In this document: piece after piece, positions 1 through 64,000 of the stretch | Position numbering within the stretch: the stretch's first letter is position 1 | How the letters are laid out: every line of letters starts with the position of its first letter | The notes under the pieces: generated by a model | Told to the model about the DNA's origin: nothing | The model's database searches: none | What the model saw: only the letters and a program-made list of their open reading frames with translations | Made by a program: the position numbers and the translations under genes | Assembly (NCBI RefSeq): GCF_030186535.1 | Contig: NZ_JASNVW010000003.1 | Span: 62,001 to 126,000, forward strand | Direction of reading: 5' to 3' | DNA length: 64,000 nucleotides | Source: Ignisphaera cupida | GTDB lineage: Archaea > Thermoproteota > Thermoprotei_A > Sulfolobales > Ignisphaeraceae

Positions 1-1
1 A

Positions 2-592
2 CTACCAGTACTAACAGATTACTGGACTAACTGGCCTTCAGCATACAACTTCTATACAGGAATCAAGCTATGGGGTAATCAAATGGCTCAGCAAGTAATA
101 GGTAATCTAATACCAGTCAAATCAAGTATAGACACACCAACAAGCAGACCACCAACTGAGCCACCACCAGGAACAATAACATTCCCAACACTACCAACAG
201 AAGCTCTAAAGAAGCTACAAGCAGCAATGGCAACACCAACTCCAACACCTAAGCCCACTCCTACACCGACTCCTACTCCTACTCCAACGCCTACACCTAC
301 ACCAACTCCAACTCCGACTCCCACACCAACTCCTAAGCCAACACCATCTCCAACACCAACACCTACAACAGCACCTGGTGTTGTAGTAACTATTACAACT
401 GTTGTTACTCAAACAATTGAGAAAACAGTTACAACAATATCAACAGCATTATCAACAATTGTCTCAACAAAACTATCAACAACAACATCAACTGTTACAC
501 AAACAGTAACAGAATGGACAACAACAATAGCAATAGCAATAGTACTATTCATAATTGGATTCGCAATAGCATGGACAATAAAAAGAAAATAA
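2..592 (+). CDS. C-terminal part of a membrane-anchored ABC solute-binding protein (5' end outside window)
   Basis: The frame is open from the first bases of the window, so the gene begins upstream and the methionine at 83 is internal. The start of the fragment (WTNWPSAYNFYTGIKLWGNQ) resembles the end of family-5 peptide/oligosaccharide binding proteins. It is followed by a Pro-rich stretch, a long (Pro-Thr)n linker with a few Lys (about 237-370), a Thr/Val-rich stalk, and a C-terminal membrane helix ending in Lys-Arg-Lys. This is the usual archaeal layout: the binding domain sits outside the membrane on a probably glycosylated stalk with a C-terminal anchor. The Dpp/Opp-type permeases and ATPases follow directly. 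The substrate cannot be read from this fragment; peptides or oligosaccharides are both possible. Confidence 0.8.
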   Translation, partial: LPVLTDYWTNWPSAYNFYTGIKLWGNQMAQQVIGNLIPVKSSIDTPTSRPPTEPPPGTITFPTLPTEALKKLQAAMATPTPTPKPTPTPTPTPTPTPTPTPTPTPTPTPTPKPTPSPTPTPTTAPGVVVTITTVVTQTIEKTVTTISTALSTIVSTKLSTTTSTVTQTVTEWTTTIAIAIVLFIIGFAIAWTIKRK

Positions 593-721
593 GATAATTA
601 ATAAAACAAATTTTATTTTTTATTTCTTAACTTTAATGTGATTATCGTTTAAAAACTAAAAATTTTTAAACTCTAAAACAATTATCGATAGGTGTTATTA
701 ACATAAAAAATTGTTTGTTGG

Positions 722-1741
722 GTGGACAAGTTTATGCATCCAATTGTGAGATATATTCTGCAGAGAGGTTTGCTAGCTATTTTGGTTATATGGATTGGGT
801 TGACAATAGCATTTGTGTTATCCAGGTTAATGCCTTTTAATGCTGCTGAATTGTTTGTAAATAGATTGTTGTCTCAGGGTTCTACTCTTACTGGAGAGGA
901 GATAGAGAAGTTGAAGAGACAACTTTTGCAGCTTTATGGTCTTGATAAACCAGTTTTTGAGCAGTATCTAATCTTTTTGAGAAACTATTTAATAACTGGT
1001 GAAATGGGTCCTTCTTTTGCATTCTTCCCAACAAGTGCTAAGGATGTTATTGCAAAGGCTCTTCCATGGTCTTTAACACTGTTGTTGCTAGCATCTGTTA
1101 TTAGCTGGCTTATAGGTAATGCTGTAGGTGCTTTAGCTGCTTTGACTAAGCATAGAAGGATTTCAAGTGTTTTAGAGAATGTAGCTATAGCTTTTCAGCC
1201 TATACCATTTGCTGTACTAGCCATATCATTTCTGGTTTTCTATGTACTTGTTCTTAAATTGCCTATACCAAGTGGAGGTTATGTTGCTGGAGGTTCATCT
1301 ATAGAAATATTTATCTACATGTTGAGAAGAGCAATGTTTCCACTAATGGTTTTAGTGATGTTTGGTTGGTTTGGAAGCTTTGTTAGTATGAAGGCTATTG
1401 CTCTTAAAATGCGTGAAGAGGATTTCATAGTCTACTCGTTTTTGCAGGGAGCTTCAACAAACACTATTAGGTCTATGGTGTTTAGAAACTCTATACTACC
1501 ACAATTCACATCCCTAGTTCTAGGTCTTTCAAGAGTTTTTGTGGGGTCTCTTCTCGTAGAGTACATATTTAACTATCCAGGTATAGGATATATTTTACAA
1601 AGTGCTATAGCAAATGCCGACTACAACTTAATGCTTGGCATATTATTTTTTGCCACAGTCGCTACAGCTGTAGCTACTTTTATGCTAGATCTCATATACC
1701 CATTGCTAGACCCTAGAATTAGGTATCCTGGACAAGAGTGA
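722..1741 (+). CDS. ABC transporter permease, DppB/OppB type
   Basis: A 339-residue integral membrane protein starting at GTG. It has an N-terminal helix near residues 14-32, then an extracytoplasmic segment with the 'QLYGLDKPVFEQY' pattern of DppB-family permeases, then about five further helices. Near residue 245 the 'GASTNTIRSMVFRNSILP' stretch is the cytoplasmic EAA coupling loop. The 3' end overlaps the next permease by 4 nt (GTGA), so the pair is translationally coupled. It should form the heterodimeric channel of the importer whose binding protein lies just upstream. Family assignment is firm; the substrate is unknown. Confidence 0.9.
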   Translation: MDKFMHPIVRYILQRGLLAILVIWIGLTIAFVLSRLMPFNAAELFVNRLLSQGSTLTGEEIEKLKRQLLQLYGLDKPVFEQYLIFLRNYLITGEMGPSFAFFPTSAKDVIAKALPWSLTLLLLASVISWLIGNAVGALAALTKHRRISSVLENVAIAFQPIPFAVLAISFLVFYVLVLKLPIPSGGYVAGGSSIEIFIYMLRRAMFPLMVLVMFGWFGSFVSMKAIALKMREEDFIVYSFLQGASTNTIRSMVFRNSILPQFTSLVLGLSRVFVGSLLVEYIFNYPGIGYILQSAIANADYNLMLGILFFATVATAVATFMLDLIYPLLDPRIRYPGQE

Positions 1742-2604
1742 TAGCAATGGCCTATGTATATACATTTAAGGAACTTGCACTAAGACCAAAGTTTCTAGTA
1801 CCACTAGCAACCTTCATAGGTTTGCTGCTATACGCATTCATTTTCCCAGCTACACTAACAACAAATCCTGGAAGATGGTATTATGCACCACCTGCACAAC
1901 CACCAAGCCCTTCATACCCATTTGGCACAACTACTATGGGCCAAGACCTATTCTTGTTAGTACCACTAGCACTCAGAAACAGTATAGTCATAAGCTTTGT
2001 AGCTGCAGTAATATCTGTGCTAATTGCCTGGGGTATAGGCTCAACAGCTGCTCTCTCAACACAAGCAGTTAAATCAGTGCTAATGACCGTTGTTGACATA
2101 ATATGTGTTTTACCTGGTTTGCCACTTCTCATGGTGATATTTTATACATGGCGTGACTACCTAACAATACCATTGATAGGAGCAATAATGGGTTTAATAG
2201 GCTGGGGTTTTCCAGCAAGAGCTGTATACGCAATATTATCTAGCCTGAGGCAGAGAGTATTTGTCTACACCTCATACTTTTCCGGATTATCCATATTCAA
2301 AATTGTTGTTAAAGACTTCATACCATTTCTACTTAGATACCTAATGATAAATCTCATAGGCACAATGACATGGGCTATAGGAAACGAGGTAACAGTATCA
2401 ATATTTGGTGCTATGAAAATGGAGGAGGTAACCATTGGAACCACAATACACTGGGCTATGTACTACCAGGCAATACTTTTAGGAATTTGGTGGTGGTTGG
2501 CGATACCAATTGCTTTTTTGATTTTATTTGTGTTATCGCTATACGTGCTCATGGTTGAAATAGATAAATACATATTTGCAAGAGCTAGAGTGACATGGGG
2601 CTAG
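1738..2604 (+). CDS. ABC transporter permease, DppC/OppC type
   Basis: A 288-residue permease with about six membrane helices. The 'YPFGTTTMGQDLF' segment near residue 60 is typical of DppC proteins ('HPFGTDxxGRDxLSR' in bacteria). The EAA-like loop lies around residues 175-195. The start is GTG at 1738, overlapping the upstream permease, or the in-frame ATG at 1747. The ATPase gene begins only 3 nt after the stop. It pairs with the DppB-like permease to form the membrane channel. The final helix, near residues 252-275, is rich in aromatic and aliphatic residues. Confidence 0.88.
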   Translation: MIAMAYVYTFKELALRPKFLVPLATFIGLLLYAFIFPATLTTNPGRWYYAPPAQPPSPSYPFGTTTMGQDLFLLVPLALRNSIVISFVAAVISVLIAWGIGSTAALSTQAVKSVLMTVVDIICVLPGLPLLMVIFYTWRDYLTIPLIGAIMGLIGWGFPARAVYAILSSLRQRVFVYTSYFSGLSIFKIVVKDFIPFLLRYLMINLIGTMTWAIGNEVTVSIFGAMKMEEVTIGTTIHWAMYYQAILLGIWWWLAIPIAFLILFVLSLYVLMVEIDKYIFARARVTWG

Positions 2605-2607
2605 AAA

Positions 2608-3606
2608 ATGCCTGTAGATATTCTCACTGTTAATAATCTTGATGGAGGCTATGAGGTATTTGTTGGAAAAAGAAAAGTATTTGTGCATGCAGTAGACAAT
2701 GTTTCTTTAACACTGCATGAGAATGAGGTTTTGGGTATTGCTGGAGAATCTGGCTGTGGAAAATCGACATTGGCTAAAATGATCTATGGAGCTATAATAC
2801 CTCCCCTCGTGGTGAGAAGTGGTGATATATATATAACAACTAGAAATAGTGCTAATCTGAAGCTGAATAGGCTTAGCATTGACGAAATTAGGAAAAGAAT
2901 TTGGTGGTTGGAGATATCTTATATACCTCAAAACTCAATGAATGTACTAAATCCGTTGAAGAGAATAAAGGATCAGTTTTTAAATGTATTCAAATATCAT
3001 GACATTGAAATTGATAAAGAAGATTTCATGAAGCATTTAAGAGAGATGCTGAATGTTATGGGCTTGCCCCCCGAGGTTATAAATGCTTATCCACATCAGC
3101 TTTCTGGTGGTATGAGACAAAGAGTTGTTATAGCATTGAGTCTTCTATTCAATCCAAGAATAGTCATAGCTGATGAGCCAACAACAGCTGTTGATGTTGT
3201 AACACAGAGAACGATTCTATCCTTGATCAAGGGATGGCGTGAAAACAACAAAAGCTCGCTTATACTAATATCACATGACATGTCTGTTCATGCATATATG
3301 GATGATAGAATCGCAATAATGTATGCTGGTAATATTGTGGAAATAGGCAATGTTTTTGAAGTTTTTAAAGAGCCTTTGCATCCATACACAAAAGCATTGA
3401 TAGATTCATTGATTAGAAAAGGTGATAGAACTATAAGAAAGGGGTTGATGGGTCAACCACCAGATTTGATTAATCCACCACCTGGCTGTAGATTTCATCC
3501 TAGATGCCCATTTGCAATGGATATTTGCAGAGTTAAGGAACCTCCAACAATATTTCTGGATAAGGATAGGTATGTGAAATGCTGGTTGTATGTAAATACA
3601 AGGTGA
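2608..3606 (+). CDS. ABC transporter ATPase, DppD/OppD type
   Basis: A 332-residue ATPase that powers the importer from the cytoplasmic side. Visible motifs in order: Walker A GESGCGKST near residue 48, Q-loop region 'SYIPQNSMNVLNP', ABC signature LSGGMRQRV, Walker B IVIADEPTTAVD, and the switch His in 'LISHDMSV'. The C-terminus carries the oligopeptide-type tail with conserved cysteines ('GCRFHPRCPFAMDIC ... VKCW'), the usual mark of the peptide/nickel/oligosaccharide subfamily and a possible metal-cluster site. It is the third gene of the importer operon and is followed by the partner ATPase after 5 nt. Confidence 0.93.
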   Translation: MPVDILTVNNLDGGYEVFVGKRKVFVHAVDNVSLTLHENEVLGIAGESGCGKSTLAKMIYGAIIPPLVVRSGDIYITTRNSANLKLNRLSIDEIRKRIWWLEISYIPQNSMNVLNPLKRIKDQFLNVFKYHDIEIDKEDFMKHLREMLNVMGLPPEVINAYPHQLSGGMRQRVVIALSLLFNPRIVIADEPTTAVDVVTQRTILSLIKGWRENNKSSLILISHDMSVHAYMDDRIAIMYAGNIVEIGNVFEVFKEPLHPYTKALIDSLIRKGDRTIRKGLMGQPPDLINPPPGCRFHPRCPFAMDICRVKEPPTIFLDKDRYVKCWLYVNTR

Positions 3607-3611
3607 TGTAG

Positions 3612-4598
3612 ATGAGTGAAGATAGCAAATTGAGGATAGAGAATGTTACAAAGCTTTATGGTTATGGACTTCTAGGCTTGAAAAAGTTTAAGGCATTGGA
3701 TAACATTTCGATGGATATTGATCTTACAAAGCCGAGGATAGTGGTTTTAGCAGGTGAAACAGGTAGTGGCAAAACAACGTTGCTTCGAATAATTATGGGA
3801 ATGGTGAAGCCAAATATTGGAAGAGTTTTTTACAAAGGTCGCGATATACACAAGTTAAGAGGATCTGAAGCTAAGTGGTATAGAAGAGAGGTTCAGCCAA
3901 TATTTCAAGATCCTTATGAGACTTTTAATCCTCTTAGAAAAATTGATTCGTATTTCTATGATACTATAAGAAATGTTGTTGGAATTAAAAATAGGGGAGA
4001 GGCTGAGCATAGAATTGATGAATCTCTTCGATTTGTTGGCCTGAGTTTGGATAGAGTCAAGGGTAAATATCCCCATGAGTTTTCAGGTGGAGAACTGCAG
4101 AGAATTTCAATTGCAAGAGCTCTTTTAACTCATCCAAAAATGCTTTTAGCAGATGAGCCTGTTTCAATGCTTGATGCGACACTTAGAGTAGGGATTTTAA
4201 ATATTTTAAAGAATCTTAAAGAGAAGCTAAACATGGTCATAATCTATGTTACACACGATTTATCTACAGCTTATTATATTGGCGATGACATTTCAATTAT
4301 GTATAGAGGAACACTTGTTGAATATGGGCCAATATCGAAAGTGTATCAGGAGCCTAGACACCCATACACATATGCATTACTAGAGTCCATACTCGAGCCT
4401 GATCCATCTATTCGGGAACGATATCCAGCAATAAAGCCATCTTCTATAGAGCTAAAAGAGTTTCTAATTCCTGGATGCAGATACGCAAATAGATGCCCAT
4501 ATGCAAAGGAAATATGCTGGCATACACTACCACCACCCACCAATGTGGATGGTGTTGTTGTTAGATGTTGGAAATATCTAGACTATAAACAATCCTAA
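3612..4598 (+). CDS. ABC transporter ATPase, DppF/OppF type
   Basis: A 328-residue second ATPase of the importer. Motifs: Walker A GETGSGKTT near residue 50, 'QPIFQDPYETFNPL' Q-loop, signature FSGGELQRIS, Walker B MLLADEPVSMLD, and H-loop 'YVTHDLSTAYYI'. The tail again shows the Cys-rich oligopeptide-transporter pattern ('GCRYANRCPYAKEIC ... VRCW'). The last codons overlap an antisense coding relic. With the upstream ATPase it should form the nucleotide-binding heterodimer. No specificity can be inferred, although nearby esterase and glycan-metabolism genes make an oligosaccharide substrate plausible. Confidence 0.92.
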   Translation: MSEDSKLRIENVTKLYGYGLLGLKKFKALDNISMDIDLTKPRIVVLAGETGSGKTTLLRIIMGMVKPNIGRVFYKGRDIHKLRGSEAKWYRREVQPIFQDPYETFNPLRKIDSYFYDTIRNVVGIKNRGEAEHRIDESLRFVGLSLDRVKGKYPHEFSGGELQRISIARALLTHPKMLLADEPVSMLDATLRVGILNILKNLKEKLNMVIIYVTHDLSTAYYIGDDISIMYRGTLVEYGPISKVYQEPRHPYTYALLESILEPDPSIRERYPAIKPSSIELKEFLIPGCRYANRCPYAKEICWHTLPPPTNVDGVVVRCWKYLDYKQS

Positions 4599-4733
4599 TG
4601 TAAAAAACACCTCATCTTTCAGCTCTTTAAGCAATTCAACAAATTTGCGACCATATCCAGTTTTAAACATATAAACTTGTTTCCTTGTTGACCACCTCTG
4701 CTTCTCAATCTTAAGTTGATGTAGTATTGAAGC
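4578..4733 (-). pseudogene. Coding relic, possible winged-helix regulator fragment
   Basis: Read on the minus strand, about 50 codons stay open with a protein-like composition ('QLKIEKQRWSTRKQ', then 'TGYGRKFVELLKELKDE'). It has no plausible start and ends in the tail of the ATPase gene. A second open piece in another frame precedes it (about 4734-4800). The basic, helical character suggests the C-terminal part of a HTH regulator, but this is only a guess. I see no other gene in 4599-4877. Confidence 0.3.
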
Positions 4734-4877
4734 TTTAGAATTAATTTACAGCACATATTTTGTGTTATCAGATGTTCTACTCTTTGTGATGTTAATGCTT
4801 CGAAACATGTTATTGATTATATTAAAAATATTTTTAGTAGGAGGTATGTTTATGCAGTTTAAGTAGGTGAATTAACA

Positions 4878-5747
4878 ATGAAAACAGAGGTTATTCGTTT
4901 GAGAGATGAAAGGCCTGTGACTTTAGCTACTTATGTACTTGATCTATCTCCACAGGTATCCTGGGAAAGAAGACCAGCTGTGATTGTTTGTCCTGGTGGG
5001 GGTCTAATGTACACATCTAACAGGGAGGCAGAGCCTGTTGCAGCTGTTTTTCTTTCCAGAGGTTATCACGCATTTGTTTTGAGGTATACAACTGCTGATA
5101 TGGGTGTTAAGAAGGTTTATCCTGATATTCTCTATGACTTAGCTAAAACTGTTGCAATTGTTCGTAGCAAAGCTGATGAGTGGGGTGTTGATGCAAATAA
5201 AATGGTTATAGTTGGTTTTTCTGCTGGTGGATTGCTAGCTGCTATGTATAGTACTCAGTGGCATAGGGATTGGTTAGCCGAATCACTTGGTGTTTCAAAG
5301 AATTTGCTTAAACCCAATGCTGTTGTTCTTGCATATCCAGCTGGTCTCGACTTTGTTACAATGTACAATATTTTTAGGGGTGGGGTAGGGCCTGGTGCTG
5401 AAGTATTTCATACAATGGCTTCTCTTATGCTGGGGTCAGAAGAGTTTACATTGGAGAAGTTGAGAGAAATAAGCCCAGTAACATATGTAGATAGCAACAC
5501 GCCACCAACATTTATATGGACAACAGCTGATGACTCTGTTGTGCCTGTTGAAAGCATTTTATCCTATGCTCATGCATTAGCAGCAAATAAAGTTCCTTTC
5601 GAGCTACATGTGTTTGCCAGTGGTGTTCACGGGCTTTCACTAGCTGATAAAACAACGGCTAGAACTTCGGATCAAATAAATCCCCATGTTGCTAAGTGGA
5701 TTGATTTGGTTTTGAGTTGGTTGCAAAACCATGTCTTTAAGGAGTGA
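4878..5747 (+). CDS. Alpha/beta-hydrolase, acetyl esterase/acetylxylan esterase-like
   Basis: A 289-residue cytoplasmic serine hydrolase with no signal peptide. The oxyanion 'CPGGGLMY' (about residues 38-45) and the nucleophile elbow GFSAGG with Ser115 match the esterase/lipase group that deacetylates short-chain or sugar esters. The acid is probably the Asp in 'TTADDSVVP' and the base the His in 'SGVHGLS' near the C-terminus. It has its own upstream region of about 280 bp after the ABC importer. An attractive reading is that it removes acetyl groups from imported oligosaccharides, but this rests only on proximity and family. Confidence 0.82.
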   Translation: MKTEVIRLRDERPVTLATYVLDLSPQVSWERRPAVIVCPGGGLMYTSNREAEPVAAVFLSRGYHAFVLRYTTADMGVKKVYPDILYDLAKTVAIVRSKADEWGVDANKMVIVGFSAGGLLAAMYSTQWHRDWLAESLGVSKNLLKPNAVVLAYPAGLDFVTMYNIFRGGVGPGAEVFHTMASLMLGSEEFTLEKLREISPVTYVDSNTPPTFIWTTADDSVVPVESILSYAHALAANKVPFELHVFASGVHGLSLADKTTARTSDQINPHVAKWIDLVLSWLQNHVFKE

Positions 5748-5802
5748 GCAAGGTGTGAAACATTAAAAATGTTTGTTGTGTATAAAAATTTGCATGGGAA
5801 AG

Positions 5803-6549
5803 CTATTTCCTTTTTGCTTTAGCCTTCGGCTTGGTAACAGGCAATACTGCTTTAGATGTTTCAAGAGATCTGTATGCATCTACTGAGACAAAGGCTATAA
5901 TTGCTAGTCCAAAGCCCATCAATGCTGCAGCTCCAAATAATCCTCTAGCATCTATTTTGCATACGTATTTCAACTCTTGTTGGCTCCACGACGAGGGAGT
6001 TAAATCAATTTTTATCGATGGCGATGTTTCATATGTTAGAGATGTTATGTTGAATGATACTATTTTGAAACTGTTTTTTGCATTGATTTCCACTGTATAG
6101 TTTCCTGGGGGTAGAGAGGATAGTGTTGCTATAAACCTTTGGTCAGAAACAACATTAGCACTATATTGAAGTGGCACATAGGCAAGGGAATTGTTCTTGC
6201 TATCCCTAAGCAAAACAGAGCCATCAACACCACCAGAGCTTGAAACTATGTTGAATTGCATAAGAAATGGTGCAACAGCTATTTTATCAAGGTGAAAGCT
6301 GTAGACATAGGATTTGCCAGCATCTATAGATACATTAGCTATTTTAGCAAAAACAAGCACATTATACCGTGTGTAGTTTCCTAAAAGCGATAAAGCACCT
6401 TCAAACTTGTTTGGCACAGAAACATAAGTTGTGCAAGTCTCTATATCAACACCATAGTTAGATAATATCATAGCCCATCCAATAACAAATACAAACACTC
6501 CAACACCAATTAAAACAATTGCAACATCCCTACTCAACATAGCAACCAA
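5803..6549 (-). CDS. Hypothetical membrane protein, two terminal helices with an external beta domain
   Basis: A 248-residue protein not recognised as a named family. An N-terminal helix (about residues 8-30) is followed by roughly 165 residues of alternating hydrophobic/polar strands with many Asn-Xaa-Ser/Thr sites ('GNYTRYNV', 'ANVSID', 'KNNSLAY', 'GNYTVEIN', 'FNITSL'), which suggests a glycosylated extracellular beta-sandwich. A second helix near residues 205-225 precedes a very basic tail (KPKAKAKRK) that should face the cytoplasm. It is convergent with the esterase. Function unknown; a surface or envelope role is an inference. Confidence 0.7.
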   Translation of the reverse strand: MVAMLSRDVAIVLIGVGVFVFVIGWAMILSNYGVDIETCTTYVSVPNKFEGALSLLGNYTRYNVLVFAKIANVSIDAGKSYVYSFHLDKIAVAPFLMQFNIVSSSGGVDGSVLLRDSKNNSLAYVPLQYSANVVSDQRFIATLSSLPPGNYTVEINAKNSFKIVSFNITSLTYETSPSIKIDLTPSSWSQQELKYVCKIDARGLFGAAALMGFGLAIIAFVSVDAYRSLETSKAVLPVTKPKAKAKRK

Positions 6550-6850
6550 ACCACAGATAACCCAAAAATATGGCTAAACAATATAAACTCTTTTGGTCTA
6601 TTCACAAAAGCCTCATCTACAAACATCTTTGCTAAACCAGTTTTACACTTTTAACGGATTTTTAGCTGTATGTAATACCAGTAGAAAGTAAGAGAGTTGC
6701 TATATATTTTAAGAATAATCTGTAGAAAAATCTGCATTAAACCTTGTCTTTATCTTCACCTCTTCTTAAGATGTTTTGCAATGGCTGATAAATCTATTCT
6801 TCTATTGTTTTTAATGATTATGTAGCTTTCCTCTCTAGAGATTTTATCGA

Positions 6851-7180
6851 CTACACCCTCAACAATTTTTGCATTCCAATATCGTCATAGAGAATTTTGT
6901 ATCCTATGACAAGCCCAGATACTATTCCCCCTGGTTCTGCATTCTCCTTAAGCATATCTATATCAAATACAATAACATCTACAGGTTTTCTACACAAAGC
7001 TTTAACATTTCTTGCAACCTCTACTTCTATCGCCAGCTTCTCCTTAGCATTTACAAGCTTATCAACAATTAGAAGAGTATCTATATCCCTACTCTTTAGC
7101 GGATTATAGACATAGCTACCAAATAGAACAAGGGCTTTAAGAGTTTTGCTATAGCTTTCCACAACACGTTTAACAATCAA
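6851..7180 (-). CDS. MNT-type nucleotidyltransferase (antitoxin half of a MNT/HEPN pair)
   Basis: A 109-residue minimal nucleotidyltransferase. The core 'LVLFGSYVYNPLKSRDIDTLLIVD' has the GS motif and the D-x-D metal site; a further acidic strand is 'VDVIVFDID'. In this family MNT proteins neutralise the adjacent HEPN toxin, in studied cases by nucleotidylating it. The start overlaps the HEPN gene by 11 nt. The C-terminus is odd: just before the stop there is an A5 run in the sense strand (6866-6870). In the -1 frame after it, coding continues for about 36 codons ('VVDKISREESYIIIK') to a stop at 6756, so the protein may originally have been about 35 residues longer. Confidence 0.78.
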   Translation of the reverse strand: MIVKRVVESYSKTLKALVLFGSYVYNPLKSRDIDTLLIVDKLVNAKEKLAIEVEVARNVKALCRKPVDVIVFDIDMLKENAEPGGIVSGLVIGYKILYDDIGMQKLLRV

Positions 7181-7576
7181 TAACAGCTCTTCGCTTAAGA
7201 TAGTTTCTCACCACCTCCAAAGCTTTTTCAGCATCTATAACATCTTCTGGCCCCCAGAACCTCTCAAGCATGAGAAAAGGGTATCTAGACCTGGTATAAT
7301 ACTCAGTGAGATACTCCAAAGCATTAACAACTACGTCGAATTCCCCAACCCACTCACTCTCAAAAACCTCCACAAATATCCCTATAAGCTCGGGTCCATG
7401 ATTGTAAATAACCCTCCTCCTCAATTCAGCATAGCCTTAACAGCTTTCTCTACACACTGCTGCGCATAGAAAATCGTCTGTGGATAATCATTGAATTTAA
7501 GCGCTCTCTCAGCTCTTTCAAGATCCTTGGCAGCCTCCTCAAAATATTTTCTAGCAAACTTCTCAAAGATATTCAC
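7170..7576 (-). CDS. HEPN-domain protein split over two overlapping frames
   Basis: The first frame starts at GTG (7576) and ends at TGA (7423-7421). It encodes 51 residues with the classic HEPN beginning ('ARKYFEEAAKDLERAERAL ... FYAQQCVEKAVKAML'). The second frame starts at TTG (7424) and runs to 7170, encoding the rest ('YNHGPELIGIFVEVF ... LTEYYTRSRYP'). Joining them by one -1 step after AAT restores a normal HEPN domain of about 135 residues, the usual toxin partner of MNT proteins. The TTGA start/stop overlap could also allow translational re-initiation as two chains. The cause could be a real disruption, a sequencing indel or recoding. Confidence 0.65.
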
Positions 7577-8020
7577 ATCCCAACCCCCTTATCAATTCAT
7601 TAATTTACTTTATATAGCAACTTCGCACTTTCAATTCCATTTATCAGAGTCTTGGGCACTTACTACAATTTGCGTTAATTAGATATAAAAGGCTTAAAGC
7701 TAAGATTACCAACCCATGATATTTATACAATACCAAATATTAATGAACTGATTAGCTTATCTCCTTCTATCCTAAAGGGCAAGGCTTTCAGTTGTAAAAT
7801 CAGAATAGGGTAAATCCCCACCTTTTGCCTCCATTCTAAATTGTGATTTCATATATAAATTCTATTCAATTACCTGGGGATTCACATTATTGTTTATGCT
7901 AAGGTTTTAAGGATATGATTTGATGTTAGAATGAGATATTTGATACAGAGATCTTCATTCAGTTACAGATCTGTAGATATAAGAGGTGGTCATAAGAACA
8001 AATAGCTTTTTGGCATTAGG
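7577..8020. other. Intergenic stretch, inverted repeat only
   Basis: I see no credible gene here. A perfect 8-bp inverted repeat, AATCCCCA at 7813-7820 and TGGGGATT at 7875-7882, encloses about 54 nt. It might be a remnant of a mobile-element end, but it lacks the AAAC flank found at the tnpB hairpins in this window. The stretch ends at the VapBC promoter. Confidence 0.3.
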
Positions 8021-8028
8021 TTTATAAG
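8021..8028 (+). promoter_or_regulatory. TATA box (TTTATAAG) of vapBC
   Basis: TTTATAAG lies about 25-30 nt upstream of the ATG at 8052. That is the normal distance from an archaeal box A to the transcription start, so the vapB mRNA is probably leaderless or nearly so. Confidence 0.5.
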
Positions 8029-8051
8029 CCTAATTCGCTTTAATTCTTCTG

Positions 8052-8327
8052 ATGTGTAAGTTTATGATTAGAGCTAAGATTGATGATAGACTTGAGTTGA
8101 AGTTCAGAGAGTTGGCTATGAAGAGATTTGGTTACAGTAAAGGGGCAATTAGCAAGGCTGTTGAGGAAGCCATCTTAATGTGGATAAAGTTTGTTGAAAG
8201 AGAATCCATTGTTTTTGAAGGTGATCCCGTCGAAGTCATTGATGGAATTTTATCCGAGATTGACATGGACTCTGTTGAACTTCAACATAAAATTAAGGAC
8301 ATATGGGTCTCCACAGCGGTAAACTAA
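8052..8327 (+). CDS. vapB: VapB-like antitoxin
   Basis: A 91-residue protein with a short N-terminal strand ('FMIRAKIDDRLELKFREL') and helices ('SKGAISKAVEEAILMWI') that read like an archaeal ribbon-helix-helix DNA-binding domain, followed by an acidic tail that would wrap the toxin. An in-frame ATG at 8064 is an alternative start. The stop TAA is directly followed by the GTG of the PIN toxin, so the two are co-translated. In VapBC pairs the antitoxin represses its own promoter and inhibits the RNase. The family call rests mainly on the gene context. Confidence 0.7.
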   Translation: MCKFMIRAKIDDRLELKFRELAMKRFGYSKGAISKAVEEAILMWIKFVERESIVFEGDPVEVIDGILSEIDMDSVELQHKIKDIWVSTAVN

Positions 8328-8744
8328 GTGTATTTAATAGACACAAACATATTCTTAGAGGTAATGCTAAGACGTGGCAGGAGTTCTGAATGTAAAGAGT
8401 TACTTATGAGGCTTAGAGATGGAAGGGTAGATGGTGTTGTAACGGATTTTACGATATACTCAATAATGATATTGCTTGGTAGGCTCCATAAATACAATGC
8501 TTTAAGGAATTTCCTACTAAGTCTCACAGCATACAAAGGTCTCCATATATATAATACATCAATTAGCGAGAAAATTAAAGCTGTGGAGATAGCAAAAGAA
8601 ACAGGCTTGGATATAGATGACGCCATACAATATGCTGTAGCATTATCCATAAATGCCAAAGCCATAATATCCTTTGATAAACACTTCAATAATCTAAAGA
8701 TTCCTCGAAAAGAACCCAAAGACTTAATACATCTAGAAAAGTGA
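8328..8744 (+). CDS. vapC: VapC-type PIN-domain ribonuclease toxin
   Basis: A 138-residue PIN protein. The first acidic residue is in 'YLIDTNIFLEVML' at the N-terminus. The middle and late acidic residues are in 'GLDIDDAIQYAVAL' and 'AIISFDKHFNNL', giving the usual metal-binding quartet. PIN toxins cut RNA in a Mg2+-dependent way until bound by VapB. It starts at GTG immediately after vapB. All catalytic positions that I can place are present, so the toxin looks active. Confidence 0.85.
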   Translation: MYLIDTNIFLEVMLRRGRSSECKELLMRLRDGRVDGVVTDFTIYSIMILLGRLHKYNALRNFLLSLTAYKGLHIYNTSISEKIKAVEIAKETGLDIDDAIQYAVALSINAKAIISFDKHFNNLKIPRKEPKDLIHLEK

Positions 8745-9296
8745 AGCATTCAATCGTCTCAATAGTACTAAAAGTATCCAATCTATGATGATTATTTACA
8801 TGCAGTAGCCTTTTAGTTAAATCTCGTTGAACCAACCATTTCCAGTCCATAAGTTGATATAGGTCTTGCTAGAACTAATTACACCTCTACCCCACAATTC
8901 ATCATGGCATGCAAGTTGCTTGGTGCGGGGATTGGGGTAGCCTTCGGGAAGTCAAAGACATAACCTTCCACATTGGGTCTTGCAAAAACCAAGATAGAAG
9001 AGTTATAAAAACTTCAAAAACCTTTCCCTTTGCAATTGTTGCTAGTCATCATCAGAGACGATAGGCTTCTGAAAAGATTAAAGCATGAAAAGCCTGTAAA
9101 TCTATCGCCATTTCCGCCTTGGAAAAGCAAGGCTTCTAGCTGGATTTTATTTAGATTCATCTTTCGGAGGCTGGAATGGGGTTGGACATGCTTATTAAAT
9201 TCATTGTATTTGTTGTTTAAATTGTTTAAATTTTAAATGTTTAAAGAGAAGAGTTAAAGGCTTTTTCATTGGTTGTTTTTCTGAGGTTGTTGTTTC
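8745..9296. other. Long intergenic stretch with faint coding relics
   Basis: No intact gene is evident. On the minus strand near 8880-9000 a short open piece reads like protein ('NVEGYVFDFPKATPIPAP') and ends in a stop, with stops upstream. A plus-strand open frame at 9030-9236 has a poor, Leu/Phe-rich composition and I do not accept it. The end of the stretch (9190-9260) is extremely AT-rich and probably holds the promoter of the next gene. Confidence 0.35.
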
Positions 9297-10058
9297 ATGG
9301 CTATTTATCCTGTTAAGCATGTTTCGTGGGATGAGGTTGTTGAGTGGAGCACTAGACTTGCAGCAAAGGTAAAAGAAAGTGGTTATAAACCTGATGTTGT
9401 TGTTGCTGTTGGTAGAGGTGGCTATGTTGTTTCTAGGTTGTTATGCGATTTGCTTGATGTTGATAGGCTTGTAGCTTTGCCTATTAGGTGGAGAGAGCAG
9501 TTTAGAAGGCGTGGCGAGGGGTATTTAGCTGATTTGATAAGGTGTTTTGCTAAGGCAAAGCAAGTTGATTTGTGTATAGCTGATGTTGTTAAGGGGCTTA
9601 GCATAGAGGTTGTATTCAACTTTGATATAAATCTCGAGGGCTATAATGTGTTGGCGGTTGAGGAAATCTCTGCTACTGGGCTTCACCTAGCCAAGGCAAA
9701 GGAAATTGTATTGAATAATTGGAGAGCTGGAAATGTTAAAACAGCAACACTTGTGTGGAAAGTATCTACATCACCTCTCAAACCAGAATACGTGTTTATA
9801 ACAACAAATAGTTTTGTTTGGTTCCAATTCCCATGGTCAAGACTATCAGATTATCAACAGTTTGCAAAGGTTGCTATGGAGGAGGAGTGCAGAAATAGTG
9901 GAAAGTGCCAGTGGACGTTAGACGAAGTTGAAAAGCTTTTCAGGAAGTGGTATGGGTTTGACGCAGATAGGAAATATCTTTCAATGGCTTTAGAAAAGCT
10001 TGTGGAGCTAGAGGTTGCTAGAAAAATAGGTAATGCAATATATCTCATTCTTGTATAG
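9297..10058 (+). CDS. Phosphoribosyltransferase-like protein with C-terminal extension
   Basis: A 253-residue protein. Residues 1-150 resemble a type I PRTase: 'PDVVVAVGRGGYVVSRLL' forms the PPi-loop strand, and 'NVLAVEEISATGLHLAKA' sits where the PRPP-binding loop (usually D-D-x-x-x-T-G) belongs, here as EEISATG. The normally invariant acidic pair is therefore replaced by Glu-Glu. The C-terminal 90 residues have an acidic helix, 'EECRNSGKCQWTLDEVEKLF', and a winged-helix-like end. Archaeal relatives are annotated as hypoxanthine/xanthine-guanine PRTases, but with the altered loop a regulatory or nucleotide-sensing role is equally possible. It stands alone between long spacers. Confidence 0.65.
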   Translation: MAIYPVKHVSWDEVVEWSTRLAAKVKESGYKPDVVVAVGRGGYVVSRLLCDLLDVDRLVALPIRWREQFRRRGEGYLADLIRCFAKAKQVDLCIADVVKGLSIEVVFNFDINLEGYNVLAVEEISATGLHLAKAKEIVLNNWRAGNVKTATLVWKVSTSPLKPEYVFITTNSFVWFQFPWSRLSDYQQFAKVAMEEECRNSGKCQWTLDEVEKLFRKWYGFDADRKYLSMALEKLVELEVARKIGNAIYLILV

Positions 10059-10147
10059 ATTTTGTGAATACATTAAATGCTGAGAACAAAAACTTATTAA
10101 AATAAAAAGAGTCATTACTTTATTGAAATGATTCGAGGTTTTGTGCA

Positions 10148-10884
10148 ATGCTTGTAGAGGTTTTGTTTGAGGATTTAAACAATTCTCTTGTTATAGATGT
10201 TGAAACTCATGTTGAAACTGTTAAGCAGGTGCTTCCATTTAAGTCAAAAGCTGTTGTTTGGAAACATGAAATATATTTTTCAACTCCCATAAACATAAGC
10301 TTTAGTGAAAAGACCTTGTTTACAGCATTAAAAAGGGTCTTGTTTATTATTGGCCTCCAGAAAAAGCCATGTGCATATTCTACGGCTTTTCACATCCATA
10401 TACACCAGTAGTTTACTTGGGTAGTGTTGTAGATCCTTTGCACACCATTGAGAATTGGAGTGGCTCTGTACATGTATATGAACACAGCATTGATAAAAGA
10501 TTTGACAATGTTATTGAGAAGCTTGTTAAAATGGGATACAAAGTTGCAACACCTTTGAGAAATGGTGAAAGAGTTGTTGTTGCATATAAAAAGACTAGAA
10601 AAGGTAGATTATCGCTAATAGTTTATCCTGAAAGCTATGGTGTGCACATTGAGAGTGAAGGGATGATTAAGTATAGCGAAATTGGTGTTGCTCCCATTGC
10701 TTATCGCCGTTTGTTAAGACTTGTAACAAAAGTTGTTAAACCAAAGTATGCAAGATTCGATATTTCAGAAAACAACTACATTGTTGTTACAGCTGGTTTG
10801 GAAACCATTGATAAAATTGAAAAAGCTTTAAACGAAATTGAGAAAATGCAGACAATGCTACAAGAACAACTACTTGTGTTGTAA
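10148..10884 (+). CDS. Cyclophilin-like-fold (PF04126-type) protein with extra C-terminal domain, frame-broken at an A5 run
   Basis: The first frame (from ATG 10148) gives 'VETVKQVLPFKSKAVVWK-HEIYF', matching the N-terminal half of the small cyclophilin-like family. At the A5 run 10330-10334 the frame is lost; a single -1 step there gives 'KKGLVYYWPPEKAMCIFYG' and then 'PYTPVVYLGSVVD', the well-conserved second half of the domain. Downstream are about 140 residues of an unrecognised alpha/beta domain ending in a Lys/Glu helix. One A missing from an original A6 (tta aaa aag ggt) explains everything. The second half is open to 10884, so decay is recent, or the shift is a sequence error or slippage. 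Function unknown. Confidence 0.65.
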
Positions 10885-10940
10885 ATTATTGTTTGCCCCT
10901 TGGCACACATCCAATCATTTCATATTTTTTCGTTGTTTAG

Positions 10941-11060
10941 CCAGCGGCTTCTCCATCCACACATAGGAGAGAGTGAGTTTTAAGCCTCACTCCTGGCACT
11001 ACTTGCATAGTCAACACTTAAAACAATGAGCTTAACACATTTGGATGCAGAAGCCGATGA
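10941..11060. ncRNA. Candidate structured RNA with nested stems
   Basis: In this gene-free stretch an outer perfect inverted repeat, CGGCTTCT (10945-10952) and AGAAGCCG (11049-11056), encloses an inner perfect hairpin, GAGTGAG (10971-10977) and CTCACTC (10986-10992), with an 8-nt loop. The 3' side continues as GATGA. GC content is well above the flanks, as expected for functional RNA in a hyperthermophile. No family is recognised; it could also be a mobile-element remnant. Confidence 0.3.
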
Positions 11061-11108
11061 AGGTAAAAGGGCTAGTTATAGCACAATGAGATCTCACAAA
11101 ATGCAAAA

Positions 11109-11116
11109 CTTATAAA
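11109..11116 (+). promoter_or_regulatory. TATA box (CTTATAAA) of the caspase-like gene cluster
   Basis: CTTATAAA lies about 32 nt before the GTG start at 11148. AAGGATGAG between them can serve as a ribosome site. Confidence 0.5.
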
Positions 11117-11147
11117 CCTCTCTGCCTTTTTTTAAGGATGAGAAGCA

Positions 11148-11888
11148 GTGAGCTTTGGTCATAACAATCAACCAACTTCTTCAGCAAAAACTATATTAAT
11201 AGCAACAACATTATTAATCATTGCAACTGCTGGTATTACTCATAGTGTAGTAGCTGATGTATGGCTCGATGCTCATTATGATTCGAGACTGGAATATGCT
11301 GATGACAAGGTTGATGCTATAAAACTTATAATGGAGAATGAGTGTTTAGGGGGAATGAGATACACTGTTTACGTATTTGGAGACTGGTATAAGGATTGGA
11401 TCATTAAATATAGTTTACCTTATGCCATTGTATGGCACATAGCTTCTCATGGGGGCTTTGACTCTCTGGGAAACAATTTCCTGCTAACTCATTATAATGA
11501 ACTAATATATGGGCAAGAGATACCTGATCTTACAAATGTTCATGAAGGTGGTCCTATGTATTTAGCATTTGCTTCAGCCTGTTATTCTGGTCACCCTAGA
11601 GTGTGGTCCAGGACCTATATGTTATATCAGGGCTTTCTCGACAAAGGAGCTCTTGCATATATGGGGTACATGTACACAGTAGGAGATTATGAGGCTTTCT
11701 TGTTCGCACGCTGGTTTTACCATTATGCGGCAGGAGATGATGGAATAATACATACTGTTGGCGAGGCCAAGACCTTGGCTAAGTATATGGTGCCTGCAGT
11801 AAAGGGTAATATACAACTTTATGGAGCATCGAATATAGTTATTGTGGATGGGTATTATTTTGTGAATACCTGTGTCAAGGGTGCGTAA
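11148..11888 (+). CDS. Secreted caspase/gingipain-like (clan CD) Cys-His protein
   Basis: A 246-residue protein with a hydrophobic signal segment (about residues 14-34). The mature part carries a His-Gly motif, 'VWHIASHGGFDS' (His101), at the end of a hydrophobic strand, and 44 residues later 'YLAFASACYSGHP' (Cys145) at the end of another. A catalytic His followed by Gly on one strand and a Cys on the next is the signature of clan CD peptidases (caspases, gingipains, CHAT/separase). A Tyr/Gly-rich end follows ('GALAYMGYMYTVGDYEAF'), as seen in gingipain-like domains near the Cys. It is probably exported and leads a cluster with a PepSY/FTP-like protein 12 nt downstream. Peptidase activity is inferred from motifs only. 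Confidence 0.65.
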   Translation: MSFGHNNQPTSSAKTILIATTLLIIATAGITHSVVADVWLDAHYDSRLEYADDKVDAIKLIMENECLGGMRYTVYVFGDWYKDWIIKYSLPYAIVWHIASHGGFDSLGNNFLLTHYNELIYGQEIPDLTNVHEGGPMYLAFASACYSGHPRVWSRTYMLYQGFLDKGALAYMGYMYTVGDYEAFLFARWFYHYAAGDDGIIHTVGEAKTLAKYMVPAVKGNIQLYGASNIVIVDGYYFVNTCVKGA

Positions 11889-11900
11889 ATAGGTGGTGAT

Positions 11901-12845
11901 ATGGTTCTGAGGTTTCCTCCTAAAATTTTTGCATTACTATCTCTAATACTTACATTGATAGCAATAGGCATAGTTGCTTACACTGCAATTTCACCAAACC
12001 AAGGCTTTCGCAACATAAGCAATGAGACGTCTAAACCTCGATACGAGCTACCCATCATTATTATAGATTCTGATAAGGCCAGTGTTAAAATAAGTCTTGA
12101 AGAAGCTATGAGAATGGTTTCTAGAATATGGGATGTGCCTAAAAGCGCTCCCTCGGCCAGAGTTATTATAGATAAAATCGAGGGTAGAACTTATTGGTCC
12201 CTTGGCTGGGTGGAGAATAGCGGAAAGGTTTATGCCATGGTTGATGCTGAAACAGGACAGGTGGTGTTATTACACGATTTCAGGTATAAAGCAAAAATGG
12301 ATAATTTAAAGAACCGTGCTCGTGCTGTGGAAATAGCTGTGAAGTTGCTGGAGAAGCTTGGTATTCCCACGCACATGCTAACGCCTGAGCCCTCTGTGTT
12401 AATTGAGAGAGCGCCTGCTGATGGACCAGTTCAAGAGATAACATATGAAGTTATGTGGAAACAGGTGTACAAAGGTATTCAGGTTATTGATGGCTATGTA
12501 ATTGTCTCAGTAGATCCTGAGAATCAGCGGCCTGTGGGCTTTGTAGTTAAGCTCTTGGATGTGGAGAACATATCGGTGGAACCAAAGATAACACGTGATT
12601 CAGCAGTAGCTATTGCTACTGAGTTTCTGAAGTCAAGGGGCTACAGCCTTGGAGAAGTTGCTGAGGTTAAGCTCTGTATTGGAAGACCTAACTACTATTG
12701 GGAGGGTAAGCCAATAATACGGGGCCCGCCATCACTTCTATGGATTGTTGTATTCAAAAAGCCTTATAGTGATTCAGGTACTGTTGAAGTATGGGTTGAT
12801 GCTCACAGTGGGGTGGTTGTTGGTGGAGACAAAACACGCTGCTAA
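11901..12845 (+). CDS. Membrane-anchored PepSY/FTP-like protein
   Basis: A 314-residue protein with an N-terminal helix (residues 9-28) and an extracytoplasmic body. Two repeat-like units end in 'YAMVDAETGQVVLLHD' (about residue 115) and 'VEVWVDAHSGVVVGGD' (C-terminus), the typical strand-turn of PepSY domains. Between them lies 'YKGIQVIDGYVIVSVDP ... ITRDSAVAIATEFLKSRGY', close in pattern to the fungalysin/thermolysin propeptide (FTP). Such modules inhibit or chaperone secreted proteases. The position directly behind a secreted caspase-like protein makes it a candidate inhibitor or folding partner; that link is inference. Confidence 0.65.
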   Translation: MVLRFPPKIFALLSLILTLIAIGIVAYTAISPNQGFRNISNETSKPRYELPIIIIDSDKASVKISLEEAMRMVSRIWDVPKSAPSARVIIDKIEGRTYWSLGWVENSGKVYAMVDAETGQVVLLHDFRYKAKMDNLKNRARAVEIAVKLLEKLGIPTHMLTPEPSVLIERAPADGPVQEITYEVMWKQVYKGIQVIDGYVIVSVDPENQRPVGFVVKLLDVENISVEPKITRDSAVAIATEFLKSRGYSLGEVAEVKLCIGRPNYYWEGKPIIRGPPSLLWIVVFKKPYSDSGTVEVWVDAHSGVVVGGDKTRC

Positions 12846-13284
12846 AGCGCTTCTGAAGCTGGTTAAAGCTCTTCAGATAGTGGTCTTAATAGCCTCAATA
12901 ATATTTTTTATTCATCCCTGGGCCGAAGTTTTTATCGAGCGATGTGTTATATATTATAACGGGCTTAGCTTTAGCTGTATTAGGAGAGAATGTATCAACC
13001 CACCCTATCCCACAGGGCTTTTATCTCTTCTCGGATTCTTCTTTGGCTTTCTCTCTATATTCAGCTCGAGGAAAGCTCCTTTATTTAGCTTGGTAAGCGG
13101 TTGTCTCATAGCTCTTAGCAGTTTGCTCTCACTCATGCAATTAAAGCTGTACATAGCACCAGCATCGAGATCCATATACATAACACCCTGGATATACATG
13201 CATATTACCACAGGCCTTGTACTAACAGTTCTAAGCATATTTCAACTCCAGTTGCAAAGCAAATTTAGCAATAAGAAGAGTTAG
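12823..13284 (+). CDS. Four-helix membrane protein
   Basis: I place the start at GTG 12823, giving 153 residues and a 23-nt overlap with the PepSY-like gene; an open frame extends up to 12745 but would overlap much more. Four hydrophobic helices are visible: 'IVVLIASIIFFIHPWAEVF', 'GLLSLLGFFFGFLSIF', 'LFSLVSGCLIALSSLLSLM' and 'MHITTGLVLTVLSIFQL'. An external loop with two Cys ('SFSCIRRECINPPYP') lies between the first two. No family recognised. The tight overlap suggests that it works with the two upstream secreted proteins, perhaps as membrane anchor or sensor. Confidence 0.6.
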   Translation: METKHAAKALLKLVKALQIVVLIASIIFFIHPWAEVFIERCVIYYNGLSFSCIRRECINPPYPTGLLSLLGFFFGFLSIFSSRKAPLFSLVSGCLIALSSLLSLMQLKLYIAPASRSIYITPWIYMHITTGLVLTVLSIFQLQLQSKFSNKKS

Positions 13285-13488
13285 CAAAGAGAAGAACACG
13301 TCGAAGACTATTGGCTTAGACAATAATAAAGACTCATAAGCTTTAGCTTTTCAGCTACTACAGATATCTAGAGCCACACACCTCAACAACAACAAAGTAT
13401 TCACAAAAGACTAAGCACAGGCTGTTTTCGATTTAGCGATAAATTTAAATGCTTTTGTTCACATGTAAATACTTGATGATGAGAAAAG

Positions 13489-13700
13489 ATGTTGTGTAAA
13501 CACATCTCTGTGATCCGCTATGCGGTGAGAGGGGGTGAGAGAGTAAGAGTTGCAGATGGGAGTCTCGTGGCGTTGGGCTCGACAGAGCCCCATGAGGCTT
13601 GGGTGAAGCTGGTGAGCCCAAGCCTAGGGCTAACCCCACTCACGGAATTAAAAGTGATTGAAACCTATTATAAGTACCGTGAGTGGGGAAACGCTAAAAC
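13489..13700 (+). pseudogene. tnpB 3'-end relic
   Basis: A short GC-rich open frame whose middle reads 'DGSLVALGSTEPHEAWVK', clearly the tail of TnpB (the intact copy at 22.3 kb has 'DGSPVPLGSTAAHDP' there). The N-terminal catalytic part is absent. The relic includes the right-end hairpin described separately and is followed by AAACG. In 13700-13860, minus-strand open pieces ('RLLMMSGELFLTKEALNN', then 'KDYSQFLAISHI' in another frame) look like a further decayed gene. Confidence 0.65.
13634..13688 (+). repeat. tnpB right-end hairpin, copy C
   Basis: CCCCACTCACGG (13634-13645) and CCGTGAGTGGGG (13677-13688) are perfect 12-bp complements around a 31-nt loop that contains GTGATTGAAA. AAACG follows directly. 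The stem sequence differs from the other two copies while pairing is conserved. Confidence 0.7.
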
Positions 13701-13856
13701 CTAGGAATGTGGGATATTGCCAAAAACTGTGAATAATCCTTCACTGTAAGAGCCAAGTCTTCATTACTGAACCACTAAATACATTGTTTAGCGCTTCTTT
13801 TGTTAAGAACAGTTCTCCTGACATCATCAATAATCTGCTTATGATTTTAAATAAAA

Positions 13857-13864
13857 CTTTTATA
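13857..13864 (+). promoter_or_regulatory. TATA box (CTTTTATA) of the amino-acid ABC operon
   Basis: CTTTTATA lies about 50 nt upstream of the binding-protein start and is the best promoter element in this AT-rich spacer. Confidence 0.45.
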
Positions 13865-13910
13865 CTCTATACGTTAAAGCATAACATTAAAACATACTAA
13901 GGTTTTGGCC

Positions 13911-14678
13911 ATGAGCAAAATAGTTTATGTTACAATAGCTGTTGTTGTAGTTGTAGCTGCTGTGTTTGCAGTATATTACCTTGGTTTCTTGAGCAAGCCT
14001 GTAGAGAAGGTTTTGAGGGTTGGGACATCGCCTGATTTCCCACCTTTTGAATATGTTGATGAGAAAACTGGTGAAGTTGTTGGAATAGATATTGACTTGA
14101 TTAAGGCTATAGCCAATAGGCTTGGGTACAAGGTTCAAATTGTTAGCATGGATTTTGATGGTCTTATACCAGCTCTTGAACAAGGCCAGGTGGATGTTGT
14201 TATATCGGGTATGACTATAACTGAGGAAAGAGCTAAGAGAGTTGATTTCAGTATACCGTATTGGAAGGCTGACCAGGCTATAATAGTTTCTAAAGGCTCT
14301 TCATTTAAGCCATTGAAAATAGAGGATCTTGTGAATCACACTGTTGGTGTGCAAAGTGGTACCACAGCTGAGCAGCTTCTTGATAGCTATGTTTCCAAGG
14401 GCTATAACATAAATGTTAAGAGGTATTCCTCATACACACTAGCTGTTCAGGATTTGATAAATGGTAGAGTTGATGCTGTTGTTGTTGACTCTCCAGTTGC
14501 AAATACATTGGCCAAGAAATACAGTGTAGAGGTTGCTGCTACTATAACAACTGGTGAGGAGTATGGAATAGCTGTTAAAAAAGGCAATAAAGCTCTCTTA
14601 GATCAAATAAACAAGGCTTTAAGCGAAATTCTTAATAGTAGTGAGTGGGACTCTATAATCTCTAAGTATATGGGCTAG
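13911..14678 (+). CDS. Polar amino-acid ABC transporter binding protein (family 3)
   Basis: A 255-residue protein. ATG 13911 is preferred to the in-frame TTG 13905. An N-terminal hydrophobic helix (residues 5-24) anchors or exports it. The body has the family-3 hallmarks: 'LRVGTSPDFPPFEYVDEKTGEVVGIDIDLIKAIA' at the start, 'GLIPALEQGQVDVVISGMTITEERAKRVDFSIPYW' and 'GVQSGTTAEQLL', and near the end 'GRVDAVVVDSPVA'. It delivers an amino acid (Gln, Arg, His or similar) to the permeases encoded just downstream, with a 7-nt spacer. The exact ligand cannot be read off. Confidence 0.93.
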   Translation: MSKIVYVTIAVVVVVAAVFAVYYLGFLSKPVEKVLRVGTSPDFPPFEYVDEKTGEVVGIDIDLIKAIANRLGYKVQIVSMDFDGLIPALEQGQVDVVISGMTITEERAKRVDFSIPYWKADQAIIVSKGSSFKPLKIEDLVNHTVGVQSGTTAEQLLDSYVSKGYNINVKRYSSYTLAVQDLINGRVDAVVVDSPVANTLAKKYSVEVAATITTGEEYGIAVKKGNKALLDQINKALSEILNSSEWDSIISKYMG

Positions 14679-14685
14679 AAACCAA

Positions 14686-15339
14686 ATGGATTTTAATCAG
14701 CTTTTTCAAACAATAATATTCATTGCTTTAAAGGGTGTTTCAAACACTTTTCTATTGTCTTTCGGAGCTTTTTCTCTTGGCCTTGGACTTGGATCTTTAC
14801 TAGCATTTATGCAAGTCTTGATTGGGGGATTTGCAAGCAAGTTGATAGATTTTGTGACAAGGGTTTTGAGAAGTATTCCACCAATTCTCATGCTTTTCAT
14901 AGTTTTCTACGGCTTTAGAATAAACAATGTGGTTGCAGCAATAATTGGTTTGGGTATTATAAGCTCTGCATACCAATCACAAATACTTAGAGGTGTTGCA
15001 GAAGCTGTTGCTGCAAGGCAGCTTGATGCAGCACTTTCGATAGGACTTGATTTGTGGGGTTCTTTTAGAAGTGTTATACTTCCACAAGTTGTTTTGTTAT
15101 CTATACCAGCTCTTCTAAATGAATTTACAACAATTTTGAAGGATTCTTCAATAGCTTATGCAATTGGTGTTGTTGAAATGTTTACTACTGCTATAAACTT
15201 AGCCAATGCCAGAATGGAGTACGCTATTCCACTGGTCTCAGTATCAATTCTCTATATAGTGATATGCTTTGGCATATCCTATGCAGCTAGCCTTATCCAC
15301 AGAAAAATATCTTTGCTAGGCTATGGTGAATCAATGTGA
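14686..15339 (+). CDS. Amino-acid ABC transporter permease (HisM/GlnP type)
   Basis: A 217-residue permease with about five helices. 'GVSNTFLLSFGAFSLGLGLGSLLA' opens the family domain. 'RSIPPILMLFIVFYGF' corresponds to the usual R-G-T-P segment (here R-S-I-P). The EAA loop is 'EAVAARQLDAALSIGLDLWGSFRSVILPQ'. The stop overlaps the ATPase start by 4 nt (GTGA). A second permease lies after the ATPase, so the channel is probably a heterodimer. Confidence 0.9.
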   Translation: MDFNQLFQTIIFIALKGVSNTFLLSFGAFSLGLGLGSLLAFMQVLIGGFASKLIDFVTRVLRSIPPILMLFIVFYGFRINNVVAAIIGLGIISSAYQSQILRGVAEAVAARQLDAALSIGLDLWGSFRSVILPQVVLLSIPALLNEFTTILKDSSIAYAIGVVEMFTTAINLANARMEYAIPLVSVSILYIVICFGISYAASLIHRKISLLGYGESM

Positions 15340-16103
15340 AGACTTTGCTTCAGGCTATAGATATCCACAAGTATTTTGGTAAGCAACATGTTTTAAAAGG
15401 TATTAATCTCGATGTTTACGAAGGAGAAACAGTTGTTATCATAGGCCCTTCGGGCTCTGGAAAATCAACGCTTCTCAGATGCCTAAACCTTTTGATAAAA
15501 CCTGATAGAGGTAGAATAATATTTGATGGTGTTGACATAACAAGTGGTGGTGTTGACATAAACAAGGTTAGACAAGAAATTGGATTTGTTTTTCAAAGCT
15601 ACAACCTCTTCGCCCACTTAACCGCTATTGAAAATGTTGTACTAGGTCTTGTAAAAGTTAAGAAGATGAGTAGAGAAGAGGCTAGGAGAGTAGCTGCTGA
15701 AGCTCTTTTATCTGTTGGTATAACAGAGGATTTGTGGAGCAAATACCCAGCTCAGCTATCCGGTGGTCAACAGCAGAGAGTTGCTATTGCAAGAGCCATT
15801 GCCATGAATCCAAGGCTTCTGCTTTTAGATGAACCAACATCTGCTCTAGACCCAGAACTTACTGTAGAGGTTTTGAATGTGCTTGAAAAACTATCTGAGA
15901 AGAGAATGACCATGATAATTGTTACACACCAGCTTGGTTTTGCCATGAGAGCTGCTGACGAAGTTGTTTTCATGGAGGATGGGAAAATAGTTGAGAAGGG
16001 TCCACCTGAAAAAATTTTGCTTAATCCAGAGAAGGAGAGAACAAGAGAATTTGTTTCTAGGCTCATGGAGCTTTACAGAATGGAGAGGATGCGAAGACAA
16101 TGA
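15336..16103 (+). CDS. Amino-acid ABC transporter ATPase (GlnQ/HisP type)
   Basis: A 255-residue ATPase starting at GTG. Walker A GPSGSGKST near residue 37, Q-loop 'FVFQSYNLFAHL', signature LSGGQQQRV, Walker B LLLLDEPTSALDPE, H-loop 'IVTHQLGFA'. These are textbook polar amino-acid importer motifs. It overlaps both neighbouring permease genes by 4 nt, so the four genes from 13911 to 16774 form one coupled operon. Confidence 0.95.
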   Translation: MKTLLQAIDIHKYFGKQHVLKGINLDVYEGETVVIIGPSGSGKSTLLRCLNLLIKPDRGRIIFDGVDITSGGVDINKVRQEIGFVFQSYNLFAHLTAIENVVLGLVKVKKMSREEARRVAAEALLSVGITEDLWSKYPAQLSGGQQQRVAIARAIAMNPRLLLLDEPTSALDPELTVEVLNVLEKLSEKRMTMIIVTHQLGFAMRAADEVVFMEDGKIVEKGPPEKILLNPEKERTREFVSRLMELYRMERMRRQ

Positions 16104-16774
16104 GTGAAGTAGTAAACGTATTCGCTAGCTATGCTCCAGAATTGCTAAACGCATTGATTTTAACTCTTGAAGTAACCTTTCTCTCATTTGCTATAGGCCT
16201 TGCTGGAGGTGTTGCAATAGCTATTTCAAGAGCATCAACACCAAAGCCAATAAAAATACTGATAACAGCTTTTGTTGAGCTTGTAAGAGGAACTCCAATG
16301 GTTGTTCAACTTTTCTTCATATACTATGCACTGCCTTCAATAGGAATTAAGCTAGACCCGTTCACAGCATCTGTTTTTGCAATGGGTCTAAACTCAGCTG
16401 TTTACCAATCAGAGTATTGGCGAACAGCAATAGGGTCTATACCAAAAACACAATGGGAAGCTGCTTATTCTCTTGGGCTAAGCACCTTCGGCGTTCTAGC
16501 AAATGTTGTTCTTCCCCAAGCTCTTAGAATAGCCATACCACTTCTATCAAATGAGTTGATATATTTACTTAAATTTAGCTCAATAGCATACTTCGTTGCC
16601 CTACCTGAACTCGTTTACACAGGTAAGTGGATAGCCTCAAAAACATTTGCCTACATAGAGATATACACAATTATAGCAATATTCTACATAGTCATAACAA
16701 TGATTCTAAGCGAAATTCTGGTAAGACTTGAGAAGAAGCTTTCAATACCAGGTATAACAATAAAAAGAATATAG
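16100..16774 (+). CDS. Amino-acid ABC transporter permease (HisQ/GlnP type), second subunit
   Basis: A 224-residue permease. 'FVELVRGTPMVVQLFFIYYALP' is the conserved family motif, and the EAA loop is 'SIPKTQWEAAYSLGLSTFGVLANVVLPQALR'. Five helices are visible. It completes the four-gene importer. Its R-G-T-P motif is canonical, unlike the first permease, so the two are clear paralogues rather than a recent duplication. Confidence 0.92.
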   Translation: MSEVVNVFASYAPELLNALILTLEVTFLSFAIGLAGGVAIAISRASTPKPIKILITAFVELVRGTPMVVQLFFIYYALPSIGIKLDPFTASVFAMGLNSAVYQSEYWRTAIGSIPKTQWEAAYSLGLSTFGVLANVVLPQALRIAIPLLSNELIYLLKFSSIAYFVALPELVYTGKWIASKTFAYIEIYTIIAIFYIVITMILSEILVRLEKKLSIPGITIKRI

Positions 16775-16801
16775 ACATTGAATTCCTTTGCCATACAAAC
16801 A

Positions 16802-16809
16802 CTTATAAG
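16802..16809 (+). promoter_or_regulatory. TATA box (CTTATAAG) before a GC-rich RNA candidate
   Basis: CTTATAAG is a near-consensus crenarchaeal box A placed 25-30 nt before a sharply GC-rich, codon-free island, with no downstream protein gene on this strand. The motif is symmetrical and could also work leftward. Confidence 0.45.
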
Positions 16810-16814
16810 ATTTT

Positions 16815-16915
16815 TCTCAGCAAATATACTTGCTGAAGCCCGGTGACGAACCGAGAAACAAAGTGGGGTTGCACTCGGTTGGATGATCCTGGGCGGGCCC
16901 CCTGGTCACTGCACA
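16815..16915 (+). ncRNA. Candidate K-turn-containing small RNA
   Basis: A GC-rich island in the space between convergent genes. A 5' hairpin, CAGCAA (16818-16823) and TTGCTG (16830-16835), is followed by a two-part stem. GCCCGG (16838-16843) pairs with CCTGGGC (16888-16894, one bulged T). AACCGAG (16849-16855) pairs with CTCGGTT (16874-16880). Between them sits an asymmetric internal loop, TGACG facing GGATGAT, with GA dinucleotides on both sides as in L7Ae-binding kink-turns. The 3' end contains ACA (16913-16915). An H/ACA-type or other L7Ae RNA is possible. The family is not recognised, and it touches the 3' end of the convergent hydrolase gene. Confidence 0.4.
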
Positions 16916-18030
16916 TCTTCTCTACTCAAACATTTGCTAAGCCAGGAAAATGCATCTTCCTGCATCTCAACATCGAATATGTGTGGTTTTTCGTAGAATA
17001 CTCCGTGGTAGTTGTGCTCAGCACCAAGGCTTTTGTATATTGATAAAATTTTGTTATGCGCCTTTAACTGTCCCTCATAGGGGAATATAGCATCTTGCTT
17101 GCAGTACTGAATCATTAGAGGCTTTGGTGCATGAAGAAGTGCTAAATCTGGAAAGTCAAAGTATTTCAGCATGCTTGGTACGTAGAGAGTCCATGCATGT
17201 TCAATACCTCTTTTGATAATCTCGTCTATTGTGCTCATAGCTACTGCAACAACACTACACTTCACATTATTGCCTAGAGCTGCTAAAAGCAAACTTCTCA
17301 AACCACCTAGCGATGCTCCACAAGACCCTATTCTATTTGGATCCACCTCATCTCTGCTAAGCAAATACTTTAGCGAAACAAGATCCTCATACACAATCAA
17401 GCCAAGTATGCTAACACCAATTATTGAAAGAACTTTGGCCACAAAGTTTTCAATTCTATATGAAGCCTCATTATATCTTTTCACAACCTCGTTAACATCG
17501 CCAATGCTAGTCTCATCAACAACACCAATTCTTCTACTCCCAAAAAGAAAAACATCAATGGCTAGAACAGCAAAACCTTTCTTAGCTAATTCAAAAGCCC
17601 AGCTTCTTCCACCATAAAAACTCTTTTTATAGCTACGCAAAATCTCTGGCTCGTTAGAAACAAAAGCAATTTTCTCTTTACCAAAATACTTGAAGCCTCC
17701 ATGATCATGAAGAGCAAGAACAGCTGGAAGTTTTTCACTAACTCTTTTTCTTGGATACATGAAAAAACCTTCTGATTTACCCCCATATGGAAGACCATAA
17801 GAAATCTTCTCAATAACTACATCATCATAAATAACACTGCTATCTATAGAGGCATTGCGAAACTCTACTGGTATGTTAGGCAAAAGCAATTCGAGAAGTT
17901 TTTGCCTCAGCTTTTCTTTAAACACGTTCAATTCGCTAACCTTGTTCAAATTCCAAGACAATGCGTGAAAACCATACCTTTTCTCAAAATAGCTTAGCAA
18001 ATTCAATATATCATCAACAACAATATTCAT
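16906..18030 (-). CDS. Alpha/beta-hydrolase (dienelactone/acetylxylan esterase-like)
   Basis: I place the start at ATG 18030 behind a GGTTGTGGT stretch, giving 374 residues. The open frame runs 15 codons further up to 18075. 'LPAVLALHDHGGFKYFGKEKI' forms the oxyanion strand, 'IGSCGASLGGLRSLLLAAL' the nucleophile elbow (Ser in G-A-S-L-G-G), 'CKQDAIFPYEGQ' the acid, and 'KPHIFDVEMQ' the His near the end. An inserted cap of about 70 residues lies between strand and elbow. The size and layout resemble CE7/peptidase-like esterases. It is cytoplasmic and monocistronic. The substrate is unknown; sugar esters are plausible given other esterases in the window. Confidence 0.75.
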   Translation of the reverse strand: MNIVVDDILNLLSYFEKRYGFHALSWNLNKVSELNVFKEKLRQKLLELLLPNIPVEFRNASIDSSVIYDDVVIEKISYGLPYGGKSEGFFMYPRKRVSEKLPAVLALHDHGGFKYFGKEKIAFVSNEPEILRSYKKSFYGGRSWAFELAKKGFAVLAIDVFLFGSRRIGVVDETSIGDVNEVVKRYNEASYRIENFVAKVLSIIGVSILGLIVYEDLVSLKYLLSRDEVDPNRIGSCGASLGGLRSLLLAALGNNVKCSVVAVAMSTIDEIIKRGIEHAWTLYVPSMLKYFDFPDLALLHAPKPLMIQYCKQDAIFPYEGQLKAHNKILSIYKSLGAEHNYHGVFYEKPHIFDVEMQEDAFSWLSKCLSREDVQ

Positions 18031-18163
18031 AATACCACAACCCTTTTTGTTTTTAACAAAAATAGAATTTTGCACAAAAATATGCTGTTTTTAAGTCTTT
18101 GCTAAGACTCCAGAACCAATTCAGCAAACACTTTATCAACATTTTCATCAATTCCAATCACCA

Positions 18164-19500
18164 CTATGTCATAATAGTTTTCAACTCATCCTCTATAACT
18201 GTTCCAAGCATCGAATACTCAGCTATTCTAATCTTCACCTCTTTCGATGTGTATATTCTCAAAAGCTTCTTTTCAAATACTTTCAAAGGCACTCCTCCAA
18301 ACCATCTCCAAGACCTTGTGAAAAGATCTTTTATTGAAACTGCATATACCCCTCCATCACCTGCTCTATATGTGTATAATGGACAGTGATTAACATATGA
18401 AGATCCGAAATATGCATATTTTCCATCTGTTGTCATGCCATATATGAAACCTGTTGTCGATATTATTTATGGTGATACAGAGTCTATTCTTAGCAGCATT
18501 CCAAATGTTGTTTTGTGGAATGGTTCTGTAGATCCCTCATATGGATTAGCAGCTATAATTGGTATTCCAAGTATGTACAAGGGTCTTTCAGGTAATGGTA
18601 TAACAACGTTTTCCTTTGAACCAAAAACCTCTAGAAATGGGTACAAAGTATATCTGTCTCTATATAAGTCAACAACAATCATTGCACCTCCGTAGAAGGC
18701 AACTAACTTGTTTTATAGTTGAACTATTTGGCCACCATCGCGATTAATAGAAATTTTTGCCCGGCTTTAAACCAAAGTCAAACTCTTCAACAATCTACTC
18801 TCATTGCTTAAGGTATTGAAGATTACTATAGCTGATTTCTCCATATGAGCTGGATTGAATAGTGTTGCAAATATTTTATCGTCTTTCATTTCCATTTTGT
18901 AAACAGTTCTATTTCTAAATACACTCAACACGTCTAGTAGACAAGCTTATTCTCCAAAGCCCAAGCTCAGCATATCCTCATGTCATCATACAAAGATCTG
19001 TTACCTCACCATACCAGTGATTTGGCTGTATTCTATCATCCCATTTCCTAGACCACAAAAGCTCAACTTTACCACTATCATTTATGAAATGTAGGTGACT
19101 ATACTTCTCTCTCATATCCTGTTTAGCCAATGTTCTATCAGTTGAAATCAGAAGTCCTGGTAGTCTTTATCTAGCCACCAAAGAAACTATACTCCTTATT
19201 CCATGTCATAGCCCCATGAGTATCTCCACCAGCTCTAGGAGACTTACCAACAAGCTCACAGCTATACACTAGTTTTCCATCTATGTAAACCTTTCCAGCA
19301 TGACCATCCTGAATCACCAAAGAGCCATTTACTGAGTAAAAAAGCTAGGTAAAAACATCTGAATTGATTCTGCCCCATCCCAACCTCATCATGAACTATA
19401 AATCTTCTTGATGAAAACTGGGTTCAACCATATTCAAAACTAAATCAATTATTGTTGCCTCTGCATTAAAAATTTTACTTTTGAATAAACATCTTCTTAG
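18164..19500 (-). pseudogene. Extensively decayed gene (at least five open pieces in different frames)
   Basis: Read leftward, protein-like pieces follow one another: 'RRFIVHDEVGMGQNQFRCFY' (about 19430-19370), 'LVIQDGHAGKVYIDGKLVY' (about 19330), 'DMREKYSHLHFINDSGKVEL' (about 19120), 'YKMEMKDDKIFATLFNPAH' (about 18880), 'LYPFLEVFGSKENVVIPLPE' (about 18630), and finally 'TDGKYAYFGSSYVNHCPLY' (about 18420) to a stop at 18164. Frame changes and stops separate them, so one gene of roughly 420 codons has decayed. The repeated strand-rich pieces suggest a beta-propeller; an archaeal DUF2139-like protein is a guess. The plus-strand frames here are shadows. Confidence 0.6.
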
Positions 19501-19571
19501 TGAATAGTGTAATGTTTATAAATTGAAATATACCACGCCCTATTCTAAAGTTTTTTAGAGAATGTGGAAAC

Positions 19572-20687
19572 ATGTGTACACATAAAAGTGTGGAGCATAA
19601 CTTGAGTATAGCTAAGCTGTTTAGAGATAACTTCTTGAGATCGGCAAGATTTAGTCATCCAGATTTTATTCCTTGTAGAATTATATTATCTCGCCCCATT
19701 CTATACACATATAAAGAGAAGATACTTGAAGTAATTGAGAGGTTTCCCCTGGCCTTCCCCAATTATGATGTTAGTAGCATGAAATTTGATAATGTTTTAG
19801 CAACTTTTGATGAAAATAGACTTGTAAGAGACGTTTTTGGCACTGTCTGGAGGTATAGAATTGCTGGTCTTGGTCCACAGCCACATGAATATCCACTAGC
19901 TGATCTAGATAGGGTTTGGAGTTGGGAGTTGCCTGATCCAGAAGCTGGTTATCCCATAGGCTATGCAGATCCAAAGCCTATGATTTCATGGGAAGAGCTT
20001 TTCGAGATATTTGATAAAGCTAGGGAAAGAGGTGATCTAGTTGTTTTTAGTCTTCATCACTTTCTCTTTCAAAAACTCATGGATTTAATACCTCTAAACA
20101 AGCTTTTACTAGCTATCTACAGTGGCGATAAAAGATTTTTAGCAGCACTTGAAAAAGTTGCTAACTACCAGCTAGGATTGCTTAAAATAGCCAAGAGATA
20201 CAATGGAATAGATGTTGTAGCATTTTTAGAGGATCTTGGAAGCCAGGACTCACCCCTCATAAGACCTCAGCATCTCAAAAAATATTTCCTACCATACTAC
20301 AAAATATTCTTTGATGAAGTTAGAAACATGAACGCTTTCATATATTTCCATAGCGATGGGCGCATAATACCACTTGCCAATGTGATTTTAGAAGCAAAAC
20401 CAGATATTTTAAACATACAGGATATTGTTAATGGAATTGAAAACATATCAGCTCATTTCAAAGGAAAGCTATGCATAGATCTCGACATAGATAGACAGCA
20501 CCTAATACCATATGGCACTAAAGAAAAAATCTTTTCACACTTCAAAGAAGTTGTGGAGAAGCTGAACATAGAACTTGGAGGGTTGATGATACATATAGAA
20601 GTGTATCCACCAACACCCCTCGAGAACATAGTTTTTTTAGCAGAGGCATGCTATAGGTATTGCTTTAATATTGGCTCCAGGTACTAG
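19572..20687 (+). CDS. Uroporphyrinogen decarboxylase (URO-D)-superfamily protein
   Basis: A 371-residue protein of the URO-D/methylcobamide:CoM methyltransferase fold. The second half is diagnostic: 'DVVAFLEDLGSQDSPLIRPQHLKKYFLPYYKIFFDEV' followed by 'YFHSDGRIIPLANVILEAKPDILNIQDIV' and 'LCIDLDIDRQHLIPYGTKEKI'. The normally catalytic N-terminal Arg-rich segment of true HemE is absent, so haem synthesis is unlikely. Such paralogues usually belong to methyl transfer or unknown sugar-linked pathways. The start ATG 19572 follows a long AT-rich leader. A PfkB kinase and a tautomerase gene follow on the same strand but with their own spacers. Confidence 0.72.
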   Translation: MCTHKSVEHNLSIAKLFRDNFLRSARFSHPDFIPCRIILSRPILYTYKEKILEVIERFPLAFPNYDVSSMKFDNVLATFDENRLVRDVFGTVWRYRIAGLGPQPHEYPLADLDRVWSWELPDPEAGYPIGYADPKPMISWEELFEIFDKARERGDLVVFSLHHFLFQKLMDLIPLNKLLLAIYSGDKRFLAALEKVANYQLGLLKIAKRYNGIDVVAFLEDLGSQDSPLIRPQHLKKYFLPYYKIFFDEVRNMNAFIYFHSDGRIIPLANVILEAKPDILNIQDIVNGIENISAHFKGKLCIDLDIDRQHLIPYGTKEKIFSHFKEVVEKLNIELGGLMIHIEVYPPTPLENIVFLAEACYRYCFNIGSRY

Positions 20688-20866
20688 ATTTGCATTGCAA
20701 AAATGTTTGAAAATTTAGAATAGATTTAGAAGACTAGACTTTTATATTTACTTTTTCACATTAGAGAAGCTGTTAAAAGATTTAAAAATTTTTAAATAAA
20801 CTTGTTTCTATGCATGTATAAGAAAGGCCATGTGGATTCTAAGTAAAAAGCTCTAGGAGATGTTGA

Positions 20867-21892
20867 ATGGCTCCTAAAATAATGCTTGTAGGAGTATCTG
20901 TTTGTGATATTATTTTGGTTGTTCCTGAAATTAGTAAACCTGGTGATATTGTTTATCTTGATAGGGGTATAACAATTTCGTTGGGTGGTCATCCATGCAA
21001 TATTTCTGTGGATCTTGTTAAGCTTGGATACTCATCTTCATTAATTTATGTTGTGTCTGCTATTGGTAATGATTTTTGTGGAAAATTTATTGAGGAAACG
21101 CTGTCTAGTTATTCTCTTCAGCTAAATCTTGTTAAGATTCCTGGTGTTGGCTCTAATAAGAATGTTATTGTTGTTGTTAAAGGAGAGGATAGGAGGTTTC
21201 ATGTTGAGGTTGGAGCATCTATGCACATGCAGTCAAAAGATGTTATAAAGCTTGTTGAGGAGGTGAAGCCTGGTTTAATTCACTTAGCTGTTGGTCTTCT
21301 AGGCGATGTTGATACCAATTTGCAAAATGTTTTAGCTGCTAGTCACAATGTTGGTGCTGTGACTTTTGTTGATGTTGGTGCTCCAAGACCTTATGGAAAA
21401 GCTGATTGGAGGTTTTTGATAGAGTCTTTGAAGTATGCTGATATATTTCATGCTAATCGCTATGAGCTTCAAAATGTTTTTGGTGTAGAGGGTATTTTTG
21501 ATGGAATTAAAAAGGCTTTGGCTACAGGTGCAAAAATTGTTGTTGTAACAGATGGTGAAAGAGGGGCTTATATAGCAAAAGACAATTATGTTATATATCA
21601 AAAGGCATTTAAAGTCGATGTGGTTGATCCAACAGGAGCTGGAGATGCTTTCCAAGCTGGGCTAATATACAAACTTGTTGAGTTAGCTGGAGACAAATTT
21701 AGTAGAAGCTACATAGAAGGCATTGGCTATGACGAACTTGCAGAAATACTTTTGTTTTCGCAAGCAGTTGGAGCAGTATGTGTTACACAACCAGGAACCA
21801 CAACAGCTGTGTCAAGAGAAAATGTTGAGAATTTGCTGAAAAAGCAAAGAGATGAGGTTATGAAAAGCATTAAAAGAATGAGAATTTTATAG
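20867..21892 (+). CDS. PfkB-family carbohydrate kinase
   Basis: A 341-residue ribokinase-fold kinase. Motif 1 is 'GITISLGGHPCNISVDLVKLGY' near residue 42. Motif 2 'DVVDPTGAGDAFQAGLIYKL' near residue 255 holds the anion hole (GAGD) and the catalytic Asp. It phosphorylates a small sugar or nucleoside with ATP; within PfkB the specificity is not predictable by eye. An insertion near residue 285 ('SRSYIEGIGYDELAEILLF') is unusual in length. The tautomerase gene begins 31 nt downstream and may be co-transcribed. Confidence 0.88.
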   Translation: MAPKIMLVGVSVCDIILVVPEISKPGDIVYLDRGITISLGGHPCNISVDLVKLGYSSSLIYVVSAIGNDFCGKFIEETLSSYSLQLNLVKIPGVGSNKNVIVVVKGEDRRFHVEVGASMHMQSKDVIKLVEEVKPGLIHLAVGLLGDVDTNLQNVLAASHNVGAVTFVDVGAPRPYGKADWRFLIESLKYADIFHANRYELQNVFGVEGIFDGIKKALATGAKIVVVTDGERGAYIAKDNYVIYQKAFKVDVVDPTGAGDAFQAGLIYKLVELAGDKFSRSYIEGIGYDELAEILLFSQAVGAVCVTQPGTTTAVSRENVENLLKKQRDEVMKSIKRMRIL

Positions 21893-21923
21893 ATTCCAGA
21901 TACAAAAATGTGAGGTGATGGTA

Positions 21924-22127
21924 ATGCCCATTGTCCATGTCTATATGTGGAGTGGTGTTTCTAGGGAAGCAAAAAAGAAAATTGTTGAGGGTATTACACA
22001 AGTTTTTGAAAGCATTGGAGTGCCAAAGCAAGCAGTTGAAATTGTTATTCATGAAATTCCAAAAGAGAATTGGGGAATTGGTGGAGAACTAGCAAGTGAG
22101 AAATTCAAAGAAGTCAAGCCTCCCTAA
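21924..22127 (+). CDS. 4-oxalocrotonate tautomerase-family protein
   Basis: The start is set at ATG 21924 because the next codon is Pro, the catalytic N-terminal proline of the family (mature 'PIVHVYMWSGVSREAKKKIVEGITQVF'). GGTGATGG lies just upstream as ribosome site. The 67-residue protein has the beta-alpha-beta layout and the C-terminal 'PKENWGIGGELAS' segment of 4-OT monomers, which work as hexamers. The biological substrate is unknown. It follows the PfkB kinase closely. Confidence 0.85.
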   Translation: MPIVHVYMWSGVSREAKKKIVEGITQVFESIGVPKQAVEIVIHEIPKENWGIGGELASEKFKEVKPP

Positions 22128-22309
22128 AACCTCAAAACACCCTTTTCCAAACAAACTCATTTTTATATAATCACAGCTACCTGCACATAAAGTTACCAAT
22201 GTTTTGCTTAACACAACTAAGAATTGCATATTACCAAACAAATACTTTTATTTTGCACCTCATTGATTAAATTTGAGGTGACTAAAATGTACAGATTGTT
22301 GCACCGTTT

Positions 22310-22365
22310 GTCCCTAGATGTTCATTCTAATCATTTTATATGAATTCATGGTCTCATCTAGGGAC
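22310..22365 (-). repeat. tnpB right-end hairpin, copy A
   Basis: In tnpB sense, GTCCCTAGATG (22365-22355) and CATCTAGGGAC (22320-22310) are perfect 11-bp complements around a 34-nt loop containing AAAATGATTAGAATGA. The stop codon TAG is inside the 3' arm. AAACGG follows directly. It probably forms the end of the element and part of the guide-RNA scaffold. Confidence 0.75.
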
Positions 22366-23618
22366 TTCCGCCTCGCCCACAGGGCTCTGGGTACCCGTGT
22401 GGGGTCATGGGCGGCTGTCGAGCCCAACGGCACGGGGCTCCCATCTACGAAGAGCCCAGCGAGGCTTGGAGCAATGCTCCCATCACCTCGCAAGGCTATG
22501 AGAAGAAGGTTCCAAACAGCTACCACGTCTCTGTGCCACATTTCACCACCTCTTTCGCACTTGCCTATCCTTGATTCATTCCCGTAGACTATTTTTGAGC
22601 CGTGGATTGGGCAGAGCCTGGACGTGTTCCTCGGGTTCACGTAGACTACTGAAACGCCGTACTCTCGAGCTTTCTCCTCAATCGCCTCCTGCATGCCTCT
22701 AAAGGCGGCTTGAAATATCCTGTGCCTCAGCTGGCTGTCCCTTATCCTGAAGACCATCTTCTCACCGGGTCTCCTCCCGAGTTTCTCCATGACTATGGCG
22801 TAACCTCTCTTGGAAGCCTCTCTCACAACAATATTCGCAATCTTCCACCTGGTATCCTGCTTCTTCTCCCGCTCCCTAAGCTTCCTAAAGATTTTCCTCT
22901 TAACCCTCGACTTTATGCCATGAACCTTGTCGTATTTTTCCTGAACCCTCTTCCTCCTGTAGTAGTAACCTAAAATAATGTCCTTCATATCTGTCTCGAA
23001 GAGGTAAGCAGTACCATCGATTAGTGCGGTGACATTGTTCTCATTAACATCAACAGACACAAAGCCACGTGGTCTATGCTCCTCAACCTCTTTCACGAAG
23101 GTCAAGTAGACTAGCAACTTCCTGCTCTTTCTGTCTAGCTTAATCCTCGCCTCTGAGGCAAGCTTCCAGCTCTTATTCACGTACTTCCAGTATTGTTTGT
23201 GCGGTATAACTTCGAGAGGTATCCAGCCCTTATGGGTAGCTACTTTAATAGATGTTAAATCATTTGCTTTCCACAAGTGGTCGTCTAGCCAGATAGAGAC
23301 ACTGTTGACTTCTGGGTACTCTCTTTCAACCAACCCCTTCTTCCTCAGCTTGAGAAAGCTCTTAGCTCTTGTGGATGCGTCTTGACAAGCAGTATATGCA
23401 TAGTGAGAAGGGAGCTGAGGATATAGATTCCTTAACTCACGATACTTCAAAGCTTTTAGCCTTGTGAAAGATGCAATACCCTCTCTCACAGCATGCAACA
23501 CTAATTGCTCAACCATGTTGCGGTACATACCCTCAAGCTCAACAAAAACTCTGAAGAACTTTCGCGGAAGAGGAGGCGTCTCAACAACAACGGTTCTAGC
23601 CACCCTCATCTTTCTCAA
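22314..23618 (-). CDS. tnpB: TnpB, RNA-guided transposon-associated nuclease
   Basis: A 434-residue TnpB with a complete RuvC triad: Asp190 in 'FVSVDVNENN', Glu278 in 'AIVMEKLGRR' and Asp364 in 'MWHRDVVAVWN'. The zinc ribbon is degenerate: C336-P-I-H339 is paired with C354-E-R-G357, so two of four ligands are Cys, one is His and one is lost. The C-terminal tail 'VDGSPVPLGSTAAHDP' and 'RRKSLDETMNSYKMIR' recurs in the relics of this window. TnpB cuts DNA guided by RNA from the element's right end. The start is TTG 23618, overlapping the HTH stub by 4 nt. Nuclease competence looks likely apart from the weak zinc site. Confidence 0.9.
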   Translation of the reverse strand: MRKMRVARTVVVETPPLPRKFFRVFVELEGMYRNMVEQLVLHAVREGIASFTRLKALKYRELRNLYPQLPSHYAYTACQDASTRAKSFLKLRKKGLVEREYPEVNSVSIWLDDHLWKANDLTSIKVATHKGWIPLEVIPHKQYWKYVNKSWKLASEARIKLDRKSRKLLVYLTFVKEVEEHRPRGFVSVDVNENNVTALIDGTAYLFETDMKDIILGYYYRRKRVQEKYDKVHGIKSRVKRKIFRKLREREKKQDTRWKIANIVVREASKRGYAIVMEKLGRRPGEKMVFRIRDSQLRHRIFQAAFRGMQEAIEEKAREYGVSVVYVNPRNTSRLCPIHGSKIVYGNESRIGKCERGGEMWHRDVVAVWNLLLIALRGDGSIAPSLAGLFVDGSPVPLGSTAAHDPTRVPRALWARRKSLDETMNSYKMIRMNI

Positions 23619-23818
23619 CCTCTTCTACCAGTTTTTGAAACCCTCCTTGCTGAAGTACCCTCAATAATCCTCCTGACCTCGCTCTCAGGAATCCTATACT
23701 TCCCACCAGCAGTCCTAATGGCTTTGACCCTGCCTTCTCTAACCCACCTAGAGAGAGTAGAATAGCTTATGCCAAGCCTCTGACAAACCTCCTTAGGCCT
23801 CAGCAACTTCTCAAACAT
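23615..23818 (-). CDS. IS607 TnpA HTH domain only (resolvase domain missing)
   Basis: A 67-residue MerR-like HTH: 'LLRPKEVCQRLGISYSTLSRWVREGRVKAIRTAGGKYRIPESEV' is the N-terminal DNA-binding part of IS607 serine recombinases. Full TnpA goes on for another 120 or more residues with the catalytic Ser ('YARVSS'), which is absent: the frame ends after 'SARRVSKTGRRG'. The stop overlaps the tnpB start (TTGA), so deletion of the resolvase has produced a compact HTH-tnpB operon. The stub may still bind the element's left end and repress it. Confidence 0.8.
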   Translation of the reverse strand: MFEKLLRPKEVCQRLGISYSTLSRWVREGRVKAIRTAGGKYRIPESEVRRIIEGTSARRVSKTGRRG

Positions 23819-24096
23819 CTACAACCACTACATGGATTCCAAAGAAAATAAATACTTACAAAGCTTGTAAACTTCTCACAGAATAATCAATTAGGAAACA
23901 GCCCTTAAGAACATATCTAATTGTTGCTGATAAGCCCTTTCTACTCCCTTTTGGGAGTTCCTGCTTGCTACACTATTTAAAGTGTTTATTTGTTTTTCTT
24001 TAAAAGTTTTGTTGAAGTTTTAAGAACATTGCTTAGAAAAACAAGAATAGAATTTGCTTCTTTAACAAAAGTAGGTGTTCTAATGATAAAAATGCT

Positions 24097-24291
24097 TTGA
24101 CAAGTCTGGAATGCAAAGTTGTTGGAAAGCATCTATGTGATGATCGCGAGCTTTTTGTTGGTGAAGTTGTTGCTTATCACTATAGAGAGGATGCGTTTAA
24201 AGATGGTGAGCCAAATCTTGAAGCTGGTTTTTTAGCACATATAGCATTCAACAGGTTTGTGACTTTTTCAAAAAGCATTATACATGTTTAG
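24097..24291 (+). pseudogene. C-terminal relic of a flavin reductase-like (split-barrel) protein
   Basis: The open piece 'LECKVVGKHLCDDRELFVGEVVAYHYREDAF ... AHIAFNRFVTF' matches the end of FMN-binding split-barrel flavin reductases. About 110 N-terminal residues are missing, and upstream codons (about 24060-24096) are only weakly protein-like. The truncation lies beside the IS607-type element. From 23831 to 24060 I see nothing. Confidence 0.6.
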
Positions 24292-24468
24292 GTTTCGCAA
24301 CAAAAACATTTTTATAACTGTTTTTACTAATTGAGAAGCTCTTCATAGTTGGAATAACAAAGTTGTTTGCTACCTGAAGCAAATTGTGTATGCTTCTTTT
24401 TAATCTCTACGATCTTTGCTATAAAGCTATATATTTGTGTCATTTCCAAAAATTGTGTGGTGCTGAAT

Positions 24469-25191
24469 ATGGTTACCGAGTTGCTTTATCAAAAGGATAG
24501 CTATTTGAAGGAGTTTACAGCTGTTGTGAAGAGTGTTGATAAGAATGTTGTTGTTTTGGATAGAACAGCTTTCAACCCTCGTAGTGGTGGTCTTGAGCAT
24601 GACACTGGATATATTATCAAGGGTGGTAGAAGCTATCGTGTTGTCAATGTTGTTATAGATAAGAATACAAGTGAGGTTCTTCACCATTTGGAGACTCCAG
24701 ACCATGATATTGCCCCTGGTGATGAAGTTAAAGGTGTTATAGACTGGGATAGAAGATATAGAATAATGAGAATGCATACAGCTGCTCACATAATATCAGC
24801 TATTATGTATAGAGACTATGGAGCTTTGATAACAGGTGGGAATATAGATTCTGAGAAAGCATATGATGACTATAGTCTTCAGGAATTCAACCAAGAGATA
24901 TTCAGAGATGCTATCAACAAAGCAAATCAAGTTGTTCAGCAAGGCATTGAGGTAAAGATTTATTGGCTAAAAAGAGAAGAAGCTTTGAAAATACCTGGAA
25001 TAGTAAAGCTAGCATCTAGAATGCCTCCAGAAGTTGAGTTTCTAAGAATTGTTGAAATACCTGGAGTGGATATACAAGCAGATGGAGGACCACATGTTAG
25101 AAACACTAGAGAAATTGGGGAAATAGTGTTTCTAAAGGCTGAGAACAAGGGAAGAAACAAGAAGAGATTGTACTACACAGTTAAACCATAA
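24469..25191 (+). CDS. alaX: AlaX-type alanyl-tRNA editing protein
   Basis: I place the start at ATG 24469 (240 residues), preceded by GGTG. The open frame extends to 24367 with unrelated composition. The N-terminal part ('FNPRSGGLEHDTGYI', about residues 38-52) is the glycine-motif beta-barrel of AlaX-M/AlaRS. The metal site is formed by 'MHTAAHIISA' (HxxxH near residue 103) and 'IQADGGPHVRNTREIG' near residue 207, where Asp replaces the usual Cys of CGGTH. AlaX hydrolyses Ser- or Gly-mischarged tRNA-Ala in trans. Monocistronic. Confidence 0.9.
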   Translation: MVTELLYQKDSYLKEFTAVVKSVDKNVVVLDRTAFNPRSGGLEHDTGYIIKGGRSYRVVNVVIDKNTSEVLHHLETPDHDIAPGDEVKGVIDWDRRYRIMRMHTAAHIISAIMYRDYGALITGGNIDSEKAYDDYSLQEFNQEIFRDAINKANQVVQQGIEVKIYWLKREEALKIPGIVKLASRMPPEVEFLRIVEIPGVDIQADGGPHVRNTREIGEIVFLKAENKGRNKKRLYYTVKP

Positions 25192-25210
25192 AAATTAACC
25201 AGTTGCACAT

Positions 25211-25354
25211 ATGTTTTTTGCAGATTTTAGAACAACTCAGGGGAATAGAGGTCCTGGAAGACCAGGTGGCATGAACATGAAAGATGTTTTAACAAGAAAT
25301 AGACAGCTAAAGCTATCCACAAGCATTGTTGCAAAACTTTTTGAAAAGCTTTAG
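25211..25354 (+). CDS. Small open frame, 47 residues, possible relic
   Basis: ATG to TAG encodes a basic peptide ('RTTQGNRGPGRPGGMNMKDV' then 'STSIVAKLFEKL'). The codon pattern is protein-like and the gene lies 19 nt after alaX, but there is no clear ribosome site and no family recognised. It may be the tail of a decayed gene. Confidence 0.3.
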   Translation: MFFADFRTTQGNRGPGRPGGMNMKDVLTRNRQLKLSTSIVAKLFEKL

Positions 25355-25475
25355 CATAGTCATAGCCTTATCATTTAAAACTATAACTTTTATGCAAATA
25401 AAATCTTGTTAAAGCAAAGACATCACGTTTTAATAAGTGATGCTAAAGCTTTTGTATTAGTTTATTACTAGCATC

Positions 25476-25967
25476 TTAAGCCATTCTTGTATAGTCTTCA
25501 AGTATTTTTACAACATCATCTATGTTTTTGCATTGTTGAATTTTTTGCGCTAGTACTTTAGCACCTAGAGTTTCTGAAACCCACTTCACCAAATAACCTT
25601 TTTCTATATGTCTTAGAGCATCTTTTTCAGATATGAAACCATGTTTCAATGCTATGTAGAGTTTCTCAATACTGTTTATTTTCAGTGTTATTGGAAACCC
25701 GCTTTCATCAGTGAAAACATATGAGTGTTTATCATCAACACTTTTCTTAGCCAGTTCAAAAGCCTCTATATATTCCATCGCTTTTTCAGATGCCTTGTAT
25801 TTGCCATAGCTAATCTCATTGACAAGTCCATGTCTTAGCATTTCTCTTAAGTATCTCTTGGCTGTGTTGAGAGATATGCTGCTTTTGGATGTTAGATCCT
25901 CAAGAGAAAACTCTTTGTCTTTGAACTGTGCAAGTATTTGAACAAGTCTTCTAACCGTTATAACCAT
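25476..25967 (-). CDS. Winged-helix transcription regulator
   Basis: ATG 25967 is preferred over the in-frame ATG at 25973 (163 residues). Residues 5-60 form a winged HTH: 'RRLVQILAQFKDKEFSLEDLTSKSSISLNTAKRYLREMLRHGLVNEISYGKYKA'. Residues 75-163 are an unrecognised alpha/beta domain ('GFPITLKINSIEKLYIALKHG') that may sense a ligand or dimerise. It is transcribed divergently from the THUMP-SPOUT gene, 94 bp away, and could regulate itself or that gene. The target is unknown. Confidence 0.7.
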   Translation of the reverse strand: MVITVRRLVQILAQFKDKEFSLEDLTSKSSISLNTAKRYLREMLRHGLVNEISYGKYKASEKAMEYIEAFELAKKSVDDKHSYVFTDESGFPITLKINSIEKLYIALKHGFISEKDALRHIEKGYLVKWVSETLGAKVLAQKIQQCKNIDDVVKILEDYTRMA

Positions 25968-26060
25968 ACACAACCACTTTGTCTAGCAACAAGAAATAGT
26001 TTCTGCATCTCATTTTTAAGTTTTTTAGAATAAGGCAATAGCTGGTTTGCGTGACTCAGT

Positions 26061-27164
26061 ATGAGCATTAGCAATTTGGAATGTGCTGATGTCATAATTA
26101 CTTGCAAGCTTGGTATGGAGAAAGTTGTTGCCTCATATGTAATGGAGATTGATCCAAGTGCCAAGGTTGTTCCATCTCCGGAGAACTTCATGGGTCTTGT
26201 GCTTATCTACAACGCTTTCAACAAGAAGATGCTTGCTGATGAGATTAGGAAAAAAGTTCCAGAAGCTGAGAAGATATATGTTGTTGAAAAGTGTTCAAAA
26301 GCAAACATAAACTCTATTGTTGATGCTGTTAAGAGTATTGCAAAAGATTTTGTGTTTCAAAACGAGAGCTTTGCTGTTAGAACAACTAGAAGAGGGAAAC
26401 ACAGCTTCACTAGTATAGATGTTAATGTTGCTGTTGGAGCAGCTGTAAAAGAGTTGACTGGTGCTAGAGTTGATTTGGAGAATCCTGACAAGGTCATAGC
26501 TATTCAGATAATAAAGGATGTTGCTCACATAAGCATTGTTTCTGGTGCTGAGTTCTACAAAAAGATGAGGCCATATAAATACCCAATGCATAAAATATTC
26601 AATAGATTTGTTGTTGCTCATGAGCCATATCTTGGACCACCAGATGCGGCATACACATTTGGTGCTAGAATAGGTAGAGAAGTTCAAACATATGAAGTTG
26701 GAGAACTTGTTGTTGCCCCGATAGGTTCTGTCGATGGCTATAGTCTATACAACTTTCTGAAGGGGTTATTCGAGGGTATTGAGTCTAGATACGAAGTTCA
26801 GAGAAAAAGCTATGGAAGAGAGGTGGCAAAGACAAAGGTTGTTGTTCAAGACATGTACCAGTTTGTTAGATCGAAAATAGGTGAACCACTAATAATTTTT
26901 GAGCCTGAGGGAGAACCAATATCAAGAGTTTCCAACGAGGTTTCTGAATTCATTTTAAGTTCTTTGAGAAGAGGCAGAAAAATCAATATTATGGTTGGTG
27001 CCAGAGAGGGTGTTCCAACAAGTCTTTTCAGATTTGCAAATTTTGTTCTTGATGTTGCTCCTGGAATAGTTATTTCAACAGATTACGCTCTTGCCTCAGC
27101 TTTAATAGCATTGACTACTGTGCTTCACGAAAAACTTGTTGGTGAAAAGGAGGAGAATTTATAG
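26061..27164 (+). CDS. THUMP domain plus SPOUT-class RNA methylase
   Basis: A 367-residue protein. Residues 5-160 carry a THUMP RNA-binding module ('CKLGMEKVVASYVMEIDPSA' start, then 'FAVRTTRRGKHSFTSIDVNVAVGAAVKE' and 'VIAIQIIKDVAHISIVSGAEF'). Residues 180-350 look like a SPOUT knotted methylase with its glycine/proline SAM loops ('VAPIGSVDGYSLYNFL', 'NIMVGAREGVPTSLFRF'). Crenarchaeal proteins of this build are thought to methylate tRNA. The stop overlaps the convergent SDR gene by 6 nt. Confidence 0.82.
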   Translation: MSISNLECADVIITCKLGMEKVVASYVMEIDPSAKVVPSPENFMGLVLIYNAFNKKMLADEIRKKVPEAEKIYVVEKCSKANINSIVDAVKSIAKDFVFQNESFAVRTTRRGKHSFTSIDVNVAVGAAVKELTGARVDLENPDKVIAIQIIKDVAHISIVSGAEFYKKMRPYKYPMHKIFNRFVVAHEPYLGPPDAAYTFGARIGREVQTYEVGELVVAPIGSVDGYSLYNFLKGLFEGIESRYEVQRKSYGREVAKTKVVVQDMYQFVRSKIGEPLIIFEPEGEPISRVSNEVSEFILSSLRRGRKINIMVGAREGVPTSLFRFANFVLDVAPGIVISTDYALASALIALTTVLHEKLVGEKEENL

Positions 27165-28070
27165 TTTGTTCAACATCTCCTCCAAAACCCTTTTAACTCT
27201 TTCCCTATCTGAATACCTCTTCACCTTCTCAATTGCATCTCTAAAGAGCTTTGCAATAGTGGTGTCCTGAAATAGGATTGAAAGAGCCCACTCAATAACA
27301 TTTTCATCCATGTAAACCATCTTAGCTGTTACACCACCATCGATTATGATATTAACACCTGTAATCCACGAAGCCTCATCAGATGCAAGAAAAGCAACTA
27401 GTGCTGCAATATCCTCTGGCTTTCCAACTCTTCCAGCTGGATGCCAAAGATTATCCAAAGGTGTTAAAACCGATTCTCTTGGGGGTATTTGCCAATTTGA
27501 TGTATCTACCCAACCTGGTGAAATAGATAAAACTCTTATTCCATACTTTGCAAGCGATATTGCAAGAGCATGTGTTAGAGCCACTAAGCCTCCTTTCGAT
27601 GCTGAGTAAGGTTCTGTGTTTGGTTCTGATTGAAATGCTCTTGTAGATGCAATGTTTATTATTACACCACCACTTTTCTTCATATATCTAACAGCATGCT
27701 TTGTGCAAAGCCAAGCACCTGTTAAATTAACGTCTATAACTCTTCTCCACTCATCAATTGTCTGCTCCTCTATACTTTTTCCAGAAGAGCCTATTCCAGC
27801 ATTGTTTACAAGAACATTTATTGCATTATACCTACTAAAAACAGTGTCCATGGCTTTGCTAACATCGTTCTCGCTAGCAACATCAGCATGTATGTAAGTA
27901 GCTTCTATGCCTCTAGCCCTTAGCTCCTCAATTCTGATACTTCCAGCACTATCATCAATATCGAGTATAGCAACTTTGCATCCCTCTAAACCAAGTCTAT
28001 ATGCTATAGCAGCACCTATACCCCTAGCACCACCAGTAACAACACAAACCCTATTCTCAAATCTACGCAT
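27159..28070 (-). CDS. Short-chain dehydrogenase/reductase with helical C-terminal extension
   Basis: A 303-residue SDR. The cofactor loop TGGARGIGAA is near residue 12, 'LDIDD' suggests NAD(H) preference, 'NNAGIGSSG' is at about 92, and the catalytic Ser-Tyr-Lys lies in 'INIAS' and 'YSASKGG'. 'WITGVNIIIDGG' ends the classic domain near residue 250. About 50 further residues form charged helices, unusual for SDRs and possibly an oligomer or partner interface. Its start overlaps the end of the upstream radical SAM gene by 8 nt, so the two are coupled and may act on one substrate. Confidence 0.9.
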   Translation of the reverse strand: MRRFENRVCVVTGGARGIGAAIAYRLGLEGCKVAILDIDDSAGSIRIEELRARGIEATYIHADVASENDVSKAMDTVFSRYNAINVLVNNAGIGSSGKSIEEQTIDEWRRVIDVNLTGAWLCTKHAVRYMKKSGGVIINIASTRAFQSEPNTEPYSASKGGLVALTHALAISLAKYGIRVLSISPGWVDTSNWQIPPRESVLTPLDNLWHPAGRVGKPEDIAALVAFLASDEASWITGVNIIIDGGVTAKMVYMDENVIEWALSILFQDTTIAKLFRDAIEKVKRYSDRERVKRVLEEMLNKL

Positions 28071-29583
28071 TTTTTCCTACACCACCAACAGGTAGAGCAT
28101 AGTGCAGCGGGGTTTCTTTATAAACTCTTCTCCACGCACTTAAATTGTATATGCATCCAGGATCCGGCCCCAGAGGATCACCAAAATAGGCATATGCTCT
28201 CGCTCTACAACCACCACAAACATTTCTATATGGGCACATTCCACAAAAGCCTTTTAGACTATTCCTATCTCTCAATAGATTCAGCAGCTCGCTTCTTCTC
28301 CAAATAACTTCAAATGGCTCTTTCCTTAAATCACCTACTGTAATTGGTAGAAAGACGCATGGTGTTACCTTCCCATCTGGTTGTATAGAGGCATATATTC
28401 TTCCAGCACCACAACCACCAATAAACTCAGCCAAGGCTGTTGTTACAGGGTCTCCTCTAGCTACAAAATGTGTTGGAGCAGCCTCTTTGCCGCTGCTAAG
28501 CTGTATAACAACTCTTCCATATTGTGGAGCTGTTGTGTATATCTCCATTTTTCTTCTGTGCATCTCTCTATATATTCTCCTCATAAACTCCTCTCTTTCG
28601 AATGGATCCAAATCAAGGTATTTGTTTTCAGAGCCTCTGCCAGTTGGTATGAAGTTGAAGAAAACAACTCTTTTAACACCAATGCTTTGAGCCAAATCAA
28701 GAATATCATCAACTTCATCAATGTTTTGCCTGGTTATTGTAACAGCCATTGCATGACTCAAACCAAGCTTAACAGCATTCTCCAAAGCCTTTACAGCTCT
28801 TTGCCAAGAACCCTCAACACCTCTAAACTCATCATGCTTACTTGGATAAGCAGAATCAACTGAAACCTCGACATAGTTTAAACCTGCTTCAACAGCTTTT
28901 TTAAGCTCATCGAAACTTGCAAACCTCCAGCCATTGGTAGCTATAGCAACATACATTTCCTTCTTAGCCAAAGCCTTGACAATGGTTAAATAGTCTGGAT
29001 GAAGAGTTGGCTCTCCACCACTTAAAGCAACAGATGCAACACCACTATTCGCAAGCTCTTCCACAACACGAATTTTTTCACTAAGCGTTAACTCGTTTGG
29101 CAATGGATAATCAGCTCTTCTATAGCAATGCAAGCATCTGAAATTGCACATGTTTGTAAAATCCCAAACAATCATGAATGGTGCTACAAGCTTTTGAGGC
29201 ACAGTAACACCATATATAGCTAAGCTCCTTAGAACAGATTCCACACCCCTCTTAACACCAGGAATTTTCAAAGCTTCTGAAAGCTCCTTATCATCACCAT
29301 TAAGAAGCTTCACACCAGCTTTCACAACAAAATTGATTAACTCTATCAAAAACCTTATTTTTAGTGGACACGAAACCTCTGCTCCACTAATCTTTGTCAA
29401 GGCATAGTACAGAATTGACTTGTTAGCATCTTCACCATCTACTTTGCAACAAACATTTTTCGAAGCATATTTAAAGAAAGACCTAATGGCCTTGTTGCCA
29501 AGGAAAAACCTCATTGATGCAAGAAGTGATGAGACGCCACCTCTCCTCCCCATGCAACACACCATGTAATACCATGTGTTCAC
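28063..29583 (-). CDS. Radical SAM/SPASM protein
   Basis: A 506-residue enzyme. The radical SAM cluster site is C146-x3-C150-x2-C153 in 'NMCNFRCLHCYRR', followed by 'VALSGGEPTLHPDY'. The C-terminal SPASM domain has 'CGMCPYRNVCGGCRARAYAYFGDPLGPDPGC', enough Cys for auxiliary 4Fe-4S clusters. The N-terminal 130 residues are helical and unrecognised, with Cys residues of their own ('NVCCKVDG'). Several methionines (1, 7, 11) are possible starts. SPASM enzymes modify peptides, cofactors or haem intermediates; no short precursor peptide is obvious nearby. Coupled to the SDR gene. Confidence 0.88.
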   Translation of the reverse strand: MNTWYYMVCCMGRRGGVSSLLASMRFFLGNKAIRSFFKYASKNVCCKVDGEDANKSILYYALTKISGAEVSCPLKIRFLIELINFVVKAGVKLLNGDDKELSEALKIPGVKRGVESVLRSLAIYGVTVPQKLVAPFMIVWDFTNMCNFRCLHCYRRADYPLPNELTLSEKIRVVEELANSGVASVALSGGEPTLHPDYLTIVKALAKKEMYVAIATNGWRFASFDELKKAVEAGLNYVEVSVDSAYPSKHDEFRGVEGSWQRAVKALENAVKLGLSHAMAVTITRQNIDEVDDILDLAQSIGVKRVVFFNFIPTGRGSENKYLDLDPFEREEFMRRIYREMHRRKMEIYTTAPQYGRVVIQLSSGKEAAPTHFVARGDPVTTALAEFIGGCGAGRIYASIQPDGKVTPCVFLPITVGDLRKEPFEVIWRRSELLNLLRDRNSLKGFCGMCPYRNVCGGCRARAYAYFGDPLGPDPGCIYNLSAWRRVYKETPLHYALPVGGVGKNA

Positions 29584-29781
29584 AACTCAAATGAAACAAT
29601 AATCATTGTGCTAAATCATGTTAAGTAAAGAGATTTATATACAAACACTTCAACACTTACTTATAGACTGCAATAAAAAACCATATAAGCTTCACATGAT
29701 ACTCTTTACAAGGTCTTTGTGAAAAACTCTAGATAAATTTATAAAGATTCTCTAAGAAAGTTTTATGGTGGCTGAGACTCT

Positions 29782-30459
29782 GTGAAAATTCCTGATGTTG
29801 CTAAAATCATTATTAAGGGTTTTTATGACCAGGTTATGAACTGTGTTAAATATAATCTTCATTGTCTTGATCCACCATGTTTAACAGCTGGTATGCTTGA
29901 CCAGTATGGAATTAGCAACTATTCTGCAAAAACAAGTTTTTGGAAAGCTGTAGATAACATCATTAGTAAGTATAACGGGGTTGAGATATTTCGTAGTAGG
30001 TTTGGATCTTTTAAGCTTGTTTTTTATCATAACATAGAGGAGATTTATAGAATTGAAAACTCGAACATATATGTCGATGTACTTGATTGTGATATTGTTG
30101 AATGTGATATTACACCTAGAAGTCACGTGCTTAGAATTTATCTTGAGGGTGAGTATAGCAATAGAGTTGTTCTAAGAATCAATGTTGTAACACTAGCAAA
30201 GCTTGCAGTATTCGAGAATCCATATTTCAAAGATTGTCTAGAGCTTTTTGCAATAGATCCATTCTCCCTAAGTTCAATAATCTCATTAACAAAGTGCATA
30301 GCTGTTACGCTCCATAGGCATCAGAGCATATTTAGTATTCTCTTCAATAGAAAACCGAAAGATGTTGTTGACATTGTTAAGCGCTCACCACTAATTAAAA
30401 AGTTTGTTGATGTTCATACAGTATTTGGGGAAGGTTTGCAGCAATCATCAAAGCATTGA
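29782..30459 (+). CDS. Hypothetical protein, 225 residues
   Basis: Not recognised. The start is GTG 29782. The N-terminal half has a helix-rich segment with paired Cys ('NCVKYNLHCLDPPCL') and a 'KTSFWKAVDNIISKYNGVEIFRSRFGSFKL' stretch that reads like a winged-helix. The second half alternates strands and helices ('VLRIYLEGEYSNRVVLRINVVTLA'). No membrane segment. It precedes the phosphorylase gene by 72 bp on the same strand, so a link to glycogen metabolism is possible but unsupported. Confidence 0.6.
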   Translation: MKIPDVAKIIIKGFYDQVMNCVKYNLHCLDPPCLTAGMLDQYGISNYSAKTSFWKAVDNIISKYNGVEIFRSRFGSFKLVFYHNIEEIYRIENSNIYVDVLDCDIVECDITPRSHVLRIYLEGEYSNRVVLRINVVTLAKLAVFENPYFKDCLELFAIDPFSLSSIISLTKCIAVTLHRHQSIFSILFNRKPKDVVDIVKRSPLIKKFVDVHTVFGEGLQQSSKH

Positions 30460-30531
30460 ATGCATGCAAAAAATTTTTAATGTATCTTATTAAAAATTTT
30501 GCTATGAAATTAATTTGTTGTGGTGAATGTT

Positions 30532-32094
30532 ATGGGCGAAGCAAAGTCTGATGCTTATGCAATTAGCATAACACCTGACCTGGCTTTGGACTTTGGATAT
30601 ACATATGCTGGTGGCCTAGGTGTTTTGGAGGGTGACAAGTTCTATGCTGCTGGGAAAATGGGGATAAAGTACATTGCTCTTTGTTTGCTTTATAGAAATG
30701 GCTATGTTGATTATGATTTTGATTCTGAGGGTAATCCGAAGCCCAGGCCGCAGCCACAACCTCAGGAGTTTCTCAATATACTTAAACCTAGTGATAAGTT
30801 TGTTATAAAGCTCAGAAATAGTGATGTTGTTGTAGAAGCTCTTGAGCATCAGTTTGGCACTGCAAAAACTGTTTTCTTTAATGTTGTTGAGCCTGCCTGG
30901 GCTAGTAAAATAGTTGATAGAATATATATTGAGGATTCAATAGAGGAAAAATTCTATAAGTACACTGTTTTGGCAAAGGCTGCTGCAGAATATGTTAGAA
31001 GAAGTATTGGGTTGGAGGATATAGCATACATCGATTTGCAAGAAGCATACACAGCTCTTTTGCCATTGCAGCTGAGAATCCCTGGAAGATATAGAATGGT
31101 TATTCACACAGCTGGTATTTGGGGTCATCCATCATTTCCAAGAGACTTGATTTCTTTGGAGTATGGATACAGGTTTATACAGCCAGAAGTTTACTTAACT
31201 GAGATAGGTCTTGCTGTAGCAGAGCAAGTGTTTGCTGTATCAGCTAAGCACTACGATGTTTTACTTAAAATATTTCCTCACTTCAACGACAAGCTTAGCT
31301 ATATAACAAATGGTGTTAATGTTGATAGATGGATGCATGAAGAGTTGAAGAAATCCTATGAAGCAACATCAATAACATTAGATACTTTTGTAAGAATCAG
31401 AGAGAGGATAAAAAGCAGATTTGAATCATTTCTACAAGAATATAAGAAAGATGTTGTAATCGATAACAAATTTATTGTTGTTTGGGCTAGGAGAATAACA
31501 GAGTATAAAAGGCCTTGGATGGTTATAAAGCTTGTTAGAGAACTTAAGGATTTGCCAATACTTTTTGTTCTTGGCGGAAAAGCCCATCCCTATGACCATG
31601 TCGGTCTTGAATATATGAAGCTTTTCAAAAAACTTCACAACGAGCTTCCAAATGTTGTTTACATACATGATTATGATGTTAGAAAAGCAAAAACTGTTTT
31701 ATCTTCTGGAGACCTATTGCTCTTCACACCATTCTCTGGTCTTGAGGCATGTGGCACCAGCTTCATGAAGGCTGCAATTAATGGTGTGCCAACTCTTGCC
31801 TCTAGAGATGGAGGTGTGCTAGAGCTCATTGTTGATAATGTTAATGGGTGGCTTTTTGGAGAGGATATTAGAGAGCCTATAGATGTTTATAGCCAAAGAG
31901 CTGGGGAAATAAATGAGAAAGAATATGCTGAGCTAAAGGCAAGGCTTATTCAAATATATAATCTCTATAGAAATGATCCTGAAAGATACTATAGCATAGC
32001 ATTATCAGCATTTAGATCGTTCATACCTAGAGCAAGTATGCAAAGAGTTTTGAGGGAATACTACCCAGATTTGATTAAAGCACCAACAATTTAA
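30532..32094 (+). CDS. Archaeal-type alpha-glucan (glycogen/maltodextrin) phosphorylase, GT35
   Basis: ATG 30532 is chosen because GGTGA lies just upstream; the open frame begins at GTG 30520. The 520-residue enzyme is shorter than bacterial and animal phosphorylases (about 800), as usual for archaeal and Thermotoga forms. The 'YAGGLGVLEGDKFYAAGKMG' start binds substrate, 'FIVVWARRITEYKRPWMV' is the phosphate/PLP-binding R-x-x-x-Y-K-R motif, and 'SGLEACGTSFMKAAINGVPTLASRDGG' contains the PLP lysine (Lys413). It releases glucose 1-phosphate from glucans with inorganic phosphate. Nearby GH4 and sugar kinases fit a glycan-use region. Confidence 0.9.
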   Translation: MGEAKSDAYAISITPDLALDFGYTYAGGLGVLEGDKFYAAGKMGIKYIALCLLYRNGYVDYDFDSEGNPKPRPQPQPQEFLNILKPSDKFVIKLRNSDVVVEALEHQFGTAKTVFFNVVEPAWASKIVDRIYIEDSIEEKFYKYTVLAKAAAEYVRRSIGLEDIAYIDLQEAYTALLPLQLRIPGRYRMVIHTAGIWGHPSFPRDLISLEYGYRFIQPEVYLTEIGLAVAEQVFAVSAKHYDVLLKIFPHFNDKLSYITNGVNVDRWMHEELKKSYEATSITLDTFVRIRERIKSRFESFLQEYKKDVVIDNKFIVVWARRITEYKRPWMVIKLVRELKDLPILFVLGGKAHPYDHVGLEYMKLFKKLHNELPNVVYIHDYDVRKAKTVLSSGDLLLFTPFSGLEACGTSFMKAAINGVPTLASRDGGVLELIVDNVNGWLFGEDIREPIDVYSQRAGEINEKEYAELKARLIQIYNLYRNDPERYYSIALSAFRSFIPRASMQRVLREYYPDLIKAPTI

Positions 32095-32132
32095 TCTCTA
32101 TACTTATGTAAAAATAAAATTAAGTTTAACTT

Positions 32133-33644
32133 TTAGCTGAAGTGCTTTGCCATTTCCTCATTTCCAGGCATTTTCAAAATAGCATCAATAACATCATTAA
32201 CTTGCTGAACACTCTTAGTTCTAACATCGACTATCAACCAGTTGAACAAAGCGTCTCTACCACCCTCGAGAAATGCTTGCAAAGCCCATTCAGCTCTCAT
32301 AAGTCTATGCATCAGTACAAAGCGCAGAATTTTTGGTGGTATTGGCTCAACTGGTTTTGGATGAATACCCTTTCCATCAACTTTAACAGGTACTTCAACA
32401 GCTATGTTATTTGGAAGCTCTGGCAATGCACCATTATTCATTATGTTAACGTATAGTGGTGCCTTTAATGGTTTGTCAGCTGGTGTTGGAAGCTCGTAGG
32501 AGTCTATAGACTTGTTGTTGTAGAGAGCATCCATTAGTGGTACCAGCAGTTCTCCACTTGGTCTTGGAGGCTCTCTTTGAACCAAAGGTGTTGACGTGTC
32601 AAACACCACCCTTGCCATTTCACTGATTATTCTTCTGACATTCAAGAATCTTATTGCGTTTCCTATTTCAGAATCTGGTCCTCCGTATGGCCCATACCAA
32701 TACTTCTTGGTTTGCAAATCCCAGTGGTATTTCCATGTGCCACCTCTTACACTATCTCCTATTGGTAGATAGCCATATGTTTTATACATGTCTATTGCAG
32801 CAGGGGCTAAGTCAACATCCCATGGATTGTGTGTGTACTCTCTCCAAACACTCCAGTACTTCTCAGCATCCTCCTTTATCCACTCATCTACATATCTATA
32901 AGCATTTTCTCCCATATATCTGAACTTTGTAAGCCATATAACGTGGTTAAAGCCTTTCATCTCAAACTCTAGCTCGTCAAAGTTTATTAGGGATAGCAAT
33001 GCTTTTGTGCATTCTGGGTGGTGCATGGCACAAAGAGCTGTTATGTCTTTGCCCAGCTTCTCTTTGGAGAGTCTCATAGCAAGAATCTCCAAAGCTGCTC
33101 TAAAACCTAGAAAGCCATGGCATATGCCAGCAACCTTAACCTTGGTTTCTCTACCAATAAGTGTTGTTAGCTCAAGTACAGGGTTAGCCACTATGAAGAA
33201 CCATGCGTTTGGAGCTAGCTCCTCTATATCTCTTGCAATTTCTAAATGCACTTTGAATTGGTGATAACCCCAAATTGTGTGGTAGTCTCCAACATAGTTC
33301 CACTCAACAGAGTTTATACCATATTTATAGCCATGTCTCTCAGATATTTCCCTCATGGTCTCGTAGTATGTGTATCCCTTGGCCAAAACAGTTGATATAA
33401 CAAAATCAGCATTTTTTATAGCCTCTTTCCTATCCTTAGTTGCAAAAACCTTTGTGGGAAGCTTCAACTCCTCAACATACCTCTTAGCAAAAGTGCCTAT
33501 AATGCTTAGTCTATAATCATCTATATCCATTAGCCATATCTCAGAGTTTTGCAAATCCTTATTGAGGAATATATCTATAAGTATTCTACTTGTCCACCTC
33601 GCACTACCAGCACCAATAAAAGCTATTTTAGGGCCTTTAACCAT
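32133..33644 (-). CDS. Glycoside hydrolase family 4 protein (NAD+/Mn2+-dependent)
   Basis: I start at ATG 33644 (503 residues), directly before 'KGPKIAFIGAGSARW', the NAD-binding Rossmann start; the upstream codons are not conserved-looking. GH4 marks: Asp pair in 'LMDIDDYRL', 'NPVLELTTLI', the metal-binding Cys175-His176 in 'AGICHGF', and His234 in 'MKGFNHVIWL'. GH4 enzymes cleave alpha- or beta-glycosides by oxidation, elimination and reduction. The length and the 'GICHG' form are closest to alpha-galactosidase/alpha-glucosiduronase branches, not the phospho-glucosidases. Convergent with the phosphorylase gene. Confidence 0.88.
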   Translation of the reverse strand: MVKGPKIAFIGAGSARWTSRILIDIFLNKDLQNSEIWLMDIDDYRLSIIGTFAKRYVEELKLPTKVFATKDRKEAIKNADFVISTVLAKGYTYYETMREISERHGYKYGINSVEWNYVGDYHTIWGYHQFKVHLEIARDIEELAPNAWFFIVANPVLELTTLIGRETKVKVAGICHGFLGFRAALEILAMRLSKEKLGKDITALCAMHHPECTKALLSLINFDELEFEMKGFNHVIWLTKFRYMGENAYRYVDEWIKEDAEKYWSVWREYTHNPWDVDLAPAAIDMYKTYGYLPIGDSVRGGTWKYHWDLQTKKYWYGPYGGPDSEIGNAIRFLNVRRIISEMARVVFDTSTPLVQREPPRPSGELLVPLMDALYNNKSIDSYELPTPADKPLKAPLYVNIMNNGALPELPNNIAVEVPVKVDGKGIHPKPVEPIPPKILRFVLMHRLMRAEWALQAFLEGGRDALFNWLIVDVRTKSVQQVNDVIDAILKMPGNEEMAKHFS

Positions 33645-33832
33645 GTGATTCAACACCAAGTGTTGGCTAAGACTAGGGAACATTTAAAAACTTTTAGTAT
33701 TCAAAACACATTAAGTTAAAGTATTGATGCAGCAATTTTTGAAGAAACAAGGTTTTGTACTTAAAAACGATTTTAAATTTCTCTATCCAACAATTTTTCT
33801 ATGGACACCAACTCTAGCTGTGTGAAGAAAGC

Positions 33833-34411
33833 ATGTTGAGTATTCCAGATGTTGATGGGGTGTATGTTTACAGGGGTGGGAGCTGGGAAAGAATTGTTTT
33901 TGAAGGACCCTATGTGCCAAGTGCTGATGGTATCTATATTATCTACTTTAGGAATAGGTCGTGCCCTGGATGCAAAGGTTTTGACAAGCTTTGGAATAGA
34001 TTTGTTGCTGAAAACGGAAATGGGTTTAAAGAAGCTGTTTTGGTTCAATGCACAAACTTCTTCTTTGAATGCAGTTCACAAGAAGCTGCAGACACATTTA
34101 TTTTCTACCTAGTTTTTGCAACACCACAACTTGTTGTTGTTGTGATTGAGAATGGTGTTCCCGTTTACATTGAGAGAGAGGTTTATTTCCCAGATCTAGA
34201 CTCTTTAAAGAACTTTGTTTTTGGTGTTAATGAGAGGAGGAAGAGAGTTTCTGAGGAAAGTACTGAGGAAAGTGAAGAGGAGGGGATATACATAGATCTA
34301 AACAGCAAGAACTGGAAAGATGTTGTGAATAAGATAAAATCAATTGTTTTAGAGGGGAGAAACCTCAAAGAAATTTGCGATGAGGAAGGCTGTAAAGTGG
34401 TTATTGAATAA
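33833..34411 (+). CDS. Thioredoxin-like protein with CPGC active site
   Basis: A 192-residue protein. 'GIYIIYFRNRSCPGCKGFDKLWNRFV' (about residues 33-58) is a thioredoxin-fold strand-helix with the redox pair C-P-G-C. 'FATPQLVVVVIENGVPVYIERE' supplies the cis-Pro strand. After residue 135 there is an acidic linker ('SEESTEESEEEG') and a small helical tail with two more Cys ('EICDEEGCKVVIE'). No signal peptide, so it is a cytoplasmic disulfide or thiol protein. The C-terminal extension is unusual and unrecognised. Confidence 0.8.
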   Translation: MLSIPDVDGVYVYRGGSWERIVFEGPYVPSADGIYIIYFRNRSCPGCKGFDKLWNRFVAENGNGFKEAVLVQCTNFFFECSSQEAADTFIFYLVFATPQLVVVVIENGVPVYIEREVYFPDLDSLKNFVFGVNERRKRVSEESTEESEEEGIYIDLNSKNWKDVVNKIKSIVLEGRNLKEICDEEGCKVVIE

Positions 34412-34651
34412 CCTCAAATTACATTTATTGTATTCTAATTGTTTAATGCATCATAACATTGAATTGATTGAAATACAAAAGCTTTTAAGCTAGTCAAAAA
34501 ATGTGCATTGTGTAACAGCCTTGGTATAGCATTTTGAATAGGGTGTTGCCAGGGTTTTTGTTAAGAGAGTTGAATTTGATTAAAAGTTTCACAGCTTTTT
34601 AGATAATTAATTGTAGCACCAGAAACACTTATTATACCAGCCATAAACAGT

Positions 34652-35620
34652 TTGTTTTTGTGGCGATGCAGATTGGCTATAGCTGTTGTTGGTAGTATTC
34701 ACGCAGATTTCTATGTGAAAACAAAGAGGTTTCCGCAACCAGATGAAACTGTTATTGGTAGTGACTTTGCTATTTTTCCTGGTGGTAAAGGGGCTAATCA
34801 AGCTGTTGGCTGTGCTCGCTTAGGTGTTGAAACATATATGATTGGTGCTATTGGAAATGACTACATAGGCTCTTTGCTTGTTGAAAATCTTGCTAGAAAT
34901 GGTGTTAGAGTTGATTATGTTTATAAAGCTAGTTGCAATAGTGGTGTTGCTTTCATAATTTTAAATGAGGAAACTGGGGAGAACATGATAATTGTTTCGC
35001 CTGGTGCTGACAATGCTCTTACCCCAGAGTATGTGGAAAATTCTTTGAGGCAGTTAAGCAACAAGGTAAAAATTGTTTTGACTCAGCTTGAAACACCTTT
35101 AGAAACTGTTTACAGGTCTATTGAAGTTGCCAAGAAAATGAATATGATCACTATTTTGAATCCTGCACCAGCAAGAGAGTTAGATAACTCCATATACAAA
35201 TTCATCGATGTTATTGTTCCAAATAGAGTTGAGCTTCAACAACTCACGGGTGTGGAGGTGAATAGTATTGAAAGTGTTTTCAAAGCTGGTGAAAAGCTTT
35301 TGGATCATGGAGTAAAAGCTGTTGTTGCAACACTTGGCTCAAAAGGAGCTGCTATAACAACGCCATGGCTTAGAGCAATAGTCAAAGCATTTCCTGTTCA
35401 AGTAGTTGACACAACAGGTGCTGGAGACGCTTTTATGGCTGGTCTTGCAGTAGCTCTTCTACAAAACATGGACATTGTTGAAGCAGTTAAATTCGCTAAT
35501 GCAACAGCCGCTTTGAAAATAACTCGCATGGGCGCTCAAAGCATGCCAACAAGAAGCGAGGTTGAGAATCTTATAAGCAAATACGATGGGAGATTACTTG
35601 TTGAGTTAGTTAAACAGTAA
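34652..35620 (+). CDS. Ribokinase-like PfkB sugar kinase
   Basis: A 322-residue kinase. The start is uncertain: TTG 34652, or TTG 34673 just before the first strand 'LAIAVVGSIHADFYVKTKRFPQPDETV'. Motif 1 'FPGGKGANQAVGCARLG' and motif 2 'VVDTTGAGDAFMAGLAVAL' (catalytic Asp in GAGD) are those of ribokinase, as are the 'NPAPARELD' and 'PNRVELQQLTG' segments. It probably phosphorylates ribose or a similar sugar with ATP. It differs clearly from the PfkB kinase at 20.9 kb, so the two are not recent duplicates. Confidence 0.9.
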   Translation: MFLWRCRLAIAVVGSIHADFYVKTKRFPQPDETVIGSDFAIFPGGKGANQAVGCARLGVETYMIGAIGNDYIGSLLVENLARNGVRVDYVYKASCNSGVAFIILNEETGENMIIVSPGADNALTPEYVENSLRQLSNKVKIVLTQLETPLETVYRSIEVAKKMNMITILNPAPARELDNSIYKFIDVIVPNRVELQQLTGVEVNSIESVFKAGEKLLDHGVKAVVATLGSKGAAITTPWLRAIVKAFPVQVVDTTGAGDAFMAGLAVALLQNMDIVEAVKFANATAALKITRMGAQSMPTRSEVENLISKYDGRLLVELVKQ

Positions 35621-36299
35621 ATTCACCTTTTTGCAAAACCATGTTTTGAATAAGCTTTTTTAGTTTTTCAAAGCCAAAAATTCTTCGGTAATTCAAATTA
35701 ATTGAAACAAGAGATATTCTACTTAGAATATGCAAACCTGTTGGGACCAGGGTTAGAGGAGTTGTTGTTTACTATCACTGGGAAGGTTTTGTTTCTGGAG
35801 ATATTGAGAAGTCTGATGCTAAGTGCAGATTTATTAACAGCAACTGTGGCTGCACAATGGTTTCCATTGACTATAGATTGATGCCAAAGCACAGGTTTCC
35901 AGCTGCTGTAGTAGACTCTTTCGATGCTCTCAAGTGGGTTTATGACCATGCCTAGGAGCTTAGCAAAAACAAGAACAATGTATGTGTAATTGGTATTAGT
36001 GCAAGTGGCAATTTAGCAGCTATTGCAACTATTTTGGCTAGAGACGATAGGATAAAGCTAAAGTGCCAAACACTTGTGTTGCCTGTTATAGGCTTTGACC
36101 CATACTCAGCTTGAAAGAGACTTTCAACCCATTGTTCACACCAACACCATCAAATCTTGAAAACCCCCACAAGCACTGGTAATAACAGCTAAAAAAGATG
36201 CTTTGAGAGATCAGGAAGAGGCATATGCTAAGAGATTGAAAGACTTTAGGCTGAATCCTTTTTCATGTCAATAAAAATCTTCTTATATTTGTTTACATT

Positions 36300-36500
36300 G
36301 GTTAAGAATGATCTCTCTCACTGATGTGGGCTACGCCCAAAGGGAGTGGGAGTAATTTGGAGATGTGAGTCTTGTGCCGTTGGGCTCTAAAGAGTTTCAT
36401 GACCCACTTACCAAGCTTAGCAGTAAGTGGTTAAGGGTTAAGTCTCTACACTTGATCATGAATAAACACAAAATGATTGAAATGAAAGTGTAGAGACAAA
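36300..36500 (+). mobile_element. tnpB 3'-end relic inserted in the esterase gene
   Basis: The frame near 36360-36495 reads 'DVSLVPLGSKEFHDPLTKL ... RVKSLHLIMNKHKMIEMKV', a clear match to the intact TnpB tail ('DGSPVPLGSTAAHDP ... RRKSLDETMNSYKMIRMNI'). Only the last 50-60 codons remain. Its right boundary falls between the hairpin end at 36497 and the resumed esterase frame by about 36505, which marks the element's right end. Confidence 0.75.
36442..36497 (+). repeat. tnpB right-end hairpin, copy B
   Basis: GTCTCTACACTT (36442-36453) and AAGTGTAGAGAC (36486-36497) are perfect 12-bp complements around a 32-nt loop containing AAAATGATTGAAATGA. AAACAG follows. The stop codon TAG again lies in the 3' arm. 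Confidence 0.75.
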
Positions 36501-36673
36501 CAGTACCAGTAATCTCGATTAGACTAAATGGAATTGGGTACATGCTTAATGAGGGACATGAAAAATTCGTTAATCTCATAGTGGCAACATTTCTAAGAGA
36601 AGTGCTATCAACATAAACAAAGGAATTTGATAAGTATTTACATCTTGTACACATCTCCACACATCTACACAAA

Positions 36674-36684
36674 CTTTTTATAAA
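36674..36684 (+). promoter_or_regulatory. TATA box (CTTTTTATAAA)
   Basis: The box ends 23 nt before ATG 36708, so the transcript is probably leaderless. It should drive the two genes at 36708-37954. Confidence 0.5.
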
Positions 36685-36707
36685 CCCAACTCTTTTTGGG
36701 AAACTCG

Positions 36708-36995
36708 ATGGAGAAGCTTTTGAAGATTTATAGACAAGGTGATTTGCTGCTTATCGAGGATTTTGCTCAGCTATCTGAAAACACAAAAGTTGGCAATGCC
36801 CTTGTTGTTGAGTCGGAAACTGGTAACAAACATGTTTTGATGGGATCTGTTCACAATTTGCATGGCCAGCTATATGTTGTTGTTGAAAAACCTACTCCAT
36901 TGACTCATCCGCAACACCCACAGCTGGTAATCGAACCTGGTATTTACAGAGTTGAGTTTGTTAGGGACTATGCTTTGAGAAGAGCTGTTGACTAG
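36708..36995 (+). CDS. Small conserved-type hypothetical protein
   Basis: ATG 36708 is preferred to upstream TTG 36696 because of the TATA spacing; 95 residues. The pattern 'IYRQGDLLLIEDF', 'HVLMGSVHNLHGQLYVVVEKPTPLTHPQHPQLVIEPGIYRVEFVRDYALR' matches, from memory, a small bacterial and phage-borne family that begins R-Q-G-D-V-L-L and ends 'L-T-H-x-E-H ... P-P-G-x-Y-x-V ... R-E-Y'. No function is known to me for it. All-beta in character. The next gene begins 14 nt downstream, so the two form an operon. Confidence 0.7.
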   Translation: MEKLLKIYRQGDLLLIEDFAQLSENTKVGNALVVESETGNKHVLMGSVHNLHGQLYVVVEKPTPLTHPQHPQLVIEPGIYRVEFVRDYALRRAVD

Positions 36996-37009
36996 TCAAA
37001 AAACCAGTT

Positions 37010-37954
37010 GTGTTTAGCATGTTTTGTCATCTTGGGTTGGGGAAAGCGTATAGAAGATCATACGAATTTTTTCTATTCAACAAAATAACAAGTTCTGCAG
37101 CTAGAAAAGGTGGTTTCAATGGTTTTAGTGTTTATGGGTTTCTTGGTTATCCATACAGGGTTTTAGTCGAGTTGTTTAGAGGTTTTGTTGTTAATAGCTA
37201 TAGATATGGTGGTAGAGAGTATTATGTGTTTCCAGAAGAGTTTTGCGATTTATTCAAACTTGTTGCTAGACTCATAAACAATCTCTATAGATTCTATGGC
37301 AAAGATGTTAACATGGTGTTTAAGCATATTGAGAATCTCCTTCAAAAATGTGACAATGTTGAGAATTGTCTGAGTGTTTTGAGCGAGGAGGTTTCGAGGG
37401 TAGAGAGAATTCTTGTTGAAAGGTCATTAAGAGGTAGAAAGGCTTTGACAACAAGATTTGAGAAAAGTTTTGAGAGGTGTAGAAGCATTGTTTATAGGTA
37501 TTTCCCTGGTTTCATAAACCCCCACATCCACATCTACAGCTCTGTTAACGATTTGGAGAATTTTCTTGGGAAACTACTTGGATTTGAAAGAGCTAGGAGA
37601 TACTCAGAGTTTATAGCTTATCACTCACCAACGCTTATAGCATCAAATGATTTGGTTCTTGTTGCTAGAGAGCATGAGTTAAATGGCTTTAGAATATTTG
37701 TTGATGATTGTAGCGAAACAAATTCATATGCTATTCTAAAAGTTGTTGGTGCTTCAACAGCCAATGGCTATATACAAAAGGTTTACTGGGTTGCTATACT
37801 GGGGATAGATAAATACACAAAGCAACTGTTTCTACACTACATACCTCCAACGCTACTGCTTAGAAAAGCTGAGATTTGCAGAATGTGGCTACTTGGACTC
37901 GTGGACGATTTTGGTAGGTGGAGATACCACAGCTATAAACTTGTCGAGGTTTAA
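37010..37954 (+). CDS. Hypothetical protein paired with the small RQGDLLL-type protein
   Basis: A 314-residue protein not firmly recognised. The N-terminal 100 residues are aromatic- and Arg-rich. Residues 95-170 are helical with Cys ('LLQKCDNVENCLSVLSEEV'). Residues 170-270 include 'INPHIHIYSSVNDLENFL' and 'HSPTLIASNDLVLVA'. The end, 'VYWVAILGIDKYTKQLFLHYIPP ... AEICRMWLLGLVDD', resembles the C-terminus of the bacterial DUF6745-type proteins that I recall near the same small gene. That comparison is from memory and weak. The start is TTG 37010. Confidence 0.5.
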   Translation: MFSMFCHLGLGKAYRRSYEFFLFNKITSSAARKGGFNGFSVYGFLGYPYRVLVELFRGFVVNSYRYGGREYYVFPEEFCDLFKLVARLINNLYRFYGKDVNMVFKHIENLLQKCDNVENCLSVLSEEVSRVERILVERSLRGRKALTTRFEKSFERCRSIVYRYFPGFINPHIHIYSSVNDLENFLGKLLGFERARRYSEFIAYHSPTLIASNDLVLVAREHELNGFRIFVDDCSETNSYAILKVVGASTANGYIQKVYWVAILGIDKYTKQLFLHYIPPTLLLRKAEICRMWLLGLVDDFGRWRYHSYKLVEV

Positions 37955-38043
37955 CACATGCAATGGAGTTGAAGGTGTTAAACCAAAACACGAAAGTTTT
38001 TTAGCTAAATAAATCAATATGATTAAGCTGTAGGCGGCTTAGC

Positions 38044-38583
38044 ATGGTTGATGCACTATCCATACTATCTGCTATTGGTAGTCTCGGAGCTCTGGCTTCA
38101 GTTATTAGCGTTGCTTATTGGCTTGGCAAAAAGTTTTCTGAAATAGATGCAAAGTTTAAGTTAATAGATGAGAGGTTTAAGCGAATAGATGAAAGATTTG
38201 AGAGACTTGGCAATGCTTTCACATCTTATCAGGAATTCCTCATAGAGTTTCTCTCGAGAGAGGGTGTTATTAAGAGTGGTGATAAAGAGCTTCTAATCAA
38301 CGAAGCTAGAAGAGTTATGAGACTTGCTTTGGCAAATCCAATGACAAAAGAGGAGTTGGAAAAGCTGAGGGAGTATCTAGATAAAAGCGAAAAAGATGAG
38401 CTAACACCTGAAGAAGCTGATGAGTTTCTTGAGCTAGCAAGAAAATTTGCGTGGGAGTATGGAAATAGGCCAGAGGCTTGGAAGCTACACATATATGCAA
38501 CAATAACAAGAGCACTTGTGAAAAAGAAGTGGGCTGAGAAGAAAGAGCGAGAAGTACAAGCATCAACACAGAAACAACAGTGA
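38044..38583 (+). CDS. Membrane-anchored coiled-coil protein
   Basis: A 179-residue protein. An N-terminal hydrophobic segment (residues 5-27, 'LSILSAIGSLGALASVISVAYWLG') is followed by a short heptad-like repeat ('FKLIDERFKRIDERFERL') and a long charged helical region rich in Glu/Lys. Such short coiled-coil proteins are common as orphans in Crenarchaea. Function unknown; it lies next to the defence island but has its own spacer on both sides. Confidence 0.65.
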   Translation: MVDALSILSAIGSLGALASVISVAYWLGKKFSEIDAKFKLIDERFKRIDERFERLGNAFTSYQEFLIEFLSREGVIKSGDKELLINEARRVMRLALANPMTKEELEKLREYLDKSEKDELTPEEADEFLELARKFAWEYGNRPEAWKLHIYATITRALVKKKWAEKKEREVQASTQKQQ

Positions 38584-38834
38584 ATATCTAAACCAAGTCC
38601 CAACTTTGAAAGCATGTGTTTGCCGCAAGTTGGTATGAACATGATTATTAACTTCTCCACCTAGACACTGTCTTCAACGCAAAATCATTTCACAATGGGG
38701 AGAGGTTAGACTTTGTTTCGCTGGGCATCAAGGTTAATAAGAGTTTGCTTCAAGATATTCTCTAGGCTGATTGTTTGTGAGCTTTGATGAGGCAGAGGTG
38801 TTGAGGATAGGTCATAGCAGTATTTAAAATAATA

Positions 38835-38844
38835 CTTTATAAAT
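38835..38844 (+). promoter_or_regulatory. TATA box (CTTTATAAAT) of the rightward defence operon
   Basis: CTTTATAAAT lies about 38 nt before TTG 38882; AGGTGT at 38871-38876 is the ribosome site that supports this non-ATG start. The preceding spacer (38584-38830) contains only a short coding-like relic ('FHNGERLDFVSLGIKVNKS'). Confidence 0.5.
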
Positions 38845-38881
38845 TGTTTTACACAGTTTATTATAGAGCAAGGTGTAACAC

Positions 38882-41800
38882 TTGAGAATTTCTATTGATG
38901 CTGCTGATATAATATTTTATCAGGATCTTGTTAAGAAACAAATTGATGAATTGAAGTCTTCCAAGAGTCAGGAAGTTTTAAGGTACAAGCTTTTTTGTTT
39001 TGATTCTTCCTGCAATGAAAAGATGCCGCTTTCACGTGGTGAAGGTTATGAATATGTTGTTGAAAGAATTGATGATGTAGATAAAAATCAATTGAATAAA
39101 TTAATCAGTAATGGTGTTTTGATAAAATTAGGTAAAATCAAAAATTCTGATATTTATACAACACTTCATGGCGATTTAGTGTTTAGAGTTTTGAGAGGAA
39201 GGGCTTACGAAGATAATTTGAATAATAGATGGGTCGGATATTTTGATATTGACATTGAAGAAGAGTATATGCCTAATTTCAACGCCTATGAAGTATCAAA
39301 AATGACAACGATCCTAGAAAAATTCTTTATCGAGAATGGTGTTGACGCTAAATTGGCGAAAATTTTTTGTAAAGCCATTATAGAGGGTTTGCAGAGAAGT
39401 GGCTATTCATCTCTAGCTATTTGGCAAGTTGAAGCCATAAAAAATATCTTATTTTCATTGAAAAACAAAAACTACTATGTTGTTACAGCTCCAGCTGCTG
39501 CTGGTAAAACAATTGTTTTTCAGGTAATTGCCATAGCACAAGCACTTTTGTCAAAATATCATGAACAGAGGTATGGCAGTGACAACAAGGTTCTAATTGT
39601 TTATCCAAGAAAAGCTCTTCAGAAACAGCAATTAGAGAGATTATTGAGGATGTTGTATCATGTAAATAGTGTTTTGAAAAAAGAGAAAGAAATGAGTAAT
39701 TATATAGTAACTGTAGCTATAGATAGAGGAGTGCAGGGTAAAGTTGAGGAAAGGATTAAAGATCTTGAAATACCATGTCCATCAAATAGCAATACTACAA
39801 TCCATGTCATTTACGAAAATCAAAAAGCAGCAAAATATATTTGTGGCAAAGATGGTGAGGAACTAGACTTTTTGGTTGGATTCGTTATAACATCGAAGGA
39901 TAGAGATCTTGTAGCGAAAAAGGATCCGGATATATTAATTACAAATCCCTGGACTATAAAAGAAAGATTATTGTCACCAAAAGGTATATACAGATCTCTA
40001 TACAGGAACAGAGGTTTAATAGTGTTAGATGAAGCACATGTATACATGAATGTTAACTATATAGATTTAATTAGTATATTCAGGCTTTTGCTGCATCTGC
40101 GCAAGCAAGAAGGTAAAGAATGCAAGTTTATATCACTATCAGCTACAATATCATTAGATGATGCTAGAGACTTATTGTCTTGGATTCTTGGTGTCAACAA
40201 GAACATTGTGTCGCATTTAGATTATGAGGAGTTGGAGCCAAGGAAACAAGAATTTCGAAAACTAAAAATAATAGTTACTTTACTTCCCTATAGACTCACC
40301 ATTGAAACACTATTACAAGGAATATTACAGGTGCTGCTTGCAGCACAAATAAATAGAGAATTCAAGTCAATAGTATTTGTAGATAGTGTAAGTGAGGCTA
40401 GTACAGTACACGACTATCTAAAAACAATTGTGTATTATAGAGAAGGTGTTGAAATATGTGATCACATATCAAAAATACCTTGCAAAAACAATCAACTAGT
40501 GAAACTACAACCTAGAAACTCTTTAGAAGGGATTTGGGATGACTATAGCTGGGCTCATCTATTAGACATAAAGAATATGAATACAATAGGAGATTTGCTA
40601 AACAAGATAAAATCAACTTTTGAAAGTATAAGGCTTCACCATGGCGGATTAGAAGAAAGAGAGAGACATGAAATAGAGAAGGGGTTTGTCCAGGGAAAAT
40701 ATAAACTGTTGATATCCACATCAACATTAGACCTTGGGATGGACTATGAAGATGTTGCATTTATTGTACAGTACAAGGATCCAATAAGCGATGAAGCCCT
40801 GGAACAAAGAGTTGGCAGGGCTGGTAGAAAGGAAAATACATATAGAATATCATTGGCATTCTACATACCAACATTAACACCAGCATTAATTCAAAGAATA
40901 TATGATAGCAGTTCAAAAGATATAAGGGTGAGTAGTGTCTTACCTGATACTTCAATACTAAAACTAGCTTTATTATACAATACAATAGAGTATGAGGTCA
41001 TTAATACGCTAGAAGATTTTATTAAAGGAAACATTAAAAGAAAAATAACATTACACAAAATTGAAGAAATTATTAACAATATTTTAAGTAGTAAATTTAA
41101 TGAATATGCATTTCTAAATTTAATCAAGAACTTGGAAATACCTGAAGATATCATATCTATTCATCCACTATATTATCAACAGCTACAAATAATGTTTAAG
41201 AATAGAACTAATATTATAAAAGAATGGAATAAATTAAGAAAATTTTTAAACAACACAATAGATCAATATAAAAGAAAAGGAATGAAAGATAGAATATTTA
41301 ATAATTATTTCCAAGAGTTAAAAGAATTGGTGAAGGAGCTTAAACTAAGTGATAAAATTAAAGATGAAGAAATGAAGAAACTTGCTGAAAAATATTTAAA
41401 TAAAACAATCAAAGATTTAAGAAAGGAAATAATTAAAAAATTGAAAGAAATAAACGATGTTTTTAACAGAATTGAAACTATGTTTCCTCTAATAAATAGT
41501 CCTGACAGTCTTAAGATTTTTTCAAACCATATTTATCAAAGAATCGATAGCATATTAAGTGAGAAAAATACTGATAATACTTGCAATTATTTTAAAAATT
41601 ATTTTAGATATTATATTATGATTATTGCTCAACAAAGTCAACAAACTAAACTGGAAGAAATGTTAGAAAATGATCAAAATTGTATGAAGTGCATAAGTGA
41701 TAAAATATATAACAAAGAAATAATCAATATAAAGAATGAAGTTTTGAAGTATATCAACTCTTTGATAAATATTTCTGAAAAAGTCCCACTAATATTAGCT

Positions 41801-41986
41801 GCAATAAGTTATTATAGAAAAATAAAATCTGAGAACTATGAAAATTGTAGAGAAATATCATCTTTAGAAAAATTTAGGCGTTGCTGGTACAATGTTTTAA
41901 AGGAAAATTTGATGAATAAGCTATCAATGATAATACCCATTAGCTTTGCACAGAGAAATATTGATAGCGTAAGATTGGGTGATTAA
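38882..41986 (+). CDS. DrmA-like superfamily 2 helicase
   Basis: A 1034-residue helicase starting at TTG. Motif I 'TAPAAAGKT' is near residue 203, motif II DEAH in 'GLIVLDEAHVYMN' near 381, motif III 'SLSATIS' near 421. The second RecA-like domain has 'RLHHGGLEERERHEIEKGF' near 584, 'ISTSTLDLGMDYEDV' and motif VI 'EQRVGRAGRK' near 642. Residues 700-1034 are Lys/Ile/Asn-rich helices with far higher AT than the genome, a sign of a different history for this part. The stop TAA is directly followed by the ATG of the DUF1998 gene. In DISARM, DrmA and DrmB act as a complex that engages unmethylated incoming DNA. I assign DrmA-like on context and architecture. Confidence 0.75.
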   Translation: MRISIDAADIIFYQDLVKKQIDELKSSKSQEVLRYKLFCFDSSCNEKMPLSRGEGYEYVVERIDDVDKNQLNKLISNGVLIKLGKIKNSDIYTTLHGDLVFRVLRGRAYEDNLNNRWVGYFDIDIEEEYMPNFNAYEVSKMTTILEKFFIENGVDAKLAKIFCKAIIEGLQRSGYSSLAIWQVEAIKNILFSLKNKNYYVVTAPAAAGKTIVFQVIAIAQALLSKYHEQRYGSDNKVLIVYPRKALQKQQLERLLRMLYHVNSVLKKEKEMSNYIVTVAIDRGVQGKVEERIKDLEIPCPSNSNTTIHVIYENQKAAKYICGKDGEELDFLVGFVITSKDRDLVAKKDPDILITNPWTIKERLLSPKGIYRSLYRNRGLIVLDEAHVYMNVNYIDLISIFRLLLHLRKQEGKECKFISLSATISLDDARDLLSWILGVNKNIVSHLDYEELEPRKQEFRKLKIIVTLLPYRLTIETLLQGILQVLLAAQINREFKSIVFVDSVSEASTVHDYLKTIVYYREGVEICDHISKIPCKNNQLVKLQPRNSLEGIWDDYSWAHLLDIKNMNTIGDLLNKIKSTFESIRLHHGGLEERERHEIEKGFVQGKYKLLISTSTLDLGMDYEDVAFIVQYKDPISDEALEQRVGRAGRKENTYRISLAFYIPTLTPALIQRIYDSSSKDIRVSSVLPDTSILKLALLYNTIEYEVINTLEDFIKGNIKRKITLHKIEEIINNILSSKFNEYAFLNLIKNLEIPEDIISIHPLYYQQLQIMFKNRTNIIKEWNKLRKFLNNTIDQYKRKGMKDRIFNNYFQELKELVKELKLSDKIKDEEMKKLAEKYLNKTIKDLRKEIIKKLKEINDVFNRIETMFPLINSPDSLKIFSNHIYQRIDSILSEKNTDNTCNYFKNYFRYYIMIIAQQSQQTKLEEMLENDQNCMKCISDKIYNKEIINIKNEVLKYINSLINISEKVPLILAAISYYRKIKSENYENCREISSLEKFRRCWYNVLKENLMNKLSMIIPISFAQRNIDSVRLGD

Positions 41987-44242
41987 ATGGAGGACAAACT
42001 TTCTTATGAACGAAGAGGCTTAGAGGCTCTGTATGCATTTACACCATTTAAAATAGTGTATAAGCATAGAGATGAGTCGAGAGGTAAGACTGATGCTTAT
42101 GTTCTCGTGATTCTACCGCCTAAAAGATATTATACGTTATATGTTGAAGATTTTAAAGAAGTTGAAAATCTCAATATAGAGAATATCATTAGAAGTTTTA
42201 AGAAAGAAAATTATGATCTTTGGAAAAAATTGTGGCAAAATAGGTTTAAACGCAGACATCCAATCCAAATAGAAAACATTAAAATATATGAATATGAAAG
42301 CTGGCCCTCATTACATTTCAAAGAGTCTAAAAGCCCTTATGTATTAATTATTGATGAAGTACTGTATAATGTTTTTAATGGTTCGATACCTATAGAAGAC
42401 GAAAGAGTAAAAAGAATTTTCAACTCCAGATATAAATATAGAAGATTTCTGCTTGCTGAATATAATTTCAATTCTCTTTCTAATCCTTTTTTCTGTAGTC
42501 GAGGCTATGTCTTAATTACGCATAGACAAAAATGCCCAGTAAAGAATATATGTCCCTATGGTAGAGAAGGTCGATGCAATGGTTCGTTACTTAGAATTGG
42601 AGAAACCTATACAGGTCTTTACAAGGTCTTTCCACAAGTTAAAGTTAAAATTTTATCTCCTATGGAAATAGCTTCAAAGATGCAGCTTCACATATGGCTA
42701 TTTTCAATACGTTACAATTGGTATCCTCTGCTAAATGTCTACTTTGCTAATAGAGTATCGCTATTAGCATTTTATGAAGGAATTGTTTTTCAACCAAAGA
42801 AAAGCTTTTTACAACATTATCTAATAAAGTTTGGTCGTACACCAGGAGTTAGGATTATTGATACCGATGCCCTCATTTTAGAATTCGATGTTGAAACTCT
42901 TGATAAAGTTGTTAATGAACTTCTCCAAAAAGATTATAGTTGGCCTAAATTTAAGAAGAGCCTTCTCAGTAAAAGCGATTTATGTAGTGAGAAGTCTTGT
43001 GAGAAATCACCAAAGATTTTAAGACCGTGGAGATTCTTAGAGGAGGAGCTGAGAAGTGGATTTGATAATGAGAAAAACTTGAATAGGGTCTTTAATGATT
43101 TAATTGGTTCTGCAACATCATCGCTTAATGAACAAGATAAGCAATATTATAGATTCATAATTGTGCATACAATAGCTCATAACGTTTTGTTGTCGCTGTG
43201 GAGAGAACTTGGTTTAAGCGAAGCTCATTTGCGATACAAAATTGATTCTGAAAATGGTCGTTGGGCTATATACATATATGAGGCTGTGTCTGGTGGTTTA
43301 GGGTATTTAAGGCTCTTAGCTTTTAATAGAAAGTCTAAGCTTTATGAAATAATTGAGAAAAGCATTTATGAGTCTCCTCCAGAAGAATTTGCTGAGCGGT
43401 ATTGTAGTTGTACAATAAGAGACGAGGATATAGATACAATACAGAACATGTTAAGTGACTTAAGAAGGAAATGCGGAGAAAATGATGATGATTGTATAAA
43501 GGCTGTGAATAAGTTGCAAAAATTTGTGAATTCCATATATAGTATAATGTACAAGAAATTTAATGTGACTTTGCATCCATACACAATTACGTATATTTTA
43601 AATAGGATTGTTCCTGGTAGGTTAAGTGAGTTGTTTAGCAATGTTGTTGAGAGTATCCTATCTCTTTTCCTACCTTTTGATGGTAGCATCTATTGTGGTT
43701 TTATAGAGGAGGGGTGCTCTCTAGGTCCATTTCTAGAGCCATTATCAATAAGCTATACTGTGATGAAGCATATAGCTGATAATGGTAAGCAGTATACTCC
43801 ATACCCGCATGCTGATAAAATTGTTGTGCCATGGATGAAGCTAGCCAAGAACAAGCTAAAAATCATGACATCAAATATATCATTAAATGAAAATCATAAG
43901 GTTTACAAAACCATTAAGAGTTTGTGTGAACGTAGTGGCAAGGTATATATTTTGTTGGGGAAGAACGCTGTGGATGATGAAGCATCGAAAAAGACTGCTG
44001 AAATGTTTTTGAAGAATCTTGGCAAATGTGTTGAGATTAGATTGCACCCACAGCTTCATGCAAAGGCTGTGATAATAGATGATGTTGCTGTTGTTGAAGG
44101 CTCTTTTAACTTAACGATATCGGGTTTGTCAAAAAACATAGAGTTTGCAAATATCTTGTTGAAACCTGATGAAGTTAAGAGGAGAGTTGAGGATTTTGAT
44201 AAGTTGTGGAATGAAAGTAAAGAGTATTTTAAAAACTTGTAA
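41987..44242 (+). CDS. DrmB-like DUF1998 protein fused to a PLD nuclease (DrmB-DrmC fusion)
   Basis: A 751-residue protein. A Cys cluster (C-P-V-K-N-I-C-P ... G-R-C) near residue 183 and the block 'VHTIAHNVLLSLWRELGLSEAHLRYKID' (about 392) through 'YEAVSGGLGYLRLLA' (about 430) and 'AERYCSCTIRDED' are typical of DUF1998, the DrmB domain. Residues 600-750 form a phospholipase D-type nuclease half: 'EIRLHPQLHAKAVIIDDVAVVEGSFNLTISGL' contains the H-x-K-(x4)-D motif near 687. DISARM usually encodes DrmB and DrmC separately, so this is a natural fusion. Zero spacing to the helicase gene implies coupling. Role in defence is inferred. Confidence 0.78.
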   Translation: MEDKLSYERRGLEALYAFTPFKIVYKHRDESRGKTDAYVLVILPPKRYYTLYVEDFKEVENLNIENIIRSFKKENYDLWKKLWQNRFKRRHPIQIENIKIYEYESWPSLHFKESKSPYVLIIDEVLYNVFNGSIPIEDERVKRIFNSRYKYRRFLLAEYNFNSLSNPFFCSRGYVLITHRQKCPVKNICPYGREGRCNGSLLRIGETYTGLYKVFPQVKVKILSPMEIASKMQLHIWLFSIRYNWYPLLNVYFANRVSLLAFYEGIVFQPKKSFLQHYLIKFGRTPGVRIIDTDALILEFDVETLDKVVNELLQKDYSWPKFKKSLLSKSDLCSEKSCEKSPKILRPWRFLEEELRSGFDNEKNLNRVFNDLIGSATSSLNEQDKQYYRFIIVHTIAHNVLLSLWRELGLSEAHLRYKIDSENGRWAIYIYEAVSGGLGYLRLLAFNRKSKLYEIIEKSIYESPPEEFAERYCSCTIRDEDIDTIQNMLSDLRRKCGENDDDCIKAVNKLQKFVNSIYSIMYKKFNVTLHPYTITYILNRIVPGRLSELFSNVVESILSLFLPFDGSIYCGFIEEGCSLGPFLEPLSISYTVMKHIADNGKQYTPYPHADKIVVPWMKLAKNKLKIMTSNISLNENHKVYKTIKSLCERSGKVYILLGKNAVDDEASKKTAEMFLKNLGKCVEIRLHPQLHAKAVIIDDVAVVEGSFNLTISGLSKNIEFANILLKPDEVKRRVEDFDKLWNESKEYFKNL

Positions 44243-44257
44243 TTATAATGGTGGATT

Positions 44258-45376
44258 TTGTTGCAGGTTGTTGCTAGGTACTGGGGTAGAAAGCCAGTTG
44301 AATTGGTAAAGCCTTTAATTGAGGATTTGGAAGGTGTTGTTGTTGATCCTTTTGGTGGTTCTGGAAGCATAGTTTATGCTGCTCTGGAATTGGGTAAAAA
44401 GGGTGTTTACATAGATTTGAATCCTTATGCATGGCTTGTGGCACATGTTTTCATAGCTAAGGCAGATCATAAAAAGTTTATTGAAGCAGCTTCGCATGTT
44501 GTTGATAAAGCTTATGAGTTGTTGTCAAGCTCTTCATCTGCAAAGCTCAAGGGAGATTATTTAAGGTATGGTGATAGACCATTTCTAAAGCGCAGAAATT
44601 TTGATAGGGTAAGCGATTTCTTTTCTGCTGAAAATCGTAAGAAGCTTAGATCAATTCTTAGAGCGATAGACTCTATCGATACTGATGCCAACACCAAGCT
44701 TGCTCTATATCTCGCTTTTTGCAACACCTTATATCCATCATCGCTGATGAAGAGATGTGGTGCTGGCTCATGGGGAGTTCCAAGTTATTGGGCTCCAGAG
44801 AAAAGCTGTCCGGAGGATCCATTCAATGTCTTTGTTAGAGTTATTAGAAACATGCTTGACTTTTTCTCAAAACACAAACATTATAAAGTAGCATATAATC
44901 TAAATAGTCTTGATACTGCAGATGCTGTTTTGCTTCTAGAAGATGGCATTAGCTTTAACAAGTATAGAAGTAGTTGGGCTTTGGTCACAGATCCTCCACA
45001 TGTAGATGAGGTTCAGTACATGGAGCTATCATTTTTCTACTGGGCATGGCTAAAAAAATCAAACTTTAGAAGTATAGTGAGAAAAGTTCTTGGTAAATAC
45101 CCAAGGTATTGGTTCTCAAAAGAACTAACAGTGAATCCAAATAGAAACCAGACATTGGATAGCTACATAGCGAAACTATTCAGATTCATGACAAAAACAC
45201 GTAAGGTGAAGAGCAAGGTATTGATAATGCATGAAGAAAGGGAATATGTATTAAACAAGGTAATAGAGTTAGCAAAAAGTATATGGGGGAAAATCAAGGT
45301 TGAATATATTGAAATAAATGAACAAAGAAACATAGGGCCAAGAGGAGGAAGAACATATACCATAATAAAAGCATAG
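44258..45376 (+). CDS. DNA methylase (adenine/N4-cytosine type), third gene of the operon
   Basis: A 372-residue methylase starting at TTG, 15 nt after the DUF1998-PLD gene. 'YWGRKPVELVKPLIEDL' followed by 'VVVDPFGGSGSIVYAALELG' (Asp30) is the SAM-binding start of the DUF1156/COG1743-like group. Motif IV is 'LVTDPPHVDEVQYMELSFFYWAW' (Asp245), where the usual D-P-P-Y is D-P-P-H. That change in the base-flipping pocket is notable; activity is uncertain. Unlike the large methylase at 54-57 kb it lacks zinc-binding Cys pairs. It would supply the self-marking modification of the helicase/nuclease module. Confidence 0.75.
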   Translation: MLQVVARYWGRKPVELVKPLIEDLEGVVVDPFGGSGSIVYAALELGKKGVYIDLNPYAWLVAHVFIAKADHKKFIEAASHVVDKAYELLSSSSSAKLKGDYLRYGDRPFLKRRNFDRVSDFFSAENRKKLRSILRAIDSIDTDANTKLALYLAFCNTLYPSSLMKRCGAGSWGVPSYWAPEKSCPEDPFNVFVRVIRNMLDFFSKHKHYKVAYNLNSLDTADAVLLLEDGISFNKYRSSWALVTDPPHVDEVQYMELSFFYWAWLKKSNFRSIVRKVLGKYPRYWFSKELTVNPNRNQTLDSYIAKLFRFMTKTRKVKSKVLIMHEEREYVLNKVIELAKSIWGKIKVEYIEINEQRNIGPRGGRTYTIIKA

Positions 45377-45602
45377 CTTCATTGCTTAACTCTTCAAAAT
45401 AAAGATGTCACGCTTTCTCATTAATCTCTGTATAGTGTTATCATCTCTTAACAAATTTATTAAAGCTTTAAGAAAAAATTGAAAGCTTATTCACAAACCT
45501 CTGTGGTATGTACAATGTGTAAAATGCATCATATTTCCATTTACAAAGCTGTGAATCAAATCTCCTGCTGTGGAAATGCATGTGAAGTTTTGCATATTAC
45601 TC

Positions 45603-46913
45603 TTAGCTTTGTACACTTCTATTAGTTATCTTCTCGAATATTGCCATCATTTGCTGTGGTGCTTCTGTGTGTATGGGTATTAGCTTCTTTGGTTTGACTA
45701 TGTTTATAAGATCTTGGAAGTTGTGTTGGTGGTAGTGACCAGAGAGTCTCACTCTGTAAACGTCGAAGCCAAGTAGCTTAAGCCACTTGGTTACCACACG
45801 CTCCTCAACCTCCTTTGGTGTTTCGCGCGGTTCTGGATCTGTTAGAAGTGCTACTGCTTTTGGTATGGAAATTTCTTCTGTCCACAGCCTCAGCTTTCTA
45901 AGAATTTCGAGAAGGTTAATCAGATCCACAACCAGTATGTATTCCCGTGGATTTTTAAGCACATCGTGTATTATGCTTGCAAAGTCTAGTGGTGTTGGCG
46001 GTGGTGTTTCCAGTTCTGATGCCACAAACATATTGCTTATATCCATGTTGATGAAGTCTCTCAGGTATTTGAGAATCCAGTAAATTCTTTTAGAGGCTAC
46101 AACAACTCTTCTTCCAAATGTTTGTGAGTAGCTATAGATAAATGTGAAAAGCTCTAAATCCAAAGGATCTATAGATACTGCCACCAAGTCGTAGAGTAGA
46201 AGAGTTGTTGCAAAAATGTCTTGAAGTATTTGAACTGTTACTGGAAAATTCTCTATCTCAAACCCAAAGTTTGTCCCCTCAACAATGGCTATATCAACAT
46301 GCCCCAAACCAAGCTTCTCGAGATACTCTCCAAGATTATGTTGAAATAGGTTTGTTGGAGACTCAAGCCTTAAATCACCACTATAGAATATTGTGACGCT
46401 CTTCCCAAAGTATATGTAAGCTGTTGATGGATATGCACTATGGTGCACAGGTACAGCTGCCACACCTCTGCCATCAGCCTCAAGCTTCTTTGCAGAAACA
46501 ATTTTGCTGCTGTATTGTGGCGGTACATAGCTAAGCCATGATGTGCTAGTTTTATACCAATCAGCAACAGTCATTTGAAGAACCTCTGGCTCAGGAAAAA
46601 CTATTTCCACATCGCTTGGAACCCCAGATAAGAGGCCTAGGTGATCCAAATGAGTATGAGATATGTAAAGAGCTTCAGCACCCTCAAAAACACTTGGATC
46701 TGGAACAGCGTTAATAGATCTCAACTCGGAAATCCCAAGAGGCTCAACTCTACCGCCATAGAATTGACGAAGAACTGTGTAGCGAATGCCTTGATCAAAC
46801 ACAATCTTTTTATCACCATCCTTCACAACTATGCAGTTACCCCCAACCTCATTCCAACCACCATAAATCTCAATAACAGTATCGCCAATCTCAAATCTCT
46901 TGAGAGGCAGCAA
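45603..46913 (-). CDS. RNase J-like metallo-beta-lactamase-fold nuclease
   Basis: A 436-residue MBL protein. 'GWNEVGGNCIVVKDGDKKIVFDQG' begins the fold as in RNase J, and 'YISHTHLDHLGLLSG' (near residue 83) is the metal motif H-x-H-x-D-H. 'VHHSAYPSTAYIYFGKSVTIFYSGDLRLE' carries the next His and Asp, and 'VRLSGHYHQHNFQDLINIVKPKKLIPIHTE' near 400-430 gives the beta-CASP-type G-H and P-I-H-T-E motifs. Family members cut RNA or DNA. Its start lies inside the end of the SNF2 helicase gene (23-nt overlap), so it is the last gene of the leftward defence operon. A role as effector is inference; RNA turnover is the alternative. Confidence 0.82.
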   Translation of the reverse strand: MLPLKRFEIGDTVIEIYGGWNEVGGNCIVVKDGDKKIVFDQGIRYTVLRQFYGGRVEPLGISELRSINAVPDPSVFEGAEALYISHTHLDHLGLLSGVPSDVEIVFPEPEVLQMTVADWYKTSTSWLSYVPPQYSSKIVSAKKLEADGRGVAAVPVHHSAYPSTAYIYFGKSVTIFYSGDLRLESPTNLFQHNLGEYLEKLGLGHVDIAIVEGTNFGFEIENFPVTVQILQDIFATTLLLYDLVAVSIDPLDLELFTFIYSYSQTFGRRVVVASKRIYWILKYLRDFINMDISNMFVASELETPPPTPLDFASIIHDVLKNPREYILVVDLINLLEILRKLRLWTEEISIPKAVALLTDPEPRETPKEVEERVVTKWLKLLGFDVYRVRLSGHYHQHNFQDLINIVKPKKLIPIHTEAPQQMMAIFEKITNRSVQS

Positions 46914-49900
46914 CCCCTCTCAACCCAAGCAAAACATATCTCTTATATCCCACAGTAATCCAGCGAGCATTTTTCACTGGATTTCTTATTGCTATCAACT
47001 GTGGCTTGGAGCCAATGTTGTATACTATGTATAGCCAGTAGCTATCCCCAAGCCTCTTAGCGTACTCAAACTCTGTCTCTGTAAGCTCAACAACTATATC
47101 ACTTTCATACCTTCCCTTAACCTCTATATACCTAACCTCACCAGTTCTCGGATCAGTACTAAGAATATCGTAGTGCTCATACATACTCACATCCCTTGGC
47201 TCGCGACCCTGCATCTTTTCATACTTCATGGCAATATCCATAGCCATTTTCTCAACAGTTTCAATAGTTATTGGCGGTGGAGCAACCCCACCACTTTTCT
47301 CACTACACACAACAACTATTCTCCCAATTTGCTCTATTCTTGGATTTCTAAGATCCCTAGAAATATCTCTTGGCATCCAAACACCATGTTTTTCTGCAAA
47401 CCTATTCTCAGTTTTTGCTACATAATCCATAAACTGCTTCAAAATTGTTTTAGCCAAATCCTTATACTCGGAATAAAGACGAGAAATTACCTGGTCTCCC
47501 CCATAACTCCATTCCTCATGAGCTACAGCAAACGCATTAGCTATAAGCTTTGAAAACACTTCGATTAATTTAGATCCCCTCAACACATCTATTTTTCCAC
47601 TTCTATACCTAGCAACTCCAGCAACATCACTATAGAATGGTCTGTCATCAAAACTTAGCACAACCTTATAAAGACTTAGCTCCTCCACATCCAAATTATT
47701 ACAGTATCGAGAAATTAAAGTAATTTTTCCATGTTCACTCCAATTCCCAAGCTTTTCACTAATTAAGCTTAGCATAGCTCTATACAGAGATGCTGTATCA
47801 GATTTTTCATATATGTGCGAATCCACATACACCTTACCTTTCTCAACCTTTACATTATATCCACTTATTTCAAAAAGTGATTGAAAAAGCTTAAAAATAG
47901 CCTCCTCAGCTTCCTTGCAACATAAACCACCAAGAACACTGTTTCTCAATTTTTCATCAATTTTAACTTCCTTCAAACCCTCTTCTTCTTGCATTTTCTC
48001 TACATACTTCTTCAAATTCTTCATTATTGCTAAAATTCTCTCAATATAGTTTTTAAGACCTTCTGCACCATCTCTAAGAAACTCTAGCCATGCTTTATAC
48101 TCACTAAAGTGAATCTTCCTACCCTTCTCATCAGTTGCAGGTGCTGTAATGAGTAAATCTATTGGTCCCTTCCCCTCTCCAAGCATGTCAATTTCCAGCT
48201 CCTCTCCAATTGGCACAGACTTCTCAACACCAGATATATACCACGATAGCAGTTTTGCATATAGAATCTCCAAAGCCTTCATATCACTTTCAACAGGTAG
48301 AAGAATGGTATAGCTAGTAACGCTTTTCTTCTGACCAAGCCTCCAAACCCTACCAACTCTTTGAACAATTTTTATTGGGCTCCACGGAGGTTCATAGTGT
48401 ATAACTATGTTTGCTTGCTGAAGATTCAAACCTTCTGAAGCAACATCTGTCATTATAAGAACATCTACATATCCTCTAGACAGCCACATCTTAACATCGT
48501 CTATGGTGCATCTTTTTGATGTTGCACCAACGATTTCTGGTGGTATCACCTTTTCAGAGGTTACTAAAGCTATTTTGCTACTCCACTTTCGAAGCCTATT
48601 TTTAAGCTCGTTATAGATGTACTCAGCTGTATCTTTGAATTCGGTAAAAATAACAACTCGATCTCCTTTAGCTAAATGATTTTCAACAACATTTACTACC
48701 CCCATGAGTCTAGAATCATTATCCCCCACAATCTTCGAAGCCTCCATATATAATTCTTTAAGCTCTTTCACATCATCTTCATCTAAGAGAATTGAACATT
48801 TCTCAGCAAAATCATTTATGATATCATCTACGTCTATAATCTTGCTATTCTCACCAATAACCTCACTAATCTCCTCAAAACCTCCAGAGCCAAGCACTGA
48901 ATTAGCTATCTCACGAGCATATTCATTAACTTCTTTCTCTATAGCCTTTTCATCAATTTTAACATTTTCTCCAAGAGACTTCAAATAATATGCTCTCTTA
49001 TACAAAATTTTGTTGAATGTTGATAATGCTGCTTTCGGACTTGACGAAGCTCTTTTAGCTATCAAAACTAGGAGCAATCCCAATGCAGATGGCTCTTCAC
49101 CAATTCTATCATAATACCTTAGAAGTATTGTTCTTAAGAAATCGATAAGCTTATTATGAAACTCAATCTCGATTTTACTAGCTTTAACTGTTCTAGCTTT
49201 GAATTTACATTCCACAAAAACAGGTCTCTTCTCATAATAGTTGTTAACATCCATTTTTGTTCTTCTAAAAACAAGAGCTCCATTCACCAATCTATAGAAT
49301 TTTTCCGTGTCTAACTCTTTAGTACTTGCCTTGAGATATGGGTCTAAAAGCCTCAGTCTCTCTATATAATCCTCTGCCTTACCCCTATGTGGAGTAGCTG
49401 AAAGAAGCAAAACATTTCTTGAACAATCCTTAACAAGCTCAGTAACTAAGGAGTAGCGAAGAGTTTCATTATTACCTACCTTACCAACTCTGTGAGCTTC
49501 ATCGATTATAATAACATCCCAGTTCGCTGAAAGTATTTTATTGCGATGCCTATTCATTTTAGCTAGATCTATAGATGCTATGTATATTCCTGGTGGAAAG
49601 CCCTTGGCATAGATGTTATCTATTGTTTCACGCTCAATTTGATATATTTCATTTATTCCAAACCCTAGTCTCTTTAACTCCCAAATCCACTGAGTAACCA
49701 ATGTCCTTGGAACCAAAATAAGAACTCTGCTAACACGATCTACTTCACGTAGATACTTCATAATCATTATTGCTTCAATTGTTTTGCCCAAGCCTATTTC
49801 ATCTGCAATGAACATTCTAACAGGTTTTCTAGCCATAGCATATGCCAATATCTCAAGCTGATGTAGATAGGGATATACTGGCTCCTCACCAGGGGAATGT

Positions 49901-50052
49901 CTAAGCATGAATACGTAGGGATGATACTTAAGACCATCTAAAAAAGACTTTGCCAATGCCAAAGCAGCTACTTTAACATCATAGTCTGTGGAGCGTTCTA
50001 AACGCTTTTGCAACTCTGTAAACACCCCAGTACCCATTTCTCTCATATGCAT
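46891..50052 (-). CDS. SNF2-type helicase with C-terminal DUF3883 domain (DrmD-like)
   Basis: A 1053-residue protein. Motif I 'FIADEIGLGKTIEAIMIM' (Lys90), motif II 'VIIDEAHRVGK', motif III 'LLLSATPHRGKAED'. The second lobe has 'VVIFTEFKDTAEYIY', 'TDVASEGLNLQQANIVIHYEPPWSP' and 'QRVGRVWRLGQKKSV'. Near residues 960-1020 'YDILSTDPRTGEVRYIEVKGRYESDIVVELTETEFEYAKRLGDSYWLYIVYN' is the DUF3883 nuclease-like domain with the E-V-K-G core. SNF2 helicases with DUF3883 are typical of DISARM class 1 and related loci. Three ATGs (50052, 50046, 50037) are possible starts, all inside the small upstream gene. Confidence 0.85.
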   Translation of the reverse strand: MHMREMGTGVFTELQKRLERSTDYDVKVAALALAKSFLDGLKYHPYVFMLRHSPGEEPVYPYLHQLEILAYAMARKPVRMFIADEIGLGKTIEAIMIMKYLREVDRVSRVLILVPRTLVTQWIWELKRLGFGINEIYQIERETIDNIYAKGFPPGIYIASIDLAKMNRHRNKILSANWDVIIIDEAHRVGKVGNNETLRYSLVTELVKDCSRNVLLLSATPHRGKAEDYIERLRLLDPYLKASTKELDTEKFYRLVNGALVFRRTKMDVNNYYEKRPVFVECKFKARTVKASKIEIEFHNKLIDFLRTILLRYYDRIGEEPSALGLLLVLIAKRASSSPKAALSTFNKILYKRAYYLKSLGENVKIDEKAIEKEVNEYAREIANSVLGSGGFEEISEVIGENSKIIDVDDIINDFAEKCSILLDEDDVKELKELYMEASKIVGDNDSRLMGVVNVVENHLAKGDRVVIFTEFKDTAEYIYNELKNRLRKWSSKIALVTSEKVIPPEIVGATSKRCTIDDVKMWLSRGYVDVLIMTDVASEGLNLQQANIVIHYEPPWSPIKIVQRVGRVWRLGQKKSVTSYTILLPVESDMKALEILYAKLLSWYISGVEKSVPIGEELEIDMLGEGKGPIDLLITAPATDEKGRKIHFSEYKAWLEFLRDGAEGLKNYIERILAIMKNLKKYVEKMQEEEGLKEVKIDEKLRNSVLGGLCCKEAEEAIFKLFQSLFEISGYNVKVEKGKVYVDSHIYEKSDTASLYRAMLSLISEKLGNWSEHGKITLISRYCNNLDVEELSLYKVVLSFDDRPFYSDVAGVARYRSGKIDVLRGSKLIEVFSKLIANAFAVAHEEWSYGGDQVISRLYSEYKDLAKTILKQFMDYVAKTENRFAEKHGVWMPRDISRDLRNPRIEQIGRIVVVCSEKSGGVAPPPITIETVEKMAMDIAMKYEKMQGREPRDVSMYEHYDILSTDPRTGEVRYIEVKGRYESDIVVELTETEFEYAKRLGDSYWLYIVYNIGSKPQLIAIRNPVKNARWITVGYKRYVLLGLRGVAASQEI

Positions 50053-50431
50053 CTACAAATTTCGAGTACCAGAATATTGATTCCAATTCGCCAAGCTTAC
50101 TAACAACCTCTACAAGTCTTGGAGAACTCGATACCATGAACTGTCTTGTTCCTGCGTATATCACGAGTCTACGTATATATGCATCCGGATCGCGTCCCTC
50201 AACAACAATCACACTATCTCCAACAACTCTTTGCGGTGCTGACAAGCTGTCTAAAAAGGACTTTATATACTCTTTCCCAACTCTAGCCTCGAAGATGGGA
50301 TCTAAACCCTTTCTAGGTTCAGAAAAATATATTTGCACAACCTCAACGCTTCTGCGATACTTCTTACCAACTCTCCTAGACCTGAACACCAAATACCTAG
50401 CTACAACAGCTTCTGTTTGATTATTTAGCAT
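49979..50431 (-). CDS. Unknown small protein of the defence operon
   Basis: A 150-residue basic protein, not recognised. 'RSRRVGKKYRRSVEVVQIYFSEPRKGLDPIFEARVGKEYIKSFLDSL' and 'GDSVIVVEGRDPDAYIRRLVIYAGTRQFMVSSS' alternate strands and helices; there is no membrane segment. It sits between the DUF499 ATPase gene (9-nt gap) and the SNF2 helicase gene (74-nt overlap), so it is translated with them. Comparable loci often carry one small accessory gene at this point. It could be an adaptor between ATPase and helicase. Confidence 0.65.
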   Translation of the reverse strand: MLNNQTEAVVARYLVFRSRRVGKKYRRSVEVVQIYFSEPRKGLDPIFEARVGKEYIKSFLDSLSAPQRVVGDSVIVVEGRDPDAYIRRLVIYAGTRQFMVSSSPRLVEVVSKLGELESIFWYSKFVDAYERNGYWGVYRVAKAFRTLHRL

Positions 50432-50440
50432 TGTGCTTAC

Positions 50441-53400
50441 CTACTCCAAACACACCTCCTCTAAAAATGCTTGCATATCTTCTTTCTCCTTATCGCTTAG
50501 AGATGGTATTGCCGCAGGTGTTTTGGCTCTAACATCAATTTCAAGTAGAAAGCTTGTTTCTCCAAGCGCTAACCGCTGTAACGAGCTCAAAACACTTGTT
50601 AGGATATGTATGCAGTCAGCTAAATCAATATTCTCTAGCGATAACTCAATGTTTGACTCCCTATCACCAACCCTAACACTGTAGCTTAGCTTGCCATGCC
50701 TAATGTAGAGTTGTCGCGAAAACCTCCTATTGAGTATATCAAGCGGTGCTAGAGTACGTTTGTTTATTCTCAACTTAACCGATGTGATTTTAGAGCCCTC
50801 TGGTGGAAGTACTCGACCACATTTAGCCTCCTCCCTACCTCTGACCCTAACCCTTATAATAGATCTTGCAAGCTCTCTACCATTCTTATCAACAACAAGT
50901 ATTCTAGCTTCGTGAAAACCACTCTCCTCAGGAGCTTTAAACCTCCAGACAATGCTTGTCCTTGAAGTCTTATCATCTATTAGCAACTTAGCAGGTTCAA
51001 CAACACCCTTATCTGTCTGTATCCCTATCTCTCCAGCAAATGGGCCAATGCGATCAATCATAAGCTTCTCTTCCACCACCTCACCAGGCCCAGCATCAAC
51101 CTCTTTATAATCAGGCACAAGCCTCACAGACACCTTCAGCTCTCTGCGCAACAGTGGAGAGTTTTTAAGAGCGTAGATATCATATTTATCAATGTTCGCC
51201 AAAACATCTTCTACACTAATTAAAGAGCCGTTGTAGTTAATTAGATGCTCAACAACTTTACCGCCTTCAATAAAACGCTTGAGACTCTTCATCTGCTCTA
51301 GTAATGCTTCCTTCCATGGCAAAACCCTGCACTCATCCCTAATAATAGCATCGCTTATCTCAACACCACTAGCAGTAGATACACTTAAACAGTCAAAGTC
51401 TGTTGAACAAGGCTCTACATGTTTATAGAATACCCTGTCGTTGCATTGCAAACCAATTTCGAGAGACTTTATACCATCTGCTATAGCACTTTTTATCAAA
51501 TCACTTTTTGCTATTGGAAGCTTTGGATTTGTGTAGAAATATTCAATAATTTCTCTAACAGTTTTAGACACATCCTCTAGGCTTACACCTATGCTATTCA
51601 ACAAGTATTTTAGAGTGGAATAGTCCATTGATGTAAGCATTTTCTGTGGTTTAATACTCTTCAAAGTTTTTTCAACGCTTGCAGCTATGGTCTCAAGAAC
51701 TCCCTCAATTCTATCAATTTTTACAGTATTTCTCTTCTCATCCATAGTATAGCTGGGATATGCCAAGCTATCGAAAAGCGATAACACATTTAGATACGCA
51801 TTTGATTCTACTGTTGAGCAATAGCTGTTTAGCTTCTCATTAAGAACCCTGCGAACTATTTCCGCATCTTCGCCACGATAATCCCTAGTCAAAAAACCTA
51901 CAATGTTCTCTGACGATACTTGTTTACACGCAATATACTTCTTAACCAAGTTTAAAACATTTAAAATCCTGTCTTTTTGACTTGGAAAAGCAACAAATAT
52001 TGTGTTCGCATATCTTCTGGCACCCCCGCTTCTTGTTGTGTACACAATCTCCTCGAGCTTAGCTACGCGCTCATAGTCGCTCTGCGGAAGATCTATACAT
52101 GCGTAAAGCACATACCTTGGAGCATCATAATCCAGCTCATCGCATCTGTAAGAAGCTTTTGAAAGCTCTAGGTCAAATATCCCAGCTTGCTCAACGCTTT
52201 TTTGCTTACCACCTTTCCTAGCCTTTTCTACAGGTGTTGATATAAGTTTCCTGGCCATTTCCTCGATTTCGCGATAAGCATCCAAGTCACTTACACTTCT
52301 AGCCCTCTCCTCAACATATTTAATTGGTGTAATGAATTGTGTAAACCAAATTCTGTTGCTTTTCTCATCAACTAGAACATACACCAGATTCTGCTTAATC
52401 CAATCAATGACCTCAGCTATGTGCTTTGCCAACAAATTTTTGTCACTAAAGCTTCTAGGCTCATAAACTGCTACAGCAAGTTCTCCAGCTGTTGGATAAA
52501 CCCTATAGTTTGGTAGGAAACCACCGCCATAAACAAATGTTTTTAGCAACAAGGTGTTTGCAACAATTTTTGCCAACCATGGATTATCATATCTTTGACA
52601 CCTACCAGAAATATCCTCGTTTATCACTTGCTGAAATCCTTCAAAACCTCTCAGCAAATATGTTCTGAAAGCATCACTAGACAAATCGATGTGCCAAGGC
52701 ATGACAAGCTCAAATACCTCACCGCTATTAACAATGCTTCTCAACACAGCTCTGCTTATTCTCAGAAAGTCTCGTGTTTTTTGAAGCTGTGAATGGTTAG
52801 CGATAATCTCAAGCAAAATATCTATGTACATTGGGTGAAATGGGTATGTCTCAAATACTTTGTCAACAACACTTTTTGCTGCTGCCGAGTCGAAGATTTC
52901 TTGCCCTCTACTATACTCCCTCTCAAGAACATTTCTAATTTCAGCTGCCTTAGCCTTATCAATAGCTTCGAAAAGTCTTGTTCTCAAAACAGCTGGTAGA
53001 TTAGGTGGCTGAACAGGGGCTATAGGAAATGTGGCTACTCTGCTTAAAGCCCTTACAATATTCTCGATGCTAGATCTAATAGCTTCGTAGCCAGGCTCTA
53101 TCTCGGTAACCTCAAAGTTGCCGCTGATTTCAGCAGGTATCGAAACCACTAGAACAGTGTTCTGCACTATGTCAACAGCTTTTGCCAGTCTCTCCATGAA
53201 AGTCTCGAAAGCCTGTGCATATCTCCGCACATTTTCATCAGCTGAGCTATGCAACCCCTTTAAATAATTTGCGAGCTCGTCCATGAGTATAACAACTCTG
53301 CGATTCTTAAAGAGAGCAGCAATATCGTCAGCGCCAGGGGAAGTAAGCTTCTCATCAAAATCTTTTAGAAGTGAATAACTGCCTAGGCAATGAGCTATGT

Positions 53401-53890
53401 AGCCCCACAGCGTATAGACTTTGTAAACCCCTACGTCAAGGGGTTTAACAGGGTTTGGAGCAAGCTCGGTCATATACCCATCAATTACAACAACAGTTGT
53501 AGACTGTGACGCCTTCTCAAGCTTTGAGACAATATCAAACAATTTTTTGCGCAAATACTCATTCTCTGTAGATGCTTGAAGCAGGCTTCTGGGATTCTTC
53601 AAAGCATGGTATATCGTTATGAGGGTGTGTGTTTTTCCACCACCGAAAAGGGCATTCAACAATATGATTTTTCGCTGTTTCTCTCCATGGCCTAGCAGTG
53701 TCGATGCTATGTACTCGAGAATATCGATCATGTTCTCTGTTAATAGTGTTCGTGCAAAGAACTGATTGGCGTCTGTATATATTAAAGCTTTCTCTTCACC
53801 AAGAACAATAGCTCCAAGACCCGGTGCAAGTCTTTCATCGAGATTAGTGTCGAACACATCCTCCCTTATCCTATTGTTTCCAATAAGCAT
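50441..53890 (-). CDS. DUF499-family AAA+ ATPase of the defence operon
   Basis: A 1149-residue P-loop ATPase. Walker A 'LLNALFGGGKTHTLITIYHA' (Lys86) is followed by 'TTVVVIDGYMTEL' and Walker B 'RRVVILMDELANYLKGL' near residue 225, and a sensor-like 'NTVLVVSIPAE' near 275. This is the pattern of DUF499/COG1483, which is nearly always next to a DUF1156 methylase. The C-terminal half (about 700-1149) has beta-rich repeats and the 'RISRLT-like' acidic end. It lies 25 nt after the methylase gene. The family is predicted to act with the methylase in phage resistance; its mechanism is unknown to me. Confidence 0.85.
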   Translation of the reverse strand: MLIGNNRIREDVFDTNLDERLAPGLGAIVLGEEKALIYTDANQFFARTLLTENMIDILEYIASTLLGHGEKQRKIILLNALFGGGKTHTLITIYHALKNPRSLLQASTENEYLRKKLFDIVSKLEKASQSTTVVVIDGYMTELAPNPVKPLDVGVYKVYTLWGYIAHCLGSYSLLKDFDEKLTSPGADDIAALFKNRRVVILMDELANYLKGLHSSADENVRRYAQAFETFMERLAKAVDIVQNTVLVVSIPAEISGNFEVTEIEPGYEAIRSSIENIVRALSRVATFPIAPVQPPNLPAVLRTRLFEAIDKAKAAEIRNVLEREYSRGQEIFDSAAAKSVVDKVFETYPFHPMYIDILLEIIANHSQLQKTRDFLRISRAVLRSIVNSGEVFELVMPWHIDLSSDAFRTYLLRGFEGFQQVINEDISGRCQRYDNPWLAKIVANTLLLKTFVYGGGFLPNYRVYPTAGELAVAVYEPRSFSDKNLLAKHIAEVIDWIKQNLVYVLVDEKSNRIWFTQFITPIKYVEERARSVSDLDAYREIEEMARKLISTPVEKARKGGKQKSVEQAGIFDLELSKASYRCDELDYDAPRYVLYACIDLPQSDYERVAKLEEIVYTTRSGGARRYANTIFVAFPSQKDRILNVLNLVKKYIACKQVSSENIVGFLTRDYRGEDAEIVRRVLNEKLNSYCSTVESNAYLNVLSLFDSLAYPSYTMDEKRNTVKIDRIEGVLETIAASVEKTLKSIKPQKMLTSMDYSTLKYLLNSIGVSLEDVSKTVREIIEYFYTNPKLPIAKSDLIKSAIADGIKSLEIGLQCNDRVFYKHVEPCSTDFDCLSVSTASGVEISDAIIRDECRVLPWKEALLEQMKSLKRFIEGGKVVEHLINYNGSLISVEDVLANIDKYDIYALKNSPLLRRELKVSVRLVPDYKEVDAGPGEVVEEKLMIDRIGPFAGEIGIQTDKGVVEPAKLLIDDKTSRTSIVWRFKAPEESGFHEARILVVDKNGRELARSIIRVRVRGREEAKCGRVLPPEGSKITSVKLRINKRTLAPLDILNRRFSRQLYIRHGKLSYSVRVGDRESNIELSLENIDLADCIHILTSVLSSLQRLALGETSFLLEIDVRAKTPAAIPSLSDKEKEDMQAFLEEVCLE

Positions 53891-53915
53891 GTTGTTTCAC
53901 CATCTACAAACCACT

Positions 53916-56915
53916 TCAACCTCTTCCAACATAGCTTTCCAGACCAGTTCTTGGAAGCTGACCCAAAGCCTCAAGCAAAGCCCTAGCAGCTTTATACTCA
54001 ACATCGTTTTCTGGAAGTGTTCCAAGCAATACCTTAGCCAAGGCAACAGCCTCTTCAACATGTTGTGGATACCTGGTTCTCAATTCATCAAATCTTTTTC
54101 TAAACTGATCTCTCTTAAGAGATGATGCTAAATACTCTAAAATGTGAAGAGCGTCTATTGAGCATCTTATATTTGGATTTGATGCACTAAGTCCTTTGTC
54201 CATGAGAACACCCTCAATAGACTTAACAAAATCTGTTGACTGCTCAGGCTCAATCAAATAAAACTTCTCGCCATCTCTTCCAACAATTCTAAGGCTTTCC
54301 AACAGCGAAAGCTCTGCTCTTGTACCTATTGAGAATATTGTGACTGTGCTTCTATCCATTTGCCTTCTACGAGCTCTTCCACGCTCAACAAGAACTTTTG
54401 AAAGTAGGTAGAACATTGATGGCGGGGAGAATCTAAAGCCTGTTGCCCGAGCGCCAAGAGACTGGGCTATAGCCTCTGCCGTAGCTGGGTATATGTAGCC
54501 CTCAAGAAGTTTTCTCAACCCCTGGTTACGCAAATTGCCAACACCAACAATGTTTTTGAACTGAGTAAACTGTGAAAGAACACAGCCAAGCACAGTTGTG
54601 AACAGCTCGTAGCCTCTGTAGCCAGCTTTTCTACTCTTCTCAGCAACATCCCTGCAAACCTCAACAGCCTTGGCATAAACCTCATCAGCTAGAGCCTCAC
54701 CAGAAACACCCCTTCTCCACACAACAACAAGTGAAGTGTCTAAAGAGGCCTTGCCGCGCGCAGTAACCCTCTGAGCAGACTCAGTAACAATGGCATGAGC
54801 AACCACAACTCTTAGCCCAGCGCCAAGCCACCCAGCCTCCAAAAGAGCCTCCCAAGCATCTGGAGTGGTGTGGGCATAGTAAGTAGCTATAACACCTTCA
54901 TCGCTAAGCCTAGAAGCCATTGAAACAAAAGACTTTTTGAGAAGCTCCTTAAAATAGTTGAAGCTACCAACACCACCCCCGAAAAACTTTGACCTTCCAA
55001 CAACCTCGCTAACCTCTTTAGAAGCAAAAAACCTCCACTGAACATCAATTTCGTTACCACTATCATCAAAAAATGCCTCTCCATAAAACCTTGGAACAAG
55101 CCTAACAACACCAAAAACATCACCAACATCACTCAAAGCCCTTCTAAGCCAAACATAGTAAAAATCGCTAAGCTCAGCATAAGCAACATCATCCCTATAA
55201 GGCGGATCAGTAACTATTAAATCAAATTTCTCTTCATCTAGCTTACCCAAAACAGTAGCATCATCAAGCAGAACCCTAACAGGGCTAGGACTGCCAGAAA
55301 CAGCAGAAACAAGATAAGATAAACCATTGATTAGTGAACTGATATCTCTTTCAAAACCCACTCCAGCGTAACTAATATTATAATCTGTCCAGTTCCACGT
55401 CATCGCTATACCTCGAAAAACCATTATATTAACTGCTCTTAATAATGCCGTTGAACTTCCAAAACCAGTATAATTCTTCCAAGGAGTTGCAATATTACTA
55501 TATCCTGCGTATCTTACTAACGCTATTGCTAGGTATGTTGTTACTGCTTCTGCGTATTTGTGTGCTTTCTCTTTGTCCCACCCTTCTCTGAGCTTCTCCT
55601 CCTCAACCCTCTTCCCAGCCTCCCTGATAAGCTTAACGAGCTTAACCAGGGTTAGAAGCTGGCGCGGGTTGAAGAGTTGATACCATTTATTTGTAGTATG
55701 AACTGGAAATCTTAGTCCACCTCCCACATTACCATATGGTGGTATTGGTTCTGTTGGTATGTCTGGGTCTCCCCATATATTTCTCAGCTTCTCAAGTGCT
55801 CTCCAAAGCTTCTCGTTGTCTTCTTTTGTTGCTGGCTCGAATTCCAGGTCTTTGCCAACTATCTTCACTTTTGCTAGTAGTTTTGGCCTTGCTTTTGAGT
55901 TTAGTAGTTGCTCTAGTGGTATTTCCCCTGTTAAATATTTTTCTATGTTTTCGTTCCACTCTTTTAATGCTGTTTTAACGTACCACTCTCCCTTTACTGT
56001 TCTTATCTGGTTGTTGCAGTGAAGGCATGTTGCTGTTTCTCTTCTTGCATCTATGTTTGGTTTTGGAACTCTGTACCTGTTTTCACCCACTTCTACAATG
56101 CCTTGCCTAGTGTTTATTTTTGCTGTTATCTCCTTTTTTCCGAGAACCTTGTTCAAGTCTACGATTCTTATATAAACCTCGTTGCCTTGTGTTGCTGACT
56201 CCATCCAAGCAATTCTTTTGTATGATTTCTTTCTACTCTCCTCCTCTTCCTCCTCGCTCTCCTCACTCTCCGCTTCTCTTCCAGATGCTCTTGCAAGCCA
56301 CCAGTTGCCCACTAGAGGAGTGTATCTTCCGCAGTGTGGGCATCTAACCTCCCAGGAGCCTATGTAAACAGCTGTTTCATTGTCGTAAAGCTCCTGAACA
56401 TCCCTATCCTCTCTAAGCCTGTTAACTACCCACTCACCCCACCTCCCAACATCTTCAACAAGCTTCTTACCAAAGCCGTTGTCAACAGCCCACTTGGGTA
56501 TTTCGATAACAGCTTTTAGAAAGACATAGGCTGTTGGAAGAAGCTCAGCAGCAACAACCTCTCCAACGCCAAGGCGAATAGCCTCAAGAGGTATCGATCC
56601 AAAGCCTGCGAATGGATCCAAAAGCTTCGCGTTTCTAAACAAGTCTCGATACCTTGGAGAAATCGATGGGTTGTACCTATGTGGAACACCCTCAACACCT
56701 CTCAGCTTGGTCATATAGAGAAACTCAGCAGGGTTAACACTATCAGGAAGCAAACAAGCAGCAACAACAGCCCTGGCACTTGCAAGAGGTTTTCTAGTCC
56801 ACCAAAAAACCATTTCCCAAAACTCCGGCCTACCACCACCAGCCTTCTCCCTAGCAGAAGCCTCATTAACAACATCAACGGGGAAACCAGGAGACTCTAC
56901 AAACCTTCGATCCAT
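53916..56915 (-). CDS. DUF1156-type DNA methylase with zinc ribbon
   Basis: A 999-residue methylase, the first gene of the leftward operon. 'EMVFWWTRKPLASARAVVAACLLP' is the N-terminal DUF1156 signature (W-W-x-R-K-P). Motif I 'LLDPFAGFGSIPLEAIRLG' has Asp100. Zinc-binding Cys pairs are in 'VRCPHCGRY' and 'TCLHCNNQI', with a Glu/Lys-rich insert between them. Motif IV 'LIVTDPPYRDDVAYAELSDFYYVWLRRAL' near residue 570 is a canonical DPPY. Adenine or N4-cytosine methylation is expected. In DISARM-related loci the methylase protects host DNA while the ATPase/helicase part attacks unmodified DNA. Confidence 0.87.
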   Translation of the reverse strand: MDRRFVESPGFPVDVVNEASAREKAGGGRPEFWEMVFWWTRKPLASARAVVAACLLPDSVNPAEFLYMTKLRGVEGVPHRYNPSISPRYRDLFRNAKLLDPFAGFGSIPLEAIRLGVGEVVAAELLPTAYVFLKAVIEIPKWAVDNGFGKKLVEDVGRWGEWVVNRLREDRDVQELYDNETAVYIGSWEVRCPHCGRYTPLVGNWWLARASGREAESEESEEEEEESRKKSYKRIAWMESATQGNEVYIRIVDLNKVLGKKEITAKINTRQGIVEVGENRYRVPKPNIDARRETATCLHCNNQIRTVKGEWYVKTALKEWNENIEKYLTGEIPLEQLLNSKARPKLLAKVKIVGKDLEFEPATKEDNEKLWRALEKLRNIWGDPDIPTEPIPPYGNVGGGLRFPVHTTNKWYQLFNPRQLLTLVKLVKLIREAGKRVEEEKLREGWDKEKAHKYAEAVTTYLAIALVRYAGYSNIATPWKNYTGFGSSTALLRAVNIMVFRGIAMTWNWTDYNISYAGVGFERDISSLINGLSYLVSAVSGSPSPVRVLLDDATVLGKLDEEKFDLIVTDPPYRDDVAYAELSDFYYVWLRRALSDVGDVFGVVRLVPRFYGEAFFDDSGNEIDVQWRFFASKEVSEVVGRSKFFGGGVGSFNYFKELLKKSFVSMASRLSDEGVIATYYAHTTPDAWEALLEAGWLGAGLRVVVAHAIVTESAQRVTARGKASLDTSLVVVWRRGVSGEALADEVYAKAVEVCRDVAEKSRKAGYRGYELFTTVLGCVLSQFTQFKNIVGVGNLRNQGLRKLLEGYIYPATAEAIAQSLGARATGFRFSPPSMFYLLSKVLVERGRARRRQMDRSTVTIFSIGTRAELSLLESLRIVGRDGEKFYLIEPEQSTDFVKSIEGVLMDKGLSASNPNIRCSIDALHILEYLASSLKRDQFRKRFDELRTRYPQHVEEAVALAKVLLGTLPENDVEYKAARALLEALGQLPRTGLESYVGRG

Positions 56916-56944
56916 AGGCTCACCACATAAACAGTTTCGACAAA

Positions 56945-56990
56945 CTCTCTATATATAAAACTTTAGTAACCGTTATATGTTTTTAAGTTC
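56945..56990. promoter_or_regulatory. Divergent promoter region
   Basis: The 96-bp spacer between the leftward methylase gene and the rightward gene at 57012 holds ATATATAAAA (56951-56960), readable leftward as TTTTATATAT, and a second AT-rich box, TTATATGTTTTTAA (from about 56973), facing right. Confidence 0.4.
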
Positions 56991-57011
56991 TTAACAATCT
57001 GAGGAGCTAAG

Positions 57012-57809
57012 ATGCCCGCTCTAGTAGTGACTGAGCTTAAGAGAATAGACCAGTTTATTCTTGGCGAGATTCCTTATAACCTATATAATAAGTATAGCTT
57101 AATCCTGGAAAAGAGTAGAGGAAGTGAGGAGATTAAGATAAGGGGTTATCTAAGTCGTATCTATAGGGAAGATGGAGAAGTTATAATGGAGCTTAAGCGA
57201 TTTGAAGAACTACCTGTGAGAGTCTGGTTTTTCTCTTACTATGTAGATCTTACATACATCCATATAATAGAGGGTATTCAGCCAGGATATTATATCAGTA
57301 TTCTTTTCGTAAATTTCATACACAAGTTGAATGACAAGATAATAGAGACGCCAATAGCTCCCAATGAATTTTTAGTGTTAGAGGGTTCTGGAGTTCCCGA
57401 TACAGTGAAGAAACTGGTTAGAACTGAGGTGGAAATTCTTGAGAGTGTTGCTAAAGATTTTGAAGTGGTGGGATTCTTGTACAAAGCGGAACTGAAAAAC
57501 GTTGCATTAGATTTGTTAGAGGCATTAAGAAGGTTCTATACACCAGATTATGAAGGGTCTATTATCTTTGCAAGAAAAGTTGTTGAAGGACTTAGAAATC
57601 TTGTTGAGAAAGGTGTGATTCCCATACCCGGTGAGAAGAGAGCAGAGCTCTTTAGGGACTACCTCTCCAAAGCGTTTCAGCTTATAAGCAATTTTGGTAT
57701 GCATAGCGGCACCCAAGGATTTAAACCGGAGGCTGAGCTAAGCAAGGATATAGCTGTATCAGCATGCAGATATCTAGCAGCTTATATGGATAAAGGTGAA
57801 AACCTATAA
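57012..57809 (+). CDS. Unknown protein divergent from the defence operon, helical C-terminal domain
   Basis: A 265-residue protein, not recognised. Residues 1-125 are beta-rich ('IKIRGYLSRIYREDGEVIMELKRFEELPVRVWFFSYYVDL'). Residues 150-265 are helical: 'ALDLLEALRRFYTPDYEGSIIFARKVVEGLRNLVEKG' and 'ISNFGMHSGTQGFKPEAELSKDIAVSACRYLAAY'. The latter style occurs in HEPN-like and abortive-infection helical domains, with the F-G-M-H-S-G turn as possible active or ligand site. It shares the spacer with the methylase gene, suggesting membership of the island. GAGGAG precedes the ATG. Confidence 0.6.
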   Translation: MPALVVTELKRIDQFILGEIPYNLYNKYSLILEKSRGSEEIKIRGYLSRIYREDGEVIMELKRFEELPVRVWFFSYYVDLTYIHIIEGIQPGYYISILFVNFIHKLNDKIIETPIAPNEFLVLEGSGVPDTVKKLVRTEVEILESVAKDFEVVGFLYKAELKNVALDLLEALRRFYTPDYEGSIIFARKVVEGLRNLVEKGVIPIPGEKRAELFRDYLSKAFQLISNFGMHSGTQGFKPEAELSKDIAVSACRYLAAYMDKGENL

Positions 57810-58294
57810 GCAACTTTCAACTCCATTCATTGGATTTTTGAACCTTGCTTCCTTGCTTGGGAGTTTTCTGTTGTTGAATTCTGGAGCACCTACTGTAGTT
57901 TATGTGATCGTAAATTATCAATGATATTATGAGATCATAGATATGGCTAAAAACATTATTATTGTCTATGCTGCTAAAATTGGTGCCTCTATGAATAACA
58001 ATGTTGTTTTCGCATTCCACTAATCTGCAGTGTAATCACCTTAGTAAGCAGTTGTAGAACCTTAACCAAGCCGTCAATAGCATCTATAGACTTGTCATTA
58101 TCCCTGTGAATTAGATGGCATGTTGTTTTTGGAAGAGATTGTGTATTCCATTGGCGTGGCTCTGAGCAATCTATACATCTTGAGGTTCATGCATCTCAAT
58201 CCCTACACCTGGCTAAATCTCAACAGTTGTCACATATGGAATTTGTGAAGTTATGACTGCAACAGCTTTTCCTATACTATGGGGTAGGGGGTAG
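57810..58294. other. Intergenic stretch, no gene seen
   Basis: I find no convincing open frame or RNA in these 485 bases. Near the right end GGGGTA is directly repeated (58281-58292), just before the palindrome. Confidence 0.4.
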
Positions 58295-58324
58295 AATTTT
58301 ACCCTGGCGCAACAGGGTAAAATT
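58295..58324. promoter_or_regulatory. Perfect 12-bp palindrome with 6-nt loop
   Basis: AATTTTACCCTG (58295-58306), loop GCGCAA, CAGGGTAAAATT (58313-58324). It lies 61 nt before the HEPN gene start, upstream of the TATA-like ACTTTATTG near 58351. A dimeric repressor site (autoregulation) or an RNA hairpin are both possible. It is too far from any upstream stop (57809) to be that gene's terminator. Confidence 0.5.
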
Positions 58325-58385
58325 TGGCGAAAACTTTGAAAACCTTAACTTTATTGAATTATGATTTTAGGGGTGTGATGAAGGA

Positions 58386-58991
58386 ATGACTATGTATCTG
58401 AATATGGATTTGTTTGATGCAAATGCCTTTACACATTATTTCAGCAAATCACTAGATAAGTATTTCAATGAATTCCAAGACGATATATTTAAAAATATGC
58501 TTGGTATCGATCTTACAGAAATGGTTAAAGAGCTTCTTCCACAAATTGATCTTTCATCATTATGCAAGGTCTTTGATTTTAATGAGATGAATTTAGATCT
58601 TAGCAAAGTGTTTTTGCTATATGGAAAACTAGCTATAGTGAATGAAAGGATTGTGACATGTTTTGCTGATTACATAGAGAGGCCCCTGCGTTTCTATGTG
58701 CTAAAGCAATATTCAAAGCTCAATAACAAATCGTTTAATGGCATGCTTAAGAAATTGATTGAAAAAAGTGATATTACTGAAAATGGTATGAAAAGTCTTC
58801 AGAAAATATATAGAATTCGATGTAAGCGTGCTCATGGAGAACATTTAACTTTTGAGGACTTAACAGAGTTGCTGGAAGAACTAGCAAATCTAAATGGTAC
58901 TGAGCTAGAGAAGAAGTTGAGAAACGAGTTTGAAAAATGCTTATGGAGCATCAACTTTCCGTCATACATATTTCTGAGCCAAGATTTGTAA
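58386..58991 (+). CDS. HEPN-like protein with R-x4-H motif
   Basis: A 201-residue, nearly all-helical protein. The motif 'YRIRCKRAHGEHLTFEDL' contains Arg145-x4-His150, the catalytic pattern of HEPN ribonucleases, in the expected place on the last long helix. The N-terminal half is rich in Phe/Asp/Leu ('FDANAFTHYFSKSLDKYF') and unrecognised. No MNT partner is next to it, so it is either a solitary toxin/defence RNase or is controlled through the upstream palindrome. Ribosome site: GATGAAGG before ATG 58386. Confidence 0.55.
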   Translation: MTMYLNMDLFDANAFTHYFSKSLDKYFNEFQDDIFKNMLGIDLTEMVKELLPQIDLSSLCKVFDFNEMNLDLSKVFLLYGKLAIVNERIVTCFADYIERPLRFYVLKQYSKLNNKSFNGMLKKLIEKSDITENGMKSLQKIYRIRCKRAHGEHLTFEDLTELLEELANLNGTELEKKLRNEFEKCLWSINFPSYIFLSQDL

Positions 58992-59196
58992 TTCCAAAAA
59001 GGGGTTTGGAGCTGTGCAAGGATGAGTAAGCTTGAATGGAATAACTATTAGCAATTTCTCTAGCCAAAATTTTACACTGTTATGTTACCTGAATATCATA
59101 TGTAGCAGCTCTGATGTGGCAAGCGAGGCTATGCACTGTTCTTATGATTTCCATCAAAATTCTTGTGTTAGTTACGTACTTCTCTTAGCTTCTCCT

Positions 59197-59409
59197 CTAT
59201 TTTCCTGTTTCAATCTTCTCCTCCTCCGGTATCTCCTCAACCATTCTGTTATCAACATTAACAACTCTGGGCTTCAAGGGTCTTAGAATTATTGCTCCAT
59301 CCTTAACTTCCACAGCCAGTATATCCCTCTCATCAATTCCTGTACGCTTCATGATGATCTTGGGGAGAATCAAATCCCTCTCTTCCCTAACCTAATTAAT
59401 GACGTTCAC
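59197..59409 (-). pseudogene. AbrB/SpoVT-type antitoxin with an early stop
   Basis: From GTG 59409 the frame meets TAG at codon 6 and then reads 'VREERDLILPKIIMKRTGIDERDILAVEVKDGAIILRPLKP', a clear swapped-hairpin AbrB domain, ending 'MVEEIPEEEKIETGK' at 59197. Only the one stop breaks it. No PIN partner lies downstream. The rest of 58992-59690 shows no other gene. Confidence 0.55.
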
Positions 59410-59694
59410 AAGTGGTTCACTTGCGTAGTTATGGTTAAGCTCTTTAAAAAGTTTGCTATGAATATTGAGAAACATGTTCATGTGTCTAAAGAGGAGAAAT
59501 CCTAAATGTGTTTCCCCTGCTTAACACCATTATTTCTTTAATCAAAGAAAAAGTGGAAGAATGTTATATAAAATTGGGGAAGGGGGTGGCCTGTTTTAAA
59601 TTAATGATTTGGATTTTGGTTGTGGAGAGGTCTTGTAGTTTATGTTTATAAGCTACGTGCTTTGGAGCTAGTTGTGAATGGGAGGCTTTATGAA

Positions 59695-60240
59695 GGGGCT
59701 TGGCATGGTTGATACTGGGAGCAAGCCATGCTTAGAATTTAAAGTTTATGAGGATTGTATTCCTGAGGGGAATGTGAACTGTGTTTTTTATTGACGAGTC
59801 ACCACTTGTGGAGAAAACCTTCTTCTACAATCCCCTTGCTGAAGACAATCTTAGGAGAAACCTCTTCAACATTCTAGGAATTAGGGAGAGGGTCTATGAG
59901 GGGCTGTGCAAGTTTAGGAGCATGGGATTATTCTTGACCAATGCGATAAAGTGTAGAGTTAGTAGAAAGGTTGTGAGAACTATTCCAAGAGCTGTGATAA
60001 GCAACTGCCTAAAATTTTGAGGCTTGAAATCGATATGTTAGCAAAATGCAAAAACACCAAGAAATTATTGTACTTGGGGAAACAGCGTGCAGCGCTTTAG
60101 CAATGCTGGGTTTTGAGGAGCTGAAAAATTATAGAGTAGCTAAGGATTGTGGAAGGGTTGTGAAATCAAATAACTTCAAAATTTTTTGTGTACACTGCCT
60201 TTCGACAGGAACAGGGGGTATTGGAATAAGCAGGAGGTGA
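59695..60240 (+). pseudogene. Uracil-DNA glycosylase-superfamily-like pseudogene
   Basis: Pieces in different frames line up: 'PCLEFKVYEDCIPEGNVNCV' (about 59728-59785), then 'FFIDESPLVEKTFFYNP ... GLFLTNAIKCRV' (59781-60020), then 'ILRLEIDMLAKCKN' (about 60015-60055), then 'EIIVLGETACSALAMLGFEEL' (60060-60240). 'F-L-T-N-A-I-K-C-R' and 'I-V-L-G-x-x-A' match the order of motifs in archaeal family-4/5 UDG-like proteins. At least three frame changes are needed, so no intact protein is made. Confidence 0.5.
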
Positions 60241-60849
60241 AGAAAAAACTAAAATCATTTCTAAATATCTAGAGCTTTTTGGAAACGAAGCCATGGTCAA
60301 TCACCATAATTTTCTGCAGCAGCTTCCCCCACCAAAAAGCCTGTGACAGCTTTGCCAAAACCCCTAGCAAAAGACGTATACGTTTTTAACTCGCTTAAAC
60401 CCCGCCTCAACCCACAGATACAACCTTCACGCCACAGCCCATTAGAACCATCTACAAAATATTTGCCTGGTATCTACATATGTGCTGATGCGCAATTATT
60501 GAGTGCTTTCCAGCTTTGCAGAACTGGACTTGGAAAACCTTTGGCAAGGAGAACATAAGGATTCTGACTCCATAATAAGAGAAATAAATAATTCTTTTAA
60601 GAATTAGATTGCCTAAGATAACTTAAGTGTTTTTGCACAATTCATGATACAAATAATGGCACCTCCATAAATTTGAGTATTGTTCGTAAGTTGAAGTCAC
60701 ATATTTATTAACTTATAAAGCAGTTTGATGAGGCTAGATTGGAGTGTGCATGTGGAGAAATCTCATTATAGATCATTTTAGTGTAGATTATGAAGGTTAA
60801 ACTTTATATAGCTGATTATGCTAATTCTAGCTGGGAATATCGTTAAGGG
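60241..60849. other. Intergenic stretch, no gene seen
   Basis: An open frame at 60343-60558 has low-quality composition and no ribosome site, and I do not accept it. TTATAAAG near 60713 could be a promoter box. Nothing else stands out. Confidence 0.4.
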
Positions 60850-61075
60850 TTGTTTTTAAAGGTTTGTAGAAAGGGGGTTATGGTATTACCTAAAAAGTTG
60901 AGAGAGGTGTCAGATGTTGGAGAGGGGTAAGGTTGTTATTAAAGCTCTTAAACCCAGGGTTGTTGATATTAACCCAGAGGTTGTGGAGGAGGTTCTTAGC
61001 GAGGAGCAGAGAGTAGAGGTGAATAAGTACAAGAGGATGATCTCAAGTGGAGAATTAGGGTCTGTGAGTAGTTAG
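60850..61075 (+). pseudogene. AbrB-type antitoxin broken by one extra G
   Basis: From TTG 60850 the frame reads 'KVCRKGVMVLPKKLREVSDVGEG' and stops at TAA just after the G4 run 60924-60927. Dropping one G restores 'GKVVIKALKPRVVDINPEVVEEVLSEEQ' to the stop at 61075, giving a normal 74-residue AbrB antitoxin. The downstream part could also be made alone from ATG 60914. 'KALKPRVVDI' closely resembles 'RPLKPRVVNV' of the relic at 59.2 kb, so the two are related. Confidence 0.6.
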
Positions 61076-61154
61076 AGGTGATTTTGGTAAGTGGTGAGGG
61101 GGTATAGTTCTAAGGCTTAAAATAGAGAACTTTAAGAGTGTTGAGAGCGCTGAG

Positions 61155-62249
61155 ATGGAGCTGGCTCCACTCACAATTCTAATTGGGCCTCCGTCAGCTG
61201 GCAAATCTAACATATTGGATGCTATAGCGTTAGCAGGCTACTTTAATAGAATCCAGCTGCTTGACAAGGAATATGACAATAACTTTTCCAATGTTGAGAG
61301 CTTAAATTATGTAGCTCGATTTAGTGATGTATCCCAGCTTTTCAGAAACCACAACTTGTTGAAGAAAATAGGTATTTCGATATCTGGCAATGTGAAGCTG
61401 GATGTAAGACTATACTTTGAGGGTGGTAACTTAAAACTTATAATCAACGACACGCCAATACCGTGGGATCCTAGACAACCAGTTACAGATGTTACAATGT
61501 CTTCTGTGAGAAGCTCCTTAAAAGCTGCTAATGTTAATATGGAGGCTAGGCTCTATGGATTTGACAGATATGGCTTGTCACTAACGTACTGTTCCCTCCC
61601 TGCTCCTTGTGGATTGCAGTTAAGGCTGAGAGATCCTGGTTTAAATAGACCACTGCCCAAGAATGTGCTAAACGAGATGGCATGGAACATAGTCTACATC
61701 ATTAAAAACTATGTTAATGTTATAAGTGAATTGAATAGAGTGCTCAAGGAGTATCTAGAGCTGCCTGTTGAGCTAAAACTAATGAGAAGTGGTTCAATTT
61801 GTGTGTTTGATTCTGATGTGGAGATTGAAGCATCTTTATTGTCTGACTCCATTCTGAGGATTCTATACTCGATACTAGCAACGCTATCAGTTAGAGACTA
61901 TGTTAAGCTCTATGGACTTGAGGGCAAGTTCATTCTAGCTCTTGAGGAGCCCGAGGCACATCTATATCCATTTCTCATGGATGTGCTTGGGAAGCACGTG
62001 ACAGAAGTTCTAAATGAGATCTACGTTGTTATATCGACCCACAACCCTCTGTTGCTTTCAAGTTTCTGGGATAAAGTTAGCAACATCAAAACATACTATG
62101 TTTACAGGGATAAGCTTGGCTCAACCAAGGTTGCTGAAATAGATGTTAGCGCCCTGGCTAAGAACCTTGTTACAACAGACGAGCTTTTACTGACACCCCC
62201 AAGCAAGGTTGTGAAGGATTACACTGTAAGGAGAAGTCAAGAAGGCTAA
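61155..62249 (+). CDS. AAA/ABC-type ATPase (AAA15/OLD-like), probable defence protein
   Basis: Walker A 'ILIGPPSAGKSNILDAIA' at residues 8-25, Walker B 'FILALEEPEAHLYPFLMD' near 257-274, and 'VVISTHNPLLLSSFW' define the RecF/SMC-like AAA15 group. Coordinates use ATG 61155. However, the expected first strand ('LRLKIENFKSVESAE') is encoded in frame just upstream, and the only stop-free extension reaches ATA 61104, preceded by GGTGAGGGGG. Initiation at ATA, or loss of the true start, is therefore likely, giving 381 residues. AAA15 ATPases are sensors in several defence systems. A small partner gene follows 15 nt downstream. Confidence 0.8.
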   Translation: MELAPLTILIGPPSAGKSNILDAIALAGYFNRIQLLDKEYDNNFSNVESLNYVARFSDVSQLFRNHNLLKKIGISISGNVKLDVRLYFEGGNLKLIINDTPIPWDPRQPVTDVTMSSVRSSLKAANVNMEARLYGFDRYGLSLTYCSLPAPCGLQLRLRDPGLNRPLPKNVLNEMAWNIVYIIKNYVNVISELNRVLKEYLELPVELKLMRSGSICVFDSDVEIEASLLSDSILRILYSILATLSVRDYVKLYGLEGKFILALEEPEAHLYPFLMDVLGKHVTEVLNEIYVVISTHNPLLLSSFWDKVSNIKTYYVYRDKLGSTKVAEIDVSALAKNLVTTDELLLTPPSKVVKDYTVRRSQEG

Positions 62250-62264
62250 GGTGAATCAATCAAA

Positions 62265-62699
62265 TTGAGTTATGGAATTATGCTAATGGCGGAGTGCTAT
62301 GCCAACAACTGTATTGCTAATATGCTTAAGGATACTTTGGTGAGCAAGTTTAATCTCAGCATTAGAGTTAGCCATAAGAGGAAATATGGTCGTGATAGAA
62401 TAGTAAATGAAGTTCATAACATGGTGGAAAAGAGAATTGCTCAAATCATTATAGCTGTAATAGACTATGAGATTGGTATAAGCAGAAAATACATCGATGA
62501 AAACTTTAGCTTATCTAGAATCAGAGAAGGTCTATGGATTGGTGCTTCGAAAAGAGCTCGTAATGTGATAACCATAATATTCGATCCCAACATCGAAACA
62601 TTTCTCGAGGCACTGGGATATCACATAAGCGATTTGCATGAGCTCAAAGGTGAGAGTGCTTGTGAGAAGCTAGAGAAGGCGGGGATATTGGGGAATTAG
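62265..62699 (+). CDS. Small partner of the AAA15 ATPase, possibly TOPRIM-like
   Basis: A 144-residue protein from TTG 62265 (or ATG 62280). 'GIMLMAECYANNCIANMLKDTL' places a Glu after the first strand, and 'AQIIIAVIDYEIGISRKYIDE' gives an acidic strand end, the order seen in TOPRIM/DUF4276-type nucleases that accompany AAA15 ATPases. The later part ('NVITIIFDPNIETFLEALGYH') also ends in Asp/Glu. The fold assignment is tentative. Close spacing and AAGGTGA before the start indicate co-expression with the ATPase. Confidence 0.5.
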   Translation: MSYGIMLMAECYANNCIANMLKDTLVSKFNLSIRVSHKRKYGRDRIVNEVHNMVEKRIAQIIIAVIDYEIGISRKYIDENFSLSRIREGLWIGASKRARNVITIIFDPNIETFLEALGYHISDLHELKGESACEKLEKAGILGN

Positions 62700-63060
62700 C
62701 ATATAAAACACATAATGGAAGAACTAGCTAAAAATCTTATTAAACTCCTTAATCAATCCCATTAGCTGACCTTTCCCCAGTTTTTGATACACCATTCTAG
62801 ATACCTCAATTACTAAGCGATTTTCAAACCAGTCCCAGCACTGTTAGCTCCCAAAATTAATACATGAAATTGCTCCCCGAGAACCTGTTCACACCATTCA
62901 TATGTTATCATTGCTTTTTATACTTGCTCCTCCAGCTACTCCTGCATTGCTACAGAGAGTTAGCCACAGCTTCAAAACCTCATTGATTGTCATCGAGTTA
63001 TTCACAACTAGCGTAGTACAAAGGTTGTAAACCATATACTTTCCACTTCATATAACTTAT
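62700..63060. other. Intergenic stretch with minus-strand coding relic
   Basis: Read leftward, 'CEQVLGEQFHVLILGANSAG' (about 62895-62830) and, in another frame, 'ENRLVIEVSRMVYQKLGKGQ' (about 62830-62765), running to a stop near 62733, look like pieces of a decayed gene. The family is not recognised. Confidence 0.3.
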
Positions 63061-63510
63061 TTATCCACATTTAAGACTGTTTAGAATATCCTTGAGATCT
63101 CCTGGAAGATAATATGCTTCAACACCTGCCCGCCTAGTGTTATTGAATTGCACTCTATCACTACTAACTAAGATTGCGTTAAGGGTTTTAGCAACCCCCT
63201 ATATAGTATGAATCTGCTCCTCTACAGCCCGTTTGCAAAGCTACCTTAATAGACTCCTCATAGAAAACACCATCATCTAGAAGAACTACCTCCATCTCCA
63301 CCCTTTCAACAATATCACTTATCATTCTTGGAGGGATATACCTGATAAGCACTCCAGCAAGCTCTACGAGGAGCAATCTTGGCCCATATAACCTTATTCC
63401 ACCCCCCTCGATTTTATACAGTTGAATAGCTCTTCTACAATCTGCACCCTCTCCTTGTCCCTTCCAGCAAATAGATCGATGTATACCGAGGCATCAATAA
63501 CAACCCTCAA
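63061..63510 (-). pseudogene. VapC/PIN-domain toxin broken at two G runs
   Basis: From TTG 63510 the frame starts 'RVVIDASVYIDLFAGRDKER', the PIN start with its first Asp. It breaks at a sense-strand G6 run (63402-63407), continues in another frame as 'YGPRLLLVELAGVLIRYIPP' to 'GCRGADSYYI', breaks again at a G5 run (63195-63199), and ends as 'AKTLNAILVSSDRVQF ... GDLKDILNSLKCG' at 63061. With one G added and one removed, a normal PIN protein of about 150 residues with all acidic positions results. The start overlaps the antitoxin gene by 17 nt. Confidence 0.7.
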
Positions 63511-63721
63511 CTCTGTAGCCGAAGCAAAACCTCTCCCTTTCACGAGATAAAACCTCTGAGGGCTCTTCATTCGTGTTGATGAGTTTGCGAATACGTCTAG
63601 CATATTCAATGATATCCTCTTTGATCTCTACCAGAACCTCCTCCCCCTCACTAAGGTCTAACGGCTCTAAGGGCTTTAGCACCCCCTTCTCAAATCTCAC
63701 CCTAACTACCCTGGTCAACAA
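63494..63721 (-). CDS. DUF104-family antitoxin (VapB-like)
   Basis: A 75-residue protein whose N-terminus 'VVRVRFEKGVLKPLEPLDLSEGEEVLVEIKEDI' is the typical beta-hairpin of DUF104 antitoxins; the helical C-terminal half binds the PIN toxin. The gene overlaps the start of the frame-broken PIN gene. Whether it still has a working toxin depends on whether those frame breaks are real. Confidence 0.8.
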   Translation of the reverse strand: MLTRVVRVRFEKGVLKPLEPLDLSEGEEVLVEIKEDIIEYARRIRKLINTNEEPSEVLSRERERFCFGYRVEGCY

Positions 63722-63920
63722 TACACACCCACAAGTAAATTAATTCAACTAAATTAAATATGTTTTTAGCAACACTATGCAATACACGATTAGAGTCCAT
63801 TCTCTACTCTTACTCTCGATTTTTAGTTATTCTAAATTTGGTTTAGTTTCTAGGGGTTGAACTTTCATTGGGTTTTATGATATTTCATATCAGCCCTTGT
63901 TCTCATACCCCATATCAACC

Positions 63921-64000
63921 CTACGTGCTGTCCACGGGACTAACTTCCATCGAGAATAGGAGGGTTCCATCAGCTCCCTTCCTCCACATCACATTGCTCA
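63921..64000 (-). mobile_element. Possible tnpB 3'-end relic at the window edge
   Basis: Read leftward the frame gives 'WRKGADGTLLFSMEVSPVDST' and a stop at 63921, with 'DG' and 'SPVD' recalling TnpB tails. Downstream on that strand, TAGGGTTGA and TCAACCCCTA can pair over about 60 nt and AAAC occurs shortly after, similar to the other right ends but less regular. Most of the copy would lie outside the window. 63722-63850 shows no gene. Confidence 0.3.

Follow-up and report, generated by a model that had tools for sequence, protein, structure and literature searches.

The right-end hairpin of an archaeal IS607-type element: a likely stem of a TnpB omegaRNA carried mostly by non-autonomous mini-elements

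One IS607-type element and two mini-elements

Perfectly paired arms 11 bp or longer, enclosing loops of 20 to 45 nt, occur at only three places in the 64-kb window (the whole stretch of DNA analysed), near 13.6, 22 and 36.4 kb (Table 1). They account for 5 overlapping registers, whereas 20 first-order Markov simulations gave 0 to 3 (mean 0.5), and a covariance model recovered all three copies with E-values of 1e-24 to 4e-37. The three hairpins were confirmed as real and non-random. A previous sequence-only reading had given their arms (all perfect), loop lengths and coordinates correctly, and, as it had stated, every 3' arm is followed on the sense strand by AAAC. It had also described them as three tnpB 3' ends. 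This is true of the copy at 22 kb, whereas those at 13.6 and 36.4 kb have no tnpB open reading frame.

The 22-kb copy lies in an IS607-type element, in which a serine-recombinase tnpA with an N-terminal helix-turn-helix stands beside tnpB. This tnpA is truncated (it matches positions 1 to 50 of the 187 of NF033518, at 41 bits) and that at C1:505 kb is frameshifted; a full-length NF033518 tnpA adjoins omegaRNA-linked tnpB in G044, G050 and G004. The TnpB of the window matched NF040570 and PF07282, whereas the PF01385 profile gave no match to it. The catalytic residues D190, E278 and D364 of TnpB were invariant in 12 homologues. A TnpB profile matched solved TnpB and Cas12f chains, whereas a phmmer search of the PDB with the single TnpB gave no match.

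The stop codon of tnpB falls within the 3' arm of the 22-kb hairpin. The loops had been said to be 31 to 34 nt long with a shared A-rich RTGATT core. The lengths hold for the window (28 to 36 nt in the family), but the core is not a family feature: loops of other copies are unrelated in sequence, and in the 22-kb loop the core is coding sequence for the TnpB C-terminus (YKMIRMNI, then stop). Conservation of this C-terminal peptide was rejected as the cause of the pairing, since the loops encode unrelated peptides and the frames are broken in 13 solo copies. A CRISPR-like reading of GATTGAAA in the loops was also rejected, GATTGAAA being the codons for KMIE. Separately, a CRISPR-repeat-like palindrome, CTTTCTACTCCCTTTTGGGAGTTCC, lies at 23937-23961, ≈ 35 bp beyond the left end of the element that carries tnpB. 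It is present once in the window and scored 36.8 bits against CRISPR-DR17, under the cut-off of 42.

Table 1. Features of the 22-kb element, the two mini-elements and the interrupted esterase gene
Feature	Position	Strand	Remarks
IS607-type element, 1599 bp	22304-23902	-	left end common to mini-elements
Left end, GCTGTTTCC..	23902	-	GG dinucleotide immediately outside
Right end, ..GACAAACGG	22304	-	
tnpA remnant	23615-23818	-	N-terminal helix-turn-helix of IS607 serine transposase alone; catalytic domain gone
tnpB, open frame, 434 aa	22314-23618	-	NF040570, 106 bits; PF07282
TATA-like box TTTACA	23866-23871	-	in left end; same place as TTTATA of mini-elements
omegaRNA core scaffold	22304-22448	-	overlaps tnpB 3' end; model R1, E 3.8e-37; covariation
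Stem 1 hairpin	22420-22440	-	loop CCGTT (22426-22430) is one pseudoknot side
Stem 2/3 helix	22368-22414	-	covariation
Terminal hairpin, probable stem 4 of omegaRNA	22310-22365	-	11-bp arms, 34-nt loop
AACGG, pseudoknot 3' strand and element terminus	22304-22308	-	
Predicted guide TGCAACAATCTGTACATTTT (host flank)	22284-22303	-	placed from scaffold end
Mini-element, 274 bp, subfamily II, without tnpA or tnpB ORF	13421-13694	+	left end identical to other own-genome copies
TATA box TTTAAA, +23 of left end	13444-13449	+	conserved in subfamily II of G000, G001 and G004
Solo omegaRNA core	13552-13694	+	R1, E 1.4e-24
GCGTT, stem 1 loop	13570-13574	+	pairs with AACGC (13690-13694)
Terminal hairpin, CCCCACTCACGG/CCGTGAGTGGGG	13634-13688	+	12-bp arms, 31-nt loop
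Predicted guide TAAAACCTAGGAATGTGGGA	13695-13714	+	putative
Mini-element, 254 bp, subfamily III	36250-36503	+	within esterase gene
TATA-like box TTATAT, +33	36283-36288	+	same left end in G208 copies
Solo omegaRNA core	36359-36503	+	R1, E 8.7e-26
Terminal hairpin, GTCTCTACACTT/AAGTGTAGAGAC	36442-36497	+	12-bp arms, 32-nt loop
AACAG, pseudoknot strand	36499-36503	+	one C-A mismatch with CCGTT (36377-36381)
Predicted guide TACCAGTAATCTCGATTAGA	36504-36523	+	esterase sequence right of insertion
Esterase (Abhydrolase_3) pseudogene split by mini-element	35716-36613	+	sister orthologue PF07859, E 5e-61; tblastn

The copies at 13.6 and 36.4 kb are solo mini-elements and not tnpB genes, and their DNA resembles the last 40 to 50 codons of tnpB. 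The mini-elements contain a left end with an archaeal TATA box, a whole omegaRNA and a right end. They thus have both ends, lack a transposase or nuclease reading frame and are present in several copies, as MITEs are, with an empty site for one copy. Targeted searches of the same genome gave 25 model matches, ≈ 22 of them convincing omegaRNA copies, and a TnpB frame stood beside four of these (C3:84 kb, C1:503 kb, C2:250 kb with one stop, and C1:452 kb). The mini-elements of this genome measure 253 to 275 bp from left to right end, with the TATA box at a fixed place. Left ends of subfamilies I, II and III start with GCTG. The TATA box of subfamily I is TTTATA at +31 in G000, G001, G004 and G030, and all six left-end matches of subfamily II were followed by an omegaRNA. 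In subfamily I, left flanks and right ends both terminate in GG; the terminal dinucleotide of subfamily II is GC.

The boundaries of the 36-kb mini-element could be fixed from the esterase gene. In the sister genomes G003, G004, G005 and G006 the orthologue is continuous over the site, so the element must be 36250-36503. The empty site of G003 reads GACTTCAAGG followed directly by TACCAGTAAT, and the right flank of the window after AAACAG is TACCAGTAAT. The proposal that an esterase is interrupted at 36.5 kb, with the element boundary just after the hairpin, was borne out by this empty site, the boundary falling at AAACGG/AAACGC. The junction lies 1 to 2 nt off an exact exchange dinucleotide in this decayed copy, and the pseudogene has two more in-frame stops upstream of the insertion. 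At this one locus, the predicted guide is the right half of the insertion target; the sister esterases show a few mismatches to it, and in G003 all of them lie beyond the first 10 bases. For the 13-kb element no empty site could be demonstrated, its flanks being unconserved in the sister genomes, and the joined flanks of the other solo copies of this genome gave no convincing spanning gene.

Fold of the RNA and turnover of its terminal hairpin

For 34 copies, drawn from this genome as well as Thermoproteota MAGs and genomes, we aligned the 3'-terminal 145 nt. RNAalifold gave three stems with double-sided compensatory changes in 23 of 29 pairs. In addition, a pseudoknot of 5 bp was spotted by eye: the stem 1 loop CCGTT is complementary to the terminal AACGG. 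Both sides are changed in the 13-kb subfamily (GCGTT/AACGC, C-G to G-C) and in L098 they read CCATT/AATGG. For stems and pseudoknot together, 97.1% of the cells were paired and 24 of 34 pairs showed double-sided changes, with a covariation score of 0.419 as against 0.132 for shuffled alignments and 0.05 to 0.09 with the partners slid. The terminal hairpin changed on both sides at 10 of 11 pairs, and the pseudoknot was paired in 98.8% of cells. Solo loci alone (62 sequences) gave 94.2% pairing and a covariation of 0.532 (0.175 shuffled); their pseudoknot was 95.5% paired, by CG, GC, UA and AU pairs. Since this larger alignment was fitted to the stems of the model, from which the pseudoknot is absent, its pseudoknot result is stronger than its stem result. 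In the 13 solo sequences with stops in the tnpB frame, 93% was paired as against 95% for the rest.

The terminal hairpin showed signs of being exchanged as a whole. In L082 (1501-1645, minus strand) the loop is inverted relative to L080 and L081, being 94 to 97% identical as the reverse complement between identical arms, and in L093 it is inverted relative to L095 (82%) with the arms unchanged. Such in-place inversion is a signature of template switching or of inversion at a perfect repeat. Trees of scaffold and hairpin conflict for L078, L079 and L084/L085. The 5' scaffolds of L078, L079, L084 and L085 are near-identical and their terminal hairpins unrelated, as if a cassette had been exchanged between subfamilies. 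Inversion and tree conflict together indicate that the hairpin is turned over as a unit by template switching or recombination, and its compensatory changes, taken alone, therefore overstate step-by-step selection. Pairing might then be kept by mutation and not by selection, template switching correcting the arms and flipping the loops. The two inverted loops and the exchanged hairpins speak for this, but template switching explains neither the covariation across several helices nor the pseudoknot, whose arms are ≈ 120 nt apart and of another topology, and we consider a purely mutational origin improbable. Template switching probably contributes to terminal-stem turnover. The sequence-only reading had argued from compensatory change in the hairpin that the structure is selected. 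Covariation in three stems and the pseudoknot upholds the structure, and a search for copies without complementarity, run on the 34 and then on the 62 sequences, left the claim standing. The single hairpin is weaker evidence than had been claimed, given that hairpins are swapped whole and loops inverted; it is the pseudoknot and the other stems that decide.

The architecture is that of the ISDra2 omegaRNA, which in the cryo-EM structure has stems 2/3 and a terminal stem 4 besides a stem 1 whose loop forms a pseudoknot with the bases preceding the guide (PMC10097598). As here, the ISDra2 RNA (also called reRNA) overlaps both the 3' end of tnpB and the right end, with a guide that lies outside the element (PMC10097598, PMC8612924). 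Halobacterium omegaRNAs have the same pseudoknot and right-end hairpin (PMC12558985). In our copies the omegaRNA overlaps the tnpB 3' end and stops at the element right end (the 22-kb copy and 17 further full copies), and the flanks after the scaffold differ in all copies. Six nucleotides (AAACGG) separate the terminal stem from the flank in both alignments, and the one feature that nearly all surveyed TnpB omegaRNAs retain is a 3' stem-loop no more than 10 nt from the guide (PMC10278001). Unlike ISDra2, the present element is archaeal and of IS607 type, its pseudoknot is CCGTT/AACGG or GCGTT/AACGC, and its terminal stem of 11 to 12 bp carries a loop of 28 to 36 nt instead of a tetraloop. SisTnpB1 of Sulfolobus islandicus is similar in its archaeal tnpB right end, in two inverted repeats close to the 3' end and in the non-conserved guide that follows; it is of IS200/IS605 type with the TAM TTTAA (PMC10640517), whereas here the left flank ends in GG. 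The IS607 TnpB of ISFba1 shares the G-rich target motif and an RNA of stems and pseudoknots, but its RAGATH-18 reRNA lies downstream of the tnpB coding region (PMC11061315), and ours overlaps tnpB. Rfam RAGATH-18 reRNA and sotRNA (RF02656, RF02657) gave no match at the gathering score in the window and none at a relaxed E-value in 13 loci.

With this ISDra2-like architecture, a hairpin at the right end and a TnpB that keeps its catalytic residues, the hairpin would be an omegaRNA stem of a known kind. Of the two roles proposed earlier, right end and guide-RNA scaffold, the empty esterase site and the covariation of three stems and pseudoknot support both: the hairpin appears to be the transposon right end and also the terminal stem of the TnpB guide-RNA scaffold. 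A DNA-level right end for the transposase, with the RNA incidental, would fit its position exactly at the element end, the binding of such hairpins by IS200/IS605 transposases (PMC10278001), and L099, a copy of ≈ 90 nt with little more than a left-end-like sequence and the hairpin. The element is of IS607 type, however, with a serine transposase, and such enzymes work on duplex ends that have a GG exchange site (PMC6188088); in addition, covariation is just as strong in the parts far from the end, namely stem 1, stem 2/3 and the pseudoknot, which makes this explanation highly improbable. A perfect stem at a tnpB 3' end might also suggest an intrinsic terminator of tnpB, but this is scarcely credible with the stop codon within the 3' arm, AAACGG in place of a T-tract, a loop of 28 to 36 nt and covariation of the terminal stem along with the upstream stems.

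We thus prefer the omegaRNA reading. The RNA would fold into stem 1, the stem 2/3 helix and the terminal hairpin as stem 4, in the fold indicated by covariation, with the five bases AACGG before the guide pairing to the stem 1 loop. By homology, the host sequence to the right of the element would be the guide. Loaded TnpB, if it acts as known TnpBs do, would cut an unoccupied insertion site beside a GG-ending motif, and repair from an occupied copy would then restore the element. Repeated internal deletions that removed tnpA and tnpB would have given rise to the mini-elements, whose guides would most likely serve, in trans, TnpB proteins from other loci of the genome. That the hairpin is stem 4 of an IS607-type omegaRNA, most copies being non-autonomous mini-elements with guides most likely used in trans, we regard as very likely.

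Distribution and origin of the mini-elements

A search with a covariance model of the copies, as the sequence-only reading had proposed, found the omegaRNA in 65 of 300 sampled genomes of the phylum, and the mini-element pattern recurs in related archaea. Among 82 copies inspected in seven genomes, 18 had a long TnpB frame and ≈ 60 were solo; these were the best-scoring copies of copy-rich genomes and not a random sample, so the ratio is indicative only. The model matched 49 times in each of G004 and G040 and 115 times in G208. The latter genome, of 2.8 Mb, belongs to another family, yet its subfamily III mini-elements share the left end of the 36-kb copy.

On the scaffold tree the full/solo label requires 14 changes, at least 11 of them by supported branches, and several solo groups sit with full copies of their own genome. 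This interleaving points to repeated internal deletion. In different lineages, the deletions repeatedly end at the 5' side of the omegaRNA and keep the promoter ahead of it.

Several copies differ from the common form. L246-L267 (those of G197) and L100 represent a further omegaRNA subfamily: its end is AACCAC, and it has mini-elements of its own (≈ 255 nt) and a TnpB parent of 467 aa (L255). In L092, the mini-element (1501-1643) stops exactly where a tRNA gene (1644-1716) begins, so its predicted guide is the tRNA 5' end. In L099 (1501-1607, locus on the reverse strand), GTTTCATTT abuts the terminal hairpin, and neither a promoter nor the other stems are present. In L207, two omegaRNAs lie on opposite strands within 320 bp.

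Passive remnants or guide genes

Retention of the promoter and of the whole omegaRNA after deletion can be read as selection for guide-RNA function. The mini-elements could also keep the omegaRNA only through its overlap with the right end needed for transposition. More generally, the solo copies may be ordinary MITEs or dead 3' remnants in which the omegaRNA is a passive, unused passenger. The IS607-related MITEs of ≈ 260 nt in Staphylothermus marinus were described without an RNA role (PMC2678158), and decayed copies exist (L096-L098). The C-A pseudoknot mismatch of the 36-kb copy recurs in L097, which suggests that some solo copies are decaying. No RNA-linked locus found in this genome encodes a TnpB of subfamily III, the subfamily of the 36-kb copy. 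Against a passenger role, the structure survives frame breaks in 13 solo copies and persists across 62 solo sequences, and deletions in different lineages recurrently stop at the 5' side of the omegaRNA with the promoter retained. We find the passenger explanation somewhat unlikely, and favour guide genes.

Stand-alone omegaRNAs of IscB systems and palindrome-associated mini-elements also provide guide RNAs without a neighbouring nuclease gene; they belong to an IscB/IS605 background in bacteria. Right-end hairpins of omegaRNAs, guides of IS607 TnpBs and the ≈ 260-nt IS607 MITEs of S. marinus (PMC2678158) are known. The latter resemble the present mini-elements in length class, in their many copies and in sharing ends with an IS607-type parent; the available part of the report presents them as inverted-repeat MITEs, and promoter and omegaRNA content is not remarked upon there (PMC2678158). 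The AACCAC mini-elements of G197 are probably these MITEs, and the elements of G197 and G035 (one genus) fall into the ≈ 260-nt size class. In the literature searched, outside which important papers lie, we found no description of archaeal MITEs as promoter-driven complete omegaRNAs, and no paper that brings reRNA, TnpB and MITE together.

There is about an even chance that copy-rich species of hyperthermophilic archaea, with ≈ 20 to more than 100 matches per genome, hold mostly promoter-driven, stand-alone mini-IS607 guides of ≈ 260 bp that are loaded in trans by a few TnpBs. If so, each nuclease-less mini-element would protect its own site and spread, and regulation or defence could draw on this pool of guides. 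A class of archaeal MITEs, recorded in 2009 as simple repeats, would become candidate guide-RNA genes, and TnpB is predicted to use dozens of guides in trans in each cell. The maintenance of non-autonomous elements by RNA-guided nucleases thereby becomes testable. No Rfam family covered this RNA here; the alignment of 34 to 62 sequences provides for a covariance model of the archaeal IS607-type omegaRNA with an explicit pseudoknot, and also yields a set of thermophilic TnpB/omegaRNA pairs.
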